Assembly (NCBI GenBank): GCA_903872345.1
Contig: CAIQKM010000190.1
Location: 1-64,000, forward strand
Origin: an uncultured Verrucomicrobia subdivision 3 bacterium
Lineage (GTDB): Bacteria; Verrucomicrobiota; Verrucomicrobiia; Limisphaerales; UBA11358
Direction: 5' to 3'
DNA length: 64,000 bases
Every line of letters starts with the position of its first letter. Within the stretch, counting starts at the first letter, position 1. The notes below the pieces were generated by a model. The model saw nothing but the letters and a program-made list of their open reading frames with translations, did no database searches and had not been told where the DNA came from. The translations under genes and the position numbers were made by a program. Positions 1 through 64,000 of this stretch are shown piece after piece.

Positions 1-112
1 CCGCAGACCCGGTTTTATGCCTGCACCCGTTGGATTCTCGGTTTTTCGTTGGTTGGACATAGATGAAAGCCTTTGTTTATGCGGCTTTATTGTATGCCAC
101 TAACTCCTGCTT

Positions 113-634
113 GTGAAGTTTATTTGGGAAATATGGGTTAATATATTCAAAAGGGGAGTTTCTAGTGAAGAATTCGGACATGGAATGTGGCTGGCTTGCT
201 GCGATTCAGCAGAGAAGTTTTGCGAAGAATATAGACCGCAATTGGAATCTGCCGGATATTTAAAGAATTCAACCGCAGACTCAATATTTGTGGACGAGAC
301 ATTGCGTCTTCATCTTTGGTTAGTTTCGCGCAGTTTAGGGGTTTCTGACAGTAAGATTCTTGATGCAATGCATAATTATGCTCACCATCTTAGCCATGTA
401 AACTCCTTATCAATTAGCGAATTGTATGCGATCTACGATAAGGCAGCTTCCGAGGAGATGGAATTGATTGACGCAGGACGATCATATCCAGTATTGGCAA
501 TCACAGTGCTACAATATATTGTAAACGACAAGAATTATTCTAATATAGTTATAGCAATGGGAATCCACTGCGACATTGATACCAGAATAAAGACTTTCCG
601 TGAAATCAGAGCAAAGACAGCTATCAGGAATTAA
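113..634 (+). CDS. Unknown 173-residue protein in the left integrated element
   Basis: I do not recognise this protein. It is mixed alpha-helical and acidic, with no signal peptide, membrane segment or metal motif. The ORF opens at a GTG; an in-frame ATG follows at residue 25 (base 185) and would drop a Trp/Phe-rich N-terminus, so the start is uncertain. The gene lies in the AT-rich left element, 11 bp upstream of another unknown gene on the same strand, so the two are probably co-transcribed. Base composition differs clearly from the G+C-rich genes after position 5000, which fits acquired DNA. It is most likely cargo of the element; no function can be assigned. Confidence 0.6.
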   Translation: MKFIWEIWVNIFKRGVSSEEFGHGMWLACCDSAEKFCEEYRPQLESAGYLKNSTADSIFVDETLRLHLWLVSRSLGVSDSKILDAMHNYAHHLSHVNSLSISELYAIYDKAASEEMELIDAGRSYPVLAITVLQYIVNDKNYSNIVIAMGIHCDIDTRIKTFREIRAKTAIRN

Positions 635-645
635 TTTTATGAGAC

Positions 646-1221
646 ATGAATAAAGCGACGCGAATTTTAACGACCTTGACAGTCTCGCTCGTTCTCGGTT
701 GTCAGTTCGCATATCGAGACTCACATGCAAACGGTCAGGAGTATCAGGCGCACCCCATAATTGTAGTAATGTCAGATTTTTTTTGCGGTAGTTTATCTGG
801 TTTGATTTTTTATTTTGGAAGTGGATGGTTTGCCAATCGAAAAAATAAAAAACGAGACGAAGTCGAAAAAAACAAATTCTACGATCAAGTTGCTTTAGAA
901 TTACAGCAGAAGACGTTGATTGCTGGACTCTGGACTAAAGCCTATGCCGAAATGGATGGTGACGAAGCAAAGGCGCGTGCATTATACATCCGCTACCGGG
1001 TTCAACAACTGCTCGAAATATCTAAAAGCAGTGTCAGTCAGGATCAACAAACACAAGCCAGCCCATCTTTTAAGGCAACTCGAAATACAATTCCAACGGC
1101 TAATAAAATCAATTATTCGTGTCCACAATGCAAATTGATAATGAGCGGAAACACATCTGAAATTGGAAAGATGCAAATTTGCCCAGGATGTAAAGGGCCA
1201 TTCTGGCCAGTTCCTCATTAA
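646..1221 (+). CDS. Membrane-anchored protein with C-terminal zinc ribbon
   Basis: A 191-residue protein with three visible parts. Residues 1-25 look like a signal sequence with a lipobox-like LGC at 17-19. Residues about 36-62 form a hydrophobic membrane segment followed by a very basic stretch (NRKNKKR). The C-terminus carries two Cys pairs, CPQC and CPGC, about 20 residues apart, as in a zinc ribbon. The middle (about 70-130) is charged and helical. By topology the zinc ribbon is probably cytoplasmic. The gene follows the preceding unknown gene by 11 bp and belongs to the same AT-rich element. I do not recognise a family; a membrane-tethered nucleic-acid or protein-binding cargo protein is the most that can be said. 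Confidence 0.6.
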   Translation: MNKATRILTTLTVSLVLGCQFAYRDSHANGQEYQAHPIIVVMSDFFCGSLSGLIFYFGSGWFANRKNKKRDEVEKNKFYDQVALELQQKTLIAGLWTKAYAEMDGDEAKARALYIRYRVQQLLEISKSSVSQDQQTQASPSFKATRNTIPTANKINYSCPQCKLIMSGNTSEIGKMQICPGCKGPFWPVPH

Positions 1222-1760
1222 GAGTATCACTTTATGGTTTACGCATAAATGTCTAAAGAATTGACACCCGCTAATCTCGTGCTAAGTTCAATCTAGTTCT
1301 TTGCATATTCTTTTGGCGCGGTGAAGATGAAGTCTTTAGATAGACACTTCGCCTGTTTTTAGAGTCCCCAGATCACCTTGCCAAATGCAATCCAGCGACA
1401 TCGTCAGAAATCAATTATGACGTTTGGCGCGCGTGATTGGTGTATTCTTCTCCTGAATTTTAAATAACGGTTTGCACTGATCTGGATAGTTCGGTTGTTT
1501 CAGTTCTCAATGGTAGCTTTTCCTCGTAATCGTCACATTCATTTATGACGGATTGTTTCCTTTCGGTTCGGCTTCAATTTCAAAGGTTTCGTTTCGAGAT
1601 AATCCAATGTTTTAGACGGTTGGCACGCAAGCTGCTTACTGTTTATCCTTGTCAAAGGCGTCACCCCCGAAGCCAGACATAAACATCAACAACAACCAAC
1701 AACGCAAAAATATTGCCAAATTATAATTAGTAATTCTTACCAACAACAACAAATAAAACT
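1222..1760. other. 539-bp non-coding region with two spaced CGTCA/TGACG palindromes
   Basis: No convincing ORF lies here. Two inverted pairs of the same type are visible: CGTCA at 1402-1406 with TGACG at 1418-1422, and CGTCA at 1531-1535 with TGACG at 1546-1550. The spacers (11 and 10 nt) are both AT-rich. The last 80 bases before the next gene are A-rich with repeated CAACAA triplets. Lying directly upstream of the helix-turn-helix and replication genes, this is a plausible regulatory or origin region, but that is inference. Confidence 0.4.
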
Positions 1761-1994
1761 ATGCCACTAACAACTGAAAGAATCGAGCCAGCCGATACAA
1801 GCCAAACACTACCCGAATTTGTCCGGGTAAATGATGTCAAAAGAATATTGGGCGTCAAACGTGGGATTCTGTATCGGTGGATGAAAGACGGGAAAATCAA
1901 ATCCGTCTGCATCCGTGAGGCGGGAAACACCCAGGGAATTCGGCTGATTCATCTCGCCAGCGTCCGCAACTACATCAATTCACAAATGGTCTAA
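1761..1994 (+). CDS. Small helix-turn-helix protein (excisionase/MerR-type)
   Basis: A 77-residue protein whose residues about 21-60 have the pattern of the winged-helix excisionase/HTH_17 family: a short helix (VNDVKRILGV), a recognition helix with the family-typical YRWMKDGKI, then a wing. Such proteins are DNA-binding excision factors or small regulators of mobile elements. It sits 9 bp upstream of the replication ATPase, so the pair forms an operon, and the integrase lies 1.7 kb downstream on the opposite strand. This arrangement fits an excision or replication control factor of the integrated element. The exact role (Xis or AlpA-like activator) cannot be read from sequence alone. Confidence 0.7.
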   Translation: MPLTTERIEPADTSQTLPEFVRVNDVKRILGVKRGILYRWMKDGKIKSVCIREAGNTQGIRLIHLASVRNYINSQMV

Positions 1995-2003
1995 ACAAAA
2001 AAT

Positions 2004-3347
2004 ATGAACATAGAAATCAATTCTTTAACGCAACAAACAACAAATGATATGCACGAAAATACAGAAATTAAATTGCCAGATATATATTACGATAATCGGT
2101 CTGGCTGTTATTGGGTCACAAACGACAGAGAAGATTGGATTCGATTTAACGAATCCTCTGTTAAGCGTCTCTTAAAATCGCATGGCATTAGCTCAGAGTG
2201 CGGCAGAATGGAACGGTTGTCACCATTGGACGACAAAATTCTAAAAATCCAAACAACCAATGACATTTGCTATGCCGCCCCTTTGGCTGGTCACAGAAAG
2301 GGGATTTATTCATTTAACGGGGAGAGGGTATTGGTAATTGACTCACCTAATATCATTGAACCGAAAGAGGGTGAATATCCATTGCTTGACGCTATTTTTG
2401 ACGGACTTTTTAATCATCCATTGATAGACCAACGTCCGTATTTATACGGGTGGTTGAAAATATGTTATGAATGTGTTAGCACAGGGACAAACCGACCGGG
2501 GCAAGCACTTGTCGTAGCTGGTCCGGCAAATTCTGGAAAATCACTCATACAAAATCTAATAACAGAAATTTTGGGTGGTCGCTCCGCCAAGCCCTATCGT
2601 TATATGAGCGGAAAAACAGAGTTCAACTCTGAATTGTTTCAAGCCGAACACTTAATGATTGAAGATGACATCGCATCAACTGACCTTAGAACACGACGAA
2701 ACTTTGGAACGAACATAAAGCAAGTAACAGTGAATGTAGTTCAAAGCTGTCACCCCAAAGGGCACCCCGCAATCTCATTAAAGCCGTTCTGGCGTACTAC
2801 CATAACGTTGAATGACGAACCGGAAAATCTTTTGATTTTACCTCCATTTGATGAGAGTGTTTCAGACAAAATAATCCTACTAAAAGCGGCAAAAAAGCCT
2901 TTGCCATTAACTATAAACACATTGGAAGAACGAAAAGCATTTAGGATCAATCTCAGTTCGGAATTGCCTGCTTTTTTACACTTTCTGACAAAATGGGAAA
3001 TACCATCAGAACTCCGATGTGAACGCTTTGGCATCAAACATTATCACCATCCAGAGCTTGTGAAAGAATTGGAAATTTTGTCTCCAGAAAATTATCTGCT
3101 AGAATTAATTGATATAGTAATTTTTAAAACAAAATTTCCAAAGGAATTGTATTGGAATGGTACAGCAAGGGAATTAGAAGAAATCTTGAAATCATCTTCT
3201 GTTAAAATAGAAGTTGAAAGGATTCTAACCTTCCAAAATGCCATGGGATCATATTTGGGGAGACTTCAAATGAAGTTTCCATCACGCGTGAAAGCTTCTC
3301 GAACAAGTGAAACTAGGAGTTGGGTTTTAACAGCACCTGTCAAATAA
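2004..3347 (+). CDS. Replication ATPase/helicase of the integrated element (SF3, DUF5906-like)
   Basis: A 447-residue protein with a central P-loop ATPase. Walker A is GPANSGKS at 173-180, and a Walker B-like stretch ending in acidic residues (HLMIEDD) lies at about 216-222. The spacing and the downstream block with conserved polar residues resemble the C-terminal helicase domain of phage P4-type primases and DUF5906 proteins. No N-terminal primase active site is recognisable in the first 150 residues, so it may be the helicase half only. An in-frame ATG at residue 16 is an alternative start. It is coupled to the helix-turn-helix gene and is followed by repeat-rich DNA, as expected for a replication module of an integrative element or satellite phage. 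Confidence 0.75.
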   Translation: MNIEINSLTQQTTNDMHENTEIKLPDIYYDNRSGCYWVTNDREDWIRFNESSVKRLLKSHGISSECGRMERLSPLDDKILKIQTTNDICYAAPLAGHRKGIYSFNGERVLVIDSPNIIEPKEGEYPLLDAIFDGLFNHPLIDQRPYLYGWLKICYECVSTGTNRPGQALVVAGPANSGKSLIQNLITEILGGRSAKPYRYMSGKTEFNSELFQAEHLMIEDDIASTDLRTRRNFGTNIKQVTVNVVQSCHPKGHPAISLKPFWRTTITLNDEPENLLILPPFDESVSDKIILLKAAKKPLPLTINTLEERKAFRINLSSELPAFLHFLTKWEIPSELRCERFGIKHYHHPELVKELEILSPENYLLELIDIVIFKTKFPKELYWNGTARELEEILKSSSVKIEVERILTFQNAMGSYLGRLQMKFPSRVKASRTSETRSWVLTAPVK

Positions 3348-3357
3348 ATCTATTGCC

Positions 3358-3446
3358 GGATGACACCATGACACCCTTTTTCTAAGTTTTAAAAAAACAA
3401 AGAGAAAAAAGGGAAAAGCGGAAAATCTGGCGTCATGGTGTCATCC
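3358..3446. repeat. 15-bp inverted repeat with multiple TGACACC motifs
   Basis: A perfect 15-bp inverted repeat has arms at 3358-3372 and 3432-3446 around an A-rich spacer. The heptamer TGACACC occurs at 3361 and 3369, and its complement GGTGTCA at 3437 and again at 3477. It begins 10 bp after the replication gene. Such iterated motifs next to a Rep gene suggest an origin or Rep-binding region; a long-loop terminator is the alternative. Confidence 0.5.
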
Positions 3447-3460
3447 CATGCGCCGGGCCT

Positions 3461-3498
3461 GTCAAGGGTGTCCAAAGGTGTCAAGGGTGTCCAAAGCT
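3461..3498. repeat. Two tandem 19-bp units
   Basis: The 17-mer GTCAAGGGTGTCCAAAG occurs at 3461-3477 and 3480-3496, a period of 19 bp. It lies between the inverted repeat and the integrase 3' end, in the non-coding interval 3348-3650. It is iteron-like; only two units are present. Confidence 0.6.
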
Positions 3499-3598
3499 GC
3501 ACGTTAATTCTAACCCAAATGCGTCACGCCGGGAGTGGTCAGAGTGGTGCTGATACAATTTGATACAACTATACCCCCGGAGCAAAAATCCGCCCCCT

Positions 3599-3621
3599 AT
3601 ATACAACGTAGGGTTGTATAT
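3599..3621. terminator. Palindrome beyond the integrase stop
   Basis: A perfect 9-bp stem (ATATACAAC at 3599-3607 with GTTGTATAT at 3613-3621, loop GTAGG) lies 30 bp beyond the integrase stop codon. Related GATACAA motifs occur at about 3552, 3562 and 3627. On the minus strand the stem is not followed by a clear T-run, so an intrinsic terminator or an arm-type protein-binding site are both possible. Confidence 0.35.
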
Positions 3622-3650
3622 TTTTTGATACAACGGGGCAAACGGTATGG

Positions 3651-4859
3651 TTACTTTGTGATGTCTGGAAGCCTATTGATTGCCGCACGTTTGGCCGCAT
3701 CGTCAATAACGGTGTAGTTCCGTGAAACGGATGCCGTCTCATGGCCTACAATGTCCATTGCCACGCTATCGGACACGCCGGACGATTTTAACGCGCTGGT
3801 GGTATTGTATCGCAAACTGTGAAAGCTGACGTGGCCAGTTTCACGTTTGGCGTCCCTTCCCTTACCCGTACCCTTGTGGCTGCGTTTTTCCACCAGTCCG
3901 GCCTTTGCCATGACATCGTAAAACTGATTTGAAAGCGTAGGGGTGGTTTTTCCGAAAAGGGCAGGACACAAGGGAGCGTCTGGATTGTCACCAGCCAATT
4001 TTGCCAAGTGACGGTTTAGCGGATCAGCTATCGGTAAAATTTGCCTGCGTCCGGTCTTTTCCGTTTGAATGTTAATTGTCCCTTCGTGCAACTCTACGCT
4101 TCTCCAGGTGAGATTGGCGCAATCGCCTAGCCGCAATCCGGTATAATACGCCGTCAAAATCATCGTTTGCCATTCTGCGTCTGCTGCCGCCAACAGCTTT
4201 TTCAATTCTTCGTCAGTAAACGGACGGCGGTTTGAATCCTCAACTTCAATGGTCGTAACGTGTTCGGCTGGTGAAAATTCTAGCTGACGTTTGGCAACTG
4301 CATTATTGAACGCTGCTTTCATTATTTTGATTGCCTTATTGACGGTTGACGGCGCAACACGCTTGGCCAGTTCAATCTTAAAATCATCAAGCTGTTTTGG
4401 TTGCAAGGTGGTTAGCGGCCTGTCTGCCCTTGTGCCTAGAAATTTCAGGAACAAGTCTTTTGCCCTGCGATATTCTAGCTGTGTGGCCTTGCTGGTGTCT
4501 GTCCGGCTGGCGAGCCATGAATCAAGCCAACTGCGTACAGTGTAGGACTCCAACTCGCCACCGGCTATTTTAACGAATTCTTCAACGTATGATTTCAGGA
4601 TGTCATGCGCCCGGTTTGCTGCCAGTTTGCCGTGCGTTTCCTCAATAGAGGCGCAAGTGTCACGAATGAGTTTTAAACCCTTCTCGTTCGATAGTTTGTT
4701 GTCACGGGCGAGGATGGACGCCCGTTCTACGTTTACGCAGATTGTCCGGGCAATCTTGGCGTTGTCTGTGCCGGTCGTGCGAAACCGCCGAAACCCTTCC
4801 GGGTTGTAGAATGCGCAAAACCAATTCGGTTTGCCTGTTACTTTATGAATGCTTGCCAT
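3651..4859 (-). CDS. int: Tyrosine recombinase/integrase
   Basis: A 402-residue phage-type integrase. The N-terminal half has an Arg/Aro-rich arm-type DNA-binding segment and a SAM-like core-binding domain (about 100-195). The catalytic domain carries the full set of residues: Arg243 (TGLRLGD), Lys268 in a beta hairpin, His347 and Arg350 (HSLR), His373 (GHE) and nucleophile Tyr382 (RNY). It would catalyse site-specific integration and excision of the surrounding element. The gene starts 95 bp from a tRNA-Ser 3' fragment, the usual placement for an integrase that uses a tRNA gene as attB. Two 12-bp direct repeats lie immediately before its start codon. Confidence 0.93.
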   Translation of the reverse strand: MASIHKVTGKPNWFCAFYNPEGFRRFRTTGTDNAKIARTICVNVERASILARDNKLSNEKGLKLIRDTCASIEETHGKLAANRAHDILKSYVEEFVKIAGGELESYTVRSWLDSWLASRTDTSKATQLEYRRAKDLFLKFLGTRADRPLTTLQPKQLDDFKIELAKRVAPSTVNKAIKIMKAAFNNAVAKRQLEFSPAEHVTTIEVEDSNRRPFTDEELKKLLAAADAEWQTMILTAYYTGLRLGDCANLTWRSVELHEGTINIQTEKTGRRQILPIADPLNRHLAKLAGDNPDAPLCPALFGKTTPTLSNQFYDVMAKAGLVEKRSHKGTGKGRDAKRETGHVSFHSLRYNTTSALKSSGVSDSVAMDIVGHETASVSRNYTVIDDAAKRAAINRLPDITK

Positions 4860-4860
4860 A

Positions 4861-4885
4861 ACGGTATAACGTTACGGTATAACGT
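4861..4885 (-). promoter_or_regulatory. Direct repeats upstream of integrase
   Basis: The 12-mer ACGGTATAACGT occurs at 4861-4872 and 4874-4885, abutting the integrase start codon. On the minus strand a TTGACA sequence lies just beyond (about 4893-4898) and the repeats themselves carry TATACC. This is probably the integrase promoter overlapped by a regulator-binding site, but no exact -10 can be fixed. Confidence 0.45.
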
Positions 4886-4953
4886 GCATACCTGTCAAGA
4901 CTATCACATTTGTTGGTTTTTATTAACGTTTACGCAGTTATTCAACATGAAAT

Positions 4954-4987
4954 AGTATCGGGGGTTCGAATCCCCCCCTCTCCGCCA
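4954..4987 (+). other. Attachment site: 3' fragment of a tRNA-Ser gene
   Basis: The sequence contains a perfect T-arm (GGGGG, loop TTCGAAT, CCCCC at 4960-4976), the 3' acceptor strand CCTCTCC (4977-4983), discriminator G and an encoded CCA (4985-4987). There is no matching 5' half upstream; the DNA before it is element sequence. The acceptor strand and the preceding GTATC match the end of a class II tRNA-Ser. This is the duplicated 3' end left by integration into a tRNA-Ser gene, marking the right boundary of the left element. The intact tRNA should lie at the other boundary, outside the window. Confidence 0.85.
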
Positions 4988-5050
4988 CTTGCCTTTTCGT
5001 CAATCAATTCAGCCAGTCAAACCACCCAAGCCCAGGAAATTCAGCCTGAA

Positions 5051-6637
5051 TCAGTTTGGCCCCGCACCCTCCAGCGGCTTGATGGAGAACGAATCAAACA
5101 TGCCTGCCGCTTGGGCAATGCCTCCCGCCGTCAACGCCACATGCATGGCCCGGTCCCACGGCGGCAGATCTTTCGTCACCGCCGGATCGCCGCACGGAAT
5201 CCAATTATGGCCATCCACGCTCACCGCCGGCTGCACCAGATAACCGTAATGGGTGGTCAGTTGCAGAAACAGTTTCGAGCCGGTGGGAGCCGGCTGCTGT
5301 GCGAGTCGCCGGAAGTTTCCCCGGTCACGCCGCCAGATGACCACCTGGCCATCCCACAGGACCATGCCCATGGCATTTTCGGAATCGCCAAACGCACACA
5401 GGCCGACGGCGCATCCCGGCTGCAAATGACCGGTCTCCACTACTGTCACCGCGACATAATCCGGCGCCGTCGTCGAACGCGCCAGCACCGCCGCCAGCAG
5501 ATTGCTATGGACGCCCCGAGCGGTCAGCATCAGTCGCCCGTGTTCCAAGCGGGTTAATGGCTGCCGATTCTGCGGCCAGCGCCAGCCATAATCCAGCTTG
5601 TCACCTGTGAAATTGTCGGCATAGGCCGTGGCGGCCGCCTTCTGCGAAACCCCAAACGGTGAAGGCGCTTTTACGCTGGGACCGCCACCATTATTCATGG
5701 TTGGCCATTCATCGGCGCCAAACTTGATCTCGTCCAACATCCCCTCGCGACCGGTAAAAATGGTGCCCTTCGCCGAATAGGCATGATACAAAAACCAGCA
5801 GCGGCCCCGCTTGTCCTGCACCACACTCCCGTGGCCGGGACATTTCCAAGTCTCGTTGCCCGCCAGAATTGGATTGGCCGGATTCTTTTGCCACGGACCA
5901 AATAGCGATCGTGAGCGCGCCACCCCCAGCGCATAGCTGCAATCCCGCCCGCAGCAGCCATTGCCGGAATAGAACAAATAAAACCAGCCGTTGCGGCGCA
6001 AAATATAAGGCCCTTCCACCAGCGGCCCTTCCCAGGCGACATCATTGCGGATCAATTCCCGGGGCGGCCCCACCAGCTTGGTGCCTTTATCATCCAGACG
6101 CTGCGCCCAGATCGGCGTCGGCTGCCCCCGGCTGTTGCCATCCTCTTTCCAGATCAGATAACGTGCTCCATCCACATCCGTAACCGGCATCGGGTCAATG
6201 GAACCATCCGGCTGCGCCACCAGCGGGCCGTGATCGGCATAGGGACCGCCCGGTTTTTTGGCCGTCGCCACCGCCACCGCCAGCCGGCCATCGTGCTGAC
6301 GGGCCACAAAATAAACGAAGTAGGTGCCGTGAAACTCCGATATTTCTGGCGCCCAAAAATCACCCGCCGCCCAGTCCGGCCGCACGTTCAATACGGCGCC
6401 AGTCTGTTCCCAATTCACCAGATCCGTCGAGTGCATCAGCGGAAACAGCGGTCCCCAAGCCGATGATGTGCAGGTGGCCCAATAGTCTTTGCCCACCCGG
6501 ATGATGGACGGATCCGGATGATCGCCCGGAATGACGGGGTTTTGATAAGTCACCTCCGCCCGGCCGGAAGCCATTGAAAAAACCATGCCGACACAAACCA
6601 GCCAGCGGCCAAGACGGCGTTGTACTAAGGGTATCAT
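5051..6637 (-). CDS. Secreted GH43 glycosidase (beta-xylosidase/arabinanase type)
   Basis: The chosen start gives 528 residues beginning MIPLVQRRLGR, followed by a hydrophobic signal segment ending near SGRA. A longer reading to 6874 would translate through a REP-like repeat and is rejected. The five-bladed GH43 propeller shows the family residues: general base Asp42 in HPDPSI, pKa modulator Asp148 in SIDP, and a general-acid Glu in the VEGPY segment (about Glu208). WAPEI is also conserved. The C-terminal about 180 residues form a beta-sandwich of the GH43 C2 type. It would release xylose or arabinose from hemicellulose or pectin side chains in the periplasm or outside. The gene stands alone, divergent from the propeller gene, immediately beyond the element boundary. 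Confidence 0.87.
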   Translation of the reverse strand: MIPLVQRRLGRWLVCVGMVFSMASGRAEVTYQNPVIPGDHPDPSIIRVGKDYWATCTSSAWGPLFPLMHSTDLVNWEQTGAVLNVRPDWAAGDFWAPEISEFHGTYFVYFVARQHDGRLAVAVATAKKPGGPYADHGPLVAQPDGSIDPMPVTDVDGARYLIWKEDGNSRGQPTPIWAQRLDDKGTKLVGPPRELIRNDVAWEGPLVEGPYILRRNGWFYLFYSGNGCCGRDCSYALGVARSRSLFGPWQKNPANPILAGNETWKCPGHGSVVQDKRGRCWFLYHAYSAKGTIFTGREGMLDEIKFGADEWPTMNNGGGPSVKAPSPFGVSQKAAATAYADNFTGDKLDYGWRWPQNRQPLTRLEHGRLMLTARGVHSNLLAAVLARSTTAPDYVAVTVVETGHLQPGCAVGLCAFGDSENAMGMVLWDGQVVIWRRDRGNFRRLAQQPAPTGSKLFLQLTTHYGYLVQPAVSVDGHNWIPCGDPAVTKDLPPWDRAMHVALTAGGIAQAAGMFDSFSIKPLEGAGPN

Positions 6638-6796
6638 GCGGATGAAAATACGCCGCAAACACTGGCCCGGCAATGGCATGAACTGGCCACACGGCGACAG
6701 TTGTCCCCACCAAACACAGCTTGAAAAAACTGTCTGCAAAAACGGCAAGGGCGCATCCTGCGGCATGTCCCCAATCCACAACCATGAAATGGCAGC

Positions 6797-6892
6797 AAAC
6801 CGTTCGCGCGACAGGCTATCTCCCTCTCCGCCATTGATAAATGGGGGAGAGGGATGGGGTGAGGTGGTGCTCATCTATTTGGCCACAGGGGC
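6797..6892. repeat. REP-like dispersed repeat, copy A
   Basis: Copy A begins AAACCGTTCG and continues with CTCCCTCTCCGCC, a short spacer, then GGGGGAGAGGGATGGGGTGAGG, giving an imperfect CTCTCC/GGAGAG hairpin. Copies B and C share the order of these blocks. It fills much of the 333-bp gap between the divergent GH43 and beta-propeller genes, so both promoters must lie next to it. Nothing else is recognised in this gap. Confidence 0.6.
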
Positions 6893-6970
6893 GGTGTCAG
6901 GATGAGCCCATACGGACATCAACATAGGTTTGCCCCTTGAGTTTTCCGCTCCGTAAGGCAATCTGCTTTC

Positions 6971-8002
6971 ATGCATGTACTAAAATCATGGACCTGCGTC
7001 TCCCGGTTGGCACTGGGCTGCCTGATCGGCTGTGCGGCCGGGTCTGTTGCCTTGGCGGCGGAATCCGCCAGCGGTCTGCTGCTGGTCGCCAACAAAGGCA
7101 ACCAGACTCTTTCCATCGTGGACCCGGTGAGCGGCACCACGCTGGCTGCCGTACCCGAAAACGGCATCACCGGACATGAAGTCATCGCCTCCGCCGATGG
7201 CCGGCGCGCGTTTGTCCCTATTTACAGCAATACCGGGGTGGGTCATGCCGGCACCGATGGACAATTGATCCGCGTAATTGATCTGGCCACGCATGAGATC
7301 GTCGGCACCGTGGATCTGGGACGCGGACTGCGTCCGCACTGCGCCGTGATCGGCCCGCGCGACAATCTCCTCTATGTCACCACGGAACTGGGCAATTGCG
7401 TCACCGTAATTGATCCCGACTCGCTGAAAATCCTGCATACCATTCCCACCGGACAACCGGAATCCCACATGCTCGCGTTGACCCGTGACGGCAAACGCGG
7501 CTACACCGCCAATGTCGGACCCGGCACCGTTTCCGTGCTGGATATCGCGGCAAGAAAGGTGGTCACCATCATCCCCGTTTCCCGGCAGACCCAGCGGATT
7601 TCGTTGTCGGTGGATGACCGTTGGGTGTTCACTGCGGACCAGACCCAACCCCGCCTCGCCGTCATTGACACCGCCACCAACGGCATCAGCGCCTGGATTG
7701 ATCTCCCTAGTACCGGCTACGGCACCGCCACGACCCCCGATGGCCGCTGTCTGCTGGTGGCCTTGAACAAAATCAATCAGGTGGGTTTGATTGACCTCCA
7801 CACCCTGAAACTGGTACGCACCCACGCCGTCCCCAAATCGCCGCAGGAAATACTGGTTCAGCCGGATGGCAAACTCGCCTATGTTTCCTGTGACGCCAGC
7901 CGCCAGGTCGCCGTCATCAGCCTGGCCGATTGGCAGGTCACAAAATTAATCAACACCGGTCCCGGCACCGATGGACTCGCCTGGGCCGGGCAAACCCGGT
8001 AG
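6971..8002 (+). CDS. Secreted YVTN-type beta-propeller protein
   Basis: A 343-residue protein with a signal peptide (residues 1-30, ending ALAAE) and six to seven repeats of about 42 residues. Each contains the pattern of a YVTN/YncE propeller blade: a V-x-V-I-D strand, then an IPTG or VDLG turn, then LxVxxDGRxxY/F. Such propellers bind partners or ligands outside the cytoplasm and have no catalytic signature. It precedes a TPR gene by 9 bp, so the two are probably one transcript, and diverges from the GH43 gene. The function is unknown; a scaffold or binding protein is inferred from the fold only. Confidence 0.75.
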   Translation: MHVLKSWTCVSRLALGCLIGCAAGSVALAAESASGLLLVANKGNQTLSIVDPVSGTTLAAVPENGITGHEVIASADGRRAFVPIYSNTGVGHAGTDGQLIRVIDLATHEIVGTVDLGRGLRPHCAVIGPRDNLLYVTTELGNCVTVIDPDSLKILHTIPTGQPESHMLALTRDGKRGYTANVGPGTVSVLDIAARKVVTIIPVSRQTQRISLSVDDRWVFTADQTQPRLAVIDTATNGISAWIDLPSTGYGTATTPDGRCLLVALNKINQVGLIDLHTLKLVRTHAVPKSPQEILVQPDGKLAYVSCDASRQVAVISLADWQVTKLINTGPGTDGLAWAGQTR

Positions 8003-8011
8003 AATCCCGGC

Positions 8012-8512
8012 GTGTTAAAACCGCTACCGCACCCCGACAACCTGCATCTGTCCGCCGCCGAAGGCTGGCTGGAACTTGGCAATTGGCGCGAGGCGGACAT
8101 GGAATTGGAAAACATTTCGCCGCCCCAGCGCGCCCATCCATACGTCCTGGAAATGCGCTTTCAAATCTGCGCCAAGGCCGCCAATTGGAAACGGGCCGTG
8201 GACATTTCCCGCACCATTATCCAAACCTTGCCCGACAACCCTTGGGGCCCCTTTCACCTCGCCTACAGTCTGCATGAATTGAAACGCACCCAGGAAGCCT
8301 ATGATGCCTTGCGCCCGGCGGTAGAACAGTGGCCGGACAAGCATCTGATCCATTACAATCTGGCCTGCTACGCCTGTCAGTTGGGGAATCTGGACGAAGC
8401 CTTGGACTGGCTGAAAAAATCCATCGCCCTTGCCGGTAAGGAGGATATTCGGAAACAGGCCCTGAGCGACCCGGATTTGAAACCGTTACGGGTGCTGATC
8501 CGGCAACTGTGA
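8012..8512 (+). CDS. Small TPR-repeat protein
   Basis: A 166-residue soluble protein starting at GTG, 9 bp after the propeller gene, with an alternative ATG at residue 30. Residues 10-150 form about four tetratricopeptide helices pairs with the usual small and aromatic positions (WxxLGNWxEA, WxxxLAYSLHELxxxxEA, YNLACYACQLGNLDEA). It lacks a signal peptide, so it is likely a cytoplasmic adaptor. Its 3' end overlaps the convergent OmpA-family gene by 27 bp. The partner is unknown; translational coupling to the secreted propeller protein suggests a shared process, but this is inference. Confidence 0.72.
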   Translation: MLKPLPHPDNLHLSAAEGWLELGNWREADMELENISPPQRAHPYVLEMRFQICAKAANWKRAVDISRTIIQTLPDNPWGPFHLAYSLHELKRTQEAYDALRPAVEQWPDKHLIHYNLACYACQLGNLDEALDWLKKSIALAGKEDIRKQALSDPDLKPLRVLIRQL

Positions 8513-9346
8513 CGGCACCGCCACCGCATTCGTCCCAATCGCCGGCTTGGGCACGGGCACCGTATCCGCCGCCGCCAGTTCGTCTGGCAAAATGGTAATC
8601 GCAATCCGACGGTTCTTCGCCCGCCCTTCCGCCGTCGAATTATCCGCAATCGGCCGGAACTCCCCGTAGCCCACCGCCCCAACCCGATGAGGGTCCACGC
8701 CGCCCTGTTCCGTCAGATAATGCACCGCCGCCAGCGCCCTCGCCGTGGACAGCTCCCAGTTGCTCGCAAACCGGCCATGCGCGGCCGGCCGGATCGGCAC
8801 GTTGTCCGTATGGCCAATCACATGAATCTTGAGTTCCGGATGCTTCGCCAGCAGATCCGCGATTTTTTGCATCACCGTCTGCCCGGCCGGTTTCAATACC
8901 GCCTCGCCGGAATCAAACATCACCCGGTCCAAGATGGACACCGTAAGTTTGCCTTGCAGCTTGGAGATCGTAACGTCCTTGGATTCCAAATCGTTGCGCA
9001 TTTCGTTTTCCAAACCGTTGGACATTTGCATCGCCGCTTCCTTCTGTTTTTCCAAGTCGGCAACCTGCCCTTGCAAGGCCGTGATCTGATCCAGATTGGT
9101 CTGGTTTTGGGCCAGAGCATCGACCAGTCTGGCCGCCATTTCGTCCAGCTTGGATTTCATGGCGGCAATCTTTTGCTGCTGATCCTGCTGGCTGATGGTG
9201 GCCGCCGACCACAGGAACAAAAACACCACGGCCAGCACCGTCATCAGCCCCGCAACAATCCGGGCCGGCGTAAAAAACCCCGGCGCCCGCTGCGTCCTTT
9301 GCGCCCGGGTTACATGGTCCGTAAATGGTTGTTTGCTTTCACTCAT
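8486..9346 (-). CDS. OmpA/MotB-family peptidoglycan-binding protein
   Basis: The chosen ATG gives 286 residues (MSESKQ...); a further upstream reading has no support. Residues about 28-48 are a single membrane anchor. About 50-135 is a coiled coil rich in Gln, Lys and Glu. Residues about 140-250 form an OmpA C-terminal domain with the peptidoglycan-binding signature (HVIGHTDNVPI, then NWELSTARA, then GYGEFRPIADN and RAKNRRI). Topology is that of an inner-membrane anchored cell-wall binding protein, as in MotB or the coiled-coil OmpA proteins of verrucomicrobia. The Ala/Pro tail (about 255-286) is low complexity. It overlaps the convergent TPR gene by 27 bp. Confidence 0.85.
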   Translation of the reverse strand: MSESKQPFTDHVTRAQRTQRAPGFFTPARIVAGLMTVLAVVFLFLWSAATISQQDQQQKIAAMKSKLDEMAARLVDALAQNQTNLDQITALQGQVADLEKQKEAAMQMSNGLENEMRNDLESKDVTISKLQGKLTVSILDRVMFDSGEAVLKPAGQTVMQKIADLLAKHPELKIHVIGHTDNVPIRPAAHGRFASNWELSTARALAAVHYLTEQGGVDPHRVGAVGYGEFRPIADNSTAEGRAKNRRIAITILPDELAAADTVPVPKPAIGTNAVAVPSQLPDQHP

Positions 9347-9357
9347 GCTGCAAATTT

Positions 9358-9375
9358 GGACACCACCGGGTGTCC
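9358..9375 (-). promoter_or_regulatory. Palindrome upstream of the OmpA-family gene
   Basis: A perfect 7-bp inverted repeat, GGACACC and GGTGTCC with a 4-nt loop, lies 12 bp upstream of the OmpA-family start codon, inside the divergent promoter region shared with the serine hydrolase gene. It could be an operator or a 5'-UTR hairpin. No other copy was seen. Confidence 0.4.
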
Positions 9376-9481
9376 GGCATTCAATAATGGAAAATGTCGA
9401 GGGTTTGTACACGTATTATTTTATCCCCTTGCATATTAAACCCGGCTGGCGAAAACCACCCCACCACCATATTATGATCCC

Positions 9482-10531
9482 ATGCAAAGGATTTTGCTGT
9501 TATTGGGAGTTTTGATTTCCGTTATGAACACGTTTGCCGATCCCGTGGATGACGCGGTAAAAAATGTTATGAACGCACACCAGATTCCGGGACTGGTCCT
9601 GCAAGTGGTGCAGCATGGCCAGACCATTAAGACGGCCGCCTACGGTCAGGCCAACTTGGAATGGAACATTCCCGCCACCTCGGACACCGTGTTTGAGATC
9701 GGCTCCATCACCAAGCAATTCACCGCCGCCTGCATCCTCATCCTGATGCAGGATGGGAAATTGTCTTTGGACGATCCCATCAGCCGTTACCTTACCAATA
9801 CCCCGGCTAGTTGGAGTGATATCACCATCCGCCATCTCCTAACACATACTTCCGGCATTACCAATTATACCGGCCTCGATGGTTTTGAACTGTCCCGGCA
9901 CCTTACCCAAGCCGAGTTCATCGCCAAAATCGGCGGCCAACCCAAACTCTTTGCCGCCGGCAACCGGTTTTCCTACTGCAATACCGGCTACACTCTCCTC
10001 GGCTTTATCGTCGAGAATGTCAGCGGCCAGCCTTACTGGGATTTCCTGACCGCCCGGATTCTGCAACCCCTCGGCATGACCGCCACAGTAAAACGCGAAC
10101 CCGGCCGCATCCTCGCCCGCCGCGCCGCCGGTTATGATCTGGTGGCAGGCCGCCTCGTGAACCGTGACGTCAATTACACCGACCTCTTTTCCGCCGGCGA
10201 AATCGCCTCCACCGTGGGCGACCTGATGAAATGGAACGCCGGGCTGGACTCCGATAAAATTCTTGGCCCCGCCGCCAAATCGCAATGGTGGACCCCGGGT
10301 AAATTAAACGACGGCACTCCCACCGGCTATGGTTTCGGCTGGTTTCTGACCCCGCTCGACGGCCACCGCTGTCAGGCGCACGGCGGCGCGACGTCCGGTT
10401 TTTCCGCCGCCAACCAGCGTTTCCCGGATGACGGACTGAAAGTGGTCGTCCTCTCCAATTCCGGCGAAGAAGGCGTGGCCAACAGCGTGGCCCAGACCGT
10501 GGCAAAAATTTATCTGCCCGCAAATAATTAG
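9482..10531 (+). CDS. Secreted serine hydrolase of the class C beta-lactamase/D-Ala-D-Ala peptidase family
   Basis: A 349-residue protein with a signal peptide (about 1-20, cut near FADP). All three penicillin-binding motifs are visible: Ser75-x-x-Lys78 (SITK), Tyr165-Cys-Asn167 (YCN) and His300-Gly-Gly (HGG in place of KTG). This pattern is typical of the large AmpC-like/EstB/peptidase family rather than of clinical beta-lactamases. It acts in the periplasm or outside on an amide or ester substrate that cannot be specified. It stands alone, divergent from the OmpA-family gene. Confidence is high for the fold and low for the substrate. Confidence 0.87.
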   Translation: MQRILLLLGVLISVMNTFADPVDDAVKNVMNAHQIPGLVLQVVQHGQTIKTAAYGQANLEWNIPATSDTVFEIGSITKQFTAACILILMQDGKLSLDDPISRYLTNTPASWSDITIRHLLTHTSGITNYTGLDGFELSRHLTQAEFIAKIGGQPKLFAAGNRFSYCNTGYTLLGFIVENVSGQPYWDFLTARILQPLGMTATVKREPGRILARRAAGYDLVAGRLVNRDVNYTDLFSAGEIASTVGDLMKWNAGLDSDKILGPAAKSQWWTPGKLNDGTPTGYGFGWFLTPLDGHRCQAHGGATSGFSAANQRFPDDGLKVVVLSNSGEEGVANSVAQTVAKIYLPANN

Positions 10532-10769
10532 GCATGCGGCGAAAACTTGCCCCCCGGACTCGTACAAACATTCGACAGACACCTTCGCCGCCCGCTGTTA
10601 AATTGGTTTGATGCCTCTCAAAAGAACGTTATTTCGGCCGGCTCATCCGCATCACCAGTTTTGGCGAATTGGCCCGTGCAGTTTTATCAAATAGATTTGC
10701 AGAACTCACATGGCGTCAGGACCCCGTCCTTTGATACATTTTTGTGATTCAGCTCGTACTTTTATTCAT

Positions 10770-12035
10770 ATGAACAAATATCTGTTGTTGGGAAAATTCT
10801 CATTTGGCATGGGTGATCGCTTCGCCCATCAGGGCAAGGCGCAATTGCAGGCCTGTGTGCTGGCCACCGAACTGGGCGCGGAATTCATCCCGGTCTGGAA
10901 CAAGTCCAACCGCGAACACACCTTCATCGGCACCGAACCCTCCAGCCTCCGCGCCGAGGCCGACGCCGCCGTGGCCGCCCTCGGCTGGAAAAAGCCCTAT
11001 CACGTGGACGCCGACCATATCCGCCTCGAAACGGTGGACCGGTTCATCGCCCCCTCGGATTTCTTCACCATTGACGTCGCCGACAGCATCGGCAAACCCG
11101 CCAGCCCCGCCGATGTAAAAGCCTTCGCAGATCGTCACCCCGAACTCATCGGCTCCGTCACCATCCCGCACATTGATCACCCGTTTGCCATCACCCGCGC
11201 CGAAGTGGAACGCGTGGCCAACAAGTTTTTGCTGGCCGTGCAGGATGCCGGCAAAATTTACCGCCACATCACCGTGGTCAAGGGTGCCGCCAATTTTATC
11301 ACCGAAGTCTCCATGGATGAAACCGACAGCCCCCAGACGCCGCCAGAATTGCTGATCATCCTGGCCGCCATCGCCGATGAACAGATTCCCATCCAGACCA
11401 TCGCCCCCAAGTTCACCGGCCGCTTCAACAAGGGAGTGGATTATGTGGGCGACGTGCCGCAGTTTGAAAAGGAATTCAACGAAGACCTCGCCGTCATCGC
11501 CTACGCCATCGCCAAATACGGCCTGCCCCCGTCGCTTAAATTGAGCGTCCACTCCGGCAGCGACAAGTTCTCAATCTACGAACCGATGCGCAAGGCCTTG
11601 AAGAAATTCAACGCCGGTGTGCATATCAAAACCGCCGGAACCACCTGGCTGGAAGAACTCATCGGACTCGCGGAAGCCGGCGGCGACGGCCTGGAAATTG
11701 CCAAGGAAATCTACGCCTACTCCATCGAACACGTGGATGAATTTTGCGCCCCCTACGCCACCGTCATTGACATAGACAAAGCCAAGCTGCCCAGCGCCGC
11801 CACCGTGAATGGCTGGACCTCGCAGCAATTCGTTTCCGCCCTGCGCCACGACCAGAAAAACCCCGAGTACAACCCCAGTTTCCGCCAGTTGCTGCACGTC
11901 AGCTTCAAAGTGGCCGCCAAAAAGGGTGACCGCTATTTGAACGCCTTAAAGAAGCACGAAGCCGTCGTGGCCAAAAACGTCACCGGCAATCTTTTTGAGC
12001 GCCACATGAAACCGTTGTTGCTTGGGAAAGCCTGA
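10770..12035 (+). CDS. uxaE: Tagaturonate epimerase (UxaE family)
   Basis: A 421-residue cytoplasmic enzyme; the ATG at MNKYLLLGKFSFG is chosen because upstream residues are not conserved in character. Family-typical stretches are seen: FGMGDRFAHQG near the N-terminus, a DADHIRLE segment, KFTGRFNKGVDYVGD in the middle and SVHSGSDKFSIYEP after it. UxaE epimerises D-tagaturonate to D-fructuronate and so links galacturonate to the glucuronate branch without UxaB/UxaA. It precedes uxaC by 56 bp on the same strand and heads the pectin locus, which supports the assignment. The next enzymes (mannonate dehydrogenase and dehydratase, KDG kinase, aldolase) are not in the window. Confidence 0.87.
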   Translation: MNKYLLLGKFSFGMGDRFAHQGKAQLQACVLATELGAEFIPVWNKSNREHTFIGTEPSSLRAEADAAVAALGWKKPYHVDADHIRLETVDRFIAPSDFFTIDVADSIGKPASPADVKAFADRHPELIGSVTIPHIDHPFAITRAEVERVANKFLLAVQDAGKIYRHITVVKGAANFITEVSMDETDSPQTPPELLIILAAIADEQIPIQTIAPKFTGRFNKGVDYVGDVPQFEKEFNEDLAVIAYAIAKYGLPPSLKLSVHSGSDKFSIYEPMRKALKKFNAGVHIKTAGTTWLEELIGLAEAGGDGLEIAKEIYAYSIEHVDEFCAPYATVIDIDKAKLPSAATVNGWTSQQFVSALRHDQKNPEYNPSFRQLLHVSFKVAAKKGDRYLNALKKHEAVVAKNVTGNLFERHMKPLLLGKA

Positions 12036-12056
12036 AGCGGTAAACCATCTGTACGC

Positions 12057-12079
12057 CACGCCGTCATTCCGGCGGCGTG
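12057..12079 (+). promoter_or_regulatory. Hairpin between uxaE and uxaC
   Basis: A perfect 7-bp stem (CACGCCG at 12057-12063, CGGCGTG at 12073-12079) lies 12 bp before the uxaC start and is followed by AT-rich sequence without a proper T-run. It may stabilise the uxaE transcript or attenuate read-through into uxaC. Confidence 0.4.
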
Positions 12080-12091
12080 ATATTTAATATT

Positions 12092-13528
12092 ATGGCCTTT
12101 ATCAACGAAGACTTTTTGCTGGGAACCAAAGCGGCCCGCCGGCTGTACCACCGCTACGCCGAAGCGGAACCCATTTTTGACTACCACTGCCACATCTCCC
12201 CGAAGGAAATCGCGGAAAACCGGCAGTTCAAAAACCTCTTTGAAATCTGGCTCGAAGGGGATCATTACAAATGGCGCGCCATGCGCAGCAACGGCGTGCC
12301 CGAAAAATTCTGCACCGGCGCCGCCAAGCCCGAGGAAAAATTCCTCGCCTGGGCCAAAACGGTTCCGCACACGCTCCGCAATCCGCTTTATCATTGGACC
12401 CACCTGGAGTTGAAGCGCTACTTCGGCATCGGTGAAACGCTGGATGAATCCACCGCCGCCAGGGTATGGAAAAAAGCCAACGCCAAATTGGCCACCCCGG
12501 CCTACACCACCCAGGGCATCCTGAAAAAGATGAATGTCAAGGTGGTCTGCACGACCGACGACCCGGTGGACAATCTCGAATACCATCGCGCGTTCGCCAA
12601 GTCCGGGCACCCTACCAAAATGTTGCCGGCCTTCCGGCCTGACAAGGCGCTGGCCGTCAACCAGCCCGTTGCCTTCAACAAATGGGTGGAGCAACTCGCC
12701 GCCGCCGCCGACACGGACATCAATAGTTTCGGCGCTTTCGTGTCCGCCTTGGAAAAGCGCCACGAGTACTTCCATTCACAAGGCTGCCGCCTTTCCGATC
12801 ACGGCATGAACCATTGCTTCGCCGATTTCTGCGAACAAAAAACCGCCGCCGCCATCTTCGAGAAGGCCCGCAAAGGCGTCGCCGTTTCCCCGCTGGAACA
12901 TTCCCAGTTCGCCACCTACCTGATGGTGCTCTTCGGCCATCTCGATGCCAAACGCGGCTGGGTGAAACAACTTCACCTCGGCGCCTTGCGCAACAACAAC
13001 ACCCGCCTGCTCACGCAGCTCGGACCCGACACCGGCTTCGATTCCATCGGTGATTTTCCCCAGGCCCAGACGCTGTCCGCCTACCTCAACCGGCTGGATA
13101 CGGACAATCTGCTCCCCAAGACCATCATCTACAATCTGAACCCGGCGGACAACTACGTGTTCGCCACCATGATCGGTAACTACCAGGACGGCACCATTCC
13201 CGGCAAGATCCAGTACGGCTCCGGTTGGTGGTTTCTCGACCAGAAGGAAGGCATGGAATGGCAGATCAACGCCCTCTCAAGCCTCGGCCTGCTCTCCCGC
13301 TTCATCGGCATGATCACCGATTCGCGCTCGTTCATGAGCTATCCGCGCCATGAATATTTCCGCCGCACCCTGTGCAATCTCATCGGCCGTGACGTGAAAA
13401 ATGGCCTGCTGCCCGACGACGACGAATTGCTCGGCTCCATGATTAAAAACATCTGCTATGCCAACGCCAAAAATTACATGGCGTTCCCGGGCGTGGATGA
13501 GCCGGCCAAGGCTAAAAAGACCCGCTAA
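12092..13528 (+). CDS. uxaC: Glucuronate/galacturonate isomerase UxaC
   Basis: A 478-residue cytoplasmic isomerase that converts D-galacturonate to D-tagaturonate and D-glucuronate to D-fructuronate. The N-terminus (NEDFLLGTKAARRLYH, then FDYHCHISP with the metal-binding HxH, then GDHYKWRAMR) is nearly textbook UxaC, and the length matches the usual 470 residues. The ATG at 12092 is preferred to an upstream GTG at 12077, which lies inside the intergenic hairpin and adds only five unconserved residues. It lies after uxaE and is followed by a strong terminator, so uxaE-uxaC form an operon separate from the downstream GH28 genes. Confidence 0.95.
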   Translation: MAFINEDFLLGTKAARRLYHRYAEAEPIFDYHCHISPKEIAENRQFKNLFEIWLEGDHYKWRAMRSNGVPEKFCTGAAKPEEKFLAWAKTVPHTLRNPLYHWTHLELKRYFGIGETLDESTAARVWKKANAKLATPAYTTQGILKKMNVKVVCTTDDPVDNLEYHRAFAKSGHPTKMLPAFRPDKALAVNQPVAFNKWVEQLAAAADTDINSFGAFVSALEKRHEYFHSQGCRLSDHGMNHCFADFCEQKTAAAIFEKARKGVAVSPLEHSQFATYLMVLFGHLDAKRGWVKQLHLGALRNNNTRLLTQLGPDTGFDSIGDFPQAQTLSAYLNRLDTDNLLPKTIIYNLNPADNYVFATMIGNYQDGTIPGKIQYGSGWWFLDQKEGMEWQINALSSLGLLSRFIGMITDSRSFMSYPRHEYFRRTLCNLIGRDVKNGLLPDDDELLGSMIKNICYANAKNYMAFPGVDEPAKAKKTR

Positions 13529-13562
13529 GAGTGCGTTGCACTTATTTCAAAACAGTTTGCGC

Positions 13563-13590
13563 AAAACCGCGTTTCATCACGCGGTTTTTT
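13563..13590 (+). terminator. Rho-independent terminator after uxaC
   Basis: A 9-bp stem, AAAACCGCG at 13563-13571 and CGCGGTTTT at 13580-13588, with an 8-nt loop and six T residues (13585-13590). It ends the uxaE-uxaC transcript 34 bp beyond the uxaC stop codon. Confidence 0.88.
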
Positions 13591-13614
13591 AATGCACATT
13601 AGGCAAACACCACC

Positions 13615-14892
13615 ATGAAAATAGCCGCCGTCATCCTCTGTTCGCTGGCCCTCAGCCTGCGCGCCGCTGAATTCGATGTCCGCCAATACGGTGCCGTCGG
13701 TGACGGCAAAACGTTTGATACGGCCGCCATCCAAAAAGCGCTCGATGCCTGCGACGGCACCGGCGGTTCGGTAAAATTCCCTCCCGGAACCTACCTCTCG
13801 CAACCGCTGACCCTGCGTACCCGCACCACCCTTGAACTGGCCGCCGGTGCCACCTTGCAGGCCGGTACGAATCAAAGCGATTTCATGAAGACCCCCGGCG
13901 ATTGGCTAAAAGCCAGGAGCAGCGGCGAATTCATTCCGCTGATCGGCGGCAAGGATCTGTCCGACATCACGTTCACCGGCAGCGGCACCATTGATGGCGG
14001 TGGTTCCGCTTGGTGGGACGCAGCCGAAAAAGCGCGTCAGATCAAATCCGGTTACACCCTCCCCCGCCCCAACCTGATCGTGCTCGAACGTTGCCAAAAC
14101 GTGCGGCTGGAAAATCTCACCCTGCAGAACTCGCCCAAGTTCCATTTCGTCCCCACCGATTGCGACGGCGTGGTCATCAGCAATGTCACCATTCTGGCCC
14201 CCGCCCACGCCGCCAACACCGACGCCATTGATCCCAGTGGACGCCACATGCTCATCACGAAATGTCGCATTGATGTCGGCGACGACAACATTGCCATCAA
14301 GGCCGGCAAAAAACCGGCCGACGGCGGCTTCGAGAGCGAGGACATCACCGTCACCGATTGCACCTTCCTCCACGGCCATGGACTAAGCATCGGCAGCGAA
14401 ACCGCCGGCGGCGTCCGCAACGTCACCGTCAGCCACTGCACGTTCCTCAACACCGAAAACGGCCTCCGCATCAAATCCGATGTCCGGCGCGGCGGCATGG
14501 TGGAAAATATCCGTTACTCCGACATCACCATGTCCAACGTGGTTCCGGCCATCACCTTCACCTGTTACTACCAGCAAAACTCGGCCGGCGACACCACCCA
14601 CGCGAGCGCCGCTCAGACCGACACCGCTCCGGCCAAAGGTCAAAAGATCCCCAGCTTCCGAAACATCCAGGTAAGCAACCTCACCGCCACCTGCCAGAAA
14701 ACCGCCGGCCTCATCTATGGCCTGCCCGAAAGCTGCATCTCCAATGTGGTGCTGGAAAACGTCCGGATCACCGCGCCCAAAAGTTTTGAAATCCGCAATG
14801 CCAAAGGCATTCAACTTAAAAATGTCACCGTCACCGCCGCCACAGGCCAGCCGTTTCTATTGGACAACGCCCAGGTGGATGGCCTCAAATAG
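13615..14892 (+). CDS. Secreted GH28 polygalacturonase (1)
   Basis: A 425-residue right-handed beta-helix glycosidase with a short signal peptide (cut near LRAAE). All GH28 hallmarks are present: NTD at 201-203, the GDDN catalytic Asp pair at 223-224, GHG at 254-256 and RIK at 285-287. The N-terminus (FDVRQYGAVGDGKTFDT) is the usual pectate-lyase-3-like entry of bacterial GH28. It would hydrolyse alpha-1,4 galacturonosyl links of pectin in the periplasm or outside. It is first of four GH28 genes on one strand; the next begins 17 bp after it. Exo versus endo action cannot be decided. Confidence 0.92.
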   Translation: MKIAAVILCSLALSLRAAEFDVRQYGAVGDGKTFDTAAIQKALDACDGTGGSVKFPPGTYLSQPLTLRTRTTLELAAGATLQAGTNQSDFMKTPGDWLKARSSGEFIPLIGGKDLSDITFTGSGTIDGGGSAWWDAAEKARQIKSGYTLPRPNLIVLERCQNVRLENLTLQNSPKFHFVPTDCDGVVISNVTILAPAHAANTDAIDPSGRHMLITKCRIDVGDDNIAIKAGKKPADGGFESEDITVTDCTFLHGHGLSIGSETAGGVRNVTVSHCTFLNTENGLRIKSDVRRGGMVENIRYSDITMSNVVPAITFTCYYQQNSAGDTTHASAAQTDTAPAKGQKIPSFRNIQVSNLTATCQKTAGLIYGLPESCISNVVLENVRITAPKSFEIRNAKGIQLKNVTVTAATGQPFLLDNAQVDGLK

Positions 14893-14909
14893 ATCATATA
14901 GCTTTACCC

Positions 14910-16847
14910 ATGAAACGTTTTGTCACCTTATTATTTGCCCTGCTCCTAATTCCGCCTGCGTGCCTGCGCGCCGGCGACGCCCCGGCCCCACAAAAAAAAA
15001 TTAAAATCATCCTCGTCGGCGACTCCACCGTCACCGACAAGGCCGGCTGGGGCGCCGGTTTCAAACAATACCTCACCGACAAGGCCGAATGTATCAACAC
15101 CTCCGCCGGCGGCCGCAGTTCCAAAAGTTTCCTCGCCGAGGGGCGCTGGCAGAAGGCGCTGGACCTTAAAGGCGACTACTACCTGATCCAGTTCGGTCAC
15201 AACGATGAACCCGGCAAAGGCCCCGACCGCGAGACCGATCCGAATACCACTTACACCCAAAACATGACCCGTTATGTGGACGAAGCCCGGGCCATCGGTG
15301 CCAAGCCCATCCTCGTCACCTCGCTCGTCCGCCGCGCCTGGGATAAATCCGGCAACGGCAAAATCAATTCCTCCCTCGTGCCCTACGTCGAAGCTGTTAA
15401 AAAAATCGCCGCCGAAAAAAACGTTCCCATCATAGATCTGCACGACCTCAGCCAATCTCTCTGCGAAAAACTGGGCCGGGCCGAATGCAACAAGTTAAGC
15501 CCCATCAACGCCAGCAATCAGGTTGATAACACCCACCTCAACGCCAAAGGCAGCGTCGTCTTCGCCGGTCTCGTCGTCAAAGCCCTCACCCAGGCCGTCC
15601 CGGAACTTGCCTCCTGCTTTCACGACCAACCCGTCGCCGCCAGTGCCAAGGTCTTTAACGTGCGCACCTATGGTGCCAAAGGCGACGGCCAGACCCTCGA
15701 CACCGCCGCCATTCAATCCGCCTTGGATGCCTGCGCCGCCGCCGGCGGCGGGCGGGTGGAAGTGCCCGCCGGAACGTATTTGATCAAGCCCATCGTTTTG
15801 AAAGGCAACGGCCTCACCTTCCAACTGGATGACGGAGCCACCCTGCAAGCCACCGACAATTTCTCCGATTTTGACAGCCCGGAAAAACCCGGTGCCGTCG
15901 TACCGCTCATCAGCGCCAACGGTCTCACGGATCTCACCATCACCGGCCAGGGCACCATCGACGGTGCCGGTGCCAAATGGTGGCCCGACGTCCGGGTCGC
16001 CAAGCAAGCCGGCAAACCCGAGACCCGCCATCGCCCGCGCCTGGTCATTCTCTCCAAATGCCTCAACACCCTTGTGGAAAACATCACCCTGCAGAATTCA
16101 CCCAGTTTCCATCTCGTTCCCTCTGATTGCGAGGATATGACCATTGACGGCGTTACCATCCGCGCCCCGTTCGATTCGCCCAATACCGACGCCATCGATC
16201 CCAGCACCTGCCGCCACCTGCACATCCTCCGCTGCGTGCTGGATGTGGGTGACGACAATGTCGCCATCAAATCCGGCCATGTGGACGCCGCCCACCCCAA
16301 CGCCGCCTGTGAAGATATTCTCGTCGAAAATTGCACCTTCCTGCACGGCCACGGCATGAGCATCGGCAGCGAAACCACCGGCGGCGTCAAAGGCCTCACC
16401 GTCCGCAACTGCACCTTCACCAGCACCGTCAGCGGCATCCGCATCAAAACCGACCGCACCCGCGGCGGCACCGTCGCCGACTGCACCTACACCGACCTCA
16501 CCATGACCGATGTCAATATACCGGTCAGCATCACTTGCTATTATCCCAAGGTGCCGCCGGAAGACACCACCGAACCCGTCACCGACCGGACGCCCCATTT
16601 CCAAAACATCACCATCTCCAATCTTACCGCCACCGGTGCCCAAACCGCCGGCCTGCTCATCGGCCTGCCCGAAAGCCCTATCAACGGCCTGACCTTGCAG
16701 AACATCAACATCGCGGCGGACAAGGGCTTTGAAATCCGCAACACCCGCAAGCTCCGCTTTACCAACGCCAATATCGCCACCACCACCGGCCAGGCCTACA
16801 CCATCCGCAACTCCGAAATGCTTGGCTTCGGCAATCCTTCCAAATGA
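14910..16847 (+). CDS. Fusion of SGNH pectin/rhamnogalacturonan acetylesterase and GH28 polygalacturonase
   Basis: A 645-residue secreted two-enzyme fusion with a signal peptide at about 1-21. Residues 31-235 are an SGNH hydrolase of the rhamnogalacturonan acetylesterase type: Ser39 in GDST, Gly68 block, Asn98 in GHND, and Asp206-His209 in DNTH. Residues 247-640 are a full GH28 domain with NTD 425-427, GDDN with Asp448-449, GHG 480-482 and RIK 511-513. One protein could therefore remove acetyl groups from pectin and cut the same backbone. The linker is only about 12 residues. It is preceded by 17 bp and overlaps the next gene by 4 bp, so the GH28 genes are translationally coupled. Both active sites appear complete. 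Confidence 0.92.
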   Translation: MKRFVTLLFALLLIPPACLRAGDAPAPQKKIKIILVGDSTVTDKAGWGAGFKQYLTDKAECINTSAGGRSSKSFLAEGRWQKALDLKGDYYLIQFGHNDEPGKGPDRETDPNTTYTQNMTRYVDEARAIGAKPILVTSLVRRAWDKSGNGKINSSLVPYVEAVKKIAAEKNVPIIDLHDLSQSLCEKLGRAECNKLSPINASNQVDNTHLNAKGSVVFAGLVVKALTQAVPELASCFHDQPVAASAKVFNVRTYGAKGDGQTLDTAAIQSALDACAAAGGGRVEVPAGTYLIKPIVLKGNGLTFQLDDGATLQATDNFSDFDSPEKPGAVVPLISANGLTDLTITGQGTIDGAGAKWWPDVRVAKQAGKPETRHRPRLVILSKCLNTLVENITLQNSPSFHLVPSDCEDMTIDGVTIRAPFDSPNTDAIDPSTCRHLHILRCVLDVGDDNVAIKSGHVDAAHPNAACEDILVENCTFLHGHGMSIGSETTGGVKGLTVRNCTFTSTVSGIRIKTDRTRGGTVADCTYTDLTMTDVNIPVSITCYYPKVPPEDTTEPVTDRTPHFQNITISNLTATGAQTAGLLIGLPESPINGLTLQNINIAADKGFEIRNTRKLRFTNANIATTTGQAYTIRNSEMLGFGNPSK

Positions 16848-18193
16848 AAAAAATCCTGTTCTATCTGCTCCCTCTGCTGGCCGCCACCATCGCACCCGCC
16901 GCTGAAGAAGGCTGGCAACAGGTTCCGGAAATTTTGGCCCGCATCCAGCCGCCGCAAATCCCGCCGCATGATTTCGTTATCACCGGCTTTGGTGCCGTCG
17001 GGAATGGCGTCACTGATGCTTCCGCCGCCATCTCGCAGGCCATTACCGCCGCCGCCGCCTTGGGTGGTGGCCGCGTGGTGGTTCCCGCCGGTTCCTTTGT
17101 CACCGGCCCGGTTCGCCTGAAAAGCAACGTCGAGCTCCATCTGGCCAAGGACGCCACCCTGCTCTTCAGCACCAACACCCAATTGTATCTCCCGGCCGTC
17201 TTCACCCGCTTCGAAGGCATCGAATGCTACAACTATTCGCCGCTCATTGTCGCCGTCGGCCAGACCAATCTCGCCATTACCGGGGATGGCACGCTCGATG
17301 GCCAGGCGGACTTCTCCTGGTTGACTTGGAAAGGTGGCAAATCCGCCGGTGCGCATACGCAAACCGCCGCCCGCGCCCGCCTCGATAAAATGAACAACGA
17401 CCAGGTACCCGTGGACCAGCGCCGCTTCGGTGCCGGCGATTATTTGCGCCCCAACTTCATCCAGTTCCAACGCTGCTCGCAAGTGCTGATTGCAGGCGTC
17501 AAAATCCGCCACTCCCCCATGTGGGAAATCCATCCCCTGCTCTGCACCAACGTCATCGTGCGCGGTGTGGACATCTTCAGCCACGGAGCCAACAATGACG
17601 GCTGCGACCCCGAAAGCAGCCGCGATGTGCTCATTGAGAAATGTATTTTCGACACCGGCGATGACTGCATCGCCATCAAATCCGGCCGCAACAACGACGG
17701 CCGCCGCGTCGGCGTTCCCTCCGTCAATCTTATCATCCGCGACTCCACCATGCGCGACGGCCATGCCGGCACCGCCATCGGCAGCGAAATCTCCGGCAGT
17801 TGCAGCAACGTGTTCGTGGAAAACTGCGAGATGAGCAGCTCCAATCTCGTCTGCGCCCTCCGCCTGAAATCCAACGCCATGCGCGGCGGCGAACTCCGCA
17901 ACATCCACATGCGGAACTGCCATGTCGGCCTCGTGAAAGACTCCGTCCTGCAAATTGACTTCCTTTACGATGAAGGTCCCAACGGCCCCTTTAAACCGGT
18001 CGCCAACGACGTGGACATCGAAAACGTCACCGTGGATCACACCCCCCGCGTACTCAATGTTCGCGGCTTCCCCGCCGCCACCATCAGCAACATCTGGCTC
18101 CGCCATTGCACCTTCAAACAGGTCAAAAAACCTGACGTGCTGATAGATGCGGATGTCAAACTGGATGATTGCTCATTGGAATCAGCCAAATAG
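16844..18193 (+). CDS. Secreted GH28 glycosidase (2), exo-type
   Basis: A 449-residue protein with a signal peptide (about 1-20). It belongs to the longer exo-polygalacturonase-like GH28 branch: NND in place of NTD (NNDGCDPESS), the GDDCIAIKSG catalytic pair, a GHA variant of GHG (GHAGTAIGSE) and RLK for RIK. The extended SRNN/GRNNDG loops after the Asp pair fit enzymes that act on chain ends or on unsaturated or substituted galacturonides. Its start overlaps the preceding fusion gene by 4 bp (ATGA), so the two are translated together. Its exact substrate is unknown. Confidence 0.9.
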   Translation: MKKILFYLLPLLAATIAPAAEEGWQQVPEILARIQPPQIPPHDFVITGFGAVGNGVTDASAAISQAITAAAALGGGRVVVPAGSFVTGPVRLKSNVELHLAKDATLLFSTNTQLYLPAVFTRFEGIECYNYSPLIVAVGQTNLAITGDGTLDGQADFSWLTWKGGKSAGAHTQTAARARLDKMNNDQVPVDQRRFGAGDYLRPNFIQFQRCSQVLIAGVKIRHSPMWEIHPLLCTNVIVRGVDIFSHGANNDGCDPESSRDVLIEKCIFDTGDDCIAIKSGRNNDGRRVGVPSVNLIIRDSTMRDGHAGTAIGSEISGSCSNVFVENCEMSSSNLVCALRLKSNAMRGGELRNIHMRNCHVGLVKDSVLQIDFLYDEGPNGPFKPVANDVDIENVTVDHTPRVLNVRGFPAATISNIWLRHCTFKQVKKPDVLIDADVKLDDCSLESAK

Positions 18194-18227
18194 ACGAACG
18201 CCCTTTGCCACACACAATTATCATTCC

Positions 18228-20237
18228 ATGACCAGCCAGCATAAACCCGGTTGTATGACCTCATGGCGGCTGATTGTTCTGCTGAGCACCGGGCTTGTGT
18301 GGTTGATCTCGCTGTCATCCCCGGCGACCCCCATCCTGCCGTCCATCAACACCAATTTCATCGTCTCCGTTACCAACAGCACTTACGGTGCTCTGGGCGA
18401 CAATGCCACCGATAACACCACCGCCATTCAATCCGCCATCACGGCCGCTTCTCGCGGCGGTCTCACCAACGGACTTCTTGGCGGCTCGGTGCGCATCCCC
18501 GCCGGCACCAATGCCTACCTGTGCGGTCCTCTGACCTTGGCCAACAATGTTAATCTTCAAATCGACGGCGGAGCCATCCTGCGCCTGCTCCCCTACGGCA
18601 CCTATCCCGGTGGCATTACCAGTCCCGCCAGTTTTATCACCGGCTCCAGTCTTACCAATATCGCCATCAGCGGGCCGGGGGCCATCGACGGTCAGGGCGC
18701 TCCTTGGTGGCCCGGTTACAAAACCAATTCGCGCCCCGTCATCGTTAATTTTTCCAAGTGCAGCCGCGTCCTCATCCAGACGCTGACCATCTCCAACCCG
18801 CCCTGCCAGCACATGTCCATCAAGGGCAGCGGCGGCAATGTGACCATTCAAGGCCTCACCGAACTGGCGCCCGACTCCATCACCGGCAACCCGCTCTCGC
18901 ATAATACCGACGGCATCGACCTCGCGGAAACCAACTGCCTCATCCAAAACTGCAACCTCAGCGTGGGCGACGACAACATCGCCATCGGCAGCAGCGCCGG
19001 CCTCTCCAGCGACATCCTCGTCACCAACTGCGCCTTTGGCAATGGCCACGGCGTGTCCATCGGCAGTTACACTTCCAGCGGTGTGTCCAATCTGACGGTC
19101 ATCAATTGCACCTTCAACGGCACCCAAAACGGCATCCGGCTGAAATCCGACAACGACCGCGCCGGCCTGGTGCAAAACCTCGCCTACCTGAATCTTGGCA
19201 TGACCAACGTGAACATGCCGTTCACCATTTACAGCTACTATAACGGCTCCATTTCCCCCGATGGCGTCACCCCCATGCAAGCCGCCGCCCAGGCGGTCGC
19301 CGCCGTAACCGGGACCACCCCCATCTGGCGGAACATCCTTTTTAGCAACATCAATGGCACCGCCTCCAGCGGCAATCCCGCCGGCACCATCTGGTCCCGC
19401 ACCGAACTGCCCGCCACAAATATCCTGTTTGATCAGGTGAACCTCACCGCTTTCGGCACCTTCAGCCTCTTCAATGTCAGCGGCGTCCAGTTCATTGACT
19501 CCCACTTCACCCTGCCCGCCGGCATCGGCACCTTCACTCTCTTCAACGCCCAAGTAACCGTCAGCAACAGCACGGCGGCGGCCGGTCCGGTTTTTTTCGA
19601 AGGGATTACCACTAATGGCTACGAAAATGTATTCACGCTGGCCAATGCCACCGCCGCCACCGCCAATACCAACGTGATTAATAACGGCCCGGTCACCTTG
19701 ATTGGCGGCACGCTCACCCTCAGCAATAATTTCATCCTCACGCCCAACACTGTGTTGAATTTCTGGCCCGGAACGAACACCGCCAAACTCATGGTCGTCG
19801 GCAATCTCACCTTGGGCGGCACCAACAACATCTATGCCGGTGGCGGTTTCACCAATGGAACTTACACGTTGATGAGTTGTTCTGGAACCTTGAGCGGCAG
19901 CGCCCCGGTCTTGGGCAACCTGCCAGCCACCAGCCATGCCACCCTTTTCAGCCTGGCCACCAACACCGCCAAACAGGTCAATCTGGTCGTCTCGTCACCC
20001 GCCCCTCCGTTGCTCAAAAACGTGCAACTCGTCAATTTAACCAACCTTGTGCTGACCGCCACCGGGGGAAATACGAATTTTAGCTGCTACCTGCTAACCA
20101 CCACCAACCTGACGCAACCATTTGCGAACTGGCTTAGGTTGGCGACCAATTCTTTCCTGCCCAACGGCACCTTGAGCTTCACCAACGCCATTACCACCAA
20201 CGCGCCGCGAGGATTTTATCTTTTGCAATATCCGTAA
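18228..20237 (+). CDS. Secreted GH28-type beta-helix glycosidase (3) with autotransporter-like and C-terminal modules
   Basis: The chosen ATG gives 669 residues with a signal segment (about 13-35). A further upstream reading overlaps the previous gene and is not favoured. The GH28 domain (about 45-400) has HNTDGID, GDDNIAI, GHGVSIGS and RLKSD, so the catalytic residues are kept. After it comes an Asn/Thr/Gly-rich beta-strand region resembling autotransporter-associated repeats (NLTLGGTNNIYAGG, FTNGTYTLM). The C-terminus is a short fibronectin-like module ending FYLLQYP, related to modules on other secreted proteins here. It is probably cell-surface attached or exported. It lies 34 bp after the preceding GH28 gene in the same run. 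Confidence 0.86.
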   Translation: MTSQHKPGCMTSWRLIVLLSTGLVWLISLSSPATPILPSINTNFIVSVTNSTYGALGDNATDNTTAIQSAITAASRGGLTNGLLGGSVRIPAGTNAYLCGPLTLANNVNLQIDGGAILRLLPYGTYPGGITSPASFITGSSLTNIAISGPGAIDGQGAPWWPGYKTNSRPVIVNFSKCSRVLIQTLTISNPPCQHMSIKGSGGNVTIQGLTELAPDSITGNPLSHNTDGIDLAETNCLIQNCNLSVGDDNIAIGSSAGLSSDILVTNCAFGNGHGVSIGSYTSSGVSNLTVINCTFNGTQNGIRLKSDNDRAGLVQNLAYLNLGMTNVNMPFTIYSYYNGSISPDGVTPMQAAAQAVAAVTGTTPIWRNILFSNINGTASSGNPAGTIWSRTELPATNILFDQVNLTAFGTFSLFNVSGVQFIDSHFTLPAGIGTFTLFNAQVTVSNSTAAAGPVFFEGITTNGYENVFTLANATAATANTNVINNGPVTLIGGTLTLSNNFILTPNTVLNFWPGTNTAKLMVVGNLTLGGTNNIYAGGGFTNGTYTLMSCSGTLSGSAPVLGNLPATSHATLFSLATNTAKQVNLVVSSPAPPLLKNVQLVNLTNLVLTATGGNTNFSCYLLTTTNLTQPFANWLRLATNSFLPNGTLSFTNAITTNAPRGFYLLQYP

Positions 20238-20249
20238 GCACCGCCCGCT

Positions 20250-21353
20250 TCACGGACGCATTTCCCGCGACGTCGCCACCGCAATCACCCGCCCCTCGGT
20301 GCCCACCGCGCAGTAAAAGTGATACACCACGCCCTTCCATTTCACCACCCACGGCTTGTGCGCGTAGGTCTTGTCGTAGGGCTCGGAAGACTGAATCAGA
20401 TGCGTCCCGTCCCACTTCGTCCAATGCACCAAATCGTATGAGGCGGCAAAGGTGTCAAACGCCCCCGGCTGCCAGCCCGCCCCAAAGTAAAACATCACCC
20501 ACACATCCGCGATTTTGACAATTTGCGGATCCCCGCTGATGCCCCGCTGCTTTTCCTGCCCGTTTACAATCACCGAATTGGTGCCATAACGCTGCCAGTG
20601 CGTCATGTCCCGGGAGACCGCCATGCCAATCTGCTCGTAACCGTTCTTGAATTTTCCATTGTAATACATCACGAACGGCCAGCCGAGGGACTCGCTCGCA
20701 TCATGGATGATCTGGCTCTTGTAGAGCGTCTTGGTCTCAAACGACCGCGCATCCGTCTGCTTCGGTCCCAGCACCAGGTTTTCCGCCAGCCGGGTCCATT
20801 CCTTGGGCTTCACCGCATTCTTGCTCCACGCCAGTCCGATGGCCAGCGGGTCAGTTTCGTATCCCTGCTTGCCTCCGCCAATATAAGACAACCAGTACCG
20901 GCCGTTAAACTTCTCCAGCGTTTGAGTTCCGTCCCAGCGATAATCCGCCAGCGCAATGCCGCCGTCCGCCTGCCACGCATCCCACGCATTCGTCTGATCA
21001 AACGACAATATTTTCCCCAGCTTTTCCCAGTGCAGCAGATCCTCACTGCGCGCCAGAAAGGTCTGGTACCCCACCTTGTTGGTGATGGCCACATACATCA
21101 TGTACCAATAATCCCCCCGGCAAAAAATGCTCGGACAATCCACAAACTCATTTGTGCCACCGCCCCGGATCACCACGCCATACTTAAACGGCGTTTTCAC
21201 CTCGTCATAAATTTGTGCCAGCGTGTTGGTATCCACGAGCCGGCCTTCGGGAATCGCCGGAATCACCGTGCGCTCCTTGTTGCTATCCGCTGCGAGCAAT
21301 GCTTGGGTAAGCCCCATGACTGCCGCCAGCACCGCCAATAAATGTTTCAACAT
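20250..21353 (-). CDS. Secreted beta-propeller glycosidase (GH43/GH32/GH117-like fold)
   Basis: A 367-residue protein starting MLKHLLAVLA with a signal peptide (to about ALLAAD). The body repeats the D-x-W-x-M/Y strand pattern of five-bladed glycosidase propellers: FVDCPSIF, YWYMMYVA, RSEDLLHWEKLG, then SRDMTHWQRYG and ASYDLVHWTKW. An Asp near the N-terminus and Glu/Asp residues in middle blades are candidate catalytic groups, but no family-specific signature can be fixed, so the exact GH family is left open. Its start overlaps the upstream isomerase stop by 7 bp, showing a coupled isomerase-glycosidase unit. It converges with the last GH28 gene, 12 bp apart. Confidence 0.7.
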   Translation of the reverse strand: MLKHLLAVLAAVMGLTQALLAADSNKERTVIPAIPEGRLVDTNTLAQIYDEVKTPFKYGVVIRGGGTNEFVDCPSIFCRGDYWYMMYVAITNKVGYQTFLARSEDLLHWEKLGKILSFDQTNAWDAWQADGGIALADYRWDGTQTLEKFNGRYWLSYIGGGKQGYETDPLAIGLAWSKNAVKPKEWTRLAENLVLGPKQTDARSFETKTLYKSQIIHDASESLGWPFVMYYNGKFKNGYEQIGMAVSRDMTHWQRYGTNSVIVNGQEKQRGISGDPQIVKIADVWVMFYFGAGWQPGAFDTFAASYDLVHWTKWDGTHLIQSSEPYDKTYAHKPWVVKWKGVVYHFYCAVGTEGRVIAVATSREMRP

Positions 21354-22774
21354 ACGCGCGCCACCTCCACGCCGAGCAATTTGCCCAGCTTGTCGAGCTT
21401 GTCCGCAATATGCCCCACCCCCACCGCGCAATGATGCGCCGGGCCATGGGCATTCCAGTCGTTCACAAATTTCCGCGCCCCGATGCTGAAGCGATAACGG
21501 CTATTCGTATTGCCAATCTCCAAAATCGGACCCGCCACCGACTCGCCCTCCGCCACCAGCAGCTTCAATTTGCCGTCGGCCGTTTCCACCACCGAGAGCA
21601 GCGTCACCGGACCATGCTTCACCGACATTTCCACCGACAATCCCCGGCCGACTTTGCCGTGATACACCTTCAGCGGACGCACCTTCGTCCGCCCCTCGGC
21701 AATCGCAATATGGCCCGGACCGTCATGCCCCATAAGCACCACGTCATCCGCAAAATCCATCGCGTAATATTCCGTGAACGACCCGCCCACGCCGAACGTA
21801 TCCATGATCTTCATGGCCTGCGCGTTCTTCACTTCATATTCGCCCGCCACCGGAATCCCCCGCGCCGTGAGCAGCGAATTGCCCAGAATGATTGAGCTGA
21901 TCGCATCCTCATTCTCCGCATTGCCCGTGCCCATGTAATAATACGCCAGCGACCCCAGATCATGCTCCTTCACCAGCCGGTCCAGCGCCACCGAAGTGCG
22001 CGCCGCCCGCTCCAGTTCCGCCTGGGAACAGTCGTCCTGCACCGCGAACACCCGCTTGAACTTCGCCACGCACGCCTTGATCTGCGCGGCGGTCACCTCG
22101 CGCCGCAGCGCCGCCAGTTCATCCACCTCCACAATCTCCAGATGCCCGCCAAACGTGGCGCATTGCAGCGTCGTGTCCGAATAAATATCCAGCATCCCGC
22201 CGTAATAATGGCCCATCAGCCCCAGCCGGTTATGGAACATTGTGTGCGCCACCCGCGCCGCCTCGATCCACGCATCCACGTCGCGCCAGCAAACCGGATC
22301 TTCCTCCAACATCCCGGTCACCTGATGAAAATCAATCTTCGCCCGGTTGAACACATTCGCAATTTCCGGCACCGGACACGCCGCGCAAAACGCCAGCCAC
22401 TCGCCCGTCATCGCCGTGCGATCCCCCATCTTGTTAAAACTCGCATAATCAATCGCCGCCGCCGGCGACAGATTTAAAATGATTACCGGCACCTTCGCCC
22501 GCTGTACCACCGGCAGCACTGTCGAAGACAGCGCATACGTCGTTACGTGCAGAAAGATCACGTCCACATCCGCCTCACGAAACTGGTGCCCCGCCTCCAG
22601 CGCCTTCACCGGATTATCAATCAACCCCAGATTCACCACCTCCACCCCGGGCCGCGCCAGCTTCTGCTCCACCACCCGCACATACCCCTCCAAGCGCTGC
22701 TTCAGCCCCTTGAATTGCGGCCAGTAGGTATCCAAACCAATGCCAAAGAGCCCAACGCGAAGTTGACGTTTCAT
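21347..22774 (-). CDS. L-fucose/L-arabinose isomerase-family protein
   Basis: A 475-residue cytoplasmic protein with the two-domain layout of the L-fucose/L-arabinose isomerase superfamily. An N-terminal Rossmann-like domain holds VGLFGIGLDTYWPQ and DVIFLHVTTYALSS. A middle domain holds MGHYYGGMLDIYSD. A C-terminal metal-site domain carries HDGPGHIAIAEGR and a late conserved His-rich segment (GPAHHCAVGVGH). Length fits AraA-type enzymes (about 470-500). It would interconvert an aldose and ketose, with L-arabinose the most natural substrate beside hemicellulases, but L-fucose or L-rhamnose cannot be excluded. It follows an RbsD/FucU gene by about 40 bp and is coupled to a secreted glycosidase. 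Confidence 0.8.
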   Translation of the reverse strand: MKRQLRVGLFGIGLDTYWPQFKGLKQRLEGYVRVVEQKLARPGVEVVNLGLIDNPVKALEAGHQFREADVDVIFLHVTTYALSSTVLPVVQRAKVPVIILNLSPAAAIDYASFNKMGDRTAMTGEWLAFCAACPVPEIANVFNRAKIDFHQVTGMLEEDPVCWRDVDAWIEAARVAHTMFHNRLGLMGHYYGGMLDIYSDTTLQCATFGGHLEIVEVDELAALRREVTAAQIKACVAKFKRVFAVQDDCSQAELERAARTSVALDRLVKEHDLGSLAYYYMGTGNAENEDAISSIILGNSLLTARGIPVAGEYEVKNAQAMKIMDTFGVGGSFTEYYAMDFADDVVLMGHDGPGHIAIAEGRTKVRPLKVYHGKVGRGLSVEMSVKHGPVTLLSVVETADGKLKLLVAEGESVAGPILEIGNTNSRYRFSIGARKFVNDWNAHGPAHHCAVGVGHIADKLDKLGKLLGVEVARVC

Positions 22775-22815
22775 AATCTAAAAGTGTGCCGGCGGAGAAG
22801 TGTCAGATGCCCCGG

Positions 22816-23205
22816 TTAACCCGAGATCAATATGATGTTGGCATATTGCACCGTATCCCCCGTGCGAATCAGCCCGATGGCCAGCGGCACGCGCTTCTTG
22901 AAATCCACATGCGGTTCATAGCTGGTCGGCACCCCGTTCAGCGCGGCTGCAAACTTCTGGCGCACCGCCGCCGTATTGTTCTTCAAAAACTCCTCCGCCT
23001 GATACGCCTGGGTGAACTGGTGGTTCGCCCGCACCGCCGCAATCAGTTGCAGCACCGTCGGCAGATTGTCCACCACCGAAATGTCCACCGTCTCAATCAT
23101 CGGCCAGAACGGAAAGCCGCGATCGGCGATGACCAAGGCGTTGGTATGACGCACGCGCGCCAGAAGTGAGAGAATTTGTGGATTAAGAATGCCGGTGTTG
23201 ATCAT
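22816..23205 (-). CDS. RbsD/FucU-family sugar mutarotase
   Basis: A 129-residue protein starting MINTGILNPQ. The hallmark opening of D-ribose pyranase/fucose mutarotase is plain: KTGILNxxLxxLLA-like, then His20 (RVRHTN) and Asp28 in VIADRGFPFWP. These enzymes speed the interconversion of pyranose and furanose or alpha and beta anomers, feeding the ring form needed by an isomerase. It is the first gene of a minus-strand unit with the isomerase and the propeller glycosidase, so it probably serves the same sugar. FucU versus RbsD cannot be separated here. A longer N-terminal reading to 23286 has no support. Confidence 0.88.
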   Translation of the reverse strand: MINTGILNPQILSLLARVRHTNALVIADRGFPFWPMIETVDISVVDNLPTVLQLIAAVRANHQFTQAYQAEEFLKNNTAAVRQKFAAALNGVPTSYEPHVDFKKRVPLAIGLIRTGDTVQYANIILISG

Positions 23206-23326
23206 AGTGGTAATGTGCAGGGATTCTAATCGTCCACCCCAACTCCGCCAAGTCCCAAAATCCGGTGCGCTTTTCAGCGGGCGCAACCCGAAAACGCCGT
23301 CCAGTCCAGAGCCAATATTTTGGCGT

Positions 23327-23425
23327 AAACCGTTCGCCCAAGCGGTTTTTCTTCCTCTTCACCGTTGGTAAATGGAGGTATCAGGGTCGGGCTGAGGTTG
23401 CGTTCATCTGTTTAGAATCGGGGCA
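23327..23425. repeat. REP-like dispersed repeat, copy B
   Basis: Begins AAACCGTTCGCCC, then TTCCTCTTCACCGTTGG, AATGGAGG, GGTCGGGCTGAGG and TTCATCTG. These blocks appear in the same order as in copy A (AAACCGTTCGCG, CTCCCTCTCCGCC, AATGGGGG, GGGGTGAGG, CTCATCTA) with several substitutions. It lies in the 306-bp divergent gap between the RbsD/FucU gene and the first S8 gene. No other feature is recognised in this gap. Confidence 0.55.
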
Positions 23426-23511
23426 GTACCAAGATGCGCCCCGGTTAACCTCCCACCGCCAGACGCATTTGACTTCTGTCCCCAATAAGCCATCTTTATT
23501 GACTCGCAATC

Positions 23512-25134
23512 ATGAAGCATCACCTTCGGACGGCTACGGGTATGGTTTTGGGTATTTTGGGCGTTGCGGGAGTCAACGCCACCGCCCAGACCATTGTTCA
23601 AACCGGGGTAACCTTGCTGAGACAGACCACCACCAATCTCTACGGCAACGGCATCGTGGTGGGTCAGGCGGAGGCGGATGTCACCGCCAGCCCGCTGGGC
23701 TTTGAAGTCAATCCCGCCAATGTCGGCAGATCGCCGTCCATCTTCACGTATGCCTCCGCCGATGGCGTGGCCACCACGTATCCCAACCGGTTGGGCACCA
23801 ATTCGTGGCATGCCGAGAATGTGGCCTGGTTTTTTTATAGTCCCGGCAATGGGGCCGCTTCCAGTGTCGCCCATGTGGACAACGTGGATGCCAATTTTTT
23901 CATCACCAACTACGTTGGCAATCCGCTCCTGCCCCCCTGCGGCGATGCCGTGGTCAATCAGAGTTTCACTTTTGGCAATGAGGTGACCAATGATCCCGCA
24001 CCGGATAACGAAATCTCCGTCAGCGATGCCGAGCAGGTGGATTCGGCCTACGATGATTACGCCAATCAGAATGGCACTCTTTTCGTCTCCGCCGTGAACA
24101 ACGTCGGTTCCGTCAGCCCGCCGGGAACCGCCTACAATTCCATCGGCGTCGCCGCCTACGGCTCCGGCGCCACGTCCAGCATCGGCCCCACTGTGGACAA
24201 CGGTCGCTGCAAGCCGGACATCACCGCCCCGGCCGGTGCCACCAGTTTCTCCACCCCCCAGGTTTCCGGTGCCGCCACCGTGCTCCTCCAGGCCGGCGAA
24301 CGCGGCGATGGCGGCGGCGACACCAATAGCGCCACGGATATACGCACACTTAAGGCATTGCTCCTCACCGGCGCCGTCAAGCCCGTCGGCTGGACCAATG
24401 GTCCCAATGCCCCGCTGGATGCCCGTTACGGCTCCGGTCTGCTCAACCTGTTCAACGCCTACCACCTGCTCGCCGGTCAGCGGCAGAGCAATTGCGTCAC
24501 CACCGCCGTTGACATCGGCGGCAGCCATCCGCCCGCCAGCGACACCAACACCATCGGCAGCCTCAACGCCTGGGATTTTAATACCAACACCAGCAGCGCC
24601 CTGGCCGACTCGGTGAATCATTATTACTTCAACGTCACCAACGGTCCCGCCACCACCCGTTTTCTTACCACCGCCACCCTCGTCTGGAACCGGCAACTGG
24701 GCCAGACCAATATCAACAACCTCAGCCTGTTCCTGTACCGCGTCGCCGACAGCAATCTCGTGGCCTGCAGCACCAGCCTCGTGGACAACGTCCAGCATAT
24801 CTACCTCCCGCAACTGGCGGCGGGCCGCTATGATTTGCAAGTGTGGAAAGCCGGCGGCACCAACCAGGTCAGCACCAATGAAGCCTATGCCGTGGCCTTT
24901 GCCTTCGCCCCCATCCCGATGCTGAACCTCACCCTCACCGGGGCGAATCTGCAACTGGTCTGGCCCATTTATCCGGCCGGTTTCACCGCCGAAGCGGCGG
25001 CCCTGCCCGTGCCGGGAGCCGCGTGGTCCACCAACAATCTGCTCGCCATCACCGTCACCAATCAACAGAACGTGCTCCAACTGAACGTCACCAATGCCCC
25101 GCAGTTCTTCCGGCTGGTCAGCCCGAATTTTTAG
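23512..25134 (+). CDS. Secreted subtilisin-like (S8) protein, tandem copy 1
   Basis: A 540-residue protein with a signal peptide (about 1-26). The subtilase fold is seen in order: strand GIVVGQAEAD where the catalytic Asp position (as in VAVIDTG) is Glu54, His100 in NSWHAENVA, oxyanion Asn149 in VVNQS, and nucleophile Ser245 in ATSFSTPQVSGAA. The usual GxDxG and HGTHVAG contexts are lost. Residues about 345-470 form a jelly-roll-like domain (HYYFNVTNG, ATLVWNR, RYDLQVWKAGG) and the last 60 form the Trp/Asn-rich module ending RLVSPNF. The active site is unusual, so activity is uncertain. It is followed by two paralogues on the same strand. Confidence 0.78.
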   Translation: MKHHLRTATGMVLGILGVAGVNATAQTIVQTGVTLLRQTTTNLYGNGIVVGQAEADVTASPLGFEVNPANVGRSPSIFTYASADGVATTYPNRLGTNSWHAENVAWFFYSPGNGAASSVAHVDNVDANFFITNYVGNPLLPPCGDAVVNQSFTFGNEVTNDPAPDNEISVSDAEQVDSAYDDYANQNGTLFVSAVNNVGSVSPPGTAYNSIGVAAYGSGATSSIGPTVDNGRCKPDITAPAGATSFSTPQVSGAATVLLQAGERGDGGGDTNSATDIRTLKALLLTGAVKPVGWTNGPNAPLDARYGSGLLNLFNAYHLLAGQRQSNCVTTAVDIGGSHPPASDTNTIGSLNAWDFNTNTSSALADSVNHYYFNVTNGPATTRFLTTATLVWNRQLGQTNINNLSLFLYRVADSNLVACSTSLVDNVQHIYLPQLAAGRYDLQVWKAGGTNQVSTNEAYAVAFAFAPIPMLNLTLTGANLQLVWPIYPAGFTAEAAALPVPGAAWSTNNLLAITVTNQQNVLQLNVTNAPQFFRLVSPNF

Positions 25135-25220
25135 CGGTGCGGCCGGAAAAATCCCGCCACAAATTAACCCGCCAAGTCATTTGATTTTCGGCCCCAATGG
25201 GCTTATATTAGGTTGCGAGC

Positions 25221-26894
25221 ATGACGCCCCAATACGCTGCCATCATCGGTTTGTTTTGCACCTGTTTCCTTTGCCTGAAACCGCAACTCCATGCCCAGGA
25301 TGATGATCAGACCGGCGTCAAATTGTTCCGGCTGGCCACCACCAATCTGTACGGAACCGGCATTCACGTGGCGCAAGCCGAAGCCGAAGCATCGACCAAC
25401 CCGCCGGCCTTTGAGGTCAATCCGGCCAATGTCGGATCCCCCGCCGGAATCTTCAAATACCTGTCCGCCAACGGCACTGCCACTTCCTATCCCAATACCG
25501 TCGGCACCAACAGCGGTCACGCCGAGCGCGTGGCGGAATTTCTGTACGGCACGGTCAGCCCCGGCCCCGTGCCGGGCGGGGTGGCCACCAATCTCGCGCA
25601 TGTGGATGTCATTGACGCCAATTATTTCATCAATAATTACGTTTACCAAATTCCTTTCAGCCAGGTCAATTTGGGGGATCCCATCATCAATCAAAGTTTT
25701 GATTTTCCCAACACCGTTGCCGGCAACCAGTCATCCATTAATTTTCAGGAATCGCTGGATATGGCCTACGACAACTATGCCGCCCAATTCAATGTGCTGT
25801 TTCTTTCCTCGGCGGGAACCACGGGCACGCCGTCCACGCCGGGCACTGCTTATGACAGCATCTCCGTGGCCGCTTATAACGGACCTGACAATATCGGCGG
25901 CAATTCCGCCACCGGCCCCACGGTGGATAACGGACGCTGCAAACCCGATATTTCCGCCCCCGATCAAAACACGAGCTTTGCCATTCCCCAGGTGACCGGT
26001 TCAGCCGCCGTGCTGATGCAGGCGGGCTTGCGCGGCGATGGCGGCCCCAACACCAACGCCGCCGTGGATATCCGCACCCTCAAAGCCTTGCTGCTCAATG
26101 GCGCCGTCAAACAATCCGACTGGACCAACGGCCCCAACGCGCCGCTGGATGCCCGCTTCGGCGCCGGCATGTTAAACCTGTACAACTCCTACCGCCAGCT
26201 CGCCGCCGGCCGGCAAACCAACTATGTCACTGCCAGCGTCTCATCCGGCGCCGTCCATCCGCCCACCGGCGCCACCAACACCGTCGGAACCCTTTACGGC
26301 TGGGATTTCACCACCAACACCAGCAGCAGTTCGAGTGATGTCATCCACCATTACTATTTCAATGTCACCAACAGCGGTACGGCGGCTTTCCTCACTTCGG
26401 CCACCCTCGTCTGGAACCGTCATTCCAATGCCAGTTACAACCCGGGCATTTCCCCGCCAAACATTATTGGCATCAATAATCTCCGGCTCTACCTGTATAA
26501 CACCGCCAACAGCAACCTCGTCATCTGCAGCACCAGCGCCGTGAACAATGTTCAGCACATCTACCTGCCTAAACTCGCGCCCGGCCGGTATGATCTGCAG
26601 GTCTGGAAAGCCGGCGGCTCCGGCATCGTCAGCACCGCCGAACCCTACGCCCTCGCCTTCGCCTTTATGCCGGCACCCGTGCTATCCATGGGCCGGTCCG
26701 GCACCAACGTCACCGTCTCCTGGCCCGCCTTTCCCGCCGGCTATCTGGCCCAAGCCACGACCAATCTGCTCCCAACACCCGTCTGGTCCACCAACAATCT
26801 CCTCGGATTTTCCGTCACCAATCAGCAAATCGTTCTGCCCCTGCCCCCGACCAACAAGGCGCAATTTTTCCGTCTGAACAGCCCGAATTTCTAG
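25221..26894 (+). CDS. Secreted subtilisin-like (S8) protein, tandem copy 2
   Basis: A 557-residue paralogue of the neighbours with a signal peptide (cut near LHAQ). The aligned residues are Glu54 at the Asp position (VAQAEAEA, with no Asp nearby), His100 in NSGHAERVA, Asn157 in IINQS and Ser252 in NTSFAIPQVTG. This copy therefore lacks even the Asp found two residues on in copies 1 and 3. The later domains are the same: HHYYFNVTN jelly roll, DLQVWKAGG, and a C-terminal module ending RLNSPNF. It lies 86 bp after copy 1. Secreted; substrate and activity unknown. Confidence 0.78.
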   Translation: MTPQYAAIIGLFCTCFLCLKPQLHAQDDDQTGVKLFRLATTNLYGTGIHVAQAEAEASTNPPAFEVNPANVGSPAGIFKYLSANGTATSYPNTVGTNSGHAERVAEFLYGTVSPGPVPGGVATNLAHVDVIDANYFINNYVYQIPFSQVNLGDPIINQSFDFPNTVAGNQSSINFQESLDMAYDNYAAQFNVLFLSSAGTTGTPSTPGTAYDSISVAAYNGPDNIGGNSATGPTVDNGRCKPDISAPDQNTSFAIPQVTGSAAVLMQAGLRGDGGPNTNAAVDIRTLKALLLNGAVKQSDWTNGPNAPLDARFGAGMLNLYNSYRQLAAGRQTNYVTASVSSGAVHPPTGATNTVGTLYGWDFTTNTSSSSSDVIHHYYFNVTNSGTAAFLTSATLVWNRHSNASYNPGISPPNIIGINNLRLYLYNTANSNLVICSTSAVNNVQHIYLPKLAPGRYDLQVWKAGGSGIVSTAEPYALAFAFMPAPVLSMGRSGTNVTVSWPAFPAGYLAQATTNLLPTPVWSTNNLLGFSVTNQQIVLPLPPTNKAQFFRLNSPNF

Positions 26895-27105
26895 CCCGGC
26901 ACACCCGCCCCGCCCGGCAAGATTGAATTGCCTGTCACTTCTCCGATTGAGTCAGTCTGTCAACTCATATTAACGCTCGCCTGTCGGGAATGGACAGTCG
27001 GGAAAGGCCCCATTGCCAACAAATCGGCCGCAATGTGACCATACAGTTGAATATTCATATTCTCCCACGGTAATTTAACTATGGGAAACGCAGGCGTTAA
27101 ATCAA

Positions 27106-28755
27106 ATGACTTTCAAGCTCGGGCCCGCGCCTTTCAAGTCGCTGGTGTGCGGCTGTTTTTCCATCCTGAATCTCACCCTGCCGGCCCAGGATGATGACCT
27201 GACCGGCATCAAAATTTTTCGCGCCGCCACCACCAATTTATATGGCTCGGGCATTCGCGTCGCCCAGGTTGAGGCGGATGGCGGCGAGACGGCGGGGGCT
27301 CAAACCTTCGAGGTCAACCCGACCAACACCGGGTCGCCAAACACCCTCTTCACCTACATGTCCGCCGCCGGCACCAACAGTGTCTATCCCAACAGCGTGG
27401 GTGTGGCTGCGTATCATCCGGAACGGGTGGGACAGTTTTTCTACGGCACGGTCGGTCCCGGTCAGACCGCCGATGGCGTGGCCACCAATGTGGCCCACGT
27501 GGATCTGGTGGATGCCAATTTCTTTTACACGGAAAAAGTGGAGTTCTCGCCGGTCAATTTGGGGGATCCCGTTATCAACCAGAGTTATTCCTACGGGAAT
27601 GTATCCACCAATGCCATCCCGCCCGCCGGTCAGATATCGGTGGACACTCAGCAGTCGCTCGATACGCACTTCGACAATTACGCGGCGCAATTCGGAGTTC
27701 TCTTTGTTGCGGCTGCCGGGCAGACCGGCACCCCTGCCCCGCCAGCCACCGGCTACAACGCCATCAGCGTTGCCGCTTACAGTTCGGGCGCCGATTCCGC
27801 CACCGGCCCCACCATGGATAATGGCCGTTGCAAGCCTGACATTTCCGCGCCGGACGCCAACACCAGTTTTGCCGCGCCCCAGGTGGCCGGCGCGGCGGCC
27901 GTGCTCATGCAGGCCGGTCTGCGCGGTGACGGCGGCCCGAACACCAACGCGGCGGTAAACATGCGCACCCTCAAGGCCCTGCTGCTCAACGGAGCCGTAA
28001 AGCCCGCCGGCTGGACGAACAGCGCCAAAACGCCGCTGGATGCGCGCTCCGGCGCCGGCATGTTGAATCTGTACAATTCCTACCGTCAACTCGCCGGCGG
28101 CCGGCACACCAACTTCGTGGTGACCAGCGTAACCGCCACCGCAGCCCATCCGCCCGCCACCGCCACGAATACCATCGGCGTTTTAAGCGGCTGGGATTTC
28201 AACACCAATAACAGCACCGCCACCGCCGATGCGGTCAATCACTACTGTTTCAACGTCACCAACAGCGCCGGCAAAGCAAATTTCCTGGCTTCCGCCACCC
28301 TGGTTTGGAACCGGCAAAATGGCATCTCCACGATCAACAATCTCCGGCTTTACTTGTACAACACGGCCAACAGCAACCTCGTCGCGTGCAGCACCAGCGT
28401 GGTGAACAATGTGCAGCACCTCTGGCTGCCGCAACTCGCCCCGGGCCGGTATGATCTGCAAGTGTGGAAAGCCGGCGGCACCGGCATCGTCAGCACCGCC
28501 GAGCCTTACGCCCTCGCCTTTGCCTTTGTTCCCATGCCAAAACTGACCATCAGCAAGAACGGCACCAACACGACACTTTCATGGCCCGCCTATCCCGCTG
28601 GTTTTGTTCCCCAAGGTGTCGGCGGCATCATGGGATCGCCCGCCTGGTCCACCAACAATCTCCTGCCCCTCATCATCACCAACCAGCAGGCGATGGTGGT
28701 GCTAAGTGCCACCAACAAGATGCAGGCGTACCGGCTGGTCAGCCCCAATTTTTAG
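27106..28755 (+). CDS. Secreted subtilisin-like (S8) protein, tandem copy 3
   Basis: A 549-residue paralogue, closest to copy 2 (shared GAGMLNLYNSYRQLA segment). The N-terminal 27 residues are a weak signal peptide ending LPAQ. Catalytic positions: Glu56 at the Asp site (VAQVEADGG), His104 in AYHPERVG, Asn158 in VINQS, Ser254 in NTSFAAPQVAG. The jelly-roll domain and the C-terminal module (WSTNNLLPL, ending RLVSPNF) are kept. A 211-bp gap separates it from copy 2, so it may have its own promoter. Three paralogues with the same triad change argue for a functional family rather than decay. Confidence 0.78.
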   Translation: MTFKLGPAPFKSLVCGCFSILNLTLPAQDDDLTGIKIFRAATTNLYGSGIRVAQVEADGGETAGAQTFEVNPTNTGSPNTLFTYMSAAGTNSVYPNSVGVAAYHPERVGQFFYGTVGPGQTADGVATNVAHVDLVDANFFYTEKVEFSPVNLGDPVINQSYSYGNVSTNAIPPAGQISVDTQQSLDTHFDNYAAQFGVLFVAAAGQTGTPAPPATGYNAISVAAYSSGADSATGPTMDNGRCKPDISAPDANTSFAAPQVAGAAAVLMQAGLRGDGGPNTNAAVNMRTLKALLLNGAVKPAGWTNSAKTPLDARSGAGMLNLYNSYRQLAGGRHTNFVVTSVTATAAHPPATATNTIGVLSGWDFNTNNSTATADAVNHYCFNVTNSAGKANFLASATLVWNRQNGISTINNLRLYLYNTANSNLVACSTSVVNNVQHLWLPQLAPGRYDLQVWKAGGTGIVSTAEPYALAFAFVPMPKLTISKNGTNTTLSWPAYPAGFVPQGVGGIMGSPAWSTNNLLPLIITNQQAMVVLSATNKMQAYRLVSPNF

Positions 28756-28805
28756 GGCGGATTTGTCATTGCCCGCCCGGCTTGGCAGCGGAACACGCGC
28801 CAACC

Positions 28806-30494
28806 CTAAACCGGCGCGGCAATCAAATCGTAGTCGGTGTGCCCGATGATCTTCACGCGCACAAAATCCCCCACCGGCACTTTGCCGCGAATATAGACGC
28901 GTCCGTCAATGTCCGGCGCATCCGCCTCCCCGCGCGCCACCAGGTAGCGCCCCTTCATCTGACCGGTGTGTTCATCCGCCGCCCGGATCAGCCCATGCTC
29001 CCACGAACTGACGTTGGCTCCCTGCAACTGTTTGGCATCGGCTTCACCTTCCACGAGCACTTTGAGTTCGCGCCCGACAAACGATTCCGCCACCTGCACC
29101 GCCACCTCATGCTGCGCGGCCATGGCCTGCTCGCGGCGTTTCTGCTTCACCTTGTCCGTGAGCTGGCCGGCCATGGTGCCGGCGCGCGTGCCCTCTTCCT
29201 TGGAATAGGCAAACACGCCCAGTCGTTCAAATTTGGTCTCCCGGATGAACTCTAGCAGCGTCTTGAAACTCGCCTCCGTCTCGCCCGGAAACCCGACGAT
29301 AAACGTCGTGCGCAGCGCAATGCCGGGAATGCCCGCGCGAATCCGCGCAATCAGATCCACAATATACTGCTGCGACGTCTCGCGGCGCATGCGTTCCAAC
29401 ATGTTTTCGTGAATGTGCTGCAACGGCATGTCCACATAGCGGGCCACCTTCTTGCACTCGGCAATGGTGGTAATCAGCTCGTCCGTCCAATGCGCCGGAT
29501 GCGTGTACAGCAGGCGGATCCAGAAGTCCCCCGGCAGCGCGTTCAACTCGCGCAGCAGCGTGCAAATCGTCGTCGCATCCGCCGCCAGCGTCTTCGCCGC
29601 ATTTGTAAATTTTTCCGGCGATGAAATGGCCCGGCTGTGGTTGGGCCGCAAATCCATTCCGTAGTAGGTCGAGTCTTGGGAAATCAGATTGATCTCCTTC
29701 ACCCCGTCTGCAATCAAGGCCTTCACCTCCGCCACAATGTCGCTCTGCCCCCGGCTCCGATGCGAACCGCGCATGCGCGGAATGATGCAGAAACTGCACG
29801 GATGGTTGCAGCCCTCCGCAATTTTGACATACGCAAAATGTTTCGGCGTCAGCCGGAAGCGCGGCGTGACAAAGTCCGGAATATACGTCGGTCGCTGGTT
29901 CACCTCCATGATGGGCTCCGCCGGCGGTGCCTTGACCCCAATTACCGTCTTCGTTTTGCCAAATTTGTCCGTGCCCCGGAGCGAGGCCGCTTTTTCGTGG
30001 TCGGTGGTCCCCGCTTTCTTTTCCAGTTCTGACAGTCGGGCCAGCGCCTTGGCGGCCCGACGTTCCGCTTTGCCATCCCGTGGCGGTTGACTCGCCTTTT
30101 CCGTGCGATTGCTGATAGCCTGACTTACGATCTGCGCCACTTGCGCCACCTGGTCAATGCCCATGAACGCATCCACCTCGGGCATGAGCTTCGGCAGTTC
30201 GTCGCGAAAACGCTGCGGCAGGCAGCCCGAAACAATCACCGCCTGGCCGCGATGATTTGCCTCGCGCAGTTCCACCGATTCCAGAATGGTATCGACGCTC
30301 TCCTCCTGCGCCGAATCAATGAAGGAACAGGTGTTCACGATCACCGCATCCGCCTGCGCGGCATCGTTGGTGATCTCGACACCGCTCTTCAGCAGCGAAC
30401 CCAGCATGATCTCGGCGTCCACCAGATTTTTGGCGCAACCCAGGGAAATCATGCCGACCCGCACCGGCCGTTCATTGGAATTTTTCTTGCTCAC
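28806..30494 (-). CDS. rimO: Ribosomal protein S12 methylthiotransferase RimO
   Basis: A 562-residue radical-SAM enzyme that adds a methylthio group to the conserved Asp of ribosomal protein S12. The N-terminal UPF0004 domain has its three cluster cysteines (Cys20, Cys56, Cys91), the radical SAM motif is Cys229-x3-Cys233-x2-Cys236, and a C-terminal TRAM domain follows at about 490-560. RimO enzymes are usually about 440 residues. The extra length lies mainly in a Lys/Ala-rich helical insertion (about 130-205) between the first two domains and a second insert near 285-310. It is last in a minus-strand run after the TPR-like and ABC genes, 55 bp downstream. Confidence 0.92.
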   Translation of the reverse strand: MSKKNSNERPVRVGMISLGCAKNLVDAEIMLGSLLKSGVEITNDAAQADAVIVNTCSFIDSAQEESVDTILESVELREANHRGQAVIVSGCLPQRFRDELPKLMPEVDAFMGIDQVAQVAQIVSQAISNRTEKASQPPRDGKAERRAAKALARLSELEKKAGTTDHEKAASLRGTDKFGKTKTVIGVKAPPAEPIMEVNQRPTYIPDFVTPRFRLTPKHFAYVKIAEGCNHPCSFCIIPRMRGSHRSRGQSDIVAEVKALIADGVKEINLISQDSTYYGMDLRPNHSRAISSPEKFTNAAKTLAADATTICTLLRELNALPGDFWIRLLYTHPAHWTDELITTIAECKKVARYVDMPLQHIHENMLERMRRETSQQYIVDLIARIRAGIPGIALRTTFIVGFPGETEASFKTLLEFIRETKFERLGVFAYSKEEGTRAGTMAGQLTDKVKQKRREQAMAAQHEVAVQVAESFVGRELKVLVEGEADAKQLQGANVSSWEHGLIRAADEHTGQMKGRYLVARGEADAPDIDGRVYIRGKVPVGDFVRVKIIGHTDYDLIAAPV

Positions 30495-30549
30495 AAGTCC
30501 TTCAAACTAACTGAAAACCGGCGTCCGGTCGAAAATAATCTTTCTGATC

Positions 30550-32115
30550 TTACGGGATGGCGGTGGGTGCCGGATTGGTCGTCACTTCCGGCGCCGCGTT
30601 GGTGGCAGCATCGCCCGGCGCGGGTGCCGTCGTCGGAGCGGCGGCGGCCTTCTGCGGTTCTGCCGGCAGGCCCAATTGCGTCCGCAACGCGGCGCGGGCG
30701 GCGTAGGGAATGCCCTGATCCGGATCCAGCAACTGGGTCAACACCTGCGAATTCAACTGGTTATAGGGCGGCAGTGGAATGCGATCAGCCCCATTGAAAC
30801 CGCTGGTCTTCTGCGTGTACCGCTGATAGACGCGGTTGGCCAGCCGCTTGAGATTCTCGTAGCGGTCATCCTCCCCGATGGCGAGGTCATAATACGCCCG
30901 GAACAGCAAACCCTGCACCGCCGCCGTCACGCGATCCTGCGACGTCTCTCCAATATCAATCTGCACCACCGCTACGGCGTACTCATCCAGCGTGAGCGTG
31001 CGCGGCAGCGAGTCCGGCTGGTTCTCAATCACCGGCTTGTCCGGAAACTTATCCCCGAGATATTTGAACCACTTTTGCGCGTCGCTGATCCGGTTCGCCT
31101 CATAGAGAAAATAAACTGCGTCGCGCAGGAAATTCCGCTGCGCCTTGAGGATGCCGTCCCGCTGCCCCGCCTGGGTTTCCTCCCGGAACATTTCCTCATA
31201 GGTTTCGTTCAGGATGGGCACCACTTCCAGATTCGGCGTCAGCGAAGGCCGGCGCGTGTACGGGTCAATCGTCAGCCGCCCGTGATGCATGGATTGCAGC
31301 AGCGACTGGTAAATGATCCGGCGCAGGGTGATCAGGTCGTCCGACTTCACCTTGCCGGGATTTTTATCCGCATCATCCAGCCCCAATCGGCCCCAATAAA
31401 TGGCATGTGCCTCGGGCAGACGCCAGTCCAGCGGTCCATATTTTTCATCCACCGACTTGGCAAATTTGGCATCAATCTTGTAGCGGTCCCGGAGCACCAG
31501 CGCATTCGTCCGTTCCGTCGGCGTGACCGGGTTGAGCAAAGCCGCAAAATTGGTTCCCCCCGGCCCGAAAAACGGCATCATTTCCTGCGCCCAGCGGGCC
31601 TTGTAATACATGTTCGCATCGTCCAGATTCGCCCCCATCTTGTGCTGAAAGAACCAGGCAAGTTCCCGATGAATCAGCACGTTGTTCTCGTTGTATTTCA
31701 GGCCGTCATCGCGCAACAATTCAATGCCGTTTTCCACCCAACGCCAGCGGTCGGTGGGATCCTTGAACTTCACGGAAATATTGTAGGCCATGTTCCAACC
31801 CTGAAACAGCCAGACCTGCGTGAACGTGGGCTCCAGCTTGGTGATCCAGTCCGCCAACTGCGCCGCTTCAAAAAACTTGTCGTCCTGCTGCAAATCGTTG
31901 GCGCGAATCCAGAGAAAGTTAGAAATAATGCCGCGAAACCCGCCGAGGGCGATGGTGGTAAACGCCAGTACCGGCGGCGCATTTTCCAGCACCGTGTTTC
32001 GCGTGAGCCCCAGGGCATCGCGATCCCGGTTCAGCCACGCCTGCATGCGCCCGGAGGCAAACAGCAGCGCCGCCGCCAGCACCAGACAGATGATTTTTTT
32101 AAGACGCGCGTTCAT
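30550..32115 (-). CDS. TPR-like envelope protein coupled to an ABC exporter
   Basis: A 521-residue protein with an N-terminal membrane anchor or signal (about 7-25) and a helical body with Trp/Tyr-rich repeats (WITKLEPTFTQVW, WVENGIELLRDDGL, ELAWFFQHKMG) that look like degenerate TPRs. The last 45 residues are a Pro/Ala/Thr tail. I do not recognise a named family. Its start codon overlaps the end of the ABC-2 permease gene by 4 bp (ATGA), so it is translated with the transporter and probably works beside it on the periplasmic face. Substrate unknown. Confidence 0.68.
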   Translation of the reverse strand: MNARLKKIICLVLAAALLFASGRMQAWLNRDRDALGLTRNTVLENAPPVLAFTTIALGGFRGIISNFLWIRANDLQQDDKFFEAAQLADWITKLEPTFTQVWLFQGWNMAYNISVKFKDPTDRWRWVENGIELLRDDGLKYNENNVLIHRELAWFFQHKMGANLDDANMYYKARWAQEMMPFFGPGGTNFAALLNPVTPTERTNALVLRDRYKIDAKFAKSVDEKYGPLDWRLPEAHAIYWGRLGLDDADKNPGKVKSDDLITLRRIIYQSLLQSMHHGRLTIDPYTRRPSLTPNLEVVPILNETYEEMFREETQAGQRDGILKAQRNFLRDAVYFLYEANRISDAQKWFKYLGDKFPDKPVIENQPDSLPRTLTLDEYAVAVVQIDIGETSQDRVTAAVQGLLFRAYYDLAIGEDDRYENLKRLANRVYQRYTQKTSGFNGADRIPLPPYNQLNSQVLTQLLDPDQGIPYAARAALRTQLGLPAEPQKAAAAPTTAPAPGDAATNAAPEVTTNPAPTAIP

Positions 32116-33500
32116 TGGGTTCCCTGTGCCGCCGCCAGTTCCCGCCGGTTAAAGAGCAGCATCCCGATAAGCGCAATGCCGCCGCCGATCAGCAGTACCA
32201 CCTGCCCAAACACCGTCCCCAGCTCCAGCCAGGTGATGCTCCGTCCCGTGCTCAGTGAATCAATGGGCGAACTGCTTTTCACAAAGCCCGCCACGGTCAG
32301 AATGCCCTTGAACGCCGGAATCAAAACAATGTCCGCCACTGAATGACCGGCCGCACCGGTTTCCTCGTTGCCCACCCCCACTGATCCGGATTCAACCGTC
32401 TCCGACAGCGTGCCGCAGGACAGCCCGACAATAATCAGGCCAAGGGCAAAAAAAGTCGCCACCGGAAAGGACAGAAAACTCGCCGCCATCAAACCCAGTG
32501 CCGAAAGCAGCGCCATCCAGCAGAAAATCACCGCCAGCCCGCGCGCATAATTCAGCGCAAACCCGCCCTCCGGATACAGCACCTCAATGCCGTCATTCAA
32601 CGGAAACAGCAGTGCAATGTTTTCATTTTGATTCACGAACTGAACGGTCAGCACTCCGTCTGCATCAAACAAATCCGGCGGAATCGTGAACTCTTGAAAA
32701 GTGTCCTGCGGCAGGCTCATCGTTTCGCTCTGCCAGAGCAGCGTCTTTTGGGGCACGCCAACCTGCCACATGCCCAGATAATGATCCGCATTGTTCTTCT
32801 GGGACGCATTGAACTTGATGCGCAATTGCAGCGGGCGGCCCTTGAGATAATTTTTGGCGAACCCGAGGTCAATCTGCCATTGCTTGACATAACTGGGCGG
32901 CACCACCTGGGCATCCGCCTTCACGCCTTCATGAATTTGACGGCGCACTTCCGCCAGGTCCACCTTGTCCACCGGTGCGGTTTTCAACCGGTTCTCCAAG
33001 ATGCGCTCGGTTTCCGACTCGATTTGCGCATCCATGCTGGCCGGCTTGGCCGAACCCCGCGCCACCAAAATCTGGTCGCGCAGAATCGCTTGTTGCGCCG
33101 GCGGCAATTTGCCCGCCCGCCATTGCAGCAAACCGTAAACGCAACCTCCGGAAATCGCCAGCAACACCGCGTTGAGCGAGATAATGCCCAGCCATTTGCC
33201 AAGCCAGATCTGCCACCGGGCGATTGGCTTGGTCGCCACCACCTGAATCTGACATTCCTCCACATCCCGCGCCAGCGTCCCGCAAGAAAGCCACAGCGTG
33301 GAAAGCCCCAACAACGCGGTAATGCTGCTCAACGTATAGGTGAGAATAATCTGCGTAAATCCCTGGGCCGTGCCATCGTCCTTGATCACCATCGGCAACC
33401 CCACCACCGCCAGCACCAGCAACGCCGCGATGACCAGGAACAGCCGGAATCGCAGGGCGGCTTTCCAGGTCAACCACGTGATGGCCAGAATTTTTTGCAT
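32112..33500 (-). CDS. ABC-2 type transporter permease with large extracytoplasmic domain
   Basis: A 462-residue membrane protein. An N-terminal membrane segment pair (about 20-70) is followed by a further helix pair near 100-125, then a soluble domain of about 180 residues (roughly 135-310), and a cluster of helices at about 315-450. The soluble domain is beta-rich (KFNASQKNNAD, TVQFVNQNENI). This is the plan of ABC-2 permeases of the NatB/YhaP kind. It pairs with the ATPase encoded 54 bp upstream and with the TPR-like protein that overlaps its end. The complex is probably an exporter, but its cargo cannot be read. Confidence 0.8.
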   Translation of the reverse strand: MQKILAITWLTWKAALRFRLFLVIAALLVLAVVGLPMVIKDDGTAQGFTQIILTYTLSSITALLGLSTLWLSCGTLARDVEECQIQVVATKPIARWQIWLGKWLGIISLNAVLLAISGGCVYGLLQWRAGKLPPAQQAILRDQILVARGSAKPASMDAQIESETERILENRLKTAPVDKVDLAEVRRQIHEGVKADAQVVPPSYVKQWQIDLGFAKNYLKGRPLQLRIKFNASQKNNADHYLGMWQVGVPQKTLLWQSETMSLPQDTFQEFTIPPDLFDADGVLTVQFVNQNENIALLFPLNDGIEVLYPEGGFALNYARGLAVIFCWMALLSALGLMAASFLSFPVATFFALGLIIVGLSCGTLSETVESGSVGVGNEETGAAGHSVADIVLIPAFKGILTVAGFVKSSSPIDSLSTGRSITWLELGTVFGQVVLLIGGGIALIGMLLFNRRELAAAQGTQ

Positions 33501-33554
33501 CAGGAATAAATTCGTGCGGAAAAGATTAAATGTGCGCGTGCTTCGGTGTCCCGC

Positions 33555-34763
33555 TCACTTCTTGCCGCCCAGCAGCGAGGACAATTTGTCATCCGCCTGC
33601 GCCAGATCCGCCGGCTTCACCGTTGGCGTCGCCGACGCTGGTAGCGGGGGCGCTTCCGGGGCCGTGACCGGCTGGGACAGTGCCGCCAGTTTGCTGTCAT
33701 CCACCACCGGACCGGTTTCGACTTTGACCACCGGGGCCGCCGCCGGAGCCTGCGGCAGGGAAAGTTTTTCCAACAGCTTGTCGGTGGCCGGTTGCGCTTC
33801 CACCCCCGCCCGCAGATACGCCGCCACCTTGGCCCCGGATTGCGCTCCACTGGTTTCTTGCGCCGCCCGCGCCTTGGCCACCACGTCCAGAAAATAGCTT
33901 TCAAGGTTTTGCGTCGGATTGTCCACGCGCACTTCCCCGCTCGCAATGTCCTTGCGAATGATGGACAGCACCCGCTCCAGCGTTTCGCGCGGCAGCACCG
34001 GCGCCGTGATGCGCACCGAGTCCGGCTTCGCGAGCAAATCCTTCAATGTCCCCATCGCCTGGATTTTGCCGCCGTAATAAATCACGACGCGATCGCAAAC
34101 GTCTTCCACATCTGACAGCAAATGACTGCTCAAAATCACCGTCTTGCCGCGCCGCGCCAGCGCCAGAATCAAATCCTTCACCTCGCGGCAGCCAATCGGA
34201 TCCAGCCCCGCCGTCGGTTCATCCAAAATTATCAAATCCGGATCATTGATGAGCGCCTGCGCCAGACCGATACGCCGCTGCATGCCCTTGGAAAATTCTC
34301 CCACCGCCCGCGTCTGGGCCTTGCCCAAACCCACCATGTCCAGCAACTGCTCGGACCGGTTGTCGCGATCCGCCTTGGACAGCTCGAAAATGTTGCCGAA
34401 GAAATTCAGCGTTTCCTTCGAATTCAGGTAGCGGTAAAGATAGGATTCTTCCGGCAAATACCCAATTCTCGCCTTCGTTTGTACATGTCGCGGAGAATGA
34501 CCGAACACCTCGATGTGCCCCTTGGTGGGATTCAGCAACCCGAGCAGTAACTTGACCGTGGTGGACTTGCCCGACCCGTTCGGTCCGAGCAGCCCGAACA
34601 CCTCGCCCCGGCGCACTTCAAAATCCACGTTGTCCACCGCGCGCGCCTTCGGACGGTTCCAGAAATCGCGGAACACCTTGGTTAGACCCCGCACGGAAAT
34701 GACAACCTCGTCGGATTTCCGATTGCGGACTTCCGACTGCGAATTTAATTCGGCGACAGACAT
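33555..34763 (-). CDS. ABC transporter ATP-binding protein
   Basis: A 402-residue ATPase of the ABC-2 exporter class. Walker A GPNGSGKST is at 60-68, the signature EFSKGMQRR at about 156-164, Walker B LIILDEPTAGLDP at 177-189, and the switch His is in SSHLLSDVE. After the ATPase domain (to about 245) comes a regulatory domain and a 120-residue Ala/Pro/Val-rich tail with unknown role. The first 19 residues are encoded partly by two tandem 14-bp repeats and may not be conserved. It heads the ABC operon and starts 7 bp after the Doc toxin stop codon. Confidence 0.88.
   Translation of the reverse strand: MSVAELNSQSEVRNRKSDEVVISVRGLTKVFRDFWNRPKARAVDNVDFEVRRGEVFGLLGPNGSGKSTTVKLLLGLLNPTKGHIEVFGHSPRHVQTKARIGYLPEESYLYRYLNSKETLNFFGNIFELSKADRDNRSEQLLDMVGLGKAQTRAVGEFSKGMQRRIGLAQALINDPDLIILDEPTAGLDPIGCREVKDLILALARRGKTVILSSHLLSDVEDVCDRVVIYYGGKIQAMGTLKDLLAKPDSVRITAPVLPRETLERVLSIIRKDIASGEVRVDNPTQNLESYFLDVVAKARAAQETSGAQSGAKVAAYLRAGVEAQPATDKLLEKLSLPQAPAAAPVVKVETGPVVDDSKLAALSQPVTAPEAPPLPASATPTVKPADLAQADDKLSSLLGGKK
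34713..34740. repeat. Two tandem 14-bp repeats inside the ABC ATPase N-terminus
   Basis: The 14-mers GGATTTCCGATTGC (34713-34726) and GGACTTCCGACTGC (34727-34740) differ at two positions. They encode the charged Asn/Ser/Arg leader before the ATPase fold and are probably a short intergenic repeat captured by the reading frame. Confidence 0.5.
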
Positions 34764-34770
34764 AGCGTGT

Positions 34771-35166
34771 TCAAAAAAAATTATCCGCCTGCTGCTTTAA
34801 GACAGCGGCTAATCCGGTTTTATTCAATTTCTTTTCCGCAACTTCAATCATGGCCCGATAAACCGAGCCGTCGTCTTTTGGAAAACGCACGCCATTCTTT
34901 CTCAAGAAAGAAATCGCCGACGCTGCCGCCGTTCGCTTGTTTCCATCTATAAAACTTTGCGACTCGGCGAGGTGAAAAGCGTAAGCTGCCGCGATTTCAA
35001 AAACTCCGCCTTGCCCATACCAAAACGCATTTTGAGCCGAGCCCAATGCCGATTCGATCAGCCCTTGCTCGCGAATCCCCGCTGAACCGCCGTACCGCCG
35101 CAACGATTCGTCATGCAAATACAGCACTTCGGCAAGGGACAAAAACTTAGGCTCGACCGGACTCAT
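34771..35166 (-). CDS. doc: Doc-type (Fic fold) toxin with altered Fic motif
   Basis: A 131-residue death-on-curing family protein. The fold markers are present: YGGSAGIREQGLIESAL near the N-terminus, then the anion-binding loop FIDGNKRTA (72-80). The Fic/Doc consensus is HxFx(D)GNKR, but the position of the catalytic His is Gln70 (QSFIDGNKR). Doc phosphorylates elongation factor Tu using that His in its well-studied form, so this copy may be inactive or use another residue. It overlaps its antitoxin gene by 3 bp (ATGA arrangement) and is followed after 7 bp by the ABC ATPase. Confidence 0.8.
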   Translation of the reverse strand: MSPVEPKFLSLAEVLYLHDESLRRYGGSAGIREQGLIESALGSAQNAFWYGQGGVFEIAAAYAFHLAESQSFIDGNKRTAAASAISFLRKNGVRFPKDDGSVYRAMIEVAEKKLNKTGLAAVLKQQADNFF

Positions 35167-35339
35167 TGGGCGAGTTTACGGAACAGTTCGTCGTTGGTCG
35201 TAAACACTTCATCGGCGAGGCGCTTGAATTCCTCGCTCACTTCGCCATCCGACTCAATTTGATGAATGAAGGCGGCAACCTTCCGCAACTCTTCCGGCGA
35301 GAGCTGCTTGATTTCCTCAATGACTTCGGTGGCACTCAT
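35163..35339 (-). CDS. Antitoxin of the Doc pair (58 residues)
   Basis: A 58-residue acidic protein read from the ATG at 35339, starting MSATEVIEEIKQLSPEEL and ending FRKLAQ. It overlaps the toxin start by 3 bp, the normal antitoxin-first order. It is almost wholly helical, has no recognisable DNA-binding domain, and its late segment (EFKRLADEVFTTNDELFRKL) could be the toxin-neutralising helix. Assignment rests on position, size and charge. No Phd-type operator palindrome was noticed upstream. Confidence 0.7.
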   Translation of the reverse strand: MSATEVIEEIKQLSPEELRKVAAFIHQIESDGEVSEEFKRLADEVFTTNDELFRKLAQ

Positions 35340-35397
35340 GGCAATATTTTAACCACAATCCGCCGTTCCAGCAAGCCGCTTGGCAATTTCCGCCAGC

Positions 35398-37386
35398 TCA
35401 CGCCATCTTCGGCGTCAACTGCCCCGCCGACTTGTCTTTTCCGTCCGCCAGCTCAGGCGCGAAATGCTCCATCTCCTCACCCTTGCGCACCAGGCGCGCG
35501 CTGTTGAAAATTACGATCAAGGTGCCCGCCACATGCAGCATCGAAGCCGCAATCGGACCGATGTAGCCAAACGACGTCACCGTCAGACCGACCACGATGA
35601 ACAACACGCCGAACAAGAAGTTCTGGTTGATTACGGCGCGCGTGCTGCGGGACAGTTTAATCAGGAACGGCAACCGGCGCAGATCGTTGTTCATCAGCGC
35701 AATCGTCGCGCTGTGAATCGCCACTTCGCTGCCCGCCGCGCCCATCGCGATGCCGATGTCACCCGCCGCCAGCGCCGGAGCGTCATTCACGCCGTCACCG
35801 ATCACTGCGACCTTGTAACCCTTCGCCTTCACGGCATGGACAAATTCCACCTTGTTCTGTGGCAAACAGTCGCCCTTGGCCTCTTCGCAGCCGATCTCCG
35901 CCGCCACCCGCGTGGCTACCACCTGACGGTCGCCGGAAACCATGGCAATCCGGCGGACACCATTGGCCTTCAATTCCGCCAGCGCTTCCGCCGCCTCCGG
36001 ACGGGTCTTGTCCTGCATGCCCACCCAGCCGACGCAATGGCCGTTGCGCGCGATGAAAATCAGGCTCCAGCCTTCAGTTTCGTTCAGATCCACGAATTTT
36101 TCAAACCCACCGTCAATGCCGTTGTCCTTGAGCCATTGGGCCCGGCCCACGTAAACATCGGCGCCATTCACCTGCGCCCGTACGCCGCGCCCCGCGGTTT
36201 CCACAAAATCTTTTGGCTCCGCCAGCGGCAACCCCGCTTCGCCCGCCAGCGTGGCCAGCGCCTTCGCTGTCGGATGGTTGCTATAACGTTCCGCCGAGGC
36301 CGCCAGCAAAAGCAATTCCGCCGGTTTCACTTCGCCGATTGGAGCCAGCCGGCTCACCGCCAGTTGACCCGTTGTCAGCGTGCCGGTCTTGTCAAAAATG
36401 AACGCGTTGATCTTCGCCGCAAGCTCAATGTCGGCCACGTTCTTGATCAGAATACCTAACCGTGCCGCCGCCGAAAGCGCCGCCACCATCGCCGTCGGCG
36501 TCGCCAGAATGAAGGCGCAGGGACAGGACACCACAAATACCGCGATCACGCGGTTCAAATCATGCGTAAACGCCCAGACCAGCCCGCCGATCACCAGCAC
36601 CAGTGGCGTATAATAACCCATGTACTGATCCACAATCTTCTGGATCGGCAGCTTGGTCTGCTCCGCCGCCATGATGAGTTCGCGCACGCGCCCCAACGTG
36701 GTGTCTTCGCCCGCGCGGGTCACCTTGATTTCCAGCACCCCGTTCAAATTCTGCGTGCCCGCAAAAACTTCGTCCCCGGCCTTCTTGTCCGCCGGCAGGG
36801 ATTCCCCCGTGATGGTCGCCTGGTTCAAAGAACCCTGGCCATTCACGATCACACCGTCCGCCGCCACATTGTCGCCGGGCCGGATGCGAATCACATCGCC
36901 CACGGACAACTGGCTCGCGGCCACTTCTTCTTCGCTGCCATCCTTCAAAATGCGCCGTGCCTTGGTGGGCGTGAGTTTGATGAGGGATTCGATGGAATTC
37001 CGCGCGCCTTCCGCCGTGCGCGTTTCGATGATTTCACCGGTCAGCATGAAGAACGCCACCACGCCCGCAACCTGATAATCGCCGGAGGCAAACGCCGCCA
37101 GCACCGCAATCGCCACAAGTTCGTTGATGCTCAGCCGGCCCACGCGCAAATCCCGCACCGCCGTCACCACGATTGGATAACCTAGAATGATCGCCCCGAT
37201 CATCGCGCTGGCGCTGGACAGCGTGCTGCCCGCCGCAAAGAACCAGTCCACAATGAACGAGTTCAGGACAAAAACAATGCCCAGCACCACCTGGACCATG
37301 TGGACGACGGAATGCGAATGGTCGTGCCCGCAACCGCACTCCGGCCCATGCTGGTGTTGCTGACTCAAAAGCGATGTTACTTGCAT
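35398..37386 (-). CDS. P1B-type heavy-metal translocating ATPase (Zn/Cd/Co type)
   Basis: A 662-residue metal pump. The N-terminus has a His/Cys-rich tail (HQHGPECGCGHDHSH) in place of a ferredoxin-like HMA domain. The core holds the TGES actuator loop (193-196), the metal-binding Cys-Pro-Cys in the sixth helix (288-290), the phosphorylated Asp332 in DKTGT, the His-Pro dipeptide at 371-372 and the late GDGVNDAPAL hinge. It would export divalent metal ions across the inner membrane. The His-rich tail favours Zn/Cd/Co over Cu, but this is inference. It follows the SPFH genes on the same strand by 37 bp and may share their transcript. Confidence 0.93.
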   Translation of the reverse strand: MQVTSLLSQQHQHGPECGCGHDHSHSVVHMVQVVLGIVFVLNSFIVDWFFAAGSTLSSASAMIGAIILGYPIVVTAVRDLRVGRLSINELVAIAVLAAFASGDYQVAGVVAFFMLTGEIIETRTAEGARNSIESLIKLTPTKARRILKDGSEEEVAASQLSVGDVIRIRPGDNVAADGVIVNGQGSLNQATITGESLPADKKAGDEVFAGTQNLNGVLEIKVTRAGEDTTLGRVRELIMAAEQTKLPIQKIVDQYMGYYTPLVLVIGGLVWAFTHDLNRVIAVFVVSCPCAFILATPTAMVAALSAAARLGILIKNVADIELAAKINAFIFDKTGTLTTGQLAVSRLAPIGEVKPAELLLLAASAERYSNHPTAKALATLAGEAGLPLAEPKDFVETAGRGVRAQVNGADVYVGRAQWLKDNGIDGGFEKFVDLNETEGWSLIFIARNGHCVGWVGMQDKTRPEAAEALAELKANGVRRIAMVSGDRQVVATRVAAEIGCEEAKGDCLPQNKVEFVHAVKAKGYKVAVIGDGVNDAPALAAGDIGIAMGAAGSEVAIHSATIALMNNDLRRLPFLIKLSRSTRAVINQNFLFGVLFIVVGLTVTSFGYIGPIAASMLHVAGTLIVIFNSARLVRKGEEMEHFAPELADGKDKSAGQLTPKMA

Positions 37387-37423
37387 AGGATGCTGCTTTA
37401 AATTGTTTTACGTTTCCCGTTCA

Positions 37424-38542
37424 TCACGGATTCGCCGCCGATTTCGGCTGGGGCGGTTCCCGGTTCAACTGCAACCGCAATTCCCGCGCCTGACCGTCTT
37501 CGCGTTGCGGCAAGAAAATCTTGTCCTGCACATTCGTCAAAACTTGTGCCATGGCCTCGGCCAGCTTCATTTCCTCAAACAAATGCGGATTGCTCTTGTA
37601 CGCCGGCGAGTCCAGCAGTTGTTGGAAAGCTTCGGCCTGCGACTGCATGTTTGCCACGTACCGGTTCCGGGCGGATTCCGCCACGTTGGTGATCGCCGCC
37701 GCACGACCGGCCGCCTCGCTGAGGATTTTGTTGGTTTCGCTCAGGGCCAGATTGATCAGCTTCTCATGATTCTGGAGCGCGGTGGAAACCGCCGCAAAAA
37801 CATCCTTCAACTGGCGCGGTGCAATCGGCTCCACCGTGCATTCGTTGTCCAAAGCCACGCCCAGATTCTCCCGGTCCACCATCACGCGAATGTACTGGTC
37901 CACCGCGTGCGAAAAGGAGGCCCGGTTGCGAATCAGAATATCATCCACATTGAACCGTGCCGCCGTGGCAATGATGGCGTTGTTCGCCACATTCAGCACC
38001 GCGTTGGAAACGCCGTTCAAATTGAATTGCTGATTCGTGCCGCTCGCAAAATTGAAGATCGCCCGCAGCGGGTCTTCAATGTGATAAGGCACCGTCACGC
38101 GCACATGAATAATGTTGCGATCCGCCGTGATGACATAACCATCAACGGCCGGATTCAGCGACGCCGACGGCGGCGGTTCAAACCCGGATGCTTCCATTTC
38201 CGGCGTGGTGAAATACCAACCCGCCGTCGAGGTCACATGTTGCAGCTCCGTGACCGGGATGCGAACCACGTCGTCAATCGGATACGGCAGCGACCAGTGC
38301 AGGCCCGCCGTCAGCAGCATTTTCTGGCCCTCGCCAATCGGCTTGCCAAAGCGCAGCACCACCGCCCGCTCCTGCGGCCCCACCGTGAAAAATCCGGCGG
38401 CAAAAATAAGCACCACCAGCGCAAACATCGCGATTTTGACGATGATAAAGCTGCTGTGCAACGCCTCGGCCAGCGCCTGCGACCCGGCATCCCGGGTTTC
38501 CGGCGTCTGCGGCGGATGATGATGTTCGTGCTCGGTGCTCAT
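37424..38542 (-). CDS. SPFH/HflK-type membrane protein (1)
   Basis: A 372-residue protein with a His-rich N-terminus (EHEHHHPP), one membrane segment (about 34-52) and an SPFH (prohibitin) domain opening VGPQERAVVLRFGKP, as in HflK, followed by a coiled-coil segment (about 250-340). HflK and HflC form large inner-membrane assemblies around the FtsH protease and modulate its activity. This copy lies 6 bp downstream of the HflC-like gene and is the last of three SPFH genes here. It may assemble with them as a hetero-oligomer. The His-rich head together with the adjacent metal ATPase suggests a metal link, but that is a guess. Confidence 0.82.
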   Translation of the reverse strand: MSTEHEHHHPPQTPETRDAGSQALAEALHSSFIIVKIAMFALVVLIFAAGFFTVGPQERAVVLRFGKPIGEGQKMLLTAGLHWSLPYPIDDVVRIPVTELQHVTSTAGWYFTTPEMEASGFEPPPSASLNPAVDGYVITADRNIIHVRVTVPYHIEDPLRAIFNFASGTNQQFNLNGVSNAVLNVANNAIIATAARFNVDDILIRNRASFSHAVDQYIRVMVDRENLGVALDNECTVEPIAPRQLKDVFAAVSTALQNHEKLINLALSETNKILSEAAGRAAAITNVAESARNRYVANMQSQAEAFQQLLDSPAYKSNPHLFEEMKLAEAMAQVLTNVQDKIFLPQREDGQARELRLQLNREPPQPKSAANP

Positions 38543-38548
38543 GTCACA

Positions 38549-39454
38549 TCACGGATTCGCCGGGGCGGCCGGCAGATTGCGGAAAAGGTCAAATGGCGGG
38601 GTGCGCTCGTCAAAGATCAGCGTGGACTTCTGGTTCAGCGACTGCTTCAGCGCCGCCAACCGCAACTGGAACACCGCCAGTTCCGGATTTTCCTGGAACA
38701 CTTTCAAAGCTTTCACCGCCTCCGCTTCGCCTTCGCCTTCAATCCGCGTCGCCACCGCCGTCGCATTGTTAATGGTATCGGAAGCTTCGCGCTCGGCTTC
38801 GGACTTGATCCTCGTCGCCTCGGCCTCGCCTTTGTATTGCGCCTCGGTGATATACTTGTTGCGCTCGGACTTCATGCGGTCAAACACCGCCGTCGTCACA
38901 TTGTCCGGCAAACCCAATTTGCTGAACCCGAGGAACTCGACGCTGACGCCGTAATTGTTCGTCGCCAGCTTCGTCTGCACGGCGGACGCGATCTCCGCCT
39001 CGATTTGTTCAAACTTCAAATCCTGCGGATTCGCATTCACAAAGTCCGAGAGGTTGTGCTGGCCGATGACGGCCGCCTTGGAGCTGCGGACGATTTCCTC
39101 CAACTGACGCTTGGCCGCCTCCGCCGAACCGCCCGGAAACTTCGGGAAGAACACCTTCGCATCCGAAATGCGCCAGCCGACATAGACGCTCGACACCAGC
39201 AGCGCGCTGTCCGCCGTGGGATGCTCGCTGAACTTGTCCTCAAAGGTCTGGATGCGCTGGTCAAATTTATAAACCTGCTGCACCGGCCAAGGCCATTTGA
39301 AGTAAATGTTCGCGTTGGTGTATTCACCGGTCGGCTTGTTGAAAGTGGTCACGAGGGCCACCTCCGACTGCCGCACCTGGAAGGTGAACAGCAGCAGCAT
39401 AAAAATCACCACCAGCACGGCGGCTATGATGATGGTCGCAAGGTTCTTTTTCAT
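38549..39454 (-). CDS. hflC: SPFH/HflC-type protease modulator
   Basis: A 301-residue protein with an N-terminal membrane anchor (about 5-25) and an SPFH domain (VRQSEVALVTTFNKP, then IYFKWPWPVQQVYKFDQR, the HflC signature). A long helix rich in Glu, Ala and Arg (about 195-245) follows, with a short C-terminal tail. Length and motifs match HflC. Its start overlaps the end of the large SPFH gene by 4 bp, and the HflK-like gene follows after 6 bp, so all three are one operon. It probably forms a ring-like cage with its neighbours in the inner membrane. Confidence 0.87.
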   Translation of the reverse strand: MKKNLATIIIAAVLVVIFMLLLFTFQVRQSEVALVTTFNKPTGEYTNANIYFKWPWPVQQVYKFDQRIQTFEDKFSEHPTADSALLVSSVYVGWRISDAKVFFPKFPGGSAEAAKRQLEEIVRSSKAAVIGQHNLSDFVNANPQDLKFEQIEAEIASAVQTKLATNNYGVSVEFLGFSKLGLPDNVTTAVFDRMKSERNKYITEAQYKGEAEATRIKSEAEREASDTINNATAVATRIEGEGEAEAVKALKVFQENPELAVFQLRLAALKQSLNQKSTLIFDERTPPFDLFRNLPAAPANP

Positions 39455-41331
39455 GGCGTATTGTTAGTCACGTTCAAATTCAAAAGGTCATCCCGGATCT
39501 TGTCTTCCAGGTCGAAAATCACCACGTCATGCGTGTTCGTCACGAGCAGGACGTATTTGCGCGCACCCTTCGTGGCATCGGCAAAACTCTGCAAATACAG
39601 GCGCTGACGGTACACCGCCGGGGCCGCCTGATAGGCCGGGATCTGGTTCGTAAACAGGCCGGACCGCGCCAGCGCGGATAATTCCACCCGCACGCGATTC
39701 GCCTCGGCGGCGTTCGTGGTCACAAACGCCCGGGCATCCGCCAGCGCATTCGTGCGGATCGCTTCCGCCTGCGCCACCAAATTGGAGGACTGACGCGATT
39801 CCTCCGCGCCCACGACTTTTTCATACGTCGCCGCCACTTCGCTGGCCGTCGGCGGATGAATGTCCTGCAAACCAACAAATACAATCTTCACGCCCAAGCC
39901 GCGTTCGTTGGCCGCCGCCTGGAGCCGGCTCTGCACCGTGTCCGCCGCCAGCGTGCGGCCATGGGAAAGCACATCATTCAAATCCACCCCGGCCAGATAA
40001 TGCGTCACCTCACGATTGGCCAAAGCTTGCAGCAACCCCTGCGGATCGGTGTTCTTATAGACCCAGTCCATGATGTTGGTCACCTGGAACTGCACCGGAA
40101 TGCTGATCGAAATCAACCCCACCGCCCGCAGTTTGGAGGGATTGTTTGTATCCGTCTCGTCCGTCCCGGCGGAGGCTTGAGCACTGTTCCCGACCAGAAA
40201 ATTCAACTCCTTGTCATGCGTCACCGTCCACAGCACCGTCCGCGCGGCATCCTTGCTGATATCCGGCGTGTAGCCGACATAGATCGACTGGATCTGCTCG
40301 GTGCGGTAGCGGTTAATCTGATCCATCGGCCAGGGCCATTTGAAATGCATCCCCGGGTCCAGCGGCGCCGCCGCCGGCTTGCCAAAATGTTCCAAGACCG
40401 CCTGTTCCCCCACCCCGATGAAAACCACGGTAGTGGATAAAATCAACACGCCCAATTGCAACCCCAGCAACACCGGCAGATTCTTTTGCAGCGCCTGGAA
40501 AAACCAGGTTTCCGAAACCTTGAAGCCAAATTGATAGTCCAGCGTCTGCGCCGCCGTGGTGAACAGGCTCTCCGGCTGGGCCAGAATGCCCACCACCCGG
40601 CTGTCATACAGTGGACGGGTAATTTTGCCCTTCACCCGCGGACGGTATATTTCCAGCAGCAGGGTCAGCAGATTTTCCACCGCCATCAGCCCCAGCAACA
40701 CGCACAGTGCGCGCGCCATGTAAAAATCCGCGTGGGCCACCTTTGCCTCCACGCCCGCAATGCCAATCGCGACCAACCCGCAAACATACGCGCCCGCCAG
40801 CAGAAAACCCGCGCCGGGCTGCAGCAACCGGTGATTTTCCAGCCGCGCAATCGTCACCGAAAAACGTCCCAACATGAACAGCAGCAGGGCAAAAATGGCA
40901 AATAGCGAAAGCCCTGCCGCCGCGTTGACAGAATGGATTCCCGCCGTGTTCGCCCCGGTCCAGCGCCAGAGCAGCCAGCCGCCGCCGGCTTCCAGCAACA
41001 GCAGCAAAATCGCCGTGCCCGGCACAAAATACTTCTCAAACTGGCGACGCGCATTCTGGGCGGGAAAACTGCCCGAATCCTTGATCTCAAACAGCGAAGC
41101 CCCCCGGCTGCGGGCCAATTCCTCCAATTCCAGCTTTTCGGAACGTTCGTTTTCCTCCAGCCGCATCTGAAACCAACTCGCAAACGTCACCAGCACCGCC
41201 AAGCCCAAAAAGACCGACGCCACCTGCCCCGCCAGCGTGCCGGCAAAAACCGTTACGCCAAAGCCTGCCAGGAAAATCGCCAGCGCCGCCGCGAAATTCA
41301 CCAACCCGTTCTTTTGGATGTTACGTTCCAC
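39451..41331 (-). CDS. Polytopic SPFH/HflK-type protein with membrane N-terminal domain
   Basis: A 626-residue protein that joins an unusual N-terminal membrane domain to an HflK-like half. About six to seven hydrophobic segments lie in residues 10-305 (for example 11-54, 103-123, 137-158, 170-193, 203-227 and 283-306). The SPFH domain starts near VGEQAVLEHFGKP (307-319) and shows FKWPWPMDQINRYRTEQIQSIYVGY typical of HflK (pieces at about 333-357), then a coiled-coil tail. Standard HflK has one membrane helix, so the N-terminal block is an added domain. It leads the three-gene SPFH operon and overlaps hflC by 4 bp. Confidence 0.84.
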   Translation of the reverse strand: MERNIQKNGLVNFAAALAIFLAGFGVTVFAGTLAGQVASVFLGLAVLVTFASWFQMRLEENERSEKLELEELARSRGASLFEIKDSGSFPAQNARRQFEKYFVPGTAILLLLLEAGGGWLLWRWTGANTAGIHSVNAAAGLSLFAIFALLLFMLGRFSVTIARLENHRLLQPGAGFLLAGAYVCGLVAIGIAGVEAKVAHADFYMARALCVLLGLMAVENLLTLLLEIYRPRVKGKITRPLYDSRVVGILAQPESLFTTAAQTLDYQFGFKVSETWFFQALQKNLPVLLGLQLGVLILSTTVVFIGVGEQAVLEHFGKPAAAPLDPGMHFKWPWPMDQINRYRTEQIQSIYVGYTPDISKDAARTVLWTVTHDKELNFLVGNSAQASAGTDETDTNNPSKLRAVGLISISIPVQFQVTNIMDWVYKNTDPQGLLQALANREVTHYLAGVDLNDVLSHGRTLAADTVQSRLQAAANERGLGVKIVFVGLQDIHPPTASEVAATYEKVVGAEESRQSSNLVAQAEAIRTNALADARAFVTTNAAEANRVRVELSALARSGLFTNQIPAYQAAPAVYRQRLYLQSFADATKGARKYVLLVTNTHDVVIFDLEDKIRDDLLNLNVTNNTP

Positions 41332-41448
41332 AAAAATCTATATTTAAGGATTATACCGGCAAAACCGCCCATCGCAAATCCGCCCGGCATCGCGTTAGGC
41401 GACACCGGCGGCGTGATGAAAACATTTATTATGCATTGCGCTGCGATT

Positions 41449-42411
41449 TCAGTTCAATTCCCGGTCTTCAAACATCGCCGCCCCGGCCGCCAGCGCCGCC
41501 CCCGCGTAGCAGACCACATACGCCAAGGCCTTGCCCACATACGCCCACTGAAACGTGTTTTTACCCGCTTCAAGGGCGTCGGCAAGCCAGAAAATCTGCC
41601 AGTTTGGAATCACACTGTAAAGTATGGAAGCCCACCATTTGCCTTCGCCCGCCGGCCGGCCGAAGAAATAATCCGACATCAGCCCCACCAAAAAGACCGC
41701 CGAACAGATCGCCAGCGTCGGAATCGTGTCAAACCGCGTGGAACACGCCAGCGCCAGCGCCGCCAGCATCCACAGCGCAAACAATATCAATATGCCCGCC
41801 GGCACCAGACTCCAATCCACCGACGCCTGGGTGCCCAAACTCTGCATCTGCGACGTAAACTGAAGAATCACAAACGTCGCCAGCGTCGTCGTCACCACCA
41901 GCGCAAAAACCGCGTCGCTCACAAACGGCCGCCGCAGGAAGAAATTGCTGAATCCCGCCAGTAAATAAGCCAGAATCACCGCCGCCAGAAAAATTCCGAT
42001 GGCCGTCATGTCCGTCTTGCCATAAGCATCAAACGCCATCCAACCCGCGAGAATCACCCCCACCAGATTCACATACGCCAGCAGCGCCAGCGCCCCCGCC
42101 AGCCCCGCAAACTTCGCCAGCAGAAAATTCACCCGCCCCACCGGCTTGGACAACACCACCAGCGCCGTGCCCGTGCGAATCTCCCGCGCCAGCGATGCCG
42201 ACGCGCTCAACACCGCCCCGAACAACCCCGTCAGCAGCATCACCGCCAGCGCGCTCGTCTTCACCAGCTTGATTTCGTCCCCAAACGCAAAGTAATAGGG
42301 CACCGCGAGAAATATCTCAAACAGTACGGACCCGGTCATCAGCAGCAAAAAAATCGGCTGCCGGACCAGTTCCATGAACGCATTGGCCGTTATGTTCCAG
42401 AATTGACGCAT
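41449..42411 (-). CDS. ABC-2 family transporter permease
   Basis: A 320-residue polytopic protein with about six hydrophobic segments and the ABC-2 layout: an N-terminal NITANAFMELVRQPIF leader (as in many bacterial ABC-2 permeases), an AREIRTGTALVVLSKPVGR cytoplasmic loop, and helices to the end. No ATPase gene is adjacent, so its partner must be encoded elsewhere. It precedes the SPFH operon on the same strand with a 117-bp gap. Its substrate is unknown. Confidence 0.72.
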   Translation of the reverse strand: MRQFWNITANAFMELVRQPIFLLLMTGSVLFEIFLAVPYYFAFGDEIKLVKTSALAVMLLTGLFGAVLSASASLAREIRTGTALVVLSKPVGRVNFLLAKFAGLAGALALLAYVNLVGVILAGWMAFDAYGKTDMTAIGIFLAAVILAYLLAGFSNFFLRRPFVSDAVFALVVTTTLATFVILQFTSQMQSLGTQASVDWSLVPAGILILFALWMLAALALACSTRFDTIPTLAICSAVFLVGLMSDYFFGRPAGEGKWWASILYSVIPNWQIFWLADALEAGKNTFQWAYVGKALAYVVCYAGAALAAGAAMFEDRELN

Positions 42412-42743
42412 GAACTATCCCTACATACTACAAACCGCGCGCGCATTTGCCAACGGTTAATCAATGATGGCAACGAATTGAGTCAAAAAACCGCCCAAAC
42501 GTTCAAAAGAAGTTTTCCCGGCACACGCCATCCCCCTGATTTCCCCCCCAGTTCCATCACGGCACCACCACCCACCACCCCCATCACCGATAGGCCCCCT
42601 CCGCTCCCTCCGTCCCATCCCCTTTGTTCTATGCGTTCTGCGGTTAGATTCCATCCTCAACAATCTCGAACCACCCGCCCTCGTGAGGACAACCGCTTGC
42701 CGCCCGAAGCCACCGGCGCAATCGGGCGACAGCTCAGGCCTGA
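42412..42743. other. Non-coding stretch with C-rich strand bias
   Basis: A 332-bp gap between two minus-strand genes. From 42540 to 42620 the plus strand is strongly C-rich (CCCCCC, CACCACCACC) and poor in G. Reading frames here are Pro-rich and low complexity and were not accepted as genes. Nothing else is recognised. Confidence 0.4.
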
Positions 42744-43019
42744 TCATCGTAGTATCACAAACTTCAACAGTGAAACCGCTACCATCCCCAAACCGCCGAT
42801 GAACGCACAAGTCGAACGATATGGATATGGCTCCATCGGCCCGACAAACGGGCCCGACCAAAAACATGCCGCATAATCAGCCAGCATGAAAACATCAATC
42901 CCTGGCCCGCCACTGTATCGGCCGGAAAACACACGAAACTTTACGCCAGTCAGTAATACGAGTCCGACATAGACCGCAATAAAGCCTAAAAACAGGATAA
43001 CTCTGGTGCTCGTTTTCAC
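42744..43019 (-). CDS. Small membrane protein, unknown
   Basis: A 91-residue reading starting at a GTG preceded by an AAGG ribosome-binding sequence. A longer reading to 43124 adds 35 Arg-rich residues and would overlap the neighbouring gene by 4 bp, so it cannot be excluded. Two membrane segments are visible (about 5-22 and a C-terminal one at about 72-90) around a Gly-rich polar loop. I do not recognise a family. It follows the secretin-domain lipoprotein gene on the same strand. Confidence 0.45.
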   Translation of the reverse strand: MKTSTRVILFLGFIAVYVGLVLLTGVKFRVFSGRYSGGPGIDVFMLADYAACFWSGPFVGPMEPYPYRSTCAFIGGLGMVAVSLLKFVILR

Positions 43020-43120
43020 ATGAAGCCTTAATGAAAAAAAATGAGCCGCCGTCGTCTCACGATGTGAACCGCTACAGCGGAACAGCCAGCGCGGACGGGG
43101 GGCGGCTCTTGCGATTGGAA

Positions 43121-43774
43121 TCATGGCGACTTCGGCTTATCCACTTTTTCCAACATCTGCAGCTCCTGCCGGATGTTCGCAGCATAATCTCGCAGCACGA
43201 GCAGATGCTCGCCATCAATGCACACCAAGCTGTTAGGCAGTCTGGAAAAAGGCGCCAACACTGGCACGACCATGCTTGGCCGCATGTATTTCAGCCGCAC
43301 GGTTCGCATCATATAAGAGCTGGAATCCGGCAATTGCTCCCATGACCGCGTTATTTCAGGCGGGCTGGCCGTATTCACTGCGGCGGCGGCCACGACTTTA
43401 ACGGCCGTGTCGCCGGACAGCACCATTACAATTCCGTTCTCCGCCAGCACCGAATCGAGCACCTGCAACATTTGGATGCGGTTGAGCGGAGTTTTGGTTT
43501 GCAGGTTGACACGCACCTCCGGAAGTTGCCCACGAATAACGGTTCGGCCCGAAAGCTCCTGATATATCTCCAAAACCTGATCCAACGCCACGCCCTTAAA
43601 ATTCACGACCCCGTTGCTCGTCAAAGTTTCAGCCCGATGCTCTGTCGGCAAATCAAAACTGGAAAAAGTCGTTTTGTAAACCCTGGCCGGTTGGCTCGTG
43701 CGGCAACCCGCCAGCAAAAACGCGCCAAGCGCGCAGAATAAGACAACGAATTGTTTCATAAAGTTACGCCGCAT
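43121..43774 (-). CDS. Lipoprotein with a secretin/TonB short N-terminal-like domain
   Basis: A 217-residue protein read from the ATG at MRRNFMKQF, which has an AGGAGG-type site 12 bases upstream. A lipobox (LLAGC) lies near residue 24. Residues about 55-135 resemble the STN/N-domain of secretins (FKGVALDQVLEIYQELSG, VNLQTKTPLNRIQMLQVLDSVLAENGIV), as in type II and type IV pilus secretins. There is no beta-barrel secretin domain, so this is a stand-alone module. It is probably a periplasmic lipoprotein that docks to another complex. No secretion genes are nearby. Confidence 0.68.
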   Translation of the reverse strand: MRRNFMKQFVVLFCALGAFLLAGCRTSQPARVYKTTFSSFDLPTEHRAETLTSNGVVNFKGVALDQVLEIYQELSGRTVIRGQLPEVRVNLQTKTPLNRIQMLQVLDSVLAENGIVMVLSGDTAVKVVAAAAVNTASPPEITRSWEQLPDSSSYMMRTVRLKYMRPSMVVPVLAPFSRLPNSLVCIDGEHLLVLRDYAANIRQELQMLEKVDKPKSP

Positions 43775-43884
43775 GCTTCCGATTCTCCTCCTCCCGCCCA
43801 CATTGTCAACGCCGTTCCGACCGGCATTGTCCTGCGGGACGCATCCTAACACCGCCACCAAATCCTAAGCCGTGTTTAGGCTGC

Positions 43885-43968
43885 AAACCGTACGCGGGGC
43901 GGGCTTTCTCCTCTCCGCCACTGCTAAACGGGGGAGAGATGTCGGGGTGGTCCTCAGCTATCCAGCCT
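43885..43968. repeat. REP-like dispersed repeat, copy C
   Basis: Begins AAACCGTACGCGGGG, then CTCCTCTCCGCC, ACGGGGGAGAG, and GGGGTGGTCCTCAGCTATC. The order of blocks matches copies A and B with many substitutions. It lies between the lipoprotein gene and the 3' end of the GH92 gene. Confidence 0.55.
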
Positions 43969-43974
43969 TGCCTT

Positions 43975-46104
43975 TCACTCGGTGGTAATGACCAGCTTCT
44001 TGCCCTTAATCAACTCATGATGCGGCAGGAAATACCCGTTGACCTTTTGACCGCCATAAGTGATGCCGGATATTTTCTCGCCCGCATTCTTTTTCAGAAT
44101 GTTCAGGGTCCGGTCATTTAACTTCACCTCAACCCGGTCAAAAAGCGGCACCGAAATAATGTAATCTTCATCGGCCGGGGAATACGGGTAAAGGCCAATG
44201 GCATTGAACACATACCAGGACGACATCTCGCCCGCATCATCCATCCCGCATAGCGCCAGGCCCTCGACATCCATGCCATAAAAACGCTCCATGATCGTGT
44301 TCAAAACCGCCTGCGATTTTTCCTGCTTCCCCACAAAATAATAAAGGTAGGGAAAGCCATGGTCCGGTTGGTTGCCATGACAGTATTGCCCAATGAAACA
44401 ATTGATGTTCATGGCAATATAATTTGTGTTCCATGGAATGGTGAACAGCCGGTCCAGTTGCTTTTCGAAATCCGCATTGCTCTTATATAGCCCGATCAAC
44501 CCCATCGTATCGTGGGGAGCAAAGAACGAGGATTCCCAGGCGTTCGCTTCCCGGTACATGTATTCATAATACGGGAACTCGGGATTGAAGTTCTTCACCC
44601 AGTCGCCATTGTCCAGCCGACCCCGCATGAGTCCGGTGGACGCATCAAACACGTTGGTGTAATTGTGCGACCGCGCCATCAGCAGGTCATAATTGGTCTC
44701 ATCCTTCAACGCCTTCGCCAGCAAAGCGACGGCATAATCGTCATAGGCATATTCCAAGGTCTTGGTCACCCCCGCCTTCGCTTTGGTTTCCACCCGGGGA
44801 TCCGCAATGTCGGGCTCGGAAATGTACCCCTTGTTCATGTACTCGGTGATAAACGGCCGGGTCCCGCCTTCCACGGTGGCATTTCGCAGCAGCAAATGAT
44901 AAGCGCTGTTCACGTCATATCCCCGCAGGCCTCGCATGTGTTGACCGGCAATGAACGCGGCCGCGTGGTCGCCGTGAAAAAAGGTCGGCATGAACCCGGT
45001 CTTTTCGCCGCGATCAATCAGGGAGCGAATGACATCCACCGTCACTTCCGGCGACAGCATGCCCAGCAATACCAGTTTGTTGCGGTAATCATCCCAGAGC
45101 GAAGGCAACGTGTAATATTGGAAATGCTTGTTAACCACCTGCCGGCTCTCATCCAGAAAGTCGCCGTTCACGTCACTGCGCAACGCCGGCCAGAGAAACG
45201 ACCGGTACAGACACGAATAGAACAGCCCTTTTTGCCGTTCCGTTCCACCCGTCACTTTGATCTTCCCCAGCAAGGTTTCCCACGTCCGCGTGGCTTCGGC
45301 GTGAACTTGATCAAAGCTCTTTTCGCCCACCTCTGTTTCCAGATTCAGCTTGGCGTTTTCCATGCTGACAAAGGACAGGCCCAGTTTGATTTCCAAAACG
45401 GGATTGGTGGAGGCTTGAAAGTTAACCACTGGCAGGTCATGGCGTCGGCCTTGCAACTGATCGATGTTCCGAATTTTATGATTAGCTATCGCGTAGAAAT
45501 AAACCTTTTCACTCGCCGTCTGAAACCCCTGAAAGGCAAAGTCACCGGCCGGGCTAATCCGCCAATCTGTCACCCGTTCATTTGACACCGCGAGGTTGAC
45601 CACCAGCTTCTGTTCGCGACCGGCGGGATACGTGTACCGGTGATAACCGCACCGCAACGTGGTGGTGAGCTCGGCATTGATGTCATAACGTTGCAGCAAA
45701 ACCTGATAGTAGCCCGGATGCGCCGACTCGTTCGTGTGGCTGAAAACCGAGCCAAAATCATCTGGGTCCACCTCGCCGGTAACCGGCAGAATGGGGATGT
45801 TGCACAGGTTCCAATGCCCCTTGTTGGAATGCGCGAACCCATGGATCACTGTGTTTTCATACTCATAGCCGGCACCGCTGCCAAATTTGGTGATTGGACT
45901 GAGTTGCACCATCGCATTCGGCACCGATGCCCCGGGAAAGGTCAGTCCGGCCCAAACCCGCCACGGCGGCGTGAAACCGATCTCCGCGCTATTGGTCAGC
46001 GGCGCCGTGCCAAGAAACGTATTCACATAATCCACCGGCTGCTTTTCCGCCTGCACCGACCAGCCGGCCACCAATAGCAGCGTGGCCAAAATACATTTTC
46101 TCAT
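43975..46104 (-). CDS. Secreted GH92 alpha-mannosidase
   Basis: A 709-residue protein from the ATG at MRKCILATLLL with a signal peptide (cut near VQAE). GH92 enzymes are calcium-dependent exo-alpha-mannosidases that trim N-glycans or mannan. Family hallmarks are seen: TFPGASVPNAMVQLSP near the N-terminus, GFAHSNKGHW, and the (D)DAGEMSSWYVFNAIG(L)YP block of the active site near the C-terminus. Length is normal for the family. It starts 11 bp after the MFS transporter gene, so both are probably one transcript for mannose or mannoside use. Linkage specificity is not predictable. Confidence 0.9.
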   Translation of the reverse strand: MRKCILATLLLVAGWSVQAEKQPVDYVNTFLGTAPLTNSAEIGFTPPWRVWAGLTFPGASVPNAMVQLSPITKFGSGAGYEYENTVIHGFAHSNKGHWNLCNIPILPVTGEVDPDDFGSVFSHTNESAHPGYYQVLLQRYDINAELTTTLRCGYHRYTYPAGREQKLVVNLAVSNERVTDWRISPAGDFAFQGFQTASEKVYFYAIANHKIRNIDQLQGRRHDLPVVNFQASTNPVLEIKLGLSFVSMENAKLNLETEVGEKSFDQVHAEATRTWETLLGKIKVTGGTERQKGLFYSCLYRSFLWPALRSDVNGDFLDESRQVVNKHFQYYTLPSLWDDYRNKLVLLGMLSPEVTVDVIRSLIDRGEKTGFMPTFFHGDHAAAFIAGQHMRGLRGYDVNSAYHLLLRNATVEGGTRPFITEYMNKGYISEPDIADPRVETKAKAGVTKTLEYAYDDYAVALLAKALKDETNYDLLMARSHNYTNVFDASTGLMRGRLDNGDWVKNFNPEFPYYEYMYREANAWESSFFAPHDTMGLIGLYKSNADFEKQLDRLFTIPWNTNYIAMNINCFIGQYCHGNQPDHGFPYLYYFVGKQEKSQAVLNTIMERFYGMDVEGLALCGMDDAGEMSSWYVFNAIGLYPYSPADEDYIISVPLFDRVEVKLNDRTLNILKKNAGEKISGITYGGQKVNGYFLPHHELIKGKKLVITTE

Positions 46105-46115
46105 GCTTTTAAAAA

Positions 46116-47444
46116 TCAAGACCGCCCCCACTTCAGCCGTTCAGCCATATCTTCCAGCGGCACTCCTTTGGTTTCGGGCACCATATATTTCACCCAGATC
46201 AACTGGAGCACCATCATGCCGCAAAAGAAGAGGAATACTCCGCCCGGCGGAAAGACCGTGACCATCTTCGGGAAAAACGTGGTCAGCAACGCGGCAAAAA
46301 ACCAATGCGTAAAACTGCCCAAAGACTGGCCTTCCGCCCGGAACTTGTTCGGAAATATTTCGGAGATGAACACCCAGATCACCGCCCCCTGCCCGATCGC
46401 ATGCGCGGCGATGAAGGCAAAGATGCACACCGGCACAATGCTGTAATGTTCGGTGAAAAACGCCCAGGACACCAGGCCCAGCGACAGGATATAACCAAAG
46501 GACCCGATAAACAGCAGCGTGCGGCGGCCCAGCCGGTCAATCAGCCAAAGCCCTACGAACGTAAAAACCAGATTGGTCAGCCCGATGCCCACCGATTGCA
46601 ACAGCGCCGCCTTGGCCCCCAGTCCGGTCAGTTCAAAGATGCGCGGCGCAAAGTAGAGAATGGCGTTGATGCCGGACAACTGGTTAAAAAAGGCGATCAA
46701 AAAAGCCAGCAGTATGGGTGTCTTGAGCTGGCGGCTCCAGAAGCGTGAGGTGTCCGTCCGCGTCGCCGAGGCGGCAACAATCGTATCCGCCAGCAGATTC
46801 AGTTCGGCAGTTGAAGCCTCCGGCTGGATCAATTGCAATACCTTCATACCTTGGGCACGATCCCCCCGCCCCAGCAGCCAGCGCGGACTTTCCGGAATGC
46901 CAAAACATAGCACCGTGTAGAGCAACGAAGGCACCGCCGCCACGCCGAGCATCCAGCGCCAGGCCGACTCACCAAGGCCCGCCAGCAGGGCGTTGGACGC
47001 AAACGCCATCAGGATGCCGAACACAATATTGAACTGAAACATCCCGGCCAGCCGCCCCCGGTATTTCGGCGGCGCAATTTCCGAAATGTAAAGCGGCGCC
47101 GCCACGGTGGAAATCCCGATCCCCAGGCCGCCGATGAATCGTGCCGCAATAAAGATGTAAACCTGCGGTGCCAAGGCCGTGCCGATGGCGGAGATCAAAT
47201 ACAATACGCCAATCCATAACAGTGTCCGCCGGCGGCCAAAGCGATCCGTTGGCCAGCTGCCCAGTAGCGAACCCAAAACCGTGCCATAGAGCGCGGAGGC
47301 CATGGCGATCCCATGCAACCCCGCCCCCAGCCCCCAAAGAGACTGGATGGTCTTTTCCGCGCCTGAAATGACCACCGTATCGAAACCAAACAGAAACCCG
47401 GCCAATGCCGAAACCAGCGACCAGTAAAAAATTTGGCTCTTCAT
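46116..47444 (-). CDS. MFS sugar porter
   Basis: A 442-residue, 12-helix major facilitator protein of the sugar porter family. Signatures: TDRFGRRRTLL after helix 2, PESPRWLLGRG between helices 6 and 7, IDRLGRRTLL in the second half, and PETKGVPLEDM at the end. These are the xylose/glucose/arabinose-H+ symporter marks. It lies immediately upstream of the GH92 gene on the minus strand. The likely role is uptake of the monosaccharide released by the mannosidase, but substrate preference cannot be settled by sequence. Confidence 0.9.
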   Translation of the reverse strand: MKSQIFYWSLVSALAGFLFGFDTVVISGAEKTIQSLWGLGAGLHGIAMASALYGTVLGSLLGSWPTDRFGRRRTLLWIGVLYLISAIGTALAPQVYIFIAARFIGGLGIGISTVAAPLYISEIAPPKYRGRLAGMFQFNIVFGILMAFASNALLAGLGESAWRWMLGVAAVPSLLYTVLCFGIPESPRWLLGRGDRAQGMKVLQLIQPEASTAELNLLADTIVAASATRTDTSRFWSRQLKTPILLAFLIAFFNQLSGINAILYFAPRIFELTGLGAKAALLQSVGIGLTNLVFTFVGLWLIDRLGRRTLLFIGSFGYILSLGLVSWAFFTEHYSIVPVCIFAFIAAHAIGQGAVIWVFISEIFPNKFRAEGQSLGSFTHWFFAALLTTFFPKMVTVFPPGGVFLFFCGMMVLQLIWVKYMVPETKGVPLEDMAERLKWGRS

Positions 47445-47621
47445 GAATAATGGGGGGATCAGGATTTTTATGAGGCAAATATTCTAATTACTGGCGACAA
47501 ATAACAAGCGATCTTTGGCAATGATTCACCCGCTCCCGCCAGTTCGCACAGGGCGGCATTCGGTTTTACCGACCTCCCGCCGCCGTTACCCCGGCCGATC
47601 TACGACACCCACCAAACCCTG

Positions 47622-49352
47622 TCACTTCTTCAGCCGGAAAAAGCCCTTGGTGCCCGCGCCGGAATTGGACACCGCATTCTGGAAACCGGCCAGCGTGGAA
47701 AGATTCGTGACCGCCGTCCAATTCGTGCTCGCCGGATTGGTGCTGGTGAATACCTGATAGGCATACGCCCAAGCCGGCCAGGTGACCACGTTGTTCGTGC
47801 CGGTGCGCTTGAGCTTCAGCGGCGGCACCACGGTGAGGGTGTTGGTAACAACGGCCGCCACTCCCAGCGCACTTTGAATGGTGATGTAAACGGGATAGTC
47901 GCCAGAGTTGGTGTAAGCATGGGCGCCGAAGACCTGCTTAAATTTTGCCACGTTGGTCGTAATCACCCCGGCGGTGATGGAGTTGTCCCCCCAGTTGATG
48001 CTGGCGGTGAAGTTGGTCACCGCGCTGCCGACCACCCCATTCGTAAACGTCGCCAGCAGCAGATTGGTGAAGGGGGCAAAAGTTTGCGTCGTGATAGCGG
48101 CAGGCTGGGCAACGATCGAGGTATCGCCAAAGACGAAAGTAAATTCCTGCTGATCATAGCTGGAATAACTTGAATTGGGGGCTGCGTAAAAGATGACGTT
48201 CACCGGTCCAACGTAGTTGGTTGCCGGCCGGACATAAATCTGCATCGCTCCTTGGACGTTCGTCACATTAAACGTTAGCGACTGGTAAGAACTGTTGGTG
48301 AGGGCGTAACTTGAATTCCCGGCATTGGCCGCCGAGTTGGCATCGGCAAACTGCACATACCAGGCAGGCGTCTGACCATCGAGACCGAGACTGGTCAGCG
48401 TGTTGGTCAGGGGCACATTCACAGGCCCCACCAGGTTGGTCAGCGCGCTGGGATAGAAAAAAGGTTCGCCGTTGCTGTTCGTATCCGTGATCGTGGTTAC
48501 TGTGAACTGGTTCGTGGCGCGCCCGCCGGCGCCGTCATCCGCGATCACCTTATTCGTGCTTACCACGCCGGGCACATTGGTGACCACGAGCGTCAGGGCC
48601 GTATCGGTAAGGTTGGGTACCAGGCTTGCCTGTGTAATGATCACGTCGGCCAGCGGACGGCTGTTGGCGTCCACCGCCGTATTGTTGATATTGGTCTGCA
48701 CGTTGAAGCCCCGGAGCAACTGGCCGAATATCGTATATTTTAAATCCAAATACCGTTGCGGGCCGACCGTCACAAAGAATTGGGAACCGTCCGTATCCGG
48801 ACCGGAGTTGGCGAGCGCGAGCTGGCCGTTGCCGGTGAAGATCGCCTGCGGATGGAACTCATCATCATACTTGAAGGTTAATCCGCCGGAGCCATTGGTG
48901 AGCGGGTCGCCGCCCTGATTAACGAAGCCGGAAACGACGCGGTGGAAGATGGTGTTGCTGTTGTAAAAGCCGGAGGCGGTCAGCCCTTGGAACACATTCA
49001 CCGTGTGCGGGGCGTATTCGGGAAAGAGCATGAACGTCATATCGCCCATGTTCGTCACTGTCACCAACCCGCCGCGGTAAGGCGTGGCAAAGGCACCCGG
49101 TGCATTCGTGGCCGCCGCCTGCGCAATATTCAATTTCCAGATCGGATTGTTCGTGTGCAGTACAATGGCGATGGCATTGGTGCTGCTAGTGACCGTATAC
49201 GTCAGCGCCCGGCCATTGGTAGAGGTCGCGGTAATCGGAATGATAAGTGACTTCCCGGCGGGAATGGTCACATTGGGAATGGGATCAATGACCGGCGCGG
49301 CCATTACCGCCATGGCCAGCGCGAACAGAAACAGGCACAAAAAACGACACAT
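47622..49352 (-). CDS. Secreted cyclophilin-type peptidyl-prolyl isomerase with C-terminal modules
   Basis: A 576-residue protein with a signal peptide (1-18) and an N-terminal beta module (about 20-90). The cyclophilin domain lies at about 95-240: catalytic Arg138 in FHRVV, GGDP at 147-150, QFFVT at 191-195 and YTIFG at 206-210, where the usual His is Tyr. The remaining about 330 residues are Asn/Thr-rich beta modules, ending in the short C-terminal module with WPAWAYAYQVFTSTN and GFFRLKK. PPIases of this kind assist folding outside the cytoplasm. The gene stands alone; the C-terminal module ties it to the S8 proteins. Confidence 0.84.
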   Translation of the reverse strand: MCRFLCLFLFALAMAVMAAPVIDPIPNVTIPAGKSLIIPITATSTNGRALTYTVTSSTNAIAIVLHTNNPIWKLNIAQAAATNAPGAFATPYRGGLVTVTNMGDMTFMLFPEYAPHTVNVFQGLTASGFYNSNTIFHRVVSGFVNQGGDPLTNGSGGLTFKYDDEFHPQAIFTGNGQLALANSGPDTDGSQFFVTVGPQRYLDLKYTIFGQLLRGFNVQTNINNTAVDANSRPLADVIITQASLVPNLTDTALTLVVTNVPGVVSTNKVIADDGAGGRATNQFTVTTITDTNSNGEPFFYPSALTNLVGPVNVPLTNTLTSLGLDGQTPAWYVQFADANSAANAGNSSYALTNSSYQSLTFNVTNVQGAMQIYVRPATNYVGPVNVIFYAAPNSSYSSYDQQEFTFVFGDTSIVAQPAAITTQTFAPFTNLLLATFTNGVVGSAVTNFTASINWGDNSITAGVITTNVAKFKQVFGAHAYTNSGDYPVYITIQSALGVAAVVTNTLTVVPPLKLKRTGTNNVVTWPAWAYAYQVFTSTNPASTNWTAVTNLSTLAGFQNAVSNSGAGTKGFFRLKK

Positions 49353-49405
49353 AAACGTATGATAATAGTTCAGATGTTGGCTGGATTCACACCGGCGGAT
49401 TCAGG

Positions 49406-50191
49406 TCATTTCAACCACGCATTAACGCGCAGCTTCTTCCTGAGCTTGCCGTTGTCGGCGCACATGCCATAGCGAAACTTCCCGGGCGCCGGCACCGAGT
49501 AAAACTCGCCCCCGGCATTTTCCACCAGCAGGCTGCCCGCCGCCACGTCCCACAAATTGATGCGCCGCTCCACATACGCGTCAAACCGGCCGCTGGCCAC
49601 ATAGGCCAGTTCCAGCGCGGCGGACCCCATGATGCGCACCTTGCGCGCCTGGCGCAGCAGCCGGTTCACGTGCGGCAGACTCGCCCGCAGGCTGCTCTTG
49701 CTCTTGGAAAATCCGGCGGCTATCACCGAATCGGCCACCCGGTCACAGTTGCTCACGCGCACAATTTTCCCGTTCAACCGCGTCGGCGCGCCTTCCATGG
49801 TGCTCCACAATTCATCCGTAAAAGGATCGTAAATGACGCCCACCACCGATTGCTCCCGAAATTGCAGGGCAATGGAAACCGCCGCGTGCGGCACACCCGA
49901 GGCATAGTTCACCGTGCCGTCAATCGGATCCACCACCCAGCGGTATTCGGCGGTGACATCGCCCGTGATCCCCTCCTCGCCCAGCACCGGAATTTCCGGG
50001 AAAGCCGCCGCCAGCGTTTTTTCGATCAGCGCCTGGCAGCGCACGTCCAGTTCCAGCTTGATGTCATGCTGCTCGGCATGGTTCACTTTTTTAACCTTAT
50101 ACCAATTGTCATGCATCACCTGGCCGGCCGCCCTCGCGGCCTTTACGGCTGCGGCAAGCGCCTCTACGAGACGGATTTTATTCATTTGCAA
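49406..50191 (-). CDS. Inositol monophosphatase family protein
   Basis: A 261-residue (or 259 from the second Met) metal-dependent phosphatase. The three metal-site motifs are present: GEEG at 71-74, DPIDGT at 88-93 and WDVAAG at 213-218. This family includes SuhB, inositol-1-phosphatase, CysQ and histidinol-phosphatase-like enzymes; the motifs do not separate them. It dephosphorylates inositol phosphate or a related sugar phosphate in the cytoplasm. It is the last core gene before the 450-bp structured gap and is not obviously in an operon. Confidence 0.9.
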   Translation of the reverse strand: MQMNKIRLVEALAAAVKAARAAGQVMHDNWYKVKKVNHAEQHDIKLELDVRCQALIEKTLAAAFPEIPVLGEEGITGDVTAEYRWVVDPIDGTVNYASGVPHAAVSIALQFREQSVVGVIYDPFTDELWSTMEGAPTRLNGKIVRVSNCDRVADSVIAAGFSKSKSSLRASLPHVNRLLRQARKVRIMGSAALELAYVASGRFDAYVERRINLWDVAAGSLLVENAGGEFYSVPAPGKFRYGMCADNGKLRKKLRVNAWLK

Positions 50192-50643
50192 TATCCTTTT
50201 CTTTTCAAATTGGTTTTTACGACCACCCTGCCCTCTCCCCCGGGAGAGAGTTTACACCTGAAACACTTCAATTCATTCGCCTCCCAGTCCTACCACCCCA
50301 GCAGCCCTCTTCTCCAAAACGCGGCAACCGATTCCCCCTCTCCCCGGAAGCCATCCGAGGTGAGAATCCCAAAGGGATTCCGGCCCAAAGCCCAGGGTTG
50401 CGAGGAACGAGCTACCCTTGGTACTCGCCCCCCAACCATTTTCAACCGCAACGCGGTTACGGCCCCTTCAGGTCACCCCCACCAATCTAGCACCTCACAT
50501 TTTCAAAAACACTGGAACCAATTCCCCCTCTCCCGGGGGAGAATATACTGATGGATATGACTACATTCTTGCTTGGTATATGACTGGTTGTTTTGTTTAT
50601 GGTTATTGGATGAAATCACAGAGGGTGATTATTAAAAAGGTCT
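50192..50643. other. Structured non-coding gap at the core/accessory junction
   Basis: No gene is credible here. CCCTCTCCCCCGGGAGAG occurs near 50230 and CCCCTCTCCCGGGGGAGA near 50526, both palindromic, and another CCCCCTCTCCCC at about 50334. Between them are a perfect hairpin GAATCCC-AAA-GGGATTC (50364-50380) and an ACCGC/GCGGT pair near 50447-50459. It looks like a cluster of REP-type palindromes. It marks the change from core genes to the right accessory region. Confidence 0.45.
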
Positions 50644-51261
50644 TCACGCATAGAAGAACCCCAATTCGCGCAAGGAACTGTAATCCTTGGGGTTTTCAGC
50701 CGTGCGCAAACCGATGATGACATGGTCCAGAACGTCAATTTTCAAGAGCTGCCCGGCGCGAATAATATCCCTTGTCACCTTGCAGTCCGCGTCGGACGGG
50801 CTGGAATTTCCTGACGGGTGATTATGAACTAAACATATACTGTGCGCATTGTATACGATAGCCGGACGAAAGATTTCACGGGCATGGATGTGCAGGGTGT
50901 CGATCGTGCCCTGGCTGATTTTTACCGCCTTAATCAGGCGGCGGCGGACATTCATTAAAACCACGTAAAACGTCTCCACGGTCTGCACCCGCATTTCTTC
51001 CCGGAGGAGATTGGCGATGTGTTCGGGAGCGTCCAGCAAGGGGGCTTCGGGCAATGCCTCTAGGGATAATTCAGCGGCCAGGACCAGGGCGGATTTGACG
51101 GCGGCGGCGGTGGATGCGCCAACGCCGGGCAAGTCGGTAAGCTCCTGCTCATCGGCGCGGGCGATTGCGGTTAGGCTGCCATATCGTTCCATCAAGGCAT
51201 GAGCTTGGGAATCGCCAGCAATTTTTGCAATTAGATTTTGGTGTGAAAGATTATAATTCAT
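50644..51261 (-). CDS. radC: RadC-family JAB-domain protein
   Basis: A 205-residue protein from the ATG at MNYNLSHQNL; a longer reading overlaps the neighbour. It has the HhH hairpin LPGVGAS (44-50) and the JAMM/MPN+ metal site HNHPSG (146-151) followed by S-x-x-D (SPSDAD). RadC proteins (UPF0758) are often carried on mobile elements and resemble anti-restriction or DNA-processing factors; the repair role is doubtful. Its presence as first gene of the right accessory region fits this. A small membrane protein gene lies 25 bp upstream. Confidence 0.88.
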   Translation of the reverse strand: MNYNLSHQNLIAKIAGDSQAHALMERYGSLTAIARADEQELTDLPGVGASTAAAVKSALVLAAELSLEALPEAPLLDAPEHIANLLREEMRVQTVETFYVVLMNVRRRLIKAVKISQGTIDTLHIHAREIFRPAIVYNAHSICLVHNHPSGNSSPSDADCKVTRDIIRAGQLLKIDVLDHVIIGLRTAENPKDYSSLRELGFFYA

Positions 51262-51286
51262 AGTGCCTGGCTGGTTGGATTTTCGC

Positions 51287-51550
51287 TCAGTTGGAGTGCG
51301 AAGCGCGGGAGCGACGGGGATTTTTGCGGGCGCGTTTCGTGGTGGCAACGGTCGCCGGGGCGGTGGCGGTCACGGTGGATTCTCCGTGATTAGCCCAGCA
51401 AACCAAGAGCAGTGTGGCACTCAGCAAGGCCAGACCCGTGCCGAACATTTTCAAAAGGTGGCCTTCGGAATCGACCAGTTTGAGGCCGATAACGATGGTT
51501 TCGGTGGTGATGGTGGAGGTTATTTTCGCGCCGATAATCTTTTTAATCAT
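51287..51550 (-). CDS. Small single-span membrane protein, unknown
   Basis: An 87-residue protein with an N-terminal amphipathic/hydrophobic beta-like half (IIGAKITSTITTETIVIGL), one clear membrane segment (about 35-52, MFGTGLALLSATLLLVCW) and a basic C-terminal tail (KRARKNPRRSR). It precedes radC with a 25-bp gap on the same strand. I do not recognise it. It is likely an inner-membrane protein with a cytoplasmic basic tail. Confidence 0.55.
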   Translation of the reverse strand: MIKKIIGAKITSTITTETIVIGLKLVDSEGHLLKMFGTGLALLSATLLLVCWANHGESTVTATAPATVATTKRARKNPRRSRASHSN

Positions 51551-51710
51551 ACTCGAAACAGTTCTTCCCCGGAGTGGGGCCTACGCGATGAAATCGCGGC
51601 CGGGCAGACGTTTCCCTTGCGCCGGTGGTTGGTTACCGGCGATGGTTTTAATTGCCGCCGCGCTTCGCACTGCCGTATCAGTCGGCCAGCGTTCGGTAGG
51701 GCACCTTATT

Positions 51711-53027
51711 TCAGGCACCCGCCTGCTGTATTATCATGAAGTCGGTGAGCCAGCGGCTGACGAACGTTGCTTCGTCGTTTGATTTCCGGGCCGCTGCGCC
51801 GCCATTTATTTTGGCGAACCGGTTCCGTTCCTGGCGAATGTTTGCGGGCAACAAGTCGCCGTCGGTATCGCAAATGAACGCGGGCGGGGAAATATTGCGG
51901 AAGAATATTGCGGCCTGATCCGTGCTGAGTATCAAACCCGTTACGGGCATCGCACGCTGCAATAAATCAATCAGAAAAGTCCAGTTTCCGGCTTGCGTCG
52001 TGGCCACGAAAGCACTGGCGTCAAGGTCGCGGATTCTGGCGCCGGCATTGATCAACTTCCCGGCGAAGCGAAGCTTCTGCGATTTGACGGCTCGTTTTAG
52101 CGCGTCGCTATTGTCGGCTGCAGGGTCCGCGCCGTGTTCAATGAGGAAATCCAAAATGGTTTCCCCCGCCTTGTCCGCTGCAACCTGCAATTGCAGGTCT
52201 CTGGCGCGTTGTGGAATCGTTGAATGTAGATGGGCATATTGAAGCACGCGCAGTGCATTATGGCGCACCGCATGCATGGCTATGTCAGCGGCGTAGGCGT
52301 GAAATTCATACCCACGCCGGATTAAAATCAACAGACATTCGACTGAATCACGGGCTGTAATATCGGTGACAAGGTAGGGGTGTTGTAACGTGCCGCCAGC
52401 GTCGAGCAACGTTTCCAGCATTTCAGAATCGCCCAAAACCAGCGCAGATGTGATGGCCATATGGGCGTGGGCATTAACTTGCGCCCCGCATTCAAGAATA
52501 TATCTGGCGACGTCAACATGGCCTTCACTGATGGCATTGCCGAGAATCTTGCCGTCCCTCGCATCGAAATCCGCACCCAAGCGGCGTAGGATTTGAAGAA
52601 TTTGAACGCTGCCGGCGGCGGCGGCCAGCCGGGCGGAATGATTCTCGTCGGCATTAGGGCTGGCTCCTGCGGCAATCAGAACCGCAACGGCATGGTGGCT
52701 GCGGGCTTGGATTGCGGTATATAACACCGGATTTAAAACCGACTGGGGGAGGGTGGTTTTGACTGCCCGAAGCAGAATTTTGAGGCTCTGGGCGTTTCGA
52801 TTTTTCGCGGCCAGGTTAAGAAATTCTTCTGTGTTTTCAACGAAATCCGCCCCGGCTTTTATTAGCAACTTGACGACTGCGGCATGTCCATGCCGAAGAG
52901 CACGCCGGAGCGCGGCATTGTCACTTTCCTCGGGATCGGCTCCGGCTTTCAACAGATTGCGCACGGCCTTGGCGTCACCACGCGCTGCGGCATCGCGTAG
53001 CCCTCTATCGGCATCTAATATAATCAT
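51711..53027 (-). CDS. Ankyrin-repeat protein
   Basis: The ATG at MIILDADRGL gives 438 residues. Residues 5-390 are ankyrin repeats; clear ones read LRDAAARGDAKAVRNLLKAGADPE, ALRHGHAAVVKLLIKAGADF, AIQARSHHAVAVLIAAGASPN, AISEGHVDVARYILECGAQVN, ALVLGDSEMLETLLDAGG and FLIEHGADPAADN, in pieces. It has no signal peptide, so it is probably a cytoplasmic protein-binding scaffold. The last 60 residues (after 375) are not repeat-like. It lies between radC and the relaxase; a link to either is unproven. Confidence 0.82.
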   Translation of the reverse strand: MIILDADRGLRDAAARGDAKAVRNLLKAGADPEESDNAALRRALRHGHAAVVKLLIKAGADFVENTEEFLNLAAKNRNAQSLKILLRAVKTTLPQSVLNPVLYTAIQARSHHAVAVLIAAGASPNADENHSARLAAAAGSVQILQILRRLGADFDARDGKILGNAISEGHVDVARYILECGAQVNAHAHMAITSALVLGDSEMLETLLDAGGTLQHPYLVTDITARDSVECLLILIRRGYEFHAYAADIAMHAVRHNALRVLQYAHLHSTIPQRARDLQLQVAADKAGETILDFLIEHGADPAADNSDALKRAVKSQKLRFAGKLINAGARIRDLDASAFVATTQAGNWTFLIDLLQRAMPVTGLILSTDQAAIFFRNISPPAFICDTDGDLLPANIRQERNRFAKINGGAAARKSNDEATFVSRWLTDFMIIQQAGA

Positions 53028-53174
53028 GCCCGAAGTGCTTGTCCGCGCTGCCGGGGAACTGGGCATGAAATGCACCGATTTCGTGCGCTCGCCCGCGCTT
53101 ACCCGATGAACGAACGCAAGGCCAACCACCTCAAAAGCCCCATTCAGGCCTTGGCAGAAAACTCAACTATAACC

Positions 53175-55682
53175 CTAATATTGCTTATTCTGATTACGTG
53201 CAATCGCCTCCTGAATTTTCAACGGCATGAGCTTGGTCCAAGCCAGCTCCGGCGTGGTTTGCGTTAAATAATCGTCGGCACTTTCCATCGTAACCCACTT
53301 TAAAAACTTACCGTCCGCGCCATACAACATCGGTGCTTTTTCGGCGAGGGCGTTATTTCTCAAAGATATATTGGTGGCCAACACGAACTGCTTCCCGAGC
53401 TTTTTGAGGCGTTCAAACAGTGGCGGATTGGGAAATTCGGCGTCAAGACTGATGATCATCGGAAATTTAGGAGGGGGTTCCTGGGGGGCCAATCTGATTT
53501 TTTCCTTGCGATCAAGCCGGGCGATTTCGTAATAGGCGATTGCTTCCAGAGGGTTGGCCACGCCGACAATGGTCTCCACATTAGCCAGCCCATTATCCAG
53601 GCGAAGCACACCGCCTTTCGCTGGGACGAGTATACGGGGCATTAAAACCGGCGCATCAATATCCAAAAGGGTCACCCCGCGAAGGGTTTTTGTTTCGCTT
53701 TCGTCATTCAAATCGACCCGCCCCACCGCCAATGTTGAATCAGAAACGTGCCAAAGTATGCCGCGTTCCTTGAAGCTATTGAGTGTTTTTTCAGCAAATT
53801 TATAGTTTGAAACCAGCTTGCCGCGCAACTTGTCCCAGACATTGGAAGCCGGTGTCCAGATGTGCGGAATATCATCAAGGGTCAGCGCACGCGGTTGCAG
53901 GTCTTTGATGGCGGCAACCTCAGCTTTCGTTTGCTCGGAAACCTCCCCGGCGACATCAGCCTCAATGACTGCGGGCAAAACCCGTGGTATTAAATACTCA
54001 ACCGCGTCTTTGAAATTCCAATTAGTGAGACTCTTGACGAGGTCAATCGCCCCCGTTCCCTTGCACTGGGAATTCTTGGCATCCTCAAACTTCCGACCCG
54101 TGATTTGGAGGGAATTCTTCTCGCTGGTGAAGGTAAAAACACCATCCTTTTCAACGGGTTCCAATGCCAAAATATCCTTGGCGATGGGCACCAAATCCAG
54201 TCCGCGCACCAGCGCGGCATGCTGTTTAAGTACAGCATCAGCCCGCTGAGTGACGATTTGAACCTCTTTTTTAACCTTGGAAACGGTGTCGCTGGCCTCC
54301 TTTTGGGCCTCGATAACGGTGGTGGTAGCGGCCGTTTTAACCGCTTCCGCCTCCGCTTTGGCCTGGGCAACTATGGCATCAGTCGCCTTTTTAGCCTCAA
54401 ATATCGAATCTTCGGCCCGTTGGGCAACGATTTTGGCCTCCATAGTTTTCTCAGCGACGATCTTATCGGAGGCCAGTCTTGCAACGGCCACGATGTCGTC
54501 GGTCGCCTCATTCTGCGCAACAACAACGATGCGTTCCCGTTCGTCGCGCCGCGCAAGAAGAACCTCCTCGGCCATGCCTGCCATCTCCACCAGCTTGGAT
54601 TGAGCTGCGCCCATGGTCTGTTTAATGCCAGCGATGATTTCCTCGCGATTCACCTGCCATGCCGCCGAATCCATGGCTTGCAACCGGTCAAGCTGGGCTT
54701 GGAGACTGGATTTGACCGTTTCAACGTCCTTTTTGACGGATATCCGGTGCTCATAAAGCTCTTGTTGGGGAATGTATTGGCGCTTACTGCCCCTGAGACC
54801 GCGATTAAGGCCGAACGACTTCATCGCCTGCCAGTAATGATCTTGCAACTCGCGCATGGCCTTTCGGTCCCCCAAAACATCCTTACAATTTAAACGATTT
54901 TCATGGTCCATCGGCAAGATCACCGCATGCAAATGGGGGGTGGTTTCGTCACCATTGGCGGCTCCGGCGATGACATTTTCCGCGCCATACCGCGCGCGGA
55001 GCCAAGTCAGATTGGCGGCTTTCCATTCCACGATTTTTGCGGGAGTCAAGTTGGCATCGTGGGACACGGCCATTAAAACCTCCACCGCGAGAACCGCATT
55101 ATCGCGGGGTTTTACCAGCGCGTTTAGCGCCCCGGGAAAAGCATCTTCCAGCAACAATCGGTTTAGCATTTGGACCGCTTCCCCCTGGGGATTTGAATTC
55201 AAAAGTTGCCTGGTTACGTCGCGCAACCGGACCTTTTTAAAGCGTTTCCGCTCATAAATGGACGGGCCCAAAACCACTGCTTTTAGCTGTTCAACCAGCT
55301 CATTCCTGACCGGTTCCAGCGGGGTGACGGACCGCTTATAGCTGCCCAAAATAGCCCGTGTGGACTCAGGCAAAAGGGATTTAATGTGGGCGGCAACGGG
55401 GTTTTTGCGGTTGTTTAAGGTCGAAACCAGCAACGGCAGATTGCGGATTTCAGCCGCTAAAATGTCTGGGGACGGGCGGCCGGCCATCCGCTGGTGCCAG
55501 CGAACGATGGCGGCGGCCGGACCGTAGGCATCGGGGAAAATTCGCTCGTTAAGGTGCTGCCGGTCGGCATGCACGTTGGCGGGAAGTTTCTTCCCGACGC
55601 GTTCGCAGTGGTTAACGCGGCGTGCAAGCGACCTCCAATCTTTTACCCGCTGCACCTTCAATATGGCGAATTTCTTTGACAT
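53175..55682 (-). CDS. MobV-type relaxase fused to coiled coil and primase/Toprim-like tail
   Basis: An 835-residue protein. The N-terminus (ILKVQRVKDW) and residues 193-300 match MobV/Pre relaxases: AVLAVEVLMAVSHD, then motif III NGDETTPHLH (243-252) with metal-binding His250 and His252, then LPMDHENRLNCKDVLGDR. About 110 extra residues (about 60-190) split the usual motif I and II spacing. Residues 310-490 form a long Ala/Glu/Lys coiled coil. The tail resembles DUF3991/Toprim relaxase-associated domains: a cluster like a primase zinc-finger fold (515-565, no Cys set), then 600-835 with SLDAEFPNPP. The Toprim acidic motif looks degenerate. It would nick oriT for conjugative mobilization; a candidate oriT lies upstream. 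Confidence 0.85.
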   Translation of the reverse strand: MSKKFAILKVQRVKDWRSLARRVNHCERVGKKLPANVHADRQHLNERIFPDAYGPAAAIVRWHQRMAGRPSPDILAAEIRNLPLLVSTLNNRKNPVAAHIKSLLPESTRAILGSYKRSVTPLEPVRNELVEQLKAVVLGPSIYERKRFKKVRLRDVTRQLLNSNPQGEAVQMLNRLLLEDAFPGALNALVKPRDNAVLAVEVLMAVSHDANLTPAKIVEWKAANLTWLRARYGAENVIAGAANGDETTPHLHAVILPMDHENRLNCKDVLGDRKAMRELQDHYWQAMKSFGLNRGLRGSKRQYIPQQELYEHRISVKKDVETVKSSLQAQLDRLQAMDSAAWQVNREEIIAGIKQTMGAAQSKLVEMAGMAEEVLLARRDERERIVVVAQNEATDDIVAVARLASDKIVAEKTMEAKIVAQRAEDSIFEAKKATDAIVAQAKAEAEAVKTAATTTVIEAQKEASDTVSKVKKEVQIVTQRADAVLKQHAALVRGLDLVPIAKDILALEPVEKDGVFTFTSEKNSLQITGRKFEDAKNSQCKGTGAIDLVKSLTNWNFKDAVEYLIPRVLPAVIEADVAGEVSEQTKAEVAAIKDLQPRALTLDDIPHIWTPASNVWDKLRGKLVSNYKFAEKTLNSFKERGILWHVSDSTLAVGRVDLNDESETKTLRGVTLLDIDAPVLMPRILVPAKGGVLRLDNGLANVETIVGVANPLEAIAYYEIARLDRKEKIRLAPQEPPPKFPMIISLDAEFPNPPLFERLKKLGKQFVLATNISLRNNALAEKAPMLYGADGKFLKWVTMESADDYLTQTTPELAWTKLMPLKIQEAIARNQNKQY

Positions 55683-55753
55683 AACATAAAATGGGCAAAT
55701 GCATCATTTGTCCCGCTGGCCGTTCTCTTGACGGCCCACAGGCCGGGGAATGC

Positions 55754-55778
55754 AAAGGGGGTGGCCCAAACCCCCTTT
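55754..55778. repeat. Hairpin upstream of the relaxase gene
   Basis: A perfect 8-bp stem, AAAGGGGG (55754-55761) and CCCCCTTT (55771-55778), loop 9 nt. It lies in the leader of the relaxase gene, next to the candidate oriT, and may be part of that structure or a leader attenuator. Confidence 0.5.
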
Positions 55779-55786
55779 CGCCACAT

Positions 55787-55850
55787 TAGACAATTCAAGA
55801 AAGTCGGCAGACGTCCAGCAGAGCTGGTTCTTGAATTGTCTAGTGTGTTC
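55787..55850 (+). other. Candidate oriT with MobV nick core
   Basis: A perfect 15-bp inverted repeat (55787-55801 and 55828-55842) with a nested CCAGC-AGA-GCTGG hairpin in its loop (55815-55827) ends in TA, the first two bases of TAGTGTGTTC (55841-55850). The well-studied pMV158 MobM nick site is TAGTGTG/TTA, so the cut would fall between 55847 and 55848. The relaxase gene begins 105 bp to the left, reading away, so the transferred 5' end leads right and the relaxase gene enters last. Position, structure and core all match a MobV oriT. Confidence 0.72.
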
Positions 55851-55922
55851 CCCATGCTGAATTAAGATGGAACGATTCCTACGGTTGTCAAGGGGTGAAA
55901 ATGAGGTGTCCGAAAAAATCGC

Positions 55923-55952
55923 GCACGGATATGGGCACACCCATACCCGTGC
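55923..55952. repeat. Long hairpin beside the candidate oriT
   Basis: A 13-bp stem with one A/C mismatch and a CACA loop: GCACGGATATGGG (55923-55935) and CCCATACCCGTGC (55940-55952). It lies 70 bp from the proposed nick. It could be an accessory oriT hairpin or a terminator. Bases 55953-56417 hold no other recognised feature. Confidence 0.5.
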
Positions 55953-56417
55953 GTGACAGAACTACAAAAACACAAAAAGCGCCTGGTCAACGAATGACTT
56001 GGCAGCACGAGCTTTGTCCTTACACACTACGGCTGACGTGATTAGCCAGGGGGTATACTTGGTGCGGATGGGTGGAGAAGATAGCTATATAGGGCCTTCT
56101 AATTGCAGGGAAATGCGAATTTAGCCCGCTAATCACCTTTCCACGGGTTTTTGTCAGATATGACCGGGGATGTCAGTTTATGCGGTATGGTTGGCTCACA
56201 ACTTCCGGAAACTCAATTAAGGGTGGTCGTTCTGGTGGATATGGTTTCGGGTAGATCGGGTCGTAGCTTCCGGGGGGGAGGGTGTGAGAAAGCCGGGAAG
56301 TTCACTTTTGCCGTTGTGCCCGGCTTGGGTTGAGAGTTGGTGGAGTGCCGGTTTGTTCGCGGTGGTGGTAGCTGAGTACGAACAGTGGTTAGCCGGTGTC
56401 CACAGTCATGGGCAAAA

Positions 56418-56447
56418 TAAAAAAGGCCGGGTAGTGCTTACCCGGCC
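56418..56447 (-). terminator. Rho-independent terminator for the Lys/Ala-rich gene
   Basis: On the minus strand GGCCGGGTA (56439-56447) and TACCCGGCC (56425-56433) form a perfect 9-bp stem with a 5-nt loop, followed by seven T residues (A-run at 56418-56424 on the plus strand). It ends the transcript of the gene whose stop codon lies about 30 bp before. Confidence 0.9.
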
Positions 56448-56478
56448 CGATTTTGTGCCAGAATCTCTGGCGGGATGT

Positions 56479-56790
56479 TTACTTCTTGGCCTTAACCGCG
56501 GTGCTGTCTGCCGATGTTGCGTCTGGCTGCTCAGTGACCACAGCTGTTGCTGTTGCCACCTGGGCTTTCGACGCATCAGCTTTGCCTTGCTCCGTTTCGG
56601 TTGCCGCCGGTTCTTGGGTATCGCCGGCTGCCTTCGATTTGGCTTTCGACTTTTCCAAACGGTGGAAGGCCGATTTGATCAGTTGGCTGGTCAGTGCCAT
56701 TTTATGCAAGACCTCAACCTCATCAACGAGTTCATCGGTCGCCAGGTATCCTGCCTTTCTTATTGCTGTCTTTATTTCTGACTTTGTCAT
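56479..56790 (-). CDS. Small Lys/Ala/Thr-rich protein, unknown
   Basis: A 103-residue protein starting MTKSEIKTAIRKAGY. Residues 1-50 look helical, with alternating charged and hydrophobic residues, and could bind DNA or protein (AIRKAGYLATDELVDEVEVL). The second half (51-103) is low-complexity Ala/Lys/Thr/Glu, disordered in character, ending VKAKK. It has a strong terminator of its own. It lies between the candidate oriT and the repeat protein gene in the right accessory region. An accessory mobilization (DNA-binding) protein is possible by position and basic tail, but no family is recognised. Confidence 0.55.
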   Translation of the reverse strand: MTKSEIKTAIRKAGYLATDELVDEVEVLHKMALTSQLIKSAFHRLEKSKAKSKAAGDTQEPAATETEQGKADASKAQVATATAVVTEQPDATSADSTAVKAKK

Positions 56791-57264
56791 TTTATGTGTC
56801 TTTCACTGTGACTGGCGTGTTTTGGCCAGGTCGATTATCTCGAACTGTGTGAACCAAAACACCTATTCAATCAACCTCATGATATCAGTAGTTCCCGTGC
56901 CGCTAAAATTTTGGCAACTTTTCCGGGAAAGGCTGGCCCTTGGCATTAGTCTTGCTTTATTGAGATCCAAGCCGAATCAGCCTATGGGGACGTTGAGTGG
57001 ATGGATTAACTGACGAGGGGGCTTGGGCTGGCTTTAGTCAGGCTAATTACTTCTTTATGGCTGCTGCGTCAGGGGCGAATTCCCACGAGCCTTTCAGCTG
57101 TTTTCATGGCTTCCTGTTCCAGCGGTCCGTGTGGGTAGCTTGGGTTCAGACATTGGCTAAAATACCTTGTCCCTTGGCCCAAAGCCAAAAATGAGGTTTG
57201 CCACCAACAGTGTGCTGGCCGCATCAGGGGCAGGCCATACTGCCCGTCGGTAGGCTGATCCGCA
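56791..57264. other. Non-coding gap, nothing recognised
   Basis: A 474-bp gap between two minus-strand genes. Short readings on both strands lack any family resemblance or clear ribosome-binding site. The promoter of the Lys/Ala-rich gene should lie at its left end. Confidence 0.4.
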
Positions 57265-58443
57265 TCACAACAAATAAGCAACAAGGTGTTTATATTGACC
57301 AATTTGCTCGCGCAGTTCGTTCGTCAGATTGGGACTGGCCAGGAGCCACTGAATAAAATTTAGGTGGTCGCCATTGTGTGCTGGTTGCAGGTCATTACAT
57401 AGGTCCGGGCAGGCTATGATGTTTTTAAGGCAATAACCTTGGGAGTACGGTACTGAAAACAGATTCACAGCTACGTCCCATGGAGTGGGTCCATTTGGGG
57501 TGTGTACCTGCAATTCTTTGGCGGATGTACCCGGCAGAAGCTTCCCCCCCACGGCGGCAAAATGAAGGGGGGCAGCATAATTTTTAAAGGCTAACTCTTT
57601 GATAAAGTTGTCGTCAGTTATTTTCAGCTGTTTCACCTTGGACAGGTCGGCAGTGGAAGTTCCCGGGGGCAATACTCCAAAGTTCGCTGCCAGGTTCAGG
57701 TAGTCGCCAAATCTGGCGTTGGGCACTTCGGCCAGTGCTTGGGCTGTGGTGTCAGCCGGATAAGTGAATGTGTCTTTCGTTATCTGCTTGAAAAGCCAGC
57801 GCACACAGTCCTCGCAATCTTTGCCTTCGAACACAAGTAGATCCGAAAAAGTGGTGCCTTTCGGGAAATGACCTTTGCTGGCGGCAAGGTGCAATGCGCT
57901 GTGAGCTCCAATGATATGGACATAATACTCCTTCATCCTCGGCTCATGCCATGTAGTAATCAGGTGCTGCACCGTCATGTCTGGGGGGAATATGCCGGTT
58001 TCTGCCGCCTCCCAGACTTCATCCTCCGTAAATTTGCCGAGCTTTAAGGCTCTTTGCTGCGCCGCTTGCTGCCTTGCCTCCTGTTCGCGGTGATAACTGA
58101 TCAAGGCATTTTCCCACTCTTCATCTATTTCTTTCTCGCTCTCCGCATCGGATCCCCATCTTACCGAGGCTGTCTTGACCGGTAATTCCAGAACTGCGCG
58201 CCGCCATAGCGGAAAATGCCCCCCATCTGGCAGGGCAATCACGCTCCATTCGATTTGACCGGGGAGCTGTAGAACATATATCAGGCCGTACTGCCCGTAG
58301 CCGCCATGCTTGGCTTTTTGAGCGGCCAAGACCAAGGCGTGGGTCACGTCGGCGTGTTTCCCCACGAGGATGCCGTGGATTTTGCCCAATTTACTAGTGC
58401 TGGTTGGCAGTTGTCCTGTCTGCTTCATTGCTGTCTTTGTCAT
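57265..58443 (-). CDS. Unknown protein with ankyrin-like PPGT repeats
   Basis: A 392-residue protein without signal peptide. The N-terminal part (20-130) has a beta-rich stretch (GLIYVLQLPGQIEWSVIALPDGG) and a Gln/Glu/Arg helix. After that a repeat with the pattern L-x-x-A-A-x-x-G-x-x-P-P-G-T-T/S-x-x-D-L appears four times, at about 142-161, 182-202, 246-267 and 289-311. The core LHLAASKG / LHFAAVGG is ankyrin-like, but the PPGT extension is not usual. It has a GGAAG ribosome-binding sequence and starts 16 bp after the S8 peptidase stop, so both are one operon. Probably a protein-binding partner of that peptidase or unrelated cargo; no family named. Confidence 0.65.
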   Translation of the reverse strand: MTKTAMKQTGQLPTSTSKLGKIHGILVGKHADVTHALVLAAQKAKHGGYGQYGLIYVLQLPGQIEWSVIALPDGGHFPLWRRAVLELPVKTASVRWGSDAESEKEIDEEWENALISYHREQEARQQAAQQRALKLGKFTEDEVWEAAETGIFPPDMTVQHLITTWHEPRMKEYYVHIIGAHSALHLAASKGHFPKGTTFSDLLVFEGKDCEDCVRWLFKQITKDTFTYPADTTAQALAEVPNARFGDYLNLAANFGVLPPGTSTADLSKVKQLKITDDNFIKELAFKNYAAPLHFAAVGGKLLPGTSAKELQVHTPNGPTPWDVAVNLFSVPYSQGYCLKNIIACPDLCNDLQPAHNGDHLNFIQWLLASPNLTNELREQIGQYKHLVAYLL

Positions 58444-58459
58444 GTTATGTTATCTTCCA

Positions 58460-61393
58460 CTACTTCTTTAGCCGGAAAAACTCGACCGGGGTGTTAACGC
58501 GATTAGTAACGGTGTATTGTCCGTTCAGGACGGTTGGGACGGTCGAGTTGGTGAACCAGGTGCCTGAATTTAGGTTGGTGGAGTATTGGACCACGTATCC
58601 TGAGAGGTTGGTAGGCCAAATCAAGATGGCGCTGTTGTTGGCCGCACTTATTTTCAGGGTCGGGGCATTGATTGTTGTTGCCGCCACGTTCACCGTCCAG
58701 TAGTAAATCCCGTTGTTGCCCTCATTGCACTCGGCGATTTCATTTTCATCGTCGATTTTGAAACCCAGATAATATTTTCCGGGGATGGTGTTGGGGCTGA
58801 TTGTAATGGTCGGGCTGAGCGTGATGATGCCGTTTGCCGGACAGCCTGTGACCGGCACCTCACCCAGCAGGGTGGCTCCGGTAAAATTTAAATTGGTGGT
58901 CCAATAGATTCCAACGTGAAATGAACTGGCGTTGGTGCTGCCGCCTGTGCACGGTTCATTCGTAATGGTGATGGACGGGCTGATCGTGGCACTCAGGACC
59001 GGATTGGTGTTGTTCAAGTTGCTGGTGAATAATGTCAGGTCTGGTTGTGGTGGTGGCAAGACATTGATCGTCCAGTAAAAGATGCCCTTGTCACTGGTGT
59101 TGCATTCGACGGTTTCGGTCTCATCATCAATCCGGTAACCCAAATAATATGTGCCCGGCGTTGTTCCGTTGCTGATCAGAACATTTTGCGTGACGGGCAC
59201 TGTGCTATTGGCGTTGCAACCTGAGACGGCCGTTTCGTAGAAGGCGGTTGATCCGGTAAAGCTTGGGTTGGAGGAAAAATAAAACCCGACGTGGAACGCA
59301 CCGACGTTGTTTCCGGCCAGTCCGCAGAATTTGTTGGTGAGGACGATGGACACTGTGACGGTATCGCCAGTGTGTGGGGAGGTATTATTTAGACTGTCGG
59401 TGAACCTGGTGATGTCTGGTTCCACTGCTCCTAATGCGATGAGGGGCATGACGATTCCATTTCCAGAATCCCGGTCCCAGCCTGCTGTCATGATGTCCAG
59501 GGTGCTGTTGGTCAGGACGGTGCGGATTTGAGCGGGGGAAAGATTGGGGTTGTAAGATTTGAGCAGGGCGGCGATGGCTGCTGCATGTGGTGCGGCGGCG
59601 GAGGTCCCAAAGAATGGGGCATAACCGGGAACATCGGTGGTGACTCCGTTGGCTGCGGTTAAATCGGGTTTCTCCCGGACTGTGCCGCCCGTGGACGAAT
59701 AATTACCGGGGGTGATGGGGGTTCCGTCAGCTTGGAAAAATACCCGACGCGGTCCATCTGAACTAAAATCTTCGACGGATTTACTGGTGCCTCCCGTAAA
59801 GGCATTGGGATATGGTCCGTATGGGTCTGGGCTTCCTCCGTAGGGTTTATAGGCATTGATGGCTGCCACATCAAAGGCGTTTGTGGCACAGTCGTGCCCC
59901 CGTGTGCTGCCTTGTGTGCTGATGCCCAGTTTGCCTCTGCCGGTGGAAAGGTGCAAAAACCGTGATGACCCGGAATACAGAACCACGATAATGTACTCCC
60001 CGTTGGTCATTGATCCAACTGACTCATACGGGTTTTGGCTGCCGTTCTGGGGATTGGTGGATGAGGCGTTAACGTTTTGGCCCGTTCCATCCAGTACGTA
60101 GAGGTCGTAATCGTTTGCGGATGCCACGAGTGGATCACTCCAAAACAAATCCGCTTCGAGTTGATTGCCCCCGGGTCCTGTACCGGTTATTTGGTCGTAA
60201 TTGGCCGAGCCAAAACTGTGAATTGCTCCGTTTCGTCCGTTGGTGATTACGCCGCTGGATATTCCGCTGTTCACGAAATCCCCTTCCCAAGTGCCACTGG
60301 TGCCGGCGTCTTTGTTGCCGGCATTGGAGGCAGAGGAAAAAAACAGGACCCCGTTCGCGGTTACTGAATTTACAGCTTGTGCGATTATGCCATCTTGGAA
60401 CGGAGGTTCATCATTATAGAGCATGTCATCGACAATGATATTGCAACCGGCATTTTGCAGTTGGAGGATGTTGTTGGCAAAAGCCGCGTCTCCGCCTTCT
60501 CCCGTGGCAAAATACAATTGTGCTCCGGGGGCGAGATCGTGGACGATTTCCAGCATGGCGGTGCCTTCGCCTTCCCCCCCGTTGTTCACATTGCCCTGTC
60601 CGTTGAGCACGTTGACTTGACCGGCGATTTGCGAATTGGTGAGATAATCCACGCTATCGGACATCACCCCGACTTTGAGACCTGAACCGTTCGCGGAAAA
60701 GGTGGATCGAGCTGTGATGGCTTGATGGGTGTAATCGCCTTCACTGTCCACGCCGTTATTGAAAGCACGAACAGCCGGTTGAACGAATTGCACGTCGTTT
60801 CGCGCTGTCAGCGTTTCCATTTGTGCGAGTGGGATGCTGGCCCGGATGGATTTGTATTGGGGAAAATCGTTGATCACCTGGCCGCCTTGATCCGCGATGA
60901 AATTCAGGAGGGCATCGGTCACGGTGGCGGTGATGTCCACCAGCACCCGGTTTTGTGAATCGGTTTGCAGATTCACTCTTTGGGTGGGGACTCCCGTTGC
61001 CACCGGTAGCCCTCGCTGCATCTTGTCCGCGTATAGTAATTGGGAATCAATTTTCAGTTGGGCCGGGGTGCGGTTGGCCTTTTCATCTTCCAGGGCGGAA
61101 ATTTGCTTTAATACTTGCGGGCTCAATTGGTCGAACACCACGTTTTGGCTGAGGTTGGTGCCCGTTCCTGAAAGGCGCTTTACCAGGACGGGTTGGTTTG
61201 GCAAATGTGCATTTGGAGGGGTCTGGTTTAACTGCTGTTTCGCGGGTTGGGTGGGATTTGATCGGCCAACCGCACTAGGAATTCGATTTGATTCGCTTGC
61301 CCCGTGTTCCCGTCGCAAAATGATTGTGAACAGGATGGCTAAAACCATGAGTCCCAGAAAAAGCTTTTTAAGCTTCGTTGGTTGCATGTTCAT
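58460..61393 (-). CDS. Large secreted S8-family peptidase with CARDB-like modules
   Basis: A 977-residue protein with an N-terminal membrane anchor/signal (about 9-26). The protease domain shows Asp246 in VGVMSDSVD, the His position replaced by Glu276 in GEGEGTAMLEIVHDLAPGA, a conserved SSASNAGN stretch, and Ser598 in FGTSAAAPHAA. A propeptide-like region (80-210) precedes it. Two CARDB-like beta domains follow (about 655-775 and 780-890), each with SLNNT/NLNNT, a Cys pair and YYLGYRIDDE-type strands. The C-terminal module ends FFRLKK. It is expected to be secreted or surface-bound. It lies upstream of the PPGT-repeat gene in one operon. Whether Glu can serve in the triad is unknown. Confidence 0.84.
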   Translation of the reverse strand: MNMQPTKLKKLFLGLMVLAILFTIILRREHGASESNRIPSAVGRSNPTQPAKQQLNQTPPNAHLPNQPVLVKRLSGTGTNLSQNVVFDQLSPQVLKQISALEDEKANRTPAQLKIDSQLLYADKMQRGLPVATGVPTQRVNLQTDSQNRVLVDITATVTDALLNFIADQGGQVINDFPQYKSIRASIPLAQMETLTARNDVQFVQPAVRAFNNGVDSEGDYTHQAITARSTFSANGSGLKVGVMSDSVDYLTNSQIAGQVNVLNGQGNVNNGGEGEGTAMLEIVHDLAPGAQLYFATGEGGDAAFANNILQLQNAGCNIIVDDMLYNDEPPFQDGIIAQAVNSVTANGVLFFSSASNAGNKDAGTSGTWEGDFVNSGISSGVITNGRNGAIHSFGSANYDQITGTGPGGNQLEADLFWSDPLVASANDYDLYVLDGTGQNVNASSTNPQNGSQNPYESVGSMTNGEYIIVVLYSGSSRFLHLSTGRGKLGISTQGSTRGHDCATNAFDVAAINAYKPYGGSPDPYGPYPNAFTGGTSKSVEDFSSDGPRRVFFQADGTPITPGNYSSTGGTVREKPDLTAANGVTTDVPGYAPFFGTSAAAPHAAAIAALLKSYNPNLSPAQIRTVLTNSTLDIMTAGWDRDSGNGIVMPLIALGAVEPDITRFTDSLNNTSPHTGDTVTVSIVLTNKFCGLAGNNVGAFHVGFYFSSNPSFTGSTAFYETAVSGCNANSTVPVTQNVLISNGTTPGTYYLGYRIDDETETVECNTSDKGIFYWTINVLPPPQPDLTLFTSNLNNTNPVLSATISPSITITNEPCTGGSTNASSFHVGIYWTTNLNFTGATLLGEVPVTGCPANGIITLSPTITISPNTIPGKYYLGFKIDDENEIAECNEGNNGIYYWTVNVAATTINAPTLKISAANNSAILIWPTNLSGYVVQYSTNLNSGTWFTNSTVPTVLNGQYTVTNRVNTPVEFFRLKK

Positions 61394-61455
61394 TTGAATG
61401 ATATGAGATGCCGCATTTCAGCACCCTGGGCAACTCATTGAGTGCGGAATTACTT

Positions 61456-62064
61456 TCATAAAATTAACGCATTTGATTTGTTTATATATCGGAATCCAAG
61501 ATTGTTAAATGCGATGAAAAGAAAGTGTGATCCATCAGCTAAATTCTTATAACCTTTGATAGTATCGTCAAAATACTTATCCAGTTTTGCATTCTCCTCC
61601 TCAGCGCTGCCCGATGAGCGCGCCTTAAAAATCAATGCTCTTAAATCGGCGTTGGCAACCAATAGTTTTTGAAAGTCCCACTTAATAGCACTGTAATTGT
61701 CGTTATCCCTGTCGCCCTTCCGTTTATAGTCCCATTCGCATTCGACAACTAGCGGAAGACTTGTCTGGCTATAACACGTCGGTTCTTTTTCATCATACCA
61801 ATGAAGGTCATAAAGCCATTCAATTTTTTTTAACCCTACCTCTTCGGCCTTCGTCGATATTCCGGTTGACATTGATTTAAAGCCAAACTTTCTACCAAGC
61901 ATAGACAGGGAGTCCATAACGTATTCTGTTCTCTCTCCCCTGGCAATTTTTAAAAACGAACTTGCCAAGTTGTTGCCTATGCACTTTACGATATCTTTTG
62001 ACATCGGGTGATCGCATTCGATATCGACGCTTTCACCGGCAACAAATTGAATCCAATTTTTCAC
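61456..62064 (-). CDS. Unknown protein, possible PD-(D/E)XK-like features
   Basis: A 202-residue soluble protein, acidic and mixed alpha/beta. A stretch PLVVECEWDYKRKGD followed after 10 residues by IKWDFQKLLVANADLRALIF has the look of a PD-(D/E)XK nuclease core (Glu-x-Glu on a strand, Lys after it, then a helix), but I cannot align it to a known family. The start overlaps nothing; the helicase gene stops 23 bp upstream on the same strand, so the two are likely co-transcribed. Helicase-nuclease pairing suggests a defence or DNA-processing pair, as inference only. Confidence 0.5.
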   Translation of the reverse strand: MKNWIQFVAGESVDIECDHPMSKDIVKCIGNNLASSFLKIARGERTEYVMDSLSMLGRKFGFKSMSTGISTKAEEVGLKKIEWLYDLHWYDEKEPTCYSQTSLPLVVECEWDYKRKGDRDNDNYSAIKWDFQKLLVANADLRALIFKARSSGSAEEENAKLDKYFDDTIKGYKNLADGSHFLFIAFNNLGFRYINKSNALIL

Positions 62065-62087
62065 TTACATTATTGCCGGCTGGGCAT

Positions 62088-64000
62088 TCATGCTTCCACC
62101 CACCCAATTAATTTGGTTTCAAAACCGCTGTTCCCAGAAACCAAGCCCCGGTGTTCAAGTTCGCGGTGTAACATGGGTTCAAGGTTTTCATGGAGCAATG
62201 CGAGCATCCTGTCTGAATTCGGTTTTGGCAGGGAGGACGGTGATGTGCCCCATAATTTTTCTGGATGGCGTTCCCAGGCGAGGAGCCGTTTACCTTCGGT
62301 GTCCACGGCCAGCACTTGAATAATTCTTTTAATTTGGCCTTTCTCGCCACGGGCTTCAACCATCCATGCCGCAAGTACGCCGGTATTGCCGTCGGGTGAT
62401 TGAACGTGGACGCCGATTTCTTCCGGGGACAGGTCACGGAATTTCCTCAGGTATGCCGCCACAATCGGATGGTCGAGGCCGAGCAACTGGACTTTTTCCT
62501 TCTGCAACGACAATTCCCGTTCGGTGGTCAGGAGCGTTTCCGTTTTGGTCTGGCCGTCAATCCATGCGAATTGTTTTTCTCCTCGACTGGTGAAGGTGTC
62601 AGCCTCGGCGCTGGCGGCGTCGGTGACGAATCGCACCAATGCGCCCATTCCTTCTTCGGGGCTGCCCATCGCCTTGTAGTCGTCCAACCGGAAGCCATCG
62701 AGGTCTTGAAACAGCTCGAACACCACCTTGCGCGCCTCGACCGCGTTGGACATGGCGGCGTCCAATTCAACCTTGGTGCGTTTGAGCAATGGGTCGTTTA
62801 AGGCGTCGGCGTATAGGCTGGCGTAATTTAACTGCATCGAAAGCTGACCGAGAATTTGTGTGCGTAGGTCTTCGGCAATTTGACCGCGTTCGTCCACTTT
62901 ACCGAGCGCACGGCCAATCTCTTTTAATTTATCGTCGAGCAACAGGAAAATTGAGCCTTCAATCGTGTCCGACAGGACGAGGTTGTAAACTTGCGCGGTA
63001 TTGAGTTGGCCGTAGCGGTGGATGCGCCCGATACGCTGCTCCAAGTCCATTGGATTCCATGGCAGGTCAAAATTGAATAGCACGCGGGCGTGTTGAAGAT
63101 TAATCCCCTCCCGCCCAGCTGCTGTGCAAATCAAGACGCGCGGCCCGTCTGGTGCTTTGAATCGCTTTTCCGCTGCCGTCTTTGCGCCGTGGTCTCCGCC
63201 TTTGAGCACGGTCACGCCTTGACCGGGATACTGCTTCTCGATTTCCGCACCGAGCATTTCCACGCTGCCGAGATACGTCGCAAAAATCACCATGCGCTCC
63301 TGTGGATTCTGCCGCCATAGCACGCCGAGTGCGCCGATGAGCTTTTCCACCTTGGTTTCGCGCTGCGCCGGGTATGTGGCGAGTAGTTCCTTGATCCGTC
63401 GCCGTTCCTCCGGCAACGCTACCGCGACACTGCTGATGGCGGCGTCCTCGGCATCCGCCGCGCCTGTTTCCGAACTGAATTCATCTGCGCCTGTGCCGAG
63501 AGCGTCTTCTTCCTCGCGCTGTAATTTCAAGATTTTATAGCGGTAGTCGGCCAGCAATTGGTCCACCTGTGCATTTTCCAAACGTCCCTCGGCGATGCCG
63601 TGCAATTCGCGAATTAACTTTCGCGCTTCATCAAGCGCGGCGTTGCGCTGGTCAATGTCCAGCTTTTGATCGTGCATCAGTGATTCTTGAATCGTGAGTG
63701 CGATGAGGCGGCGGCGTAATGTGCGTTGGACGGCGGCGAAACTGGACGCGGCGATTTTCTGGAAGATGGTCATTACGAACGCCAATCCTTGACCGCGTTT
63801 GCCCTGCCGTTTCGCCAGCGCGAATCCGTCCTGTAAATATGCCACCAGTGCGCCGTAAAAACCTTTCTCGGTTTCGGCCATCGTGAATGCCTCCGTATGG
63901 ACCTGCCGCCGGGCGAACAGGGTTGAGCCATCCGGTTTGCAGGCGTCGGCTTTTGTCCGTCGAAAAACGACGGCGTTGAGGCGGTGGCGGTGCTCCACCA
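62088..64000 (-). CDS. SNF2-type helicase, C-terminal part (runs off the right edge)
   Basis: The reading frame continues beyond the window, so the N-terminal half (Walker A/B) is missing here; the first Met-like codon at 63998 is an internal GTG. The visible 636 residues hold the second RecA-like domain with motif V REGINLQ (296-302) and motif VI QRIGRIHRYGQ (321-331), which are typical of SNF2/RapA-like ATPases, then a long alpha-helical C-terminal region. DISARM-type DrmD and other phage-defence SNF2 proteins share this plan, but the window shows no DrmA/B/C. It is followed by the possible nuclease gene. Confidence 0.85.
   Translation of the reverse strand, partial: VEHRHRLNAVVFRRTKADACKPDGSTLFARRQVHTEAFTMAETEKGFYGALVAYLQDGFALAKRQGKRGQGLAFVMTIFQKIAASSFAAVQRTLRRRLIALTIQESLMHDQKLDIDQRNAALDEARKLIRELHGIAEGRLENAQVDQLLADYRYKILKLQREEEDALGTGADEFSSETGAADAEDAAISSVAVALPEERRRIKELLATYPAQRETKVEKLIGALGVLWRQNPQERMVIFATYLGSVEMLGAEIEKQYPGQGVTVLKGGDHGAKTAAEKRFKAPDGPRVLICTAAGREGINLQHARVLFNFDLPWNPMDLEQRIGRIHRYGQLNTAQVYNLVLSDTIEGSIFLLLDDKLKEIGRALGKVDERGQIAEDLRTQILGQLSMQLNYASLYADALNDPLLKRTKVELDAAMSNAVEARKVVFELFQDLDGFRLDDYKAMGSPEEGMGALVRFVTDAASAEADTFTSRGEKQFAWIDGQTKTETLLTTERELSLQKEKVQLLGLDHPIVAAYLRKFRDLSPEEIGVHVQSPDGNTGVLAAWMVEARGEKGQIKRIIQVLAVDTEGKRLLAWERHPEKLWGTSPSSLPKPNSDRMLALLHENLEPMLHRELEHRGLVSGNSGFETKLIGWVEA

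Follow-up and report, generated by a model that had tools for sequence, protein, structure and literature searches.

A perfect inverted repeat just upstream of an unusual relaxase gene, on a contig of an uncultured Verrucomicrobia subdivision 3 bacterium, raises the question of whether it is an origin of transfer (oriT) and, if so, which strand would be nicked and in which order the genes would leave. Detailed descriptions of MobV transfer origins come mainly from small Firmicutes plasmids. We analysed a stretch of 64,000 nucleotides (the window) and conclude that positions 55782–55877 very probably are the oriT of a MobV-type integrative mobilizable element, for which we propose nicking and transfer of the + strand.

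Hairpin and nick core

The site and its surroundings consist of the following parts:
55782–55801, + strand: oriT hairpin, 5′ arm of 20 nt, perfectly paired over its inner 15 nt
55802–55827, + strand: hairpin loop, 26 nt, with two small nested hairpins inside
55828–55847, + strand: 3′ arm of the oriT hairpin, with TAGTGTG at its end
55841–55849, + strand: nick core TAGTGTG/TT, putative cut at 55847/55848 by analogy with pMV158 and MobSag
55848–55877, + strand: segment 3′ of the nick, 30 nt, identical in G043:C90, a contig from another species of the genus
55919–55956, − strand: second hairpin, with a terminator-like part at 55922–55953 and the − strand T-run TTTTTT after it

As the initial annotation had read directly from the sequence, the 15-bp arms TAGACAATTCAAGAA (55787–55801) and TTCTTGAATTGTCTA (55828–55842) pair perfectly around nested hairpins. 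The stem extends to 20 bp (CACATTAGACAATTCAAGAA, 55782–55801, with TTCTTGAATTGTCTAGTGTG, 55828–55847) with one G–T pair, and the + strand then continues TTCCCC. The TAGTGTG that had been placed directly after the repeat, with TTC following, belongs to the stem in this longer form: the 3′ arm has TAGTGTG as its last bases and stops at 55847, exactly at the putative nick 55847/55848. The mapped MobM nick is TAGTGTG/TTA (PMC5090054); the match to the pMV158 core, given earlier as eight of eight bases, is nine of nine (TAGTGTGTT). Positions 55841–55849 thus carry the TA[AG]TG[TC]G/TT core of MOBV oriTs, and a hairpin with 20-bp arms lies directly 5′ of the nick, as IR1/IR3 does in such oriTs. When the region was folded as single-stranded DNA, as had been proposed, it reached −22.5 kcal/mol, compared with −7.4 ± 2.0 kcal/mol for shuffled sequences (z = −7.66; none of 200 as stable). 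The 105 bp reported between the repeat and the relaxase ATG (55682) holds when the 15-bp arm is measured from its outer edge; from the nick to this ATG there are 165 bp. Beyond the nick, AATTAAGA (55860–55867) is an 8-of-9 repeat of AATTCAAGA (55792–55800). Rfam returned no match within 50000–58500.

The window contains the core TAGTGTGTT a single time; 0.18 occurrences are expected per window, so the 9-mer alone is not significant, and the significance of the core comes from its placement at the foot of the hairpin. That palindrome and core both arose by chance is extremely unlikely: such a 9-mer appeared at least once in 16 of 100 shuffled windows and could by itself be fortuitous, but the hairpin was unmatched in 200 shuffles, recurs across MobV loci and is conserved in the relative G043:C90.

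The recurrence was assessed in 33 MobV loci by scanning the 450 bp upstream of the gene for hairpins whose 3′ foot carries a core. In 10 of the 33 the stem scored 10 or more and had a core at its foot, compared with 0 or 1 (mean ~0.3) in each of 15 dinucleotide-shuffled sets. Because the window locus is counted among the 10 and the core pattern was widened after the first loci had been inspected, this recurrence is supportive rather than a blind test. The stems of the counterpart loci are unrelated in sequence and identical in plan, with these feet:
L047: GAAAATCTGGTTTAGTGTG/TTATACC
L048: AAAATTCGGTTTAGTGAG/TTATACC
L044: CAAAATCCAAAATTGTGTAGTGCG/TTTCAC
L071: ATAAATTGTGTAATAAG/TTCAC
L049: AAAAAGGTGAAGTAAG/TTCAT

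The same layout at independent MobV relaxases, on unrelated stems, and the MobV relaxase next to the site support the earlier reading as a MobV-type oriT. A scan of genome contigs returned only the near-identical relative L002.

In G043:C90, a block corresponding to 52.7–55.877 kb is ~99% identical to the window, with unrelated flanks beyond, and the 299 bases of 55579–55877 are unchanged. Identity falls abruptly from 100% to ~80% at 55878, 30 nt past the putative nick, and is lost beyond 56000. This drop could mark relaxase-mediated recombination at the oriT; ordinary recombination and selection account for it equally well.

The second hairpin (55919–55956) is kept in G043:C90 with one two-sided compensatory change. 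Since TTTTTT follows it on the − strand, its simplest reading is a terminator, which would most simply shield the oriT and relaxase from upstream transcription. The idea that it acts in the leading region, as a single-strand promoter or for priming, was considered and dropped, as the hairpin scans as a terminator on the − strand and the hairpins downstream in other MobV loci are unlike it.

The oriT hairpin itself lies in the 5′ region of the relaxase gene, and MobM represses its own promoter at oriT (PMC5863519), so the hairpin might be mainly an operator or attenuator of the relaxase operon with no part in nicking. We consider this very unlikely: no promoter-like site was found there, the terminator-like hairpin is the separate one at 55922–55953 on the − strand, and a pure operator does not predict a nick core at the foot of unrelated stems.

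The relaxase and its inserted domain

Two features describe the protein that would act at this oriT:
53175–55682, − strand: MobV relaxase, 835 aa, with an N-terminal MobV domain split by an insert and a C-terminal DUF3991/Toprim-like tail
55119–55469, − strand: inserted domain, relaxase residues ~72–188, found within unrelated proteins of the order too

The relaxase scores 122.6 bits (2e-35) against the NCBIfam MobV model, above the cut-off of 100, and a profile built from this protein together with its relatives finds the crystal structure of the MobM relaxase domain (4lvi) with an E value of 1e-27 and HxxR aligned. Motif I (HxxR) is present as HCER at residues 25–28, in the same column as HNER of MobM, which cleaves via a histidine (PMC5863519). 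Motif II (NYD/EL) is not kept and reads NERI; the tyrosine is also absent from other A2 members. Motif III (HxDExxPHUH) reads NGDETTPHLH, the first histidine being replaced by asparagine (as also in L044) and the rest kept. The MobV profile matches in two pieces (positions 2–79 and 72–186) with ~110 residues between them, which places an insert between motifs II and III. The closest insert-free relative is L044, with 45% identity over compared columns (48% in A2). For the C-terminal part, which has no Pfam match of its own, hhalign gives an alignment at 98.9% with the tail of L043, in which Pfam places DUF3991 and Toprim domains; the protein thus resembles a relaxase that ends in a primase-like tail.

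The departures in motifs II and III and the insert could have altered relaxase activity. They also bear on the possibility that the element is a relic, dead through interruption of its relaxase by the inserted domain, which splits the MobV domain between two motifs that are both off consensus. We regard this as unlikely. Relative to G043:C90, the relaxase gene, insert included, has 18 synonymous and 3 non-synonymous differences (dN/dS 0.05, on small numbers), a pattern consistent with a working protein; the oriT is unchanged over the same period, and the relaxase reading frame is fully open.

The inserted domain comprises ~110–130 residues with the signature LRPETQKLL..NP.G..L..LNRLLLEDAYP.EI. 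Its relatives (the window relaxase, L005–L031 and L077–L106) always lie in frame within other proteins, which we named by eye from their sequences rather than by family search: transporters of several families, including sugar and RND-type transporters, other membrane proteins, a secreted protein, and other relaxases, with MobV relaxases carrying the domain at two different positions. A domain profile search found at least one copy, and a maximum of 14, in 212 of 293 genomes of the order, and copies in 5 of 288 genomes from elsewhere in the phylum. Neither Pfam nor NCBIfam has a family that covers the domain. Non-orthologous copies have low DNA similarity, and no terminal repeats were seen. 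Alignment-free structure prediction for the insert gave a pLDDT of 50, too low to be used, and the search terms used found no paper on such an insert in Verrucomicrobiota. The relaxase insert may be one copy of an undescribed, order-specific coding insertion, possibly mobile, that spread in frame through unrelated genes, where it would either be tolerated or give the host proteins a function in common, for instance their regulation; we are as ready to doubt this reading as to accept it. The question it raises is how one unnamed domain entered so many unrelated proteins of a single order.

Predicted nick strand and comparison with known oriTs

The core lies on the + strand and the relaxase gene on the − strand. 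With the core on the strand opposite the relaxase coding strand, the relaxase gene would enter last. The initial annotation had this geometry right and left unremarked that it is opposite to that of pMV158 and MobSag. Among the loci compared, the core is on the relaxase coding strand in pMV158-like L062, Bacillus velezensis L061, Psychrobacter L059, Aeromonas L067 and L043, and on the non-coding strand in the window, L044, L047, L048, L049, L071, L045 and the cyanobacterial plasmid L060. The orientation of the window is also that of most Verrucomicrobiota counterparts. Placed on a relaxase tree of 16 rows, nick strand needed three changes and did not cluster significantly, 65 of 500 shuffles requiring no more.

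The repeat is nearly symmetric, and the − strand carries a weaker alternative core, TAATGTG/GC. An oriT nicked there, on the relaxase coding strand and with the relaxase gene leaving first as in pMV158, is in our judgement quite unlikely. The coding strand does read TTCTTGAATTGTCTAATGTG/GCG, and both MobM and MobSag have been shown experimentally to nick the coding strand (PMC5090054). However, this foot ends in G/GC, not G/TT, and the opposite foot is likewise degraded in comparable Verrucomicrobiota sites (CAGTGTG/CG, TTGTGAG/CG, CCATGCG/CC, CCATAAG/CC), where one foot keeps TA[AG]T[AG]NG/T.

The canonical IR2 that flanks the nick is absent from the window, in which the best cross-nick pairing has a p value of 0.15 against shuffles; it was detected in L062 (p = 0.005), L061 (p = 0.001), L059 (p = 0.026) and L043 (p = 0.004). 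Since a significant IR2 is also absent from L044 and L071, its absence argues against membership of MOBV1 and not against MobV-type oriTs at large. By core, hairpin and cognate relaxase, the site is thus classed from its sequence as a putative MobV-type oriT that has neither IR2 nor the coding-strand nick, both of which mark the pMV158 subgroup.

Like the window, the oriTs of pMV158 (MobM, MOBV1) and IMESag-rpsI (MobSag) have the core TAG​TG[TC]G/TT upstream of the relaxase gene, and in pMV158 the nick is directly preceded on its 5′ side by a hairpin, the longer form of which (IR3) reaches the nick. The window differs in its predicted nick strand, in its 20-bp stem with a 26-nt structured loop (7–12 bp and a short loop in pMV158/MobSag), in the absence of a canonical IR2, and in the insert and long Toprim-like tail of its relaxase. 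The MobV oriTs of L046, L113 and L116, which we take to come from Bacteroidota/Akkermansia hosts and to be linked to Tn4555/Tn5520, resemble the window in their 17–19-bp stem, 23–26-nt loop, core at the 3′ foot and nick-like foot (TAATAAG) on the non-coding strand. They differ in that the core is TAATAAG/CT and the relaxase is distant, shorter and without a long tail; these sites are near-symmetric, and their strand, not decidable from sequence alone, was assigned from TAATAAG only.

The mobilizable element and its predicted transfer direction

The oriT lies within an element of ~27.6 kb (about 50543–78158 of the contig, which extends to 78300), with these landmarks:
50535–50564, no strand: left element end, GGGGGAGA/ATATAC...GATGGATATGACTAC
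50644–51348, − strand: RadC family protein, conserved neighbour
51711–53129, − strand: ankyrin-repeat protein encoded downstream of the relaxase, a conserved neighbour
62088–63998, − strand: SNF2-type helicase, defence-like cargo
contig 76291–78150 (L037:12291–14150): large serine recombinase
contig 78137–78151: inverted partner of the left end, GTAGTCATTTCCATC

Both ends have GGAGA beside ATATAC/GTATAT and an inverted GATGGA[TA]ATGACTAC (50550–50564 and 78137–78151), and the outer flanks resemble halves of a dispersed repeat (CTCACCCCGGCCCTCTCC...GGGGGAGA). A related module in G043:C92 has the same left end; another, in G043:C88, lies at the same dispersed repeat; and G011:C35 encodes a 65% identical recombinase near a contig end, together with a MobV relaxase. 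To the left of the oriT is the operon of RadC, ankyrin and relaxase genes; to the right are DUF6573, the serine recombinase and a defence-like set of genes made up of the SNF2 helicase, a DUF1156-type methylase, DUF499, TIR and a metallo-hydrolase. No tRNA that might serve as integration site was found in the window, and Pfam revealed no T4SS domain in those element genes that were scanned. With its own recombinase, relaxase, putative oriT and defined ends, and no transfer channel found, the element has the make-up of an integrative mobilizable element. A coupling-protein gene lies on another contig of the same genome; no helper could be tied to the element.

Two further observations concern the surroundings and relatives of the element. 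A 42-bp stretch at the contig end (L037 14259–14300) matches the left flank (50362–50403) at 98%, and this dispersed repeat probably ended the assembly. In L042 (G043:C88, 7367–11645), a VirD2/MobP-type relaxase with a similar tail precedes the same ankyrin–RadC pair; this suggests that a conserved operon can take different relaxase heads.

Tn4451-type integrative mobilizable elements have a large serine recombinase, a MobV relaxase and no transfer channel (PMC5704250). The window element shares with them the recombinase, the relaxase, a short direct repeat at the ends and the lack of T4SS genes, a likeness in make-up; it differs in host phylum, size (~27.6 kb), defence-like cargo, RadC/ankyrin/relaxase operon and dispersed chromosomal repeat target.

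From these features we infer excision, binding, cleavage, strand and transfer. The serine recombinase would excise the element as a circle, and the relaxase would bind the long hairpin on the + strand and nick between G55847 and T55848 through motif I H25, the equivalent of the MobM catalytic histidine, staying attached to the 5′ end at T55848. Another element would supply the coupling protein and the channel through which the nicked strand is exported rightwards, the cargo entering first and RadC, ankyrin and relaxase last. The 20-bp stem reaching up to the nick may serve recognition and end-joining, like IR1/IR3 of pMV158.

An exact predicted nick position is now at hand in a Verrucomicrobiota element. 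In pMV158 the relaxase gene goes first, whereas in most of the Verrucomicrobiota loci that we compared it would go last, which suggests that the MobV family has no fixed direction of transfer with respect to this gene. The putative oriT is also an anchor for a family of islands that carry defence-like cargo and target a dispersed repeat.
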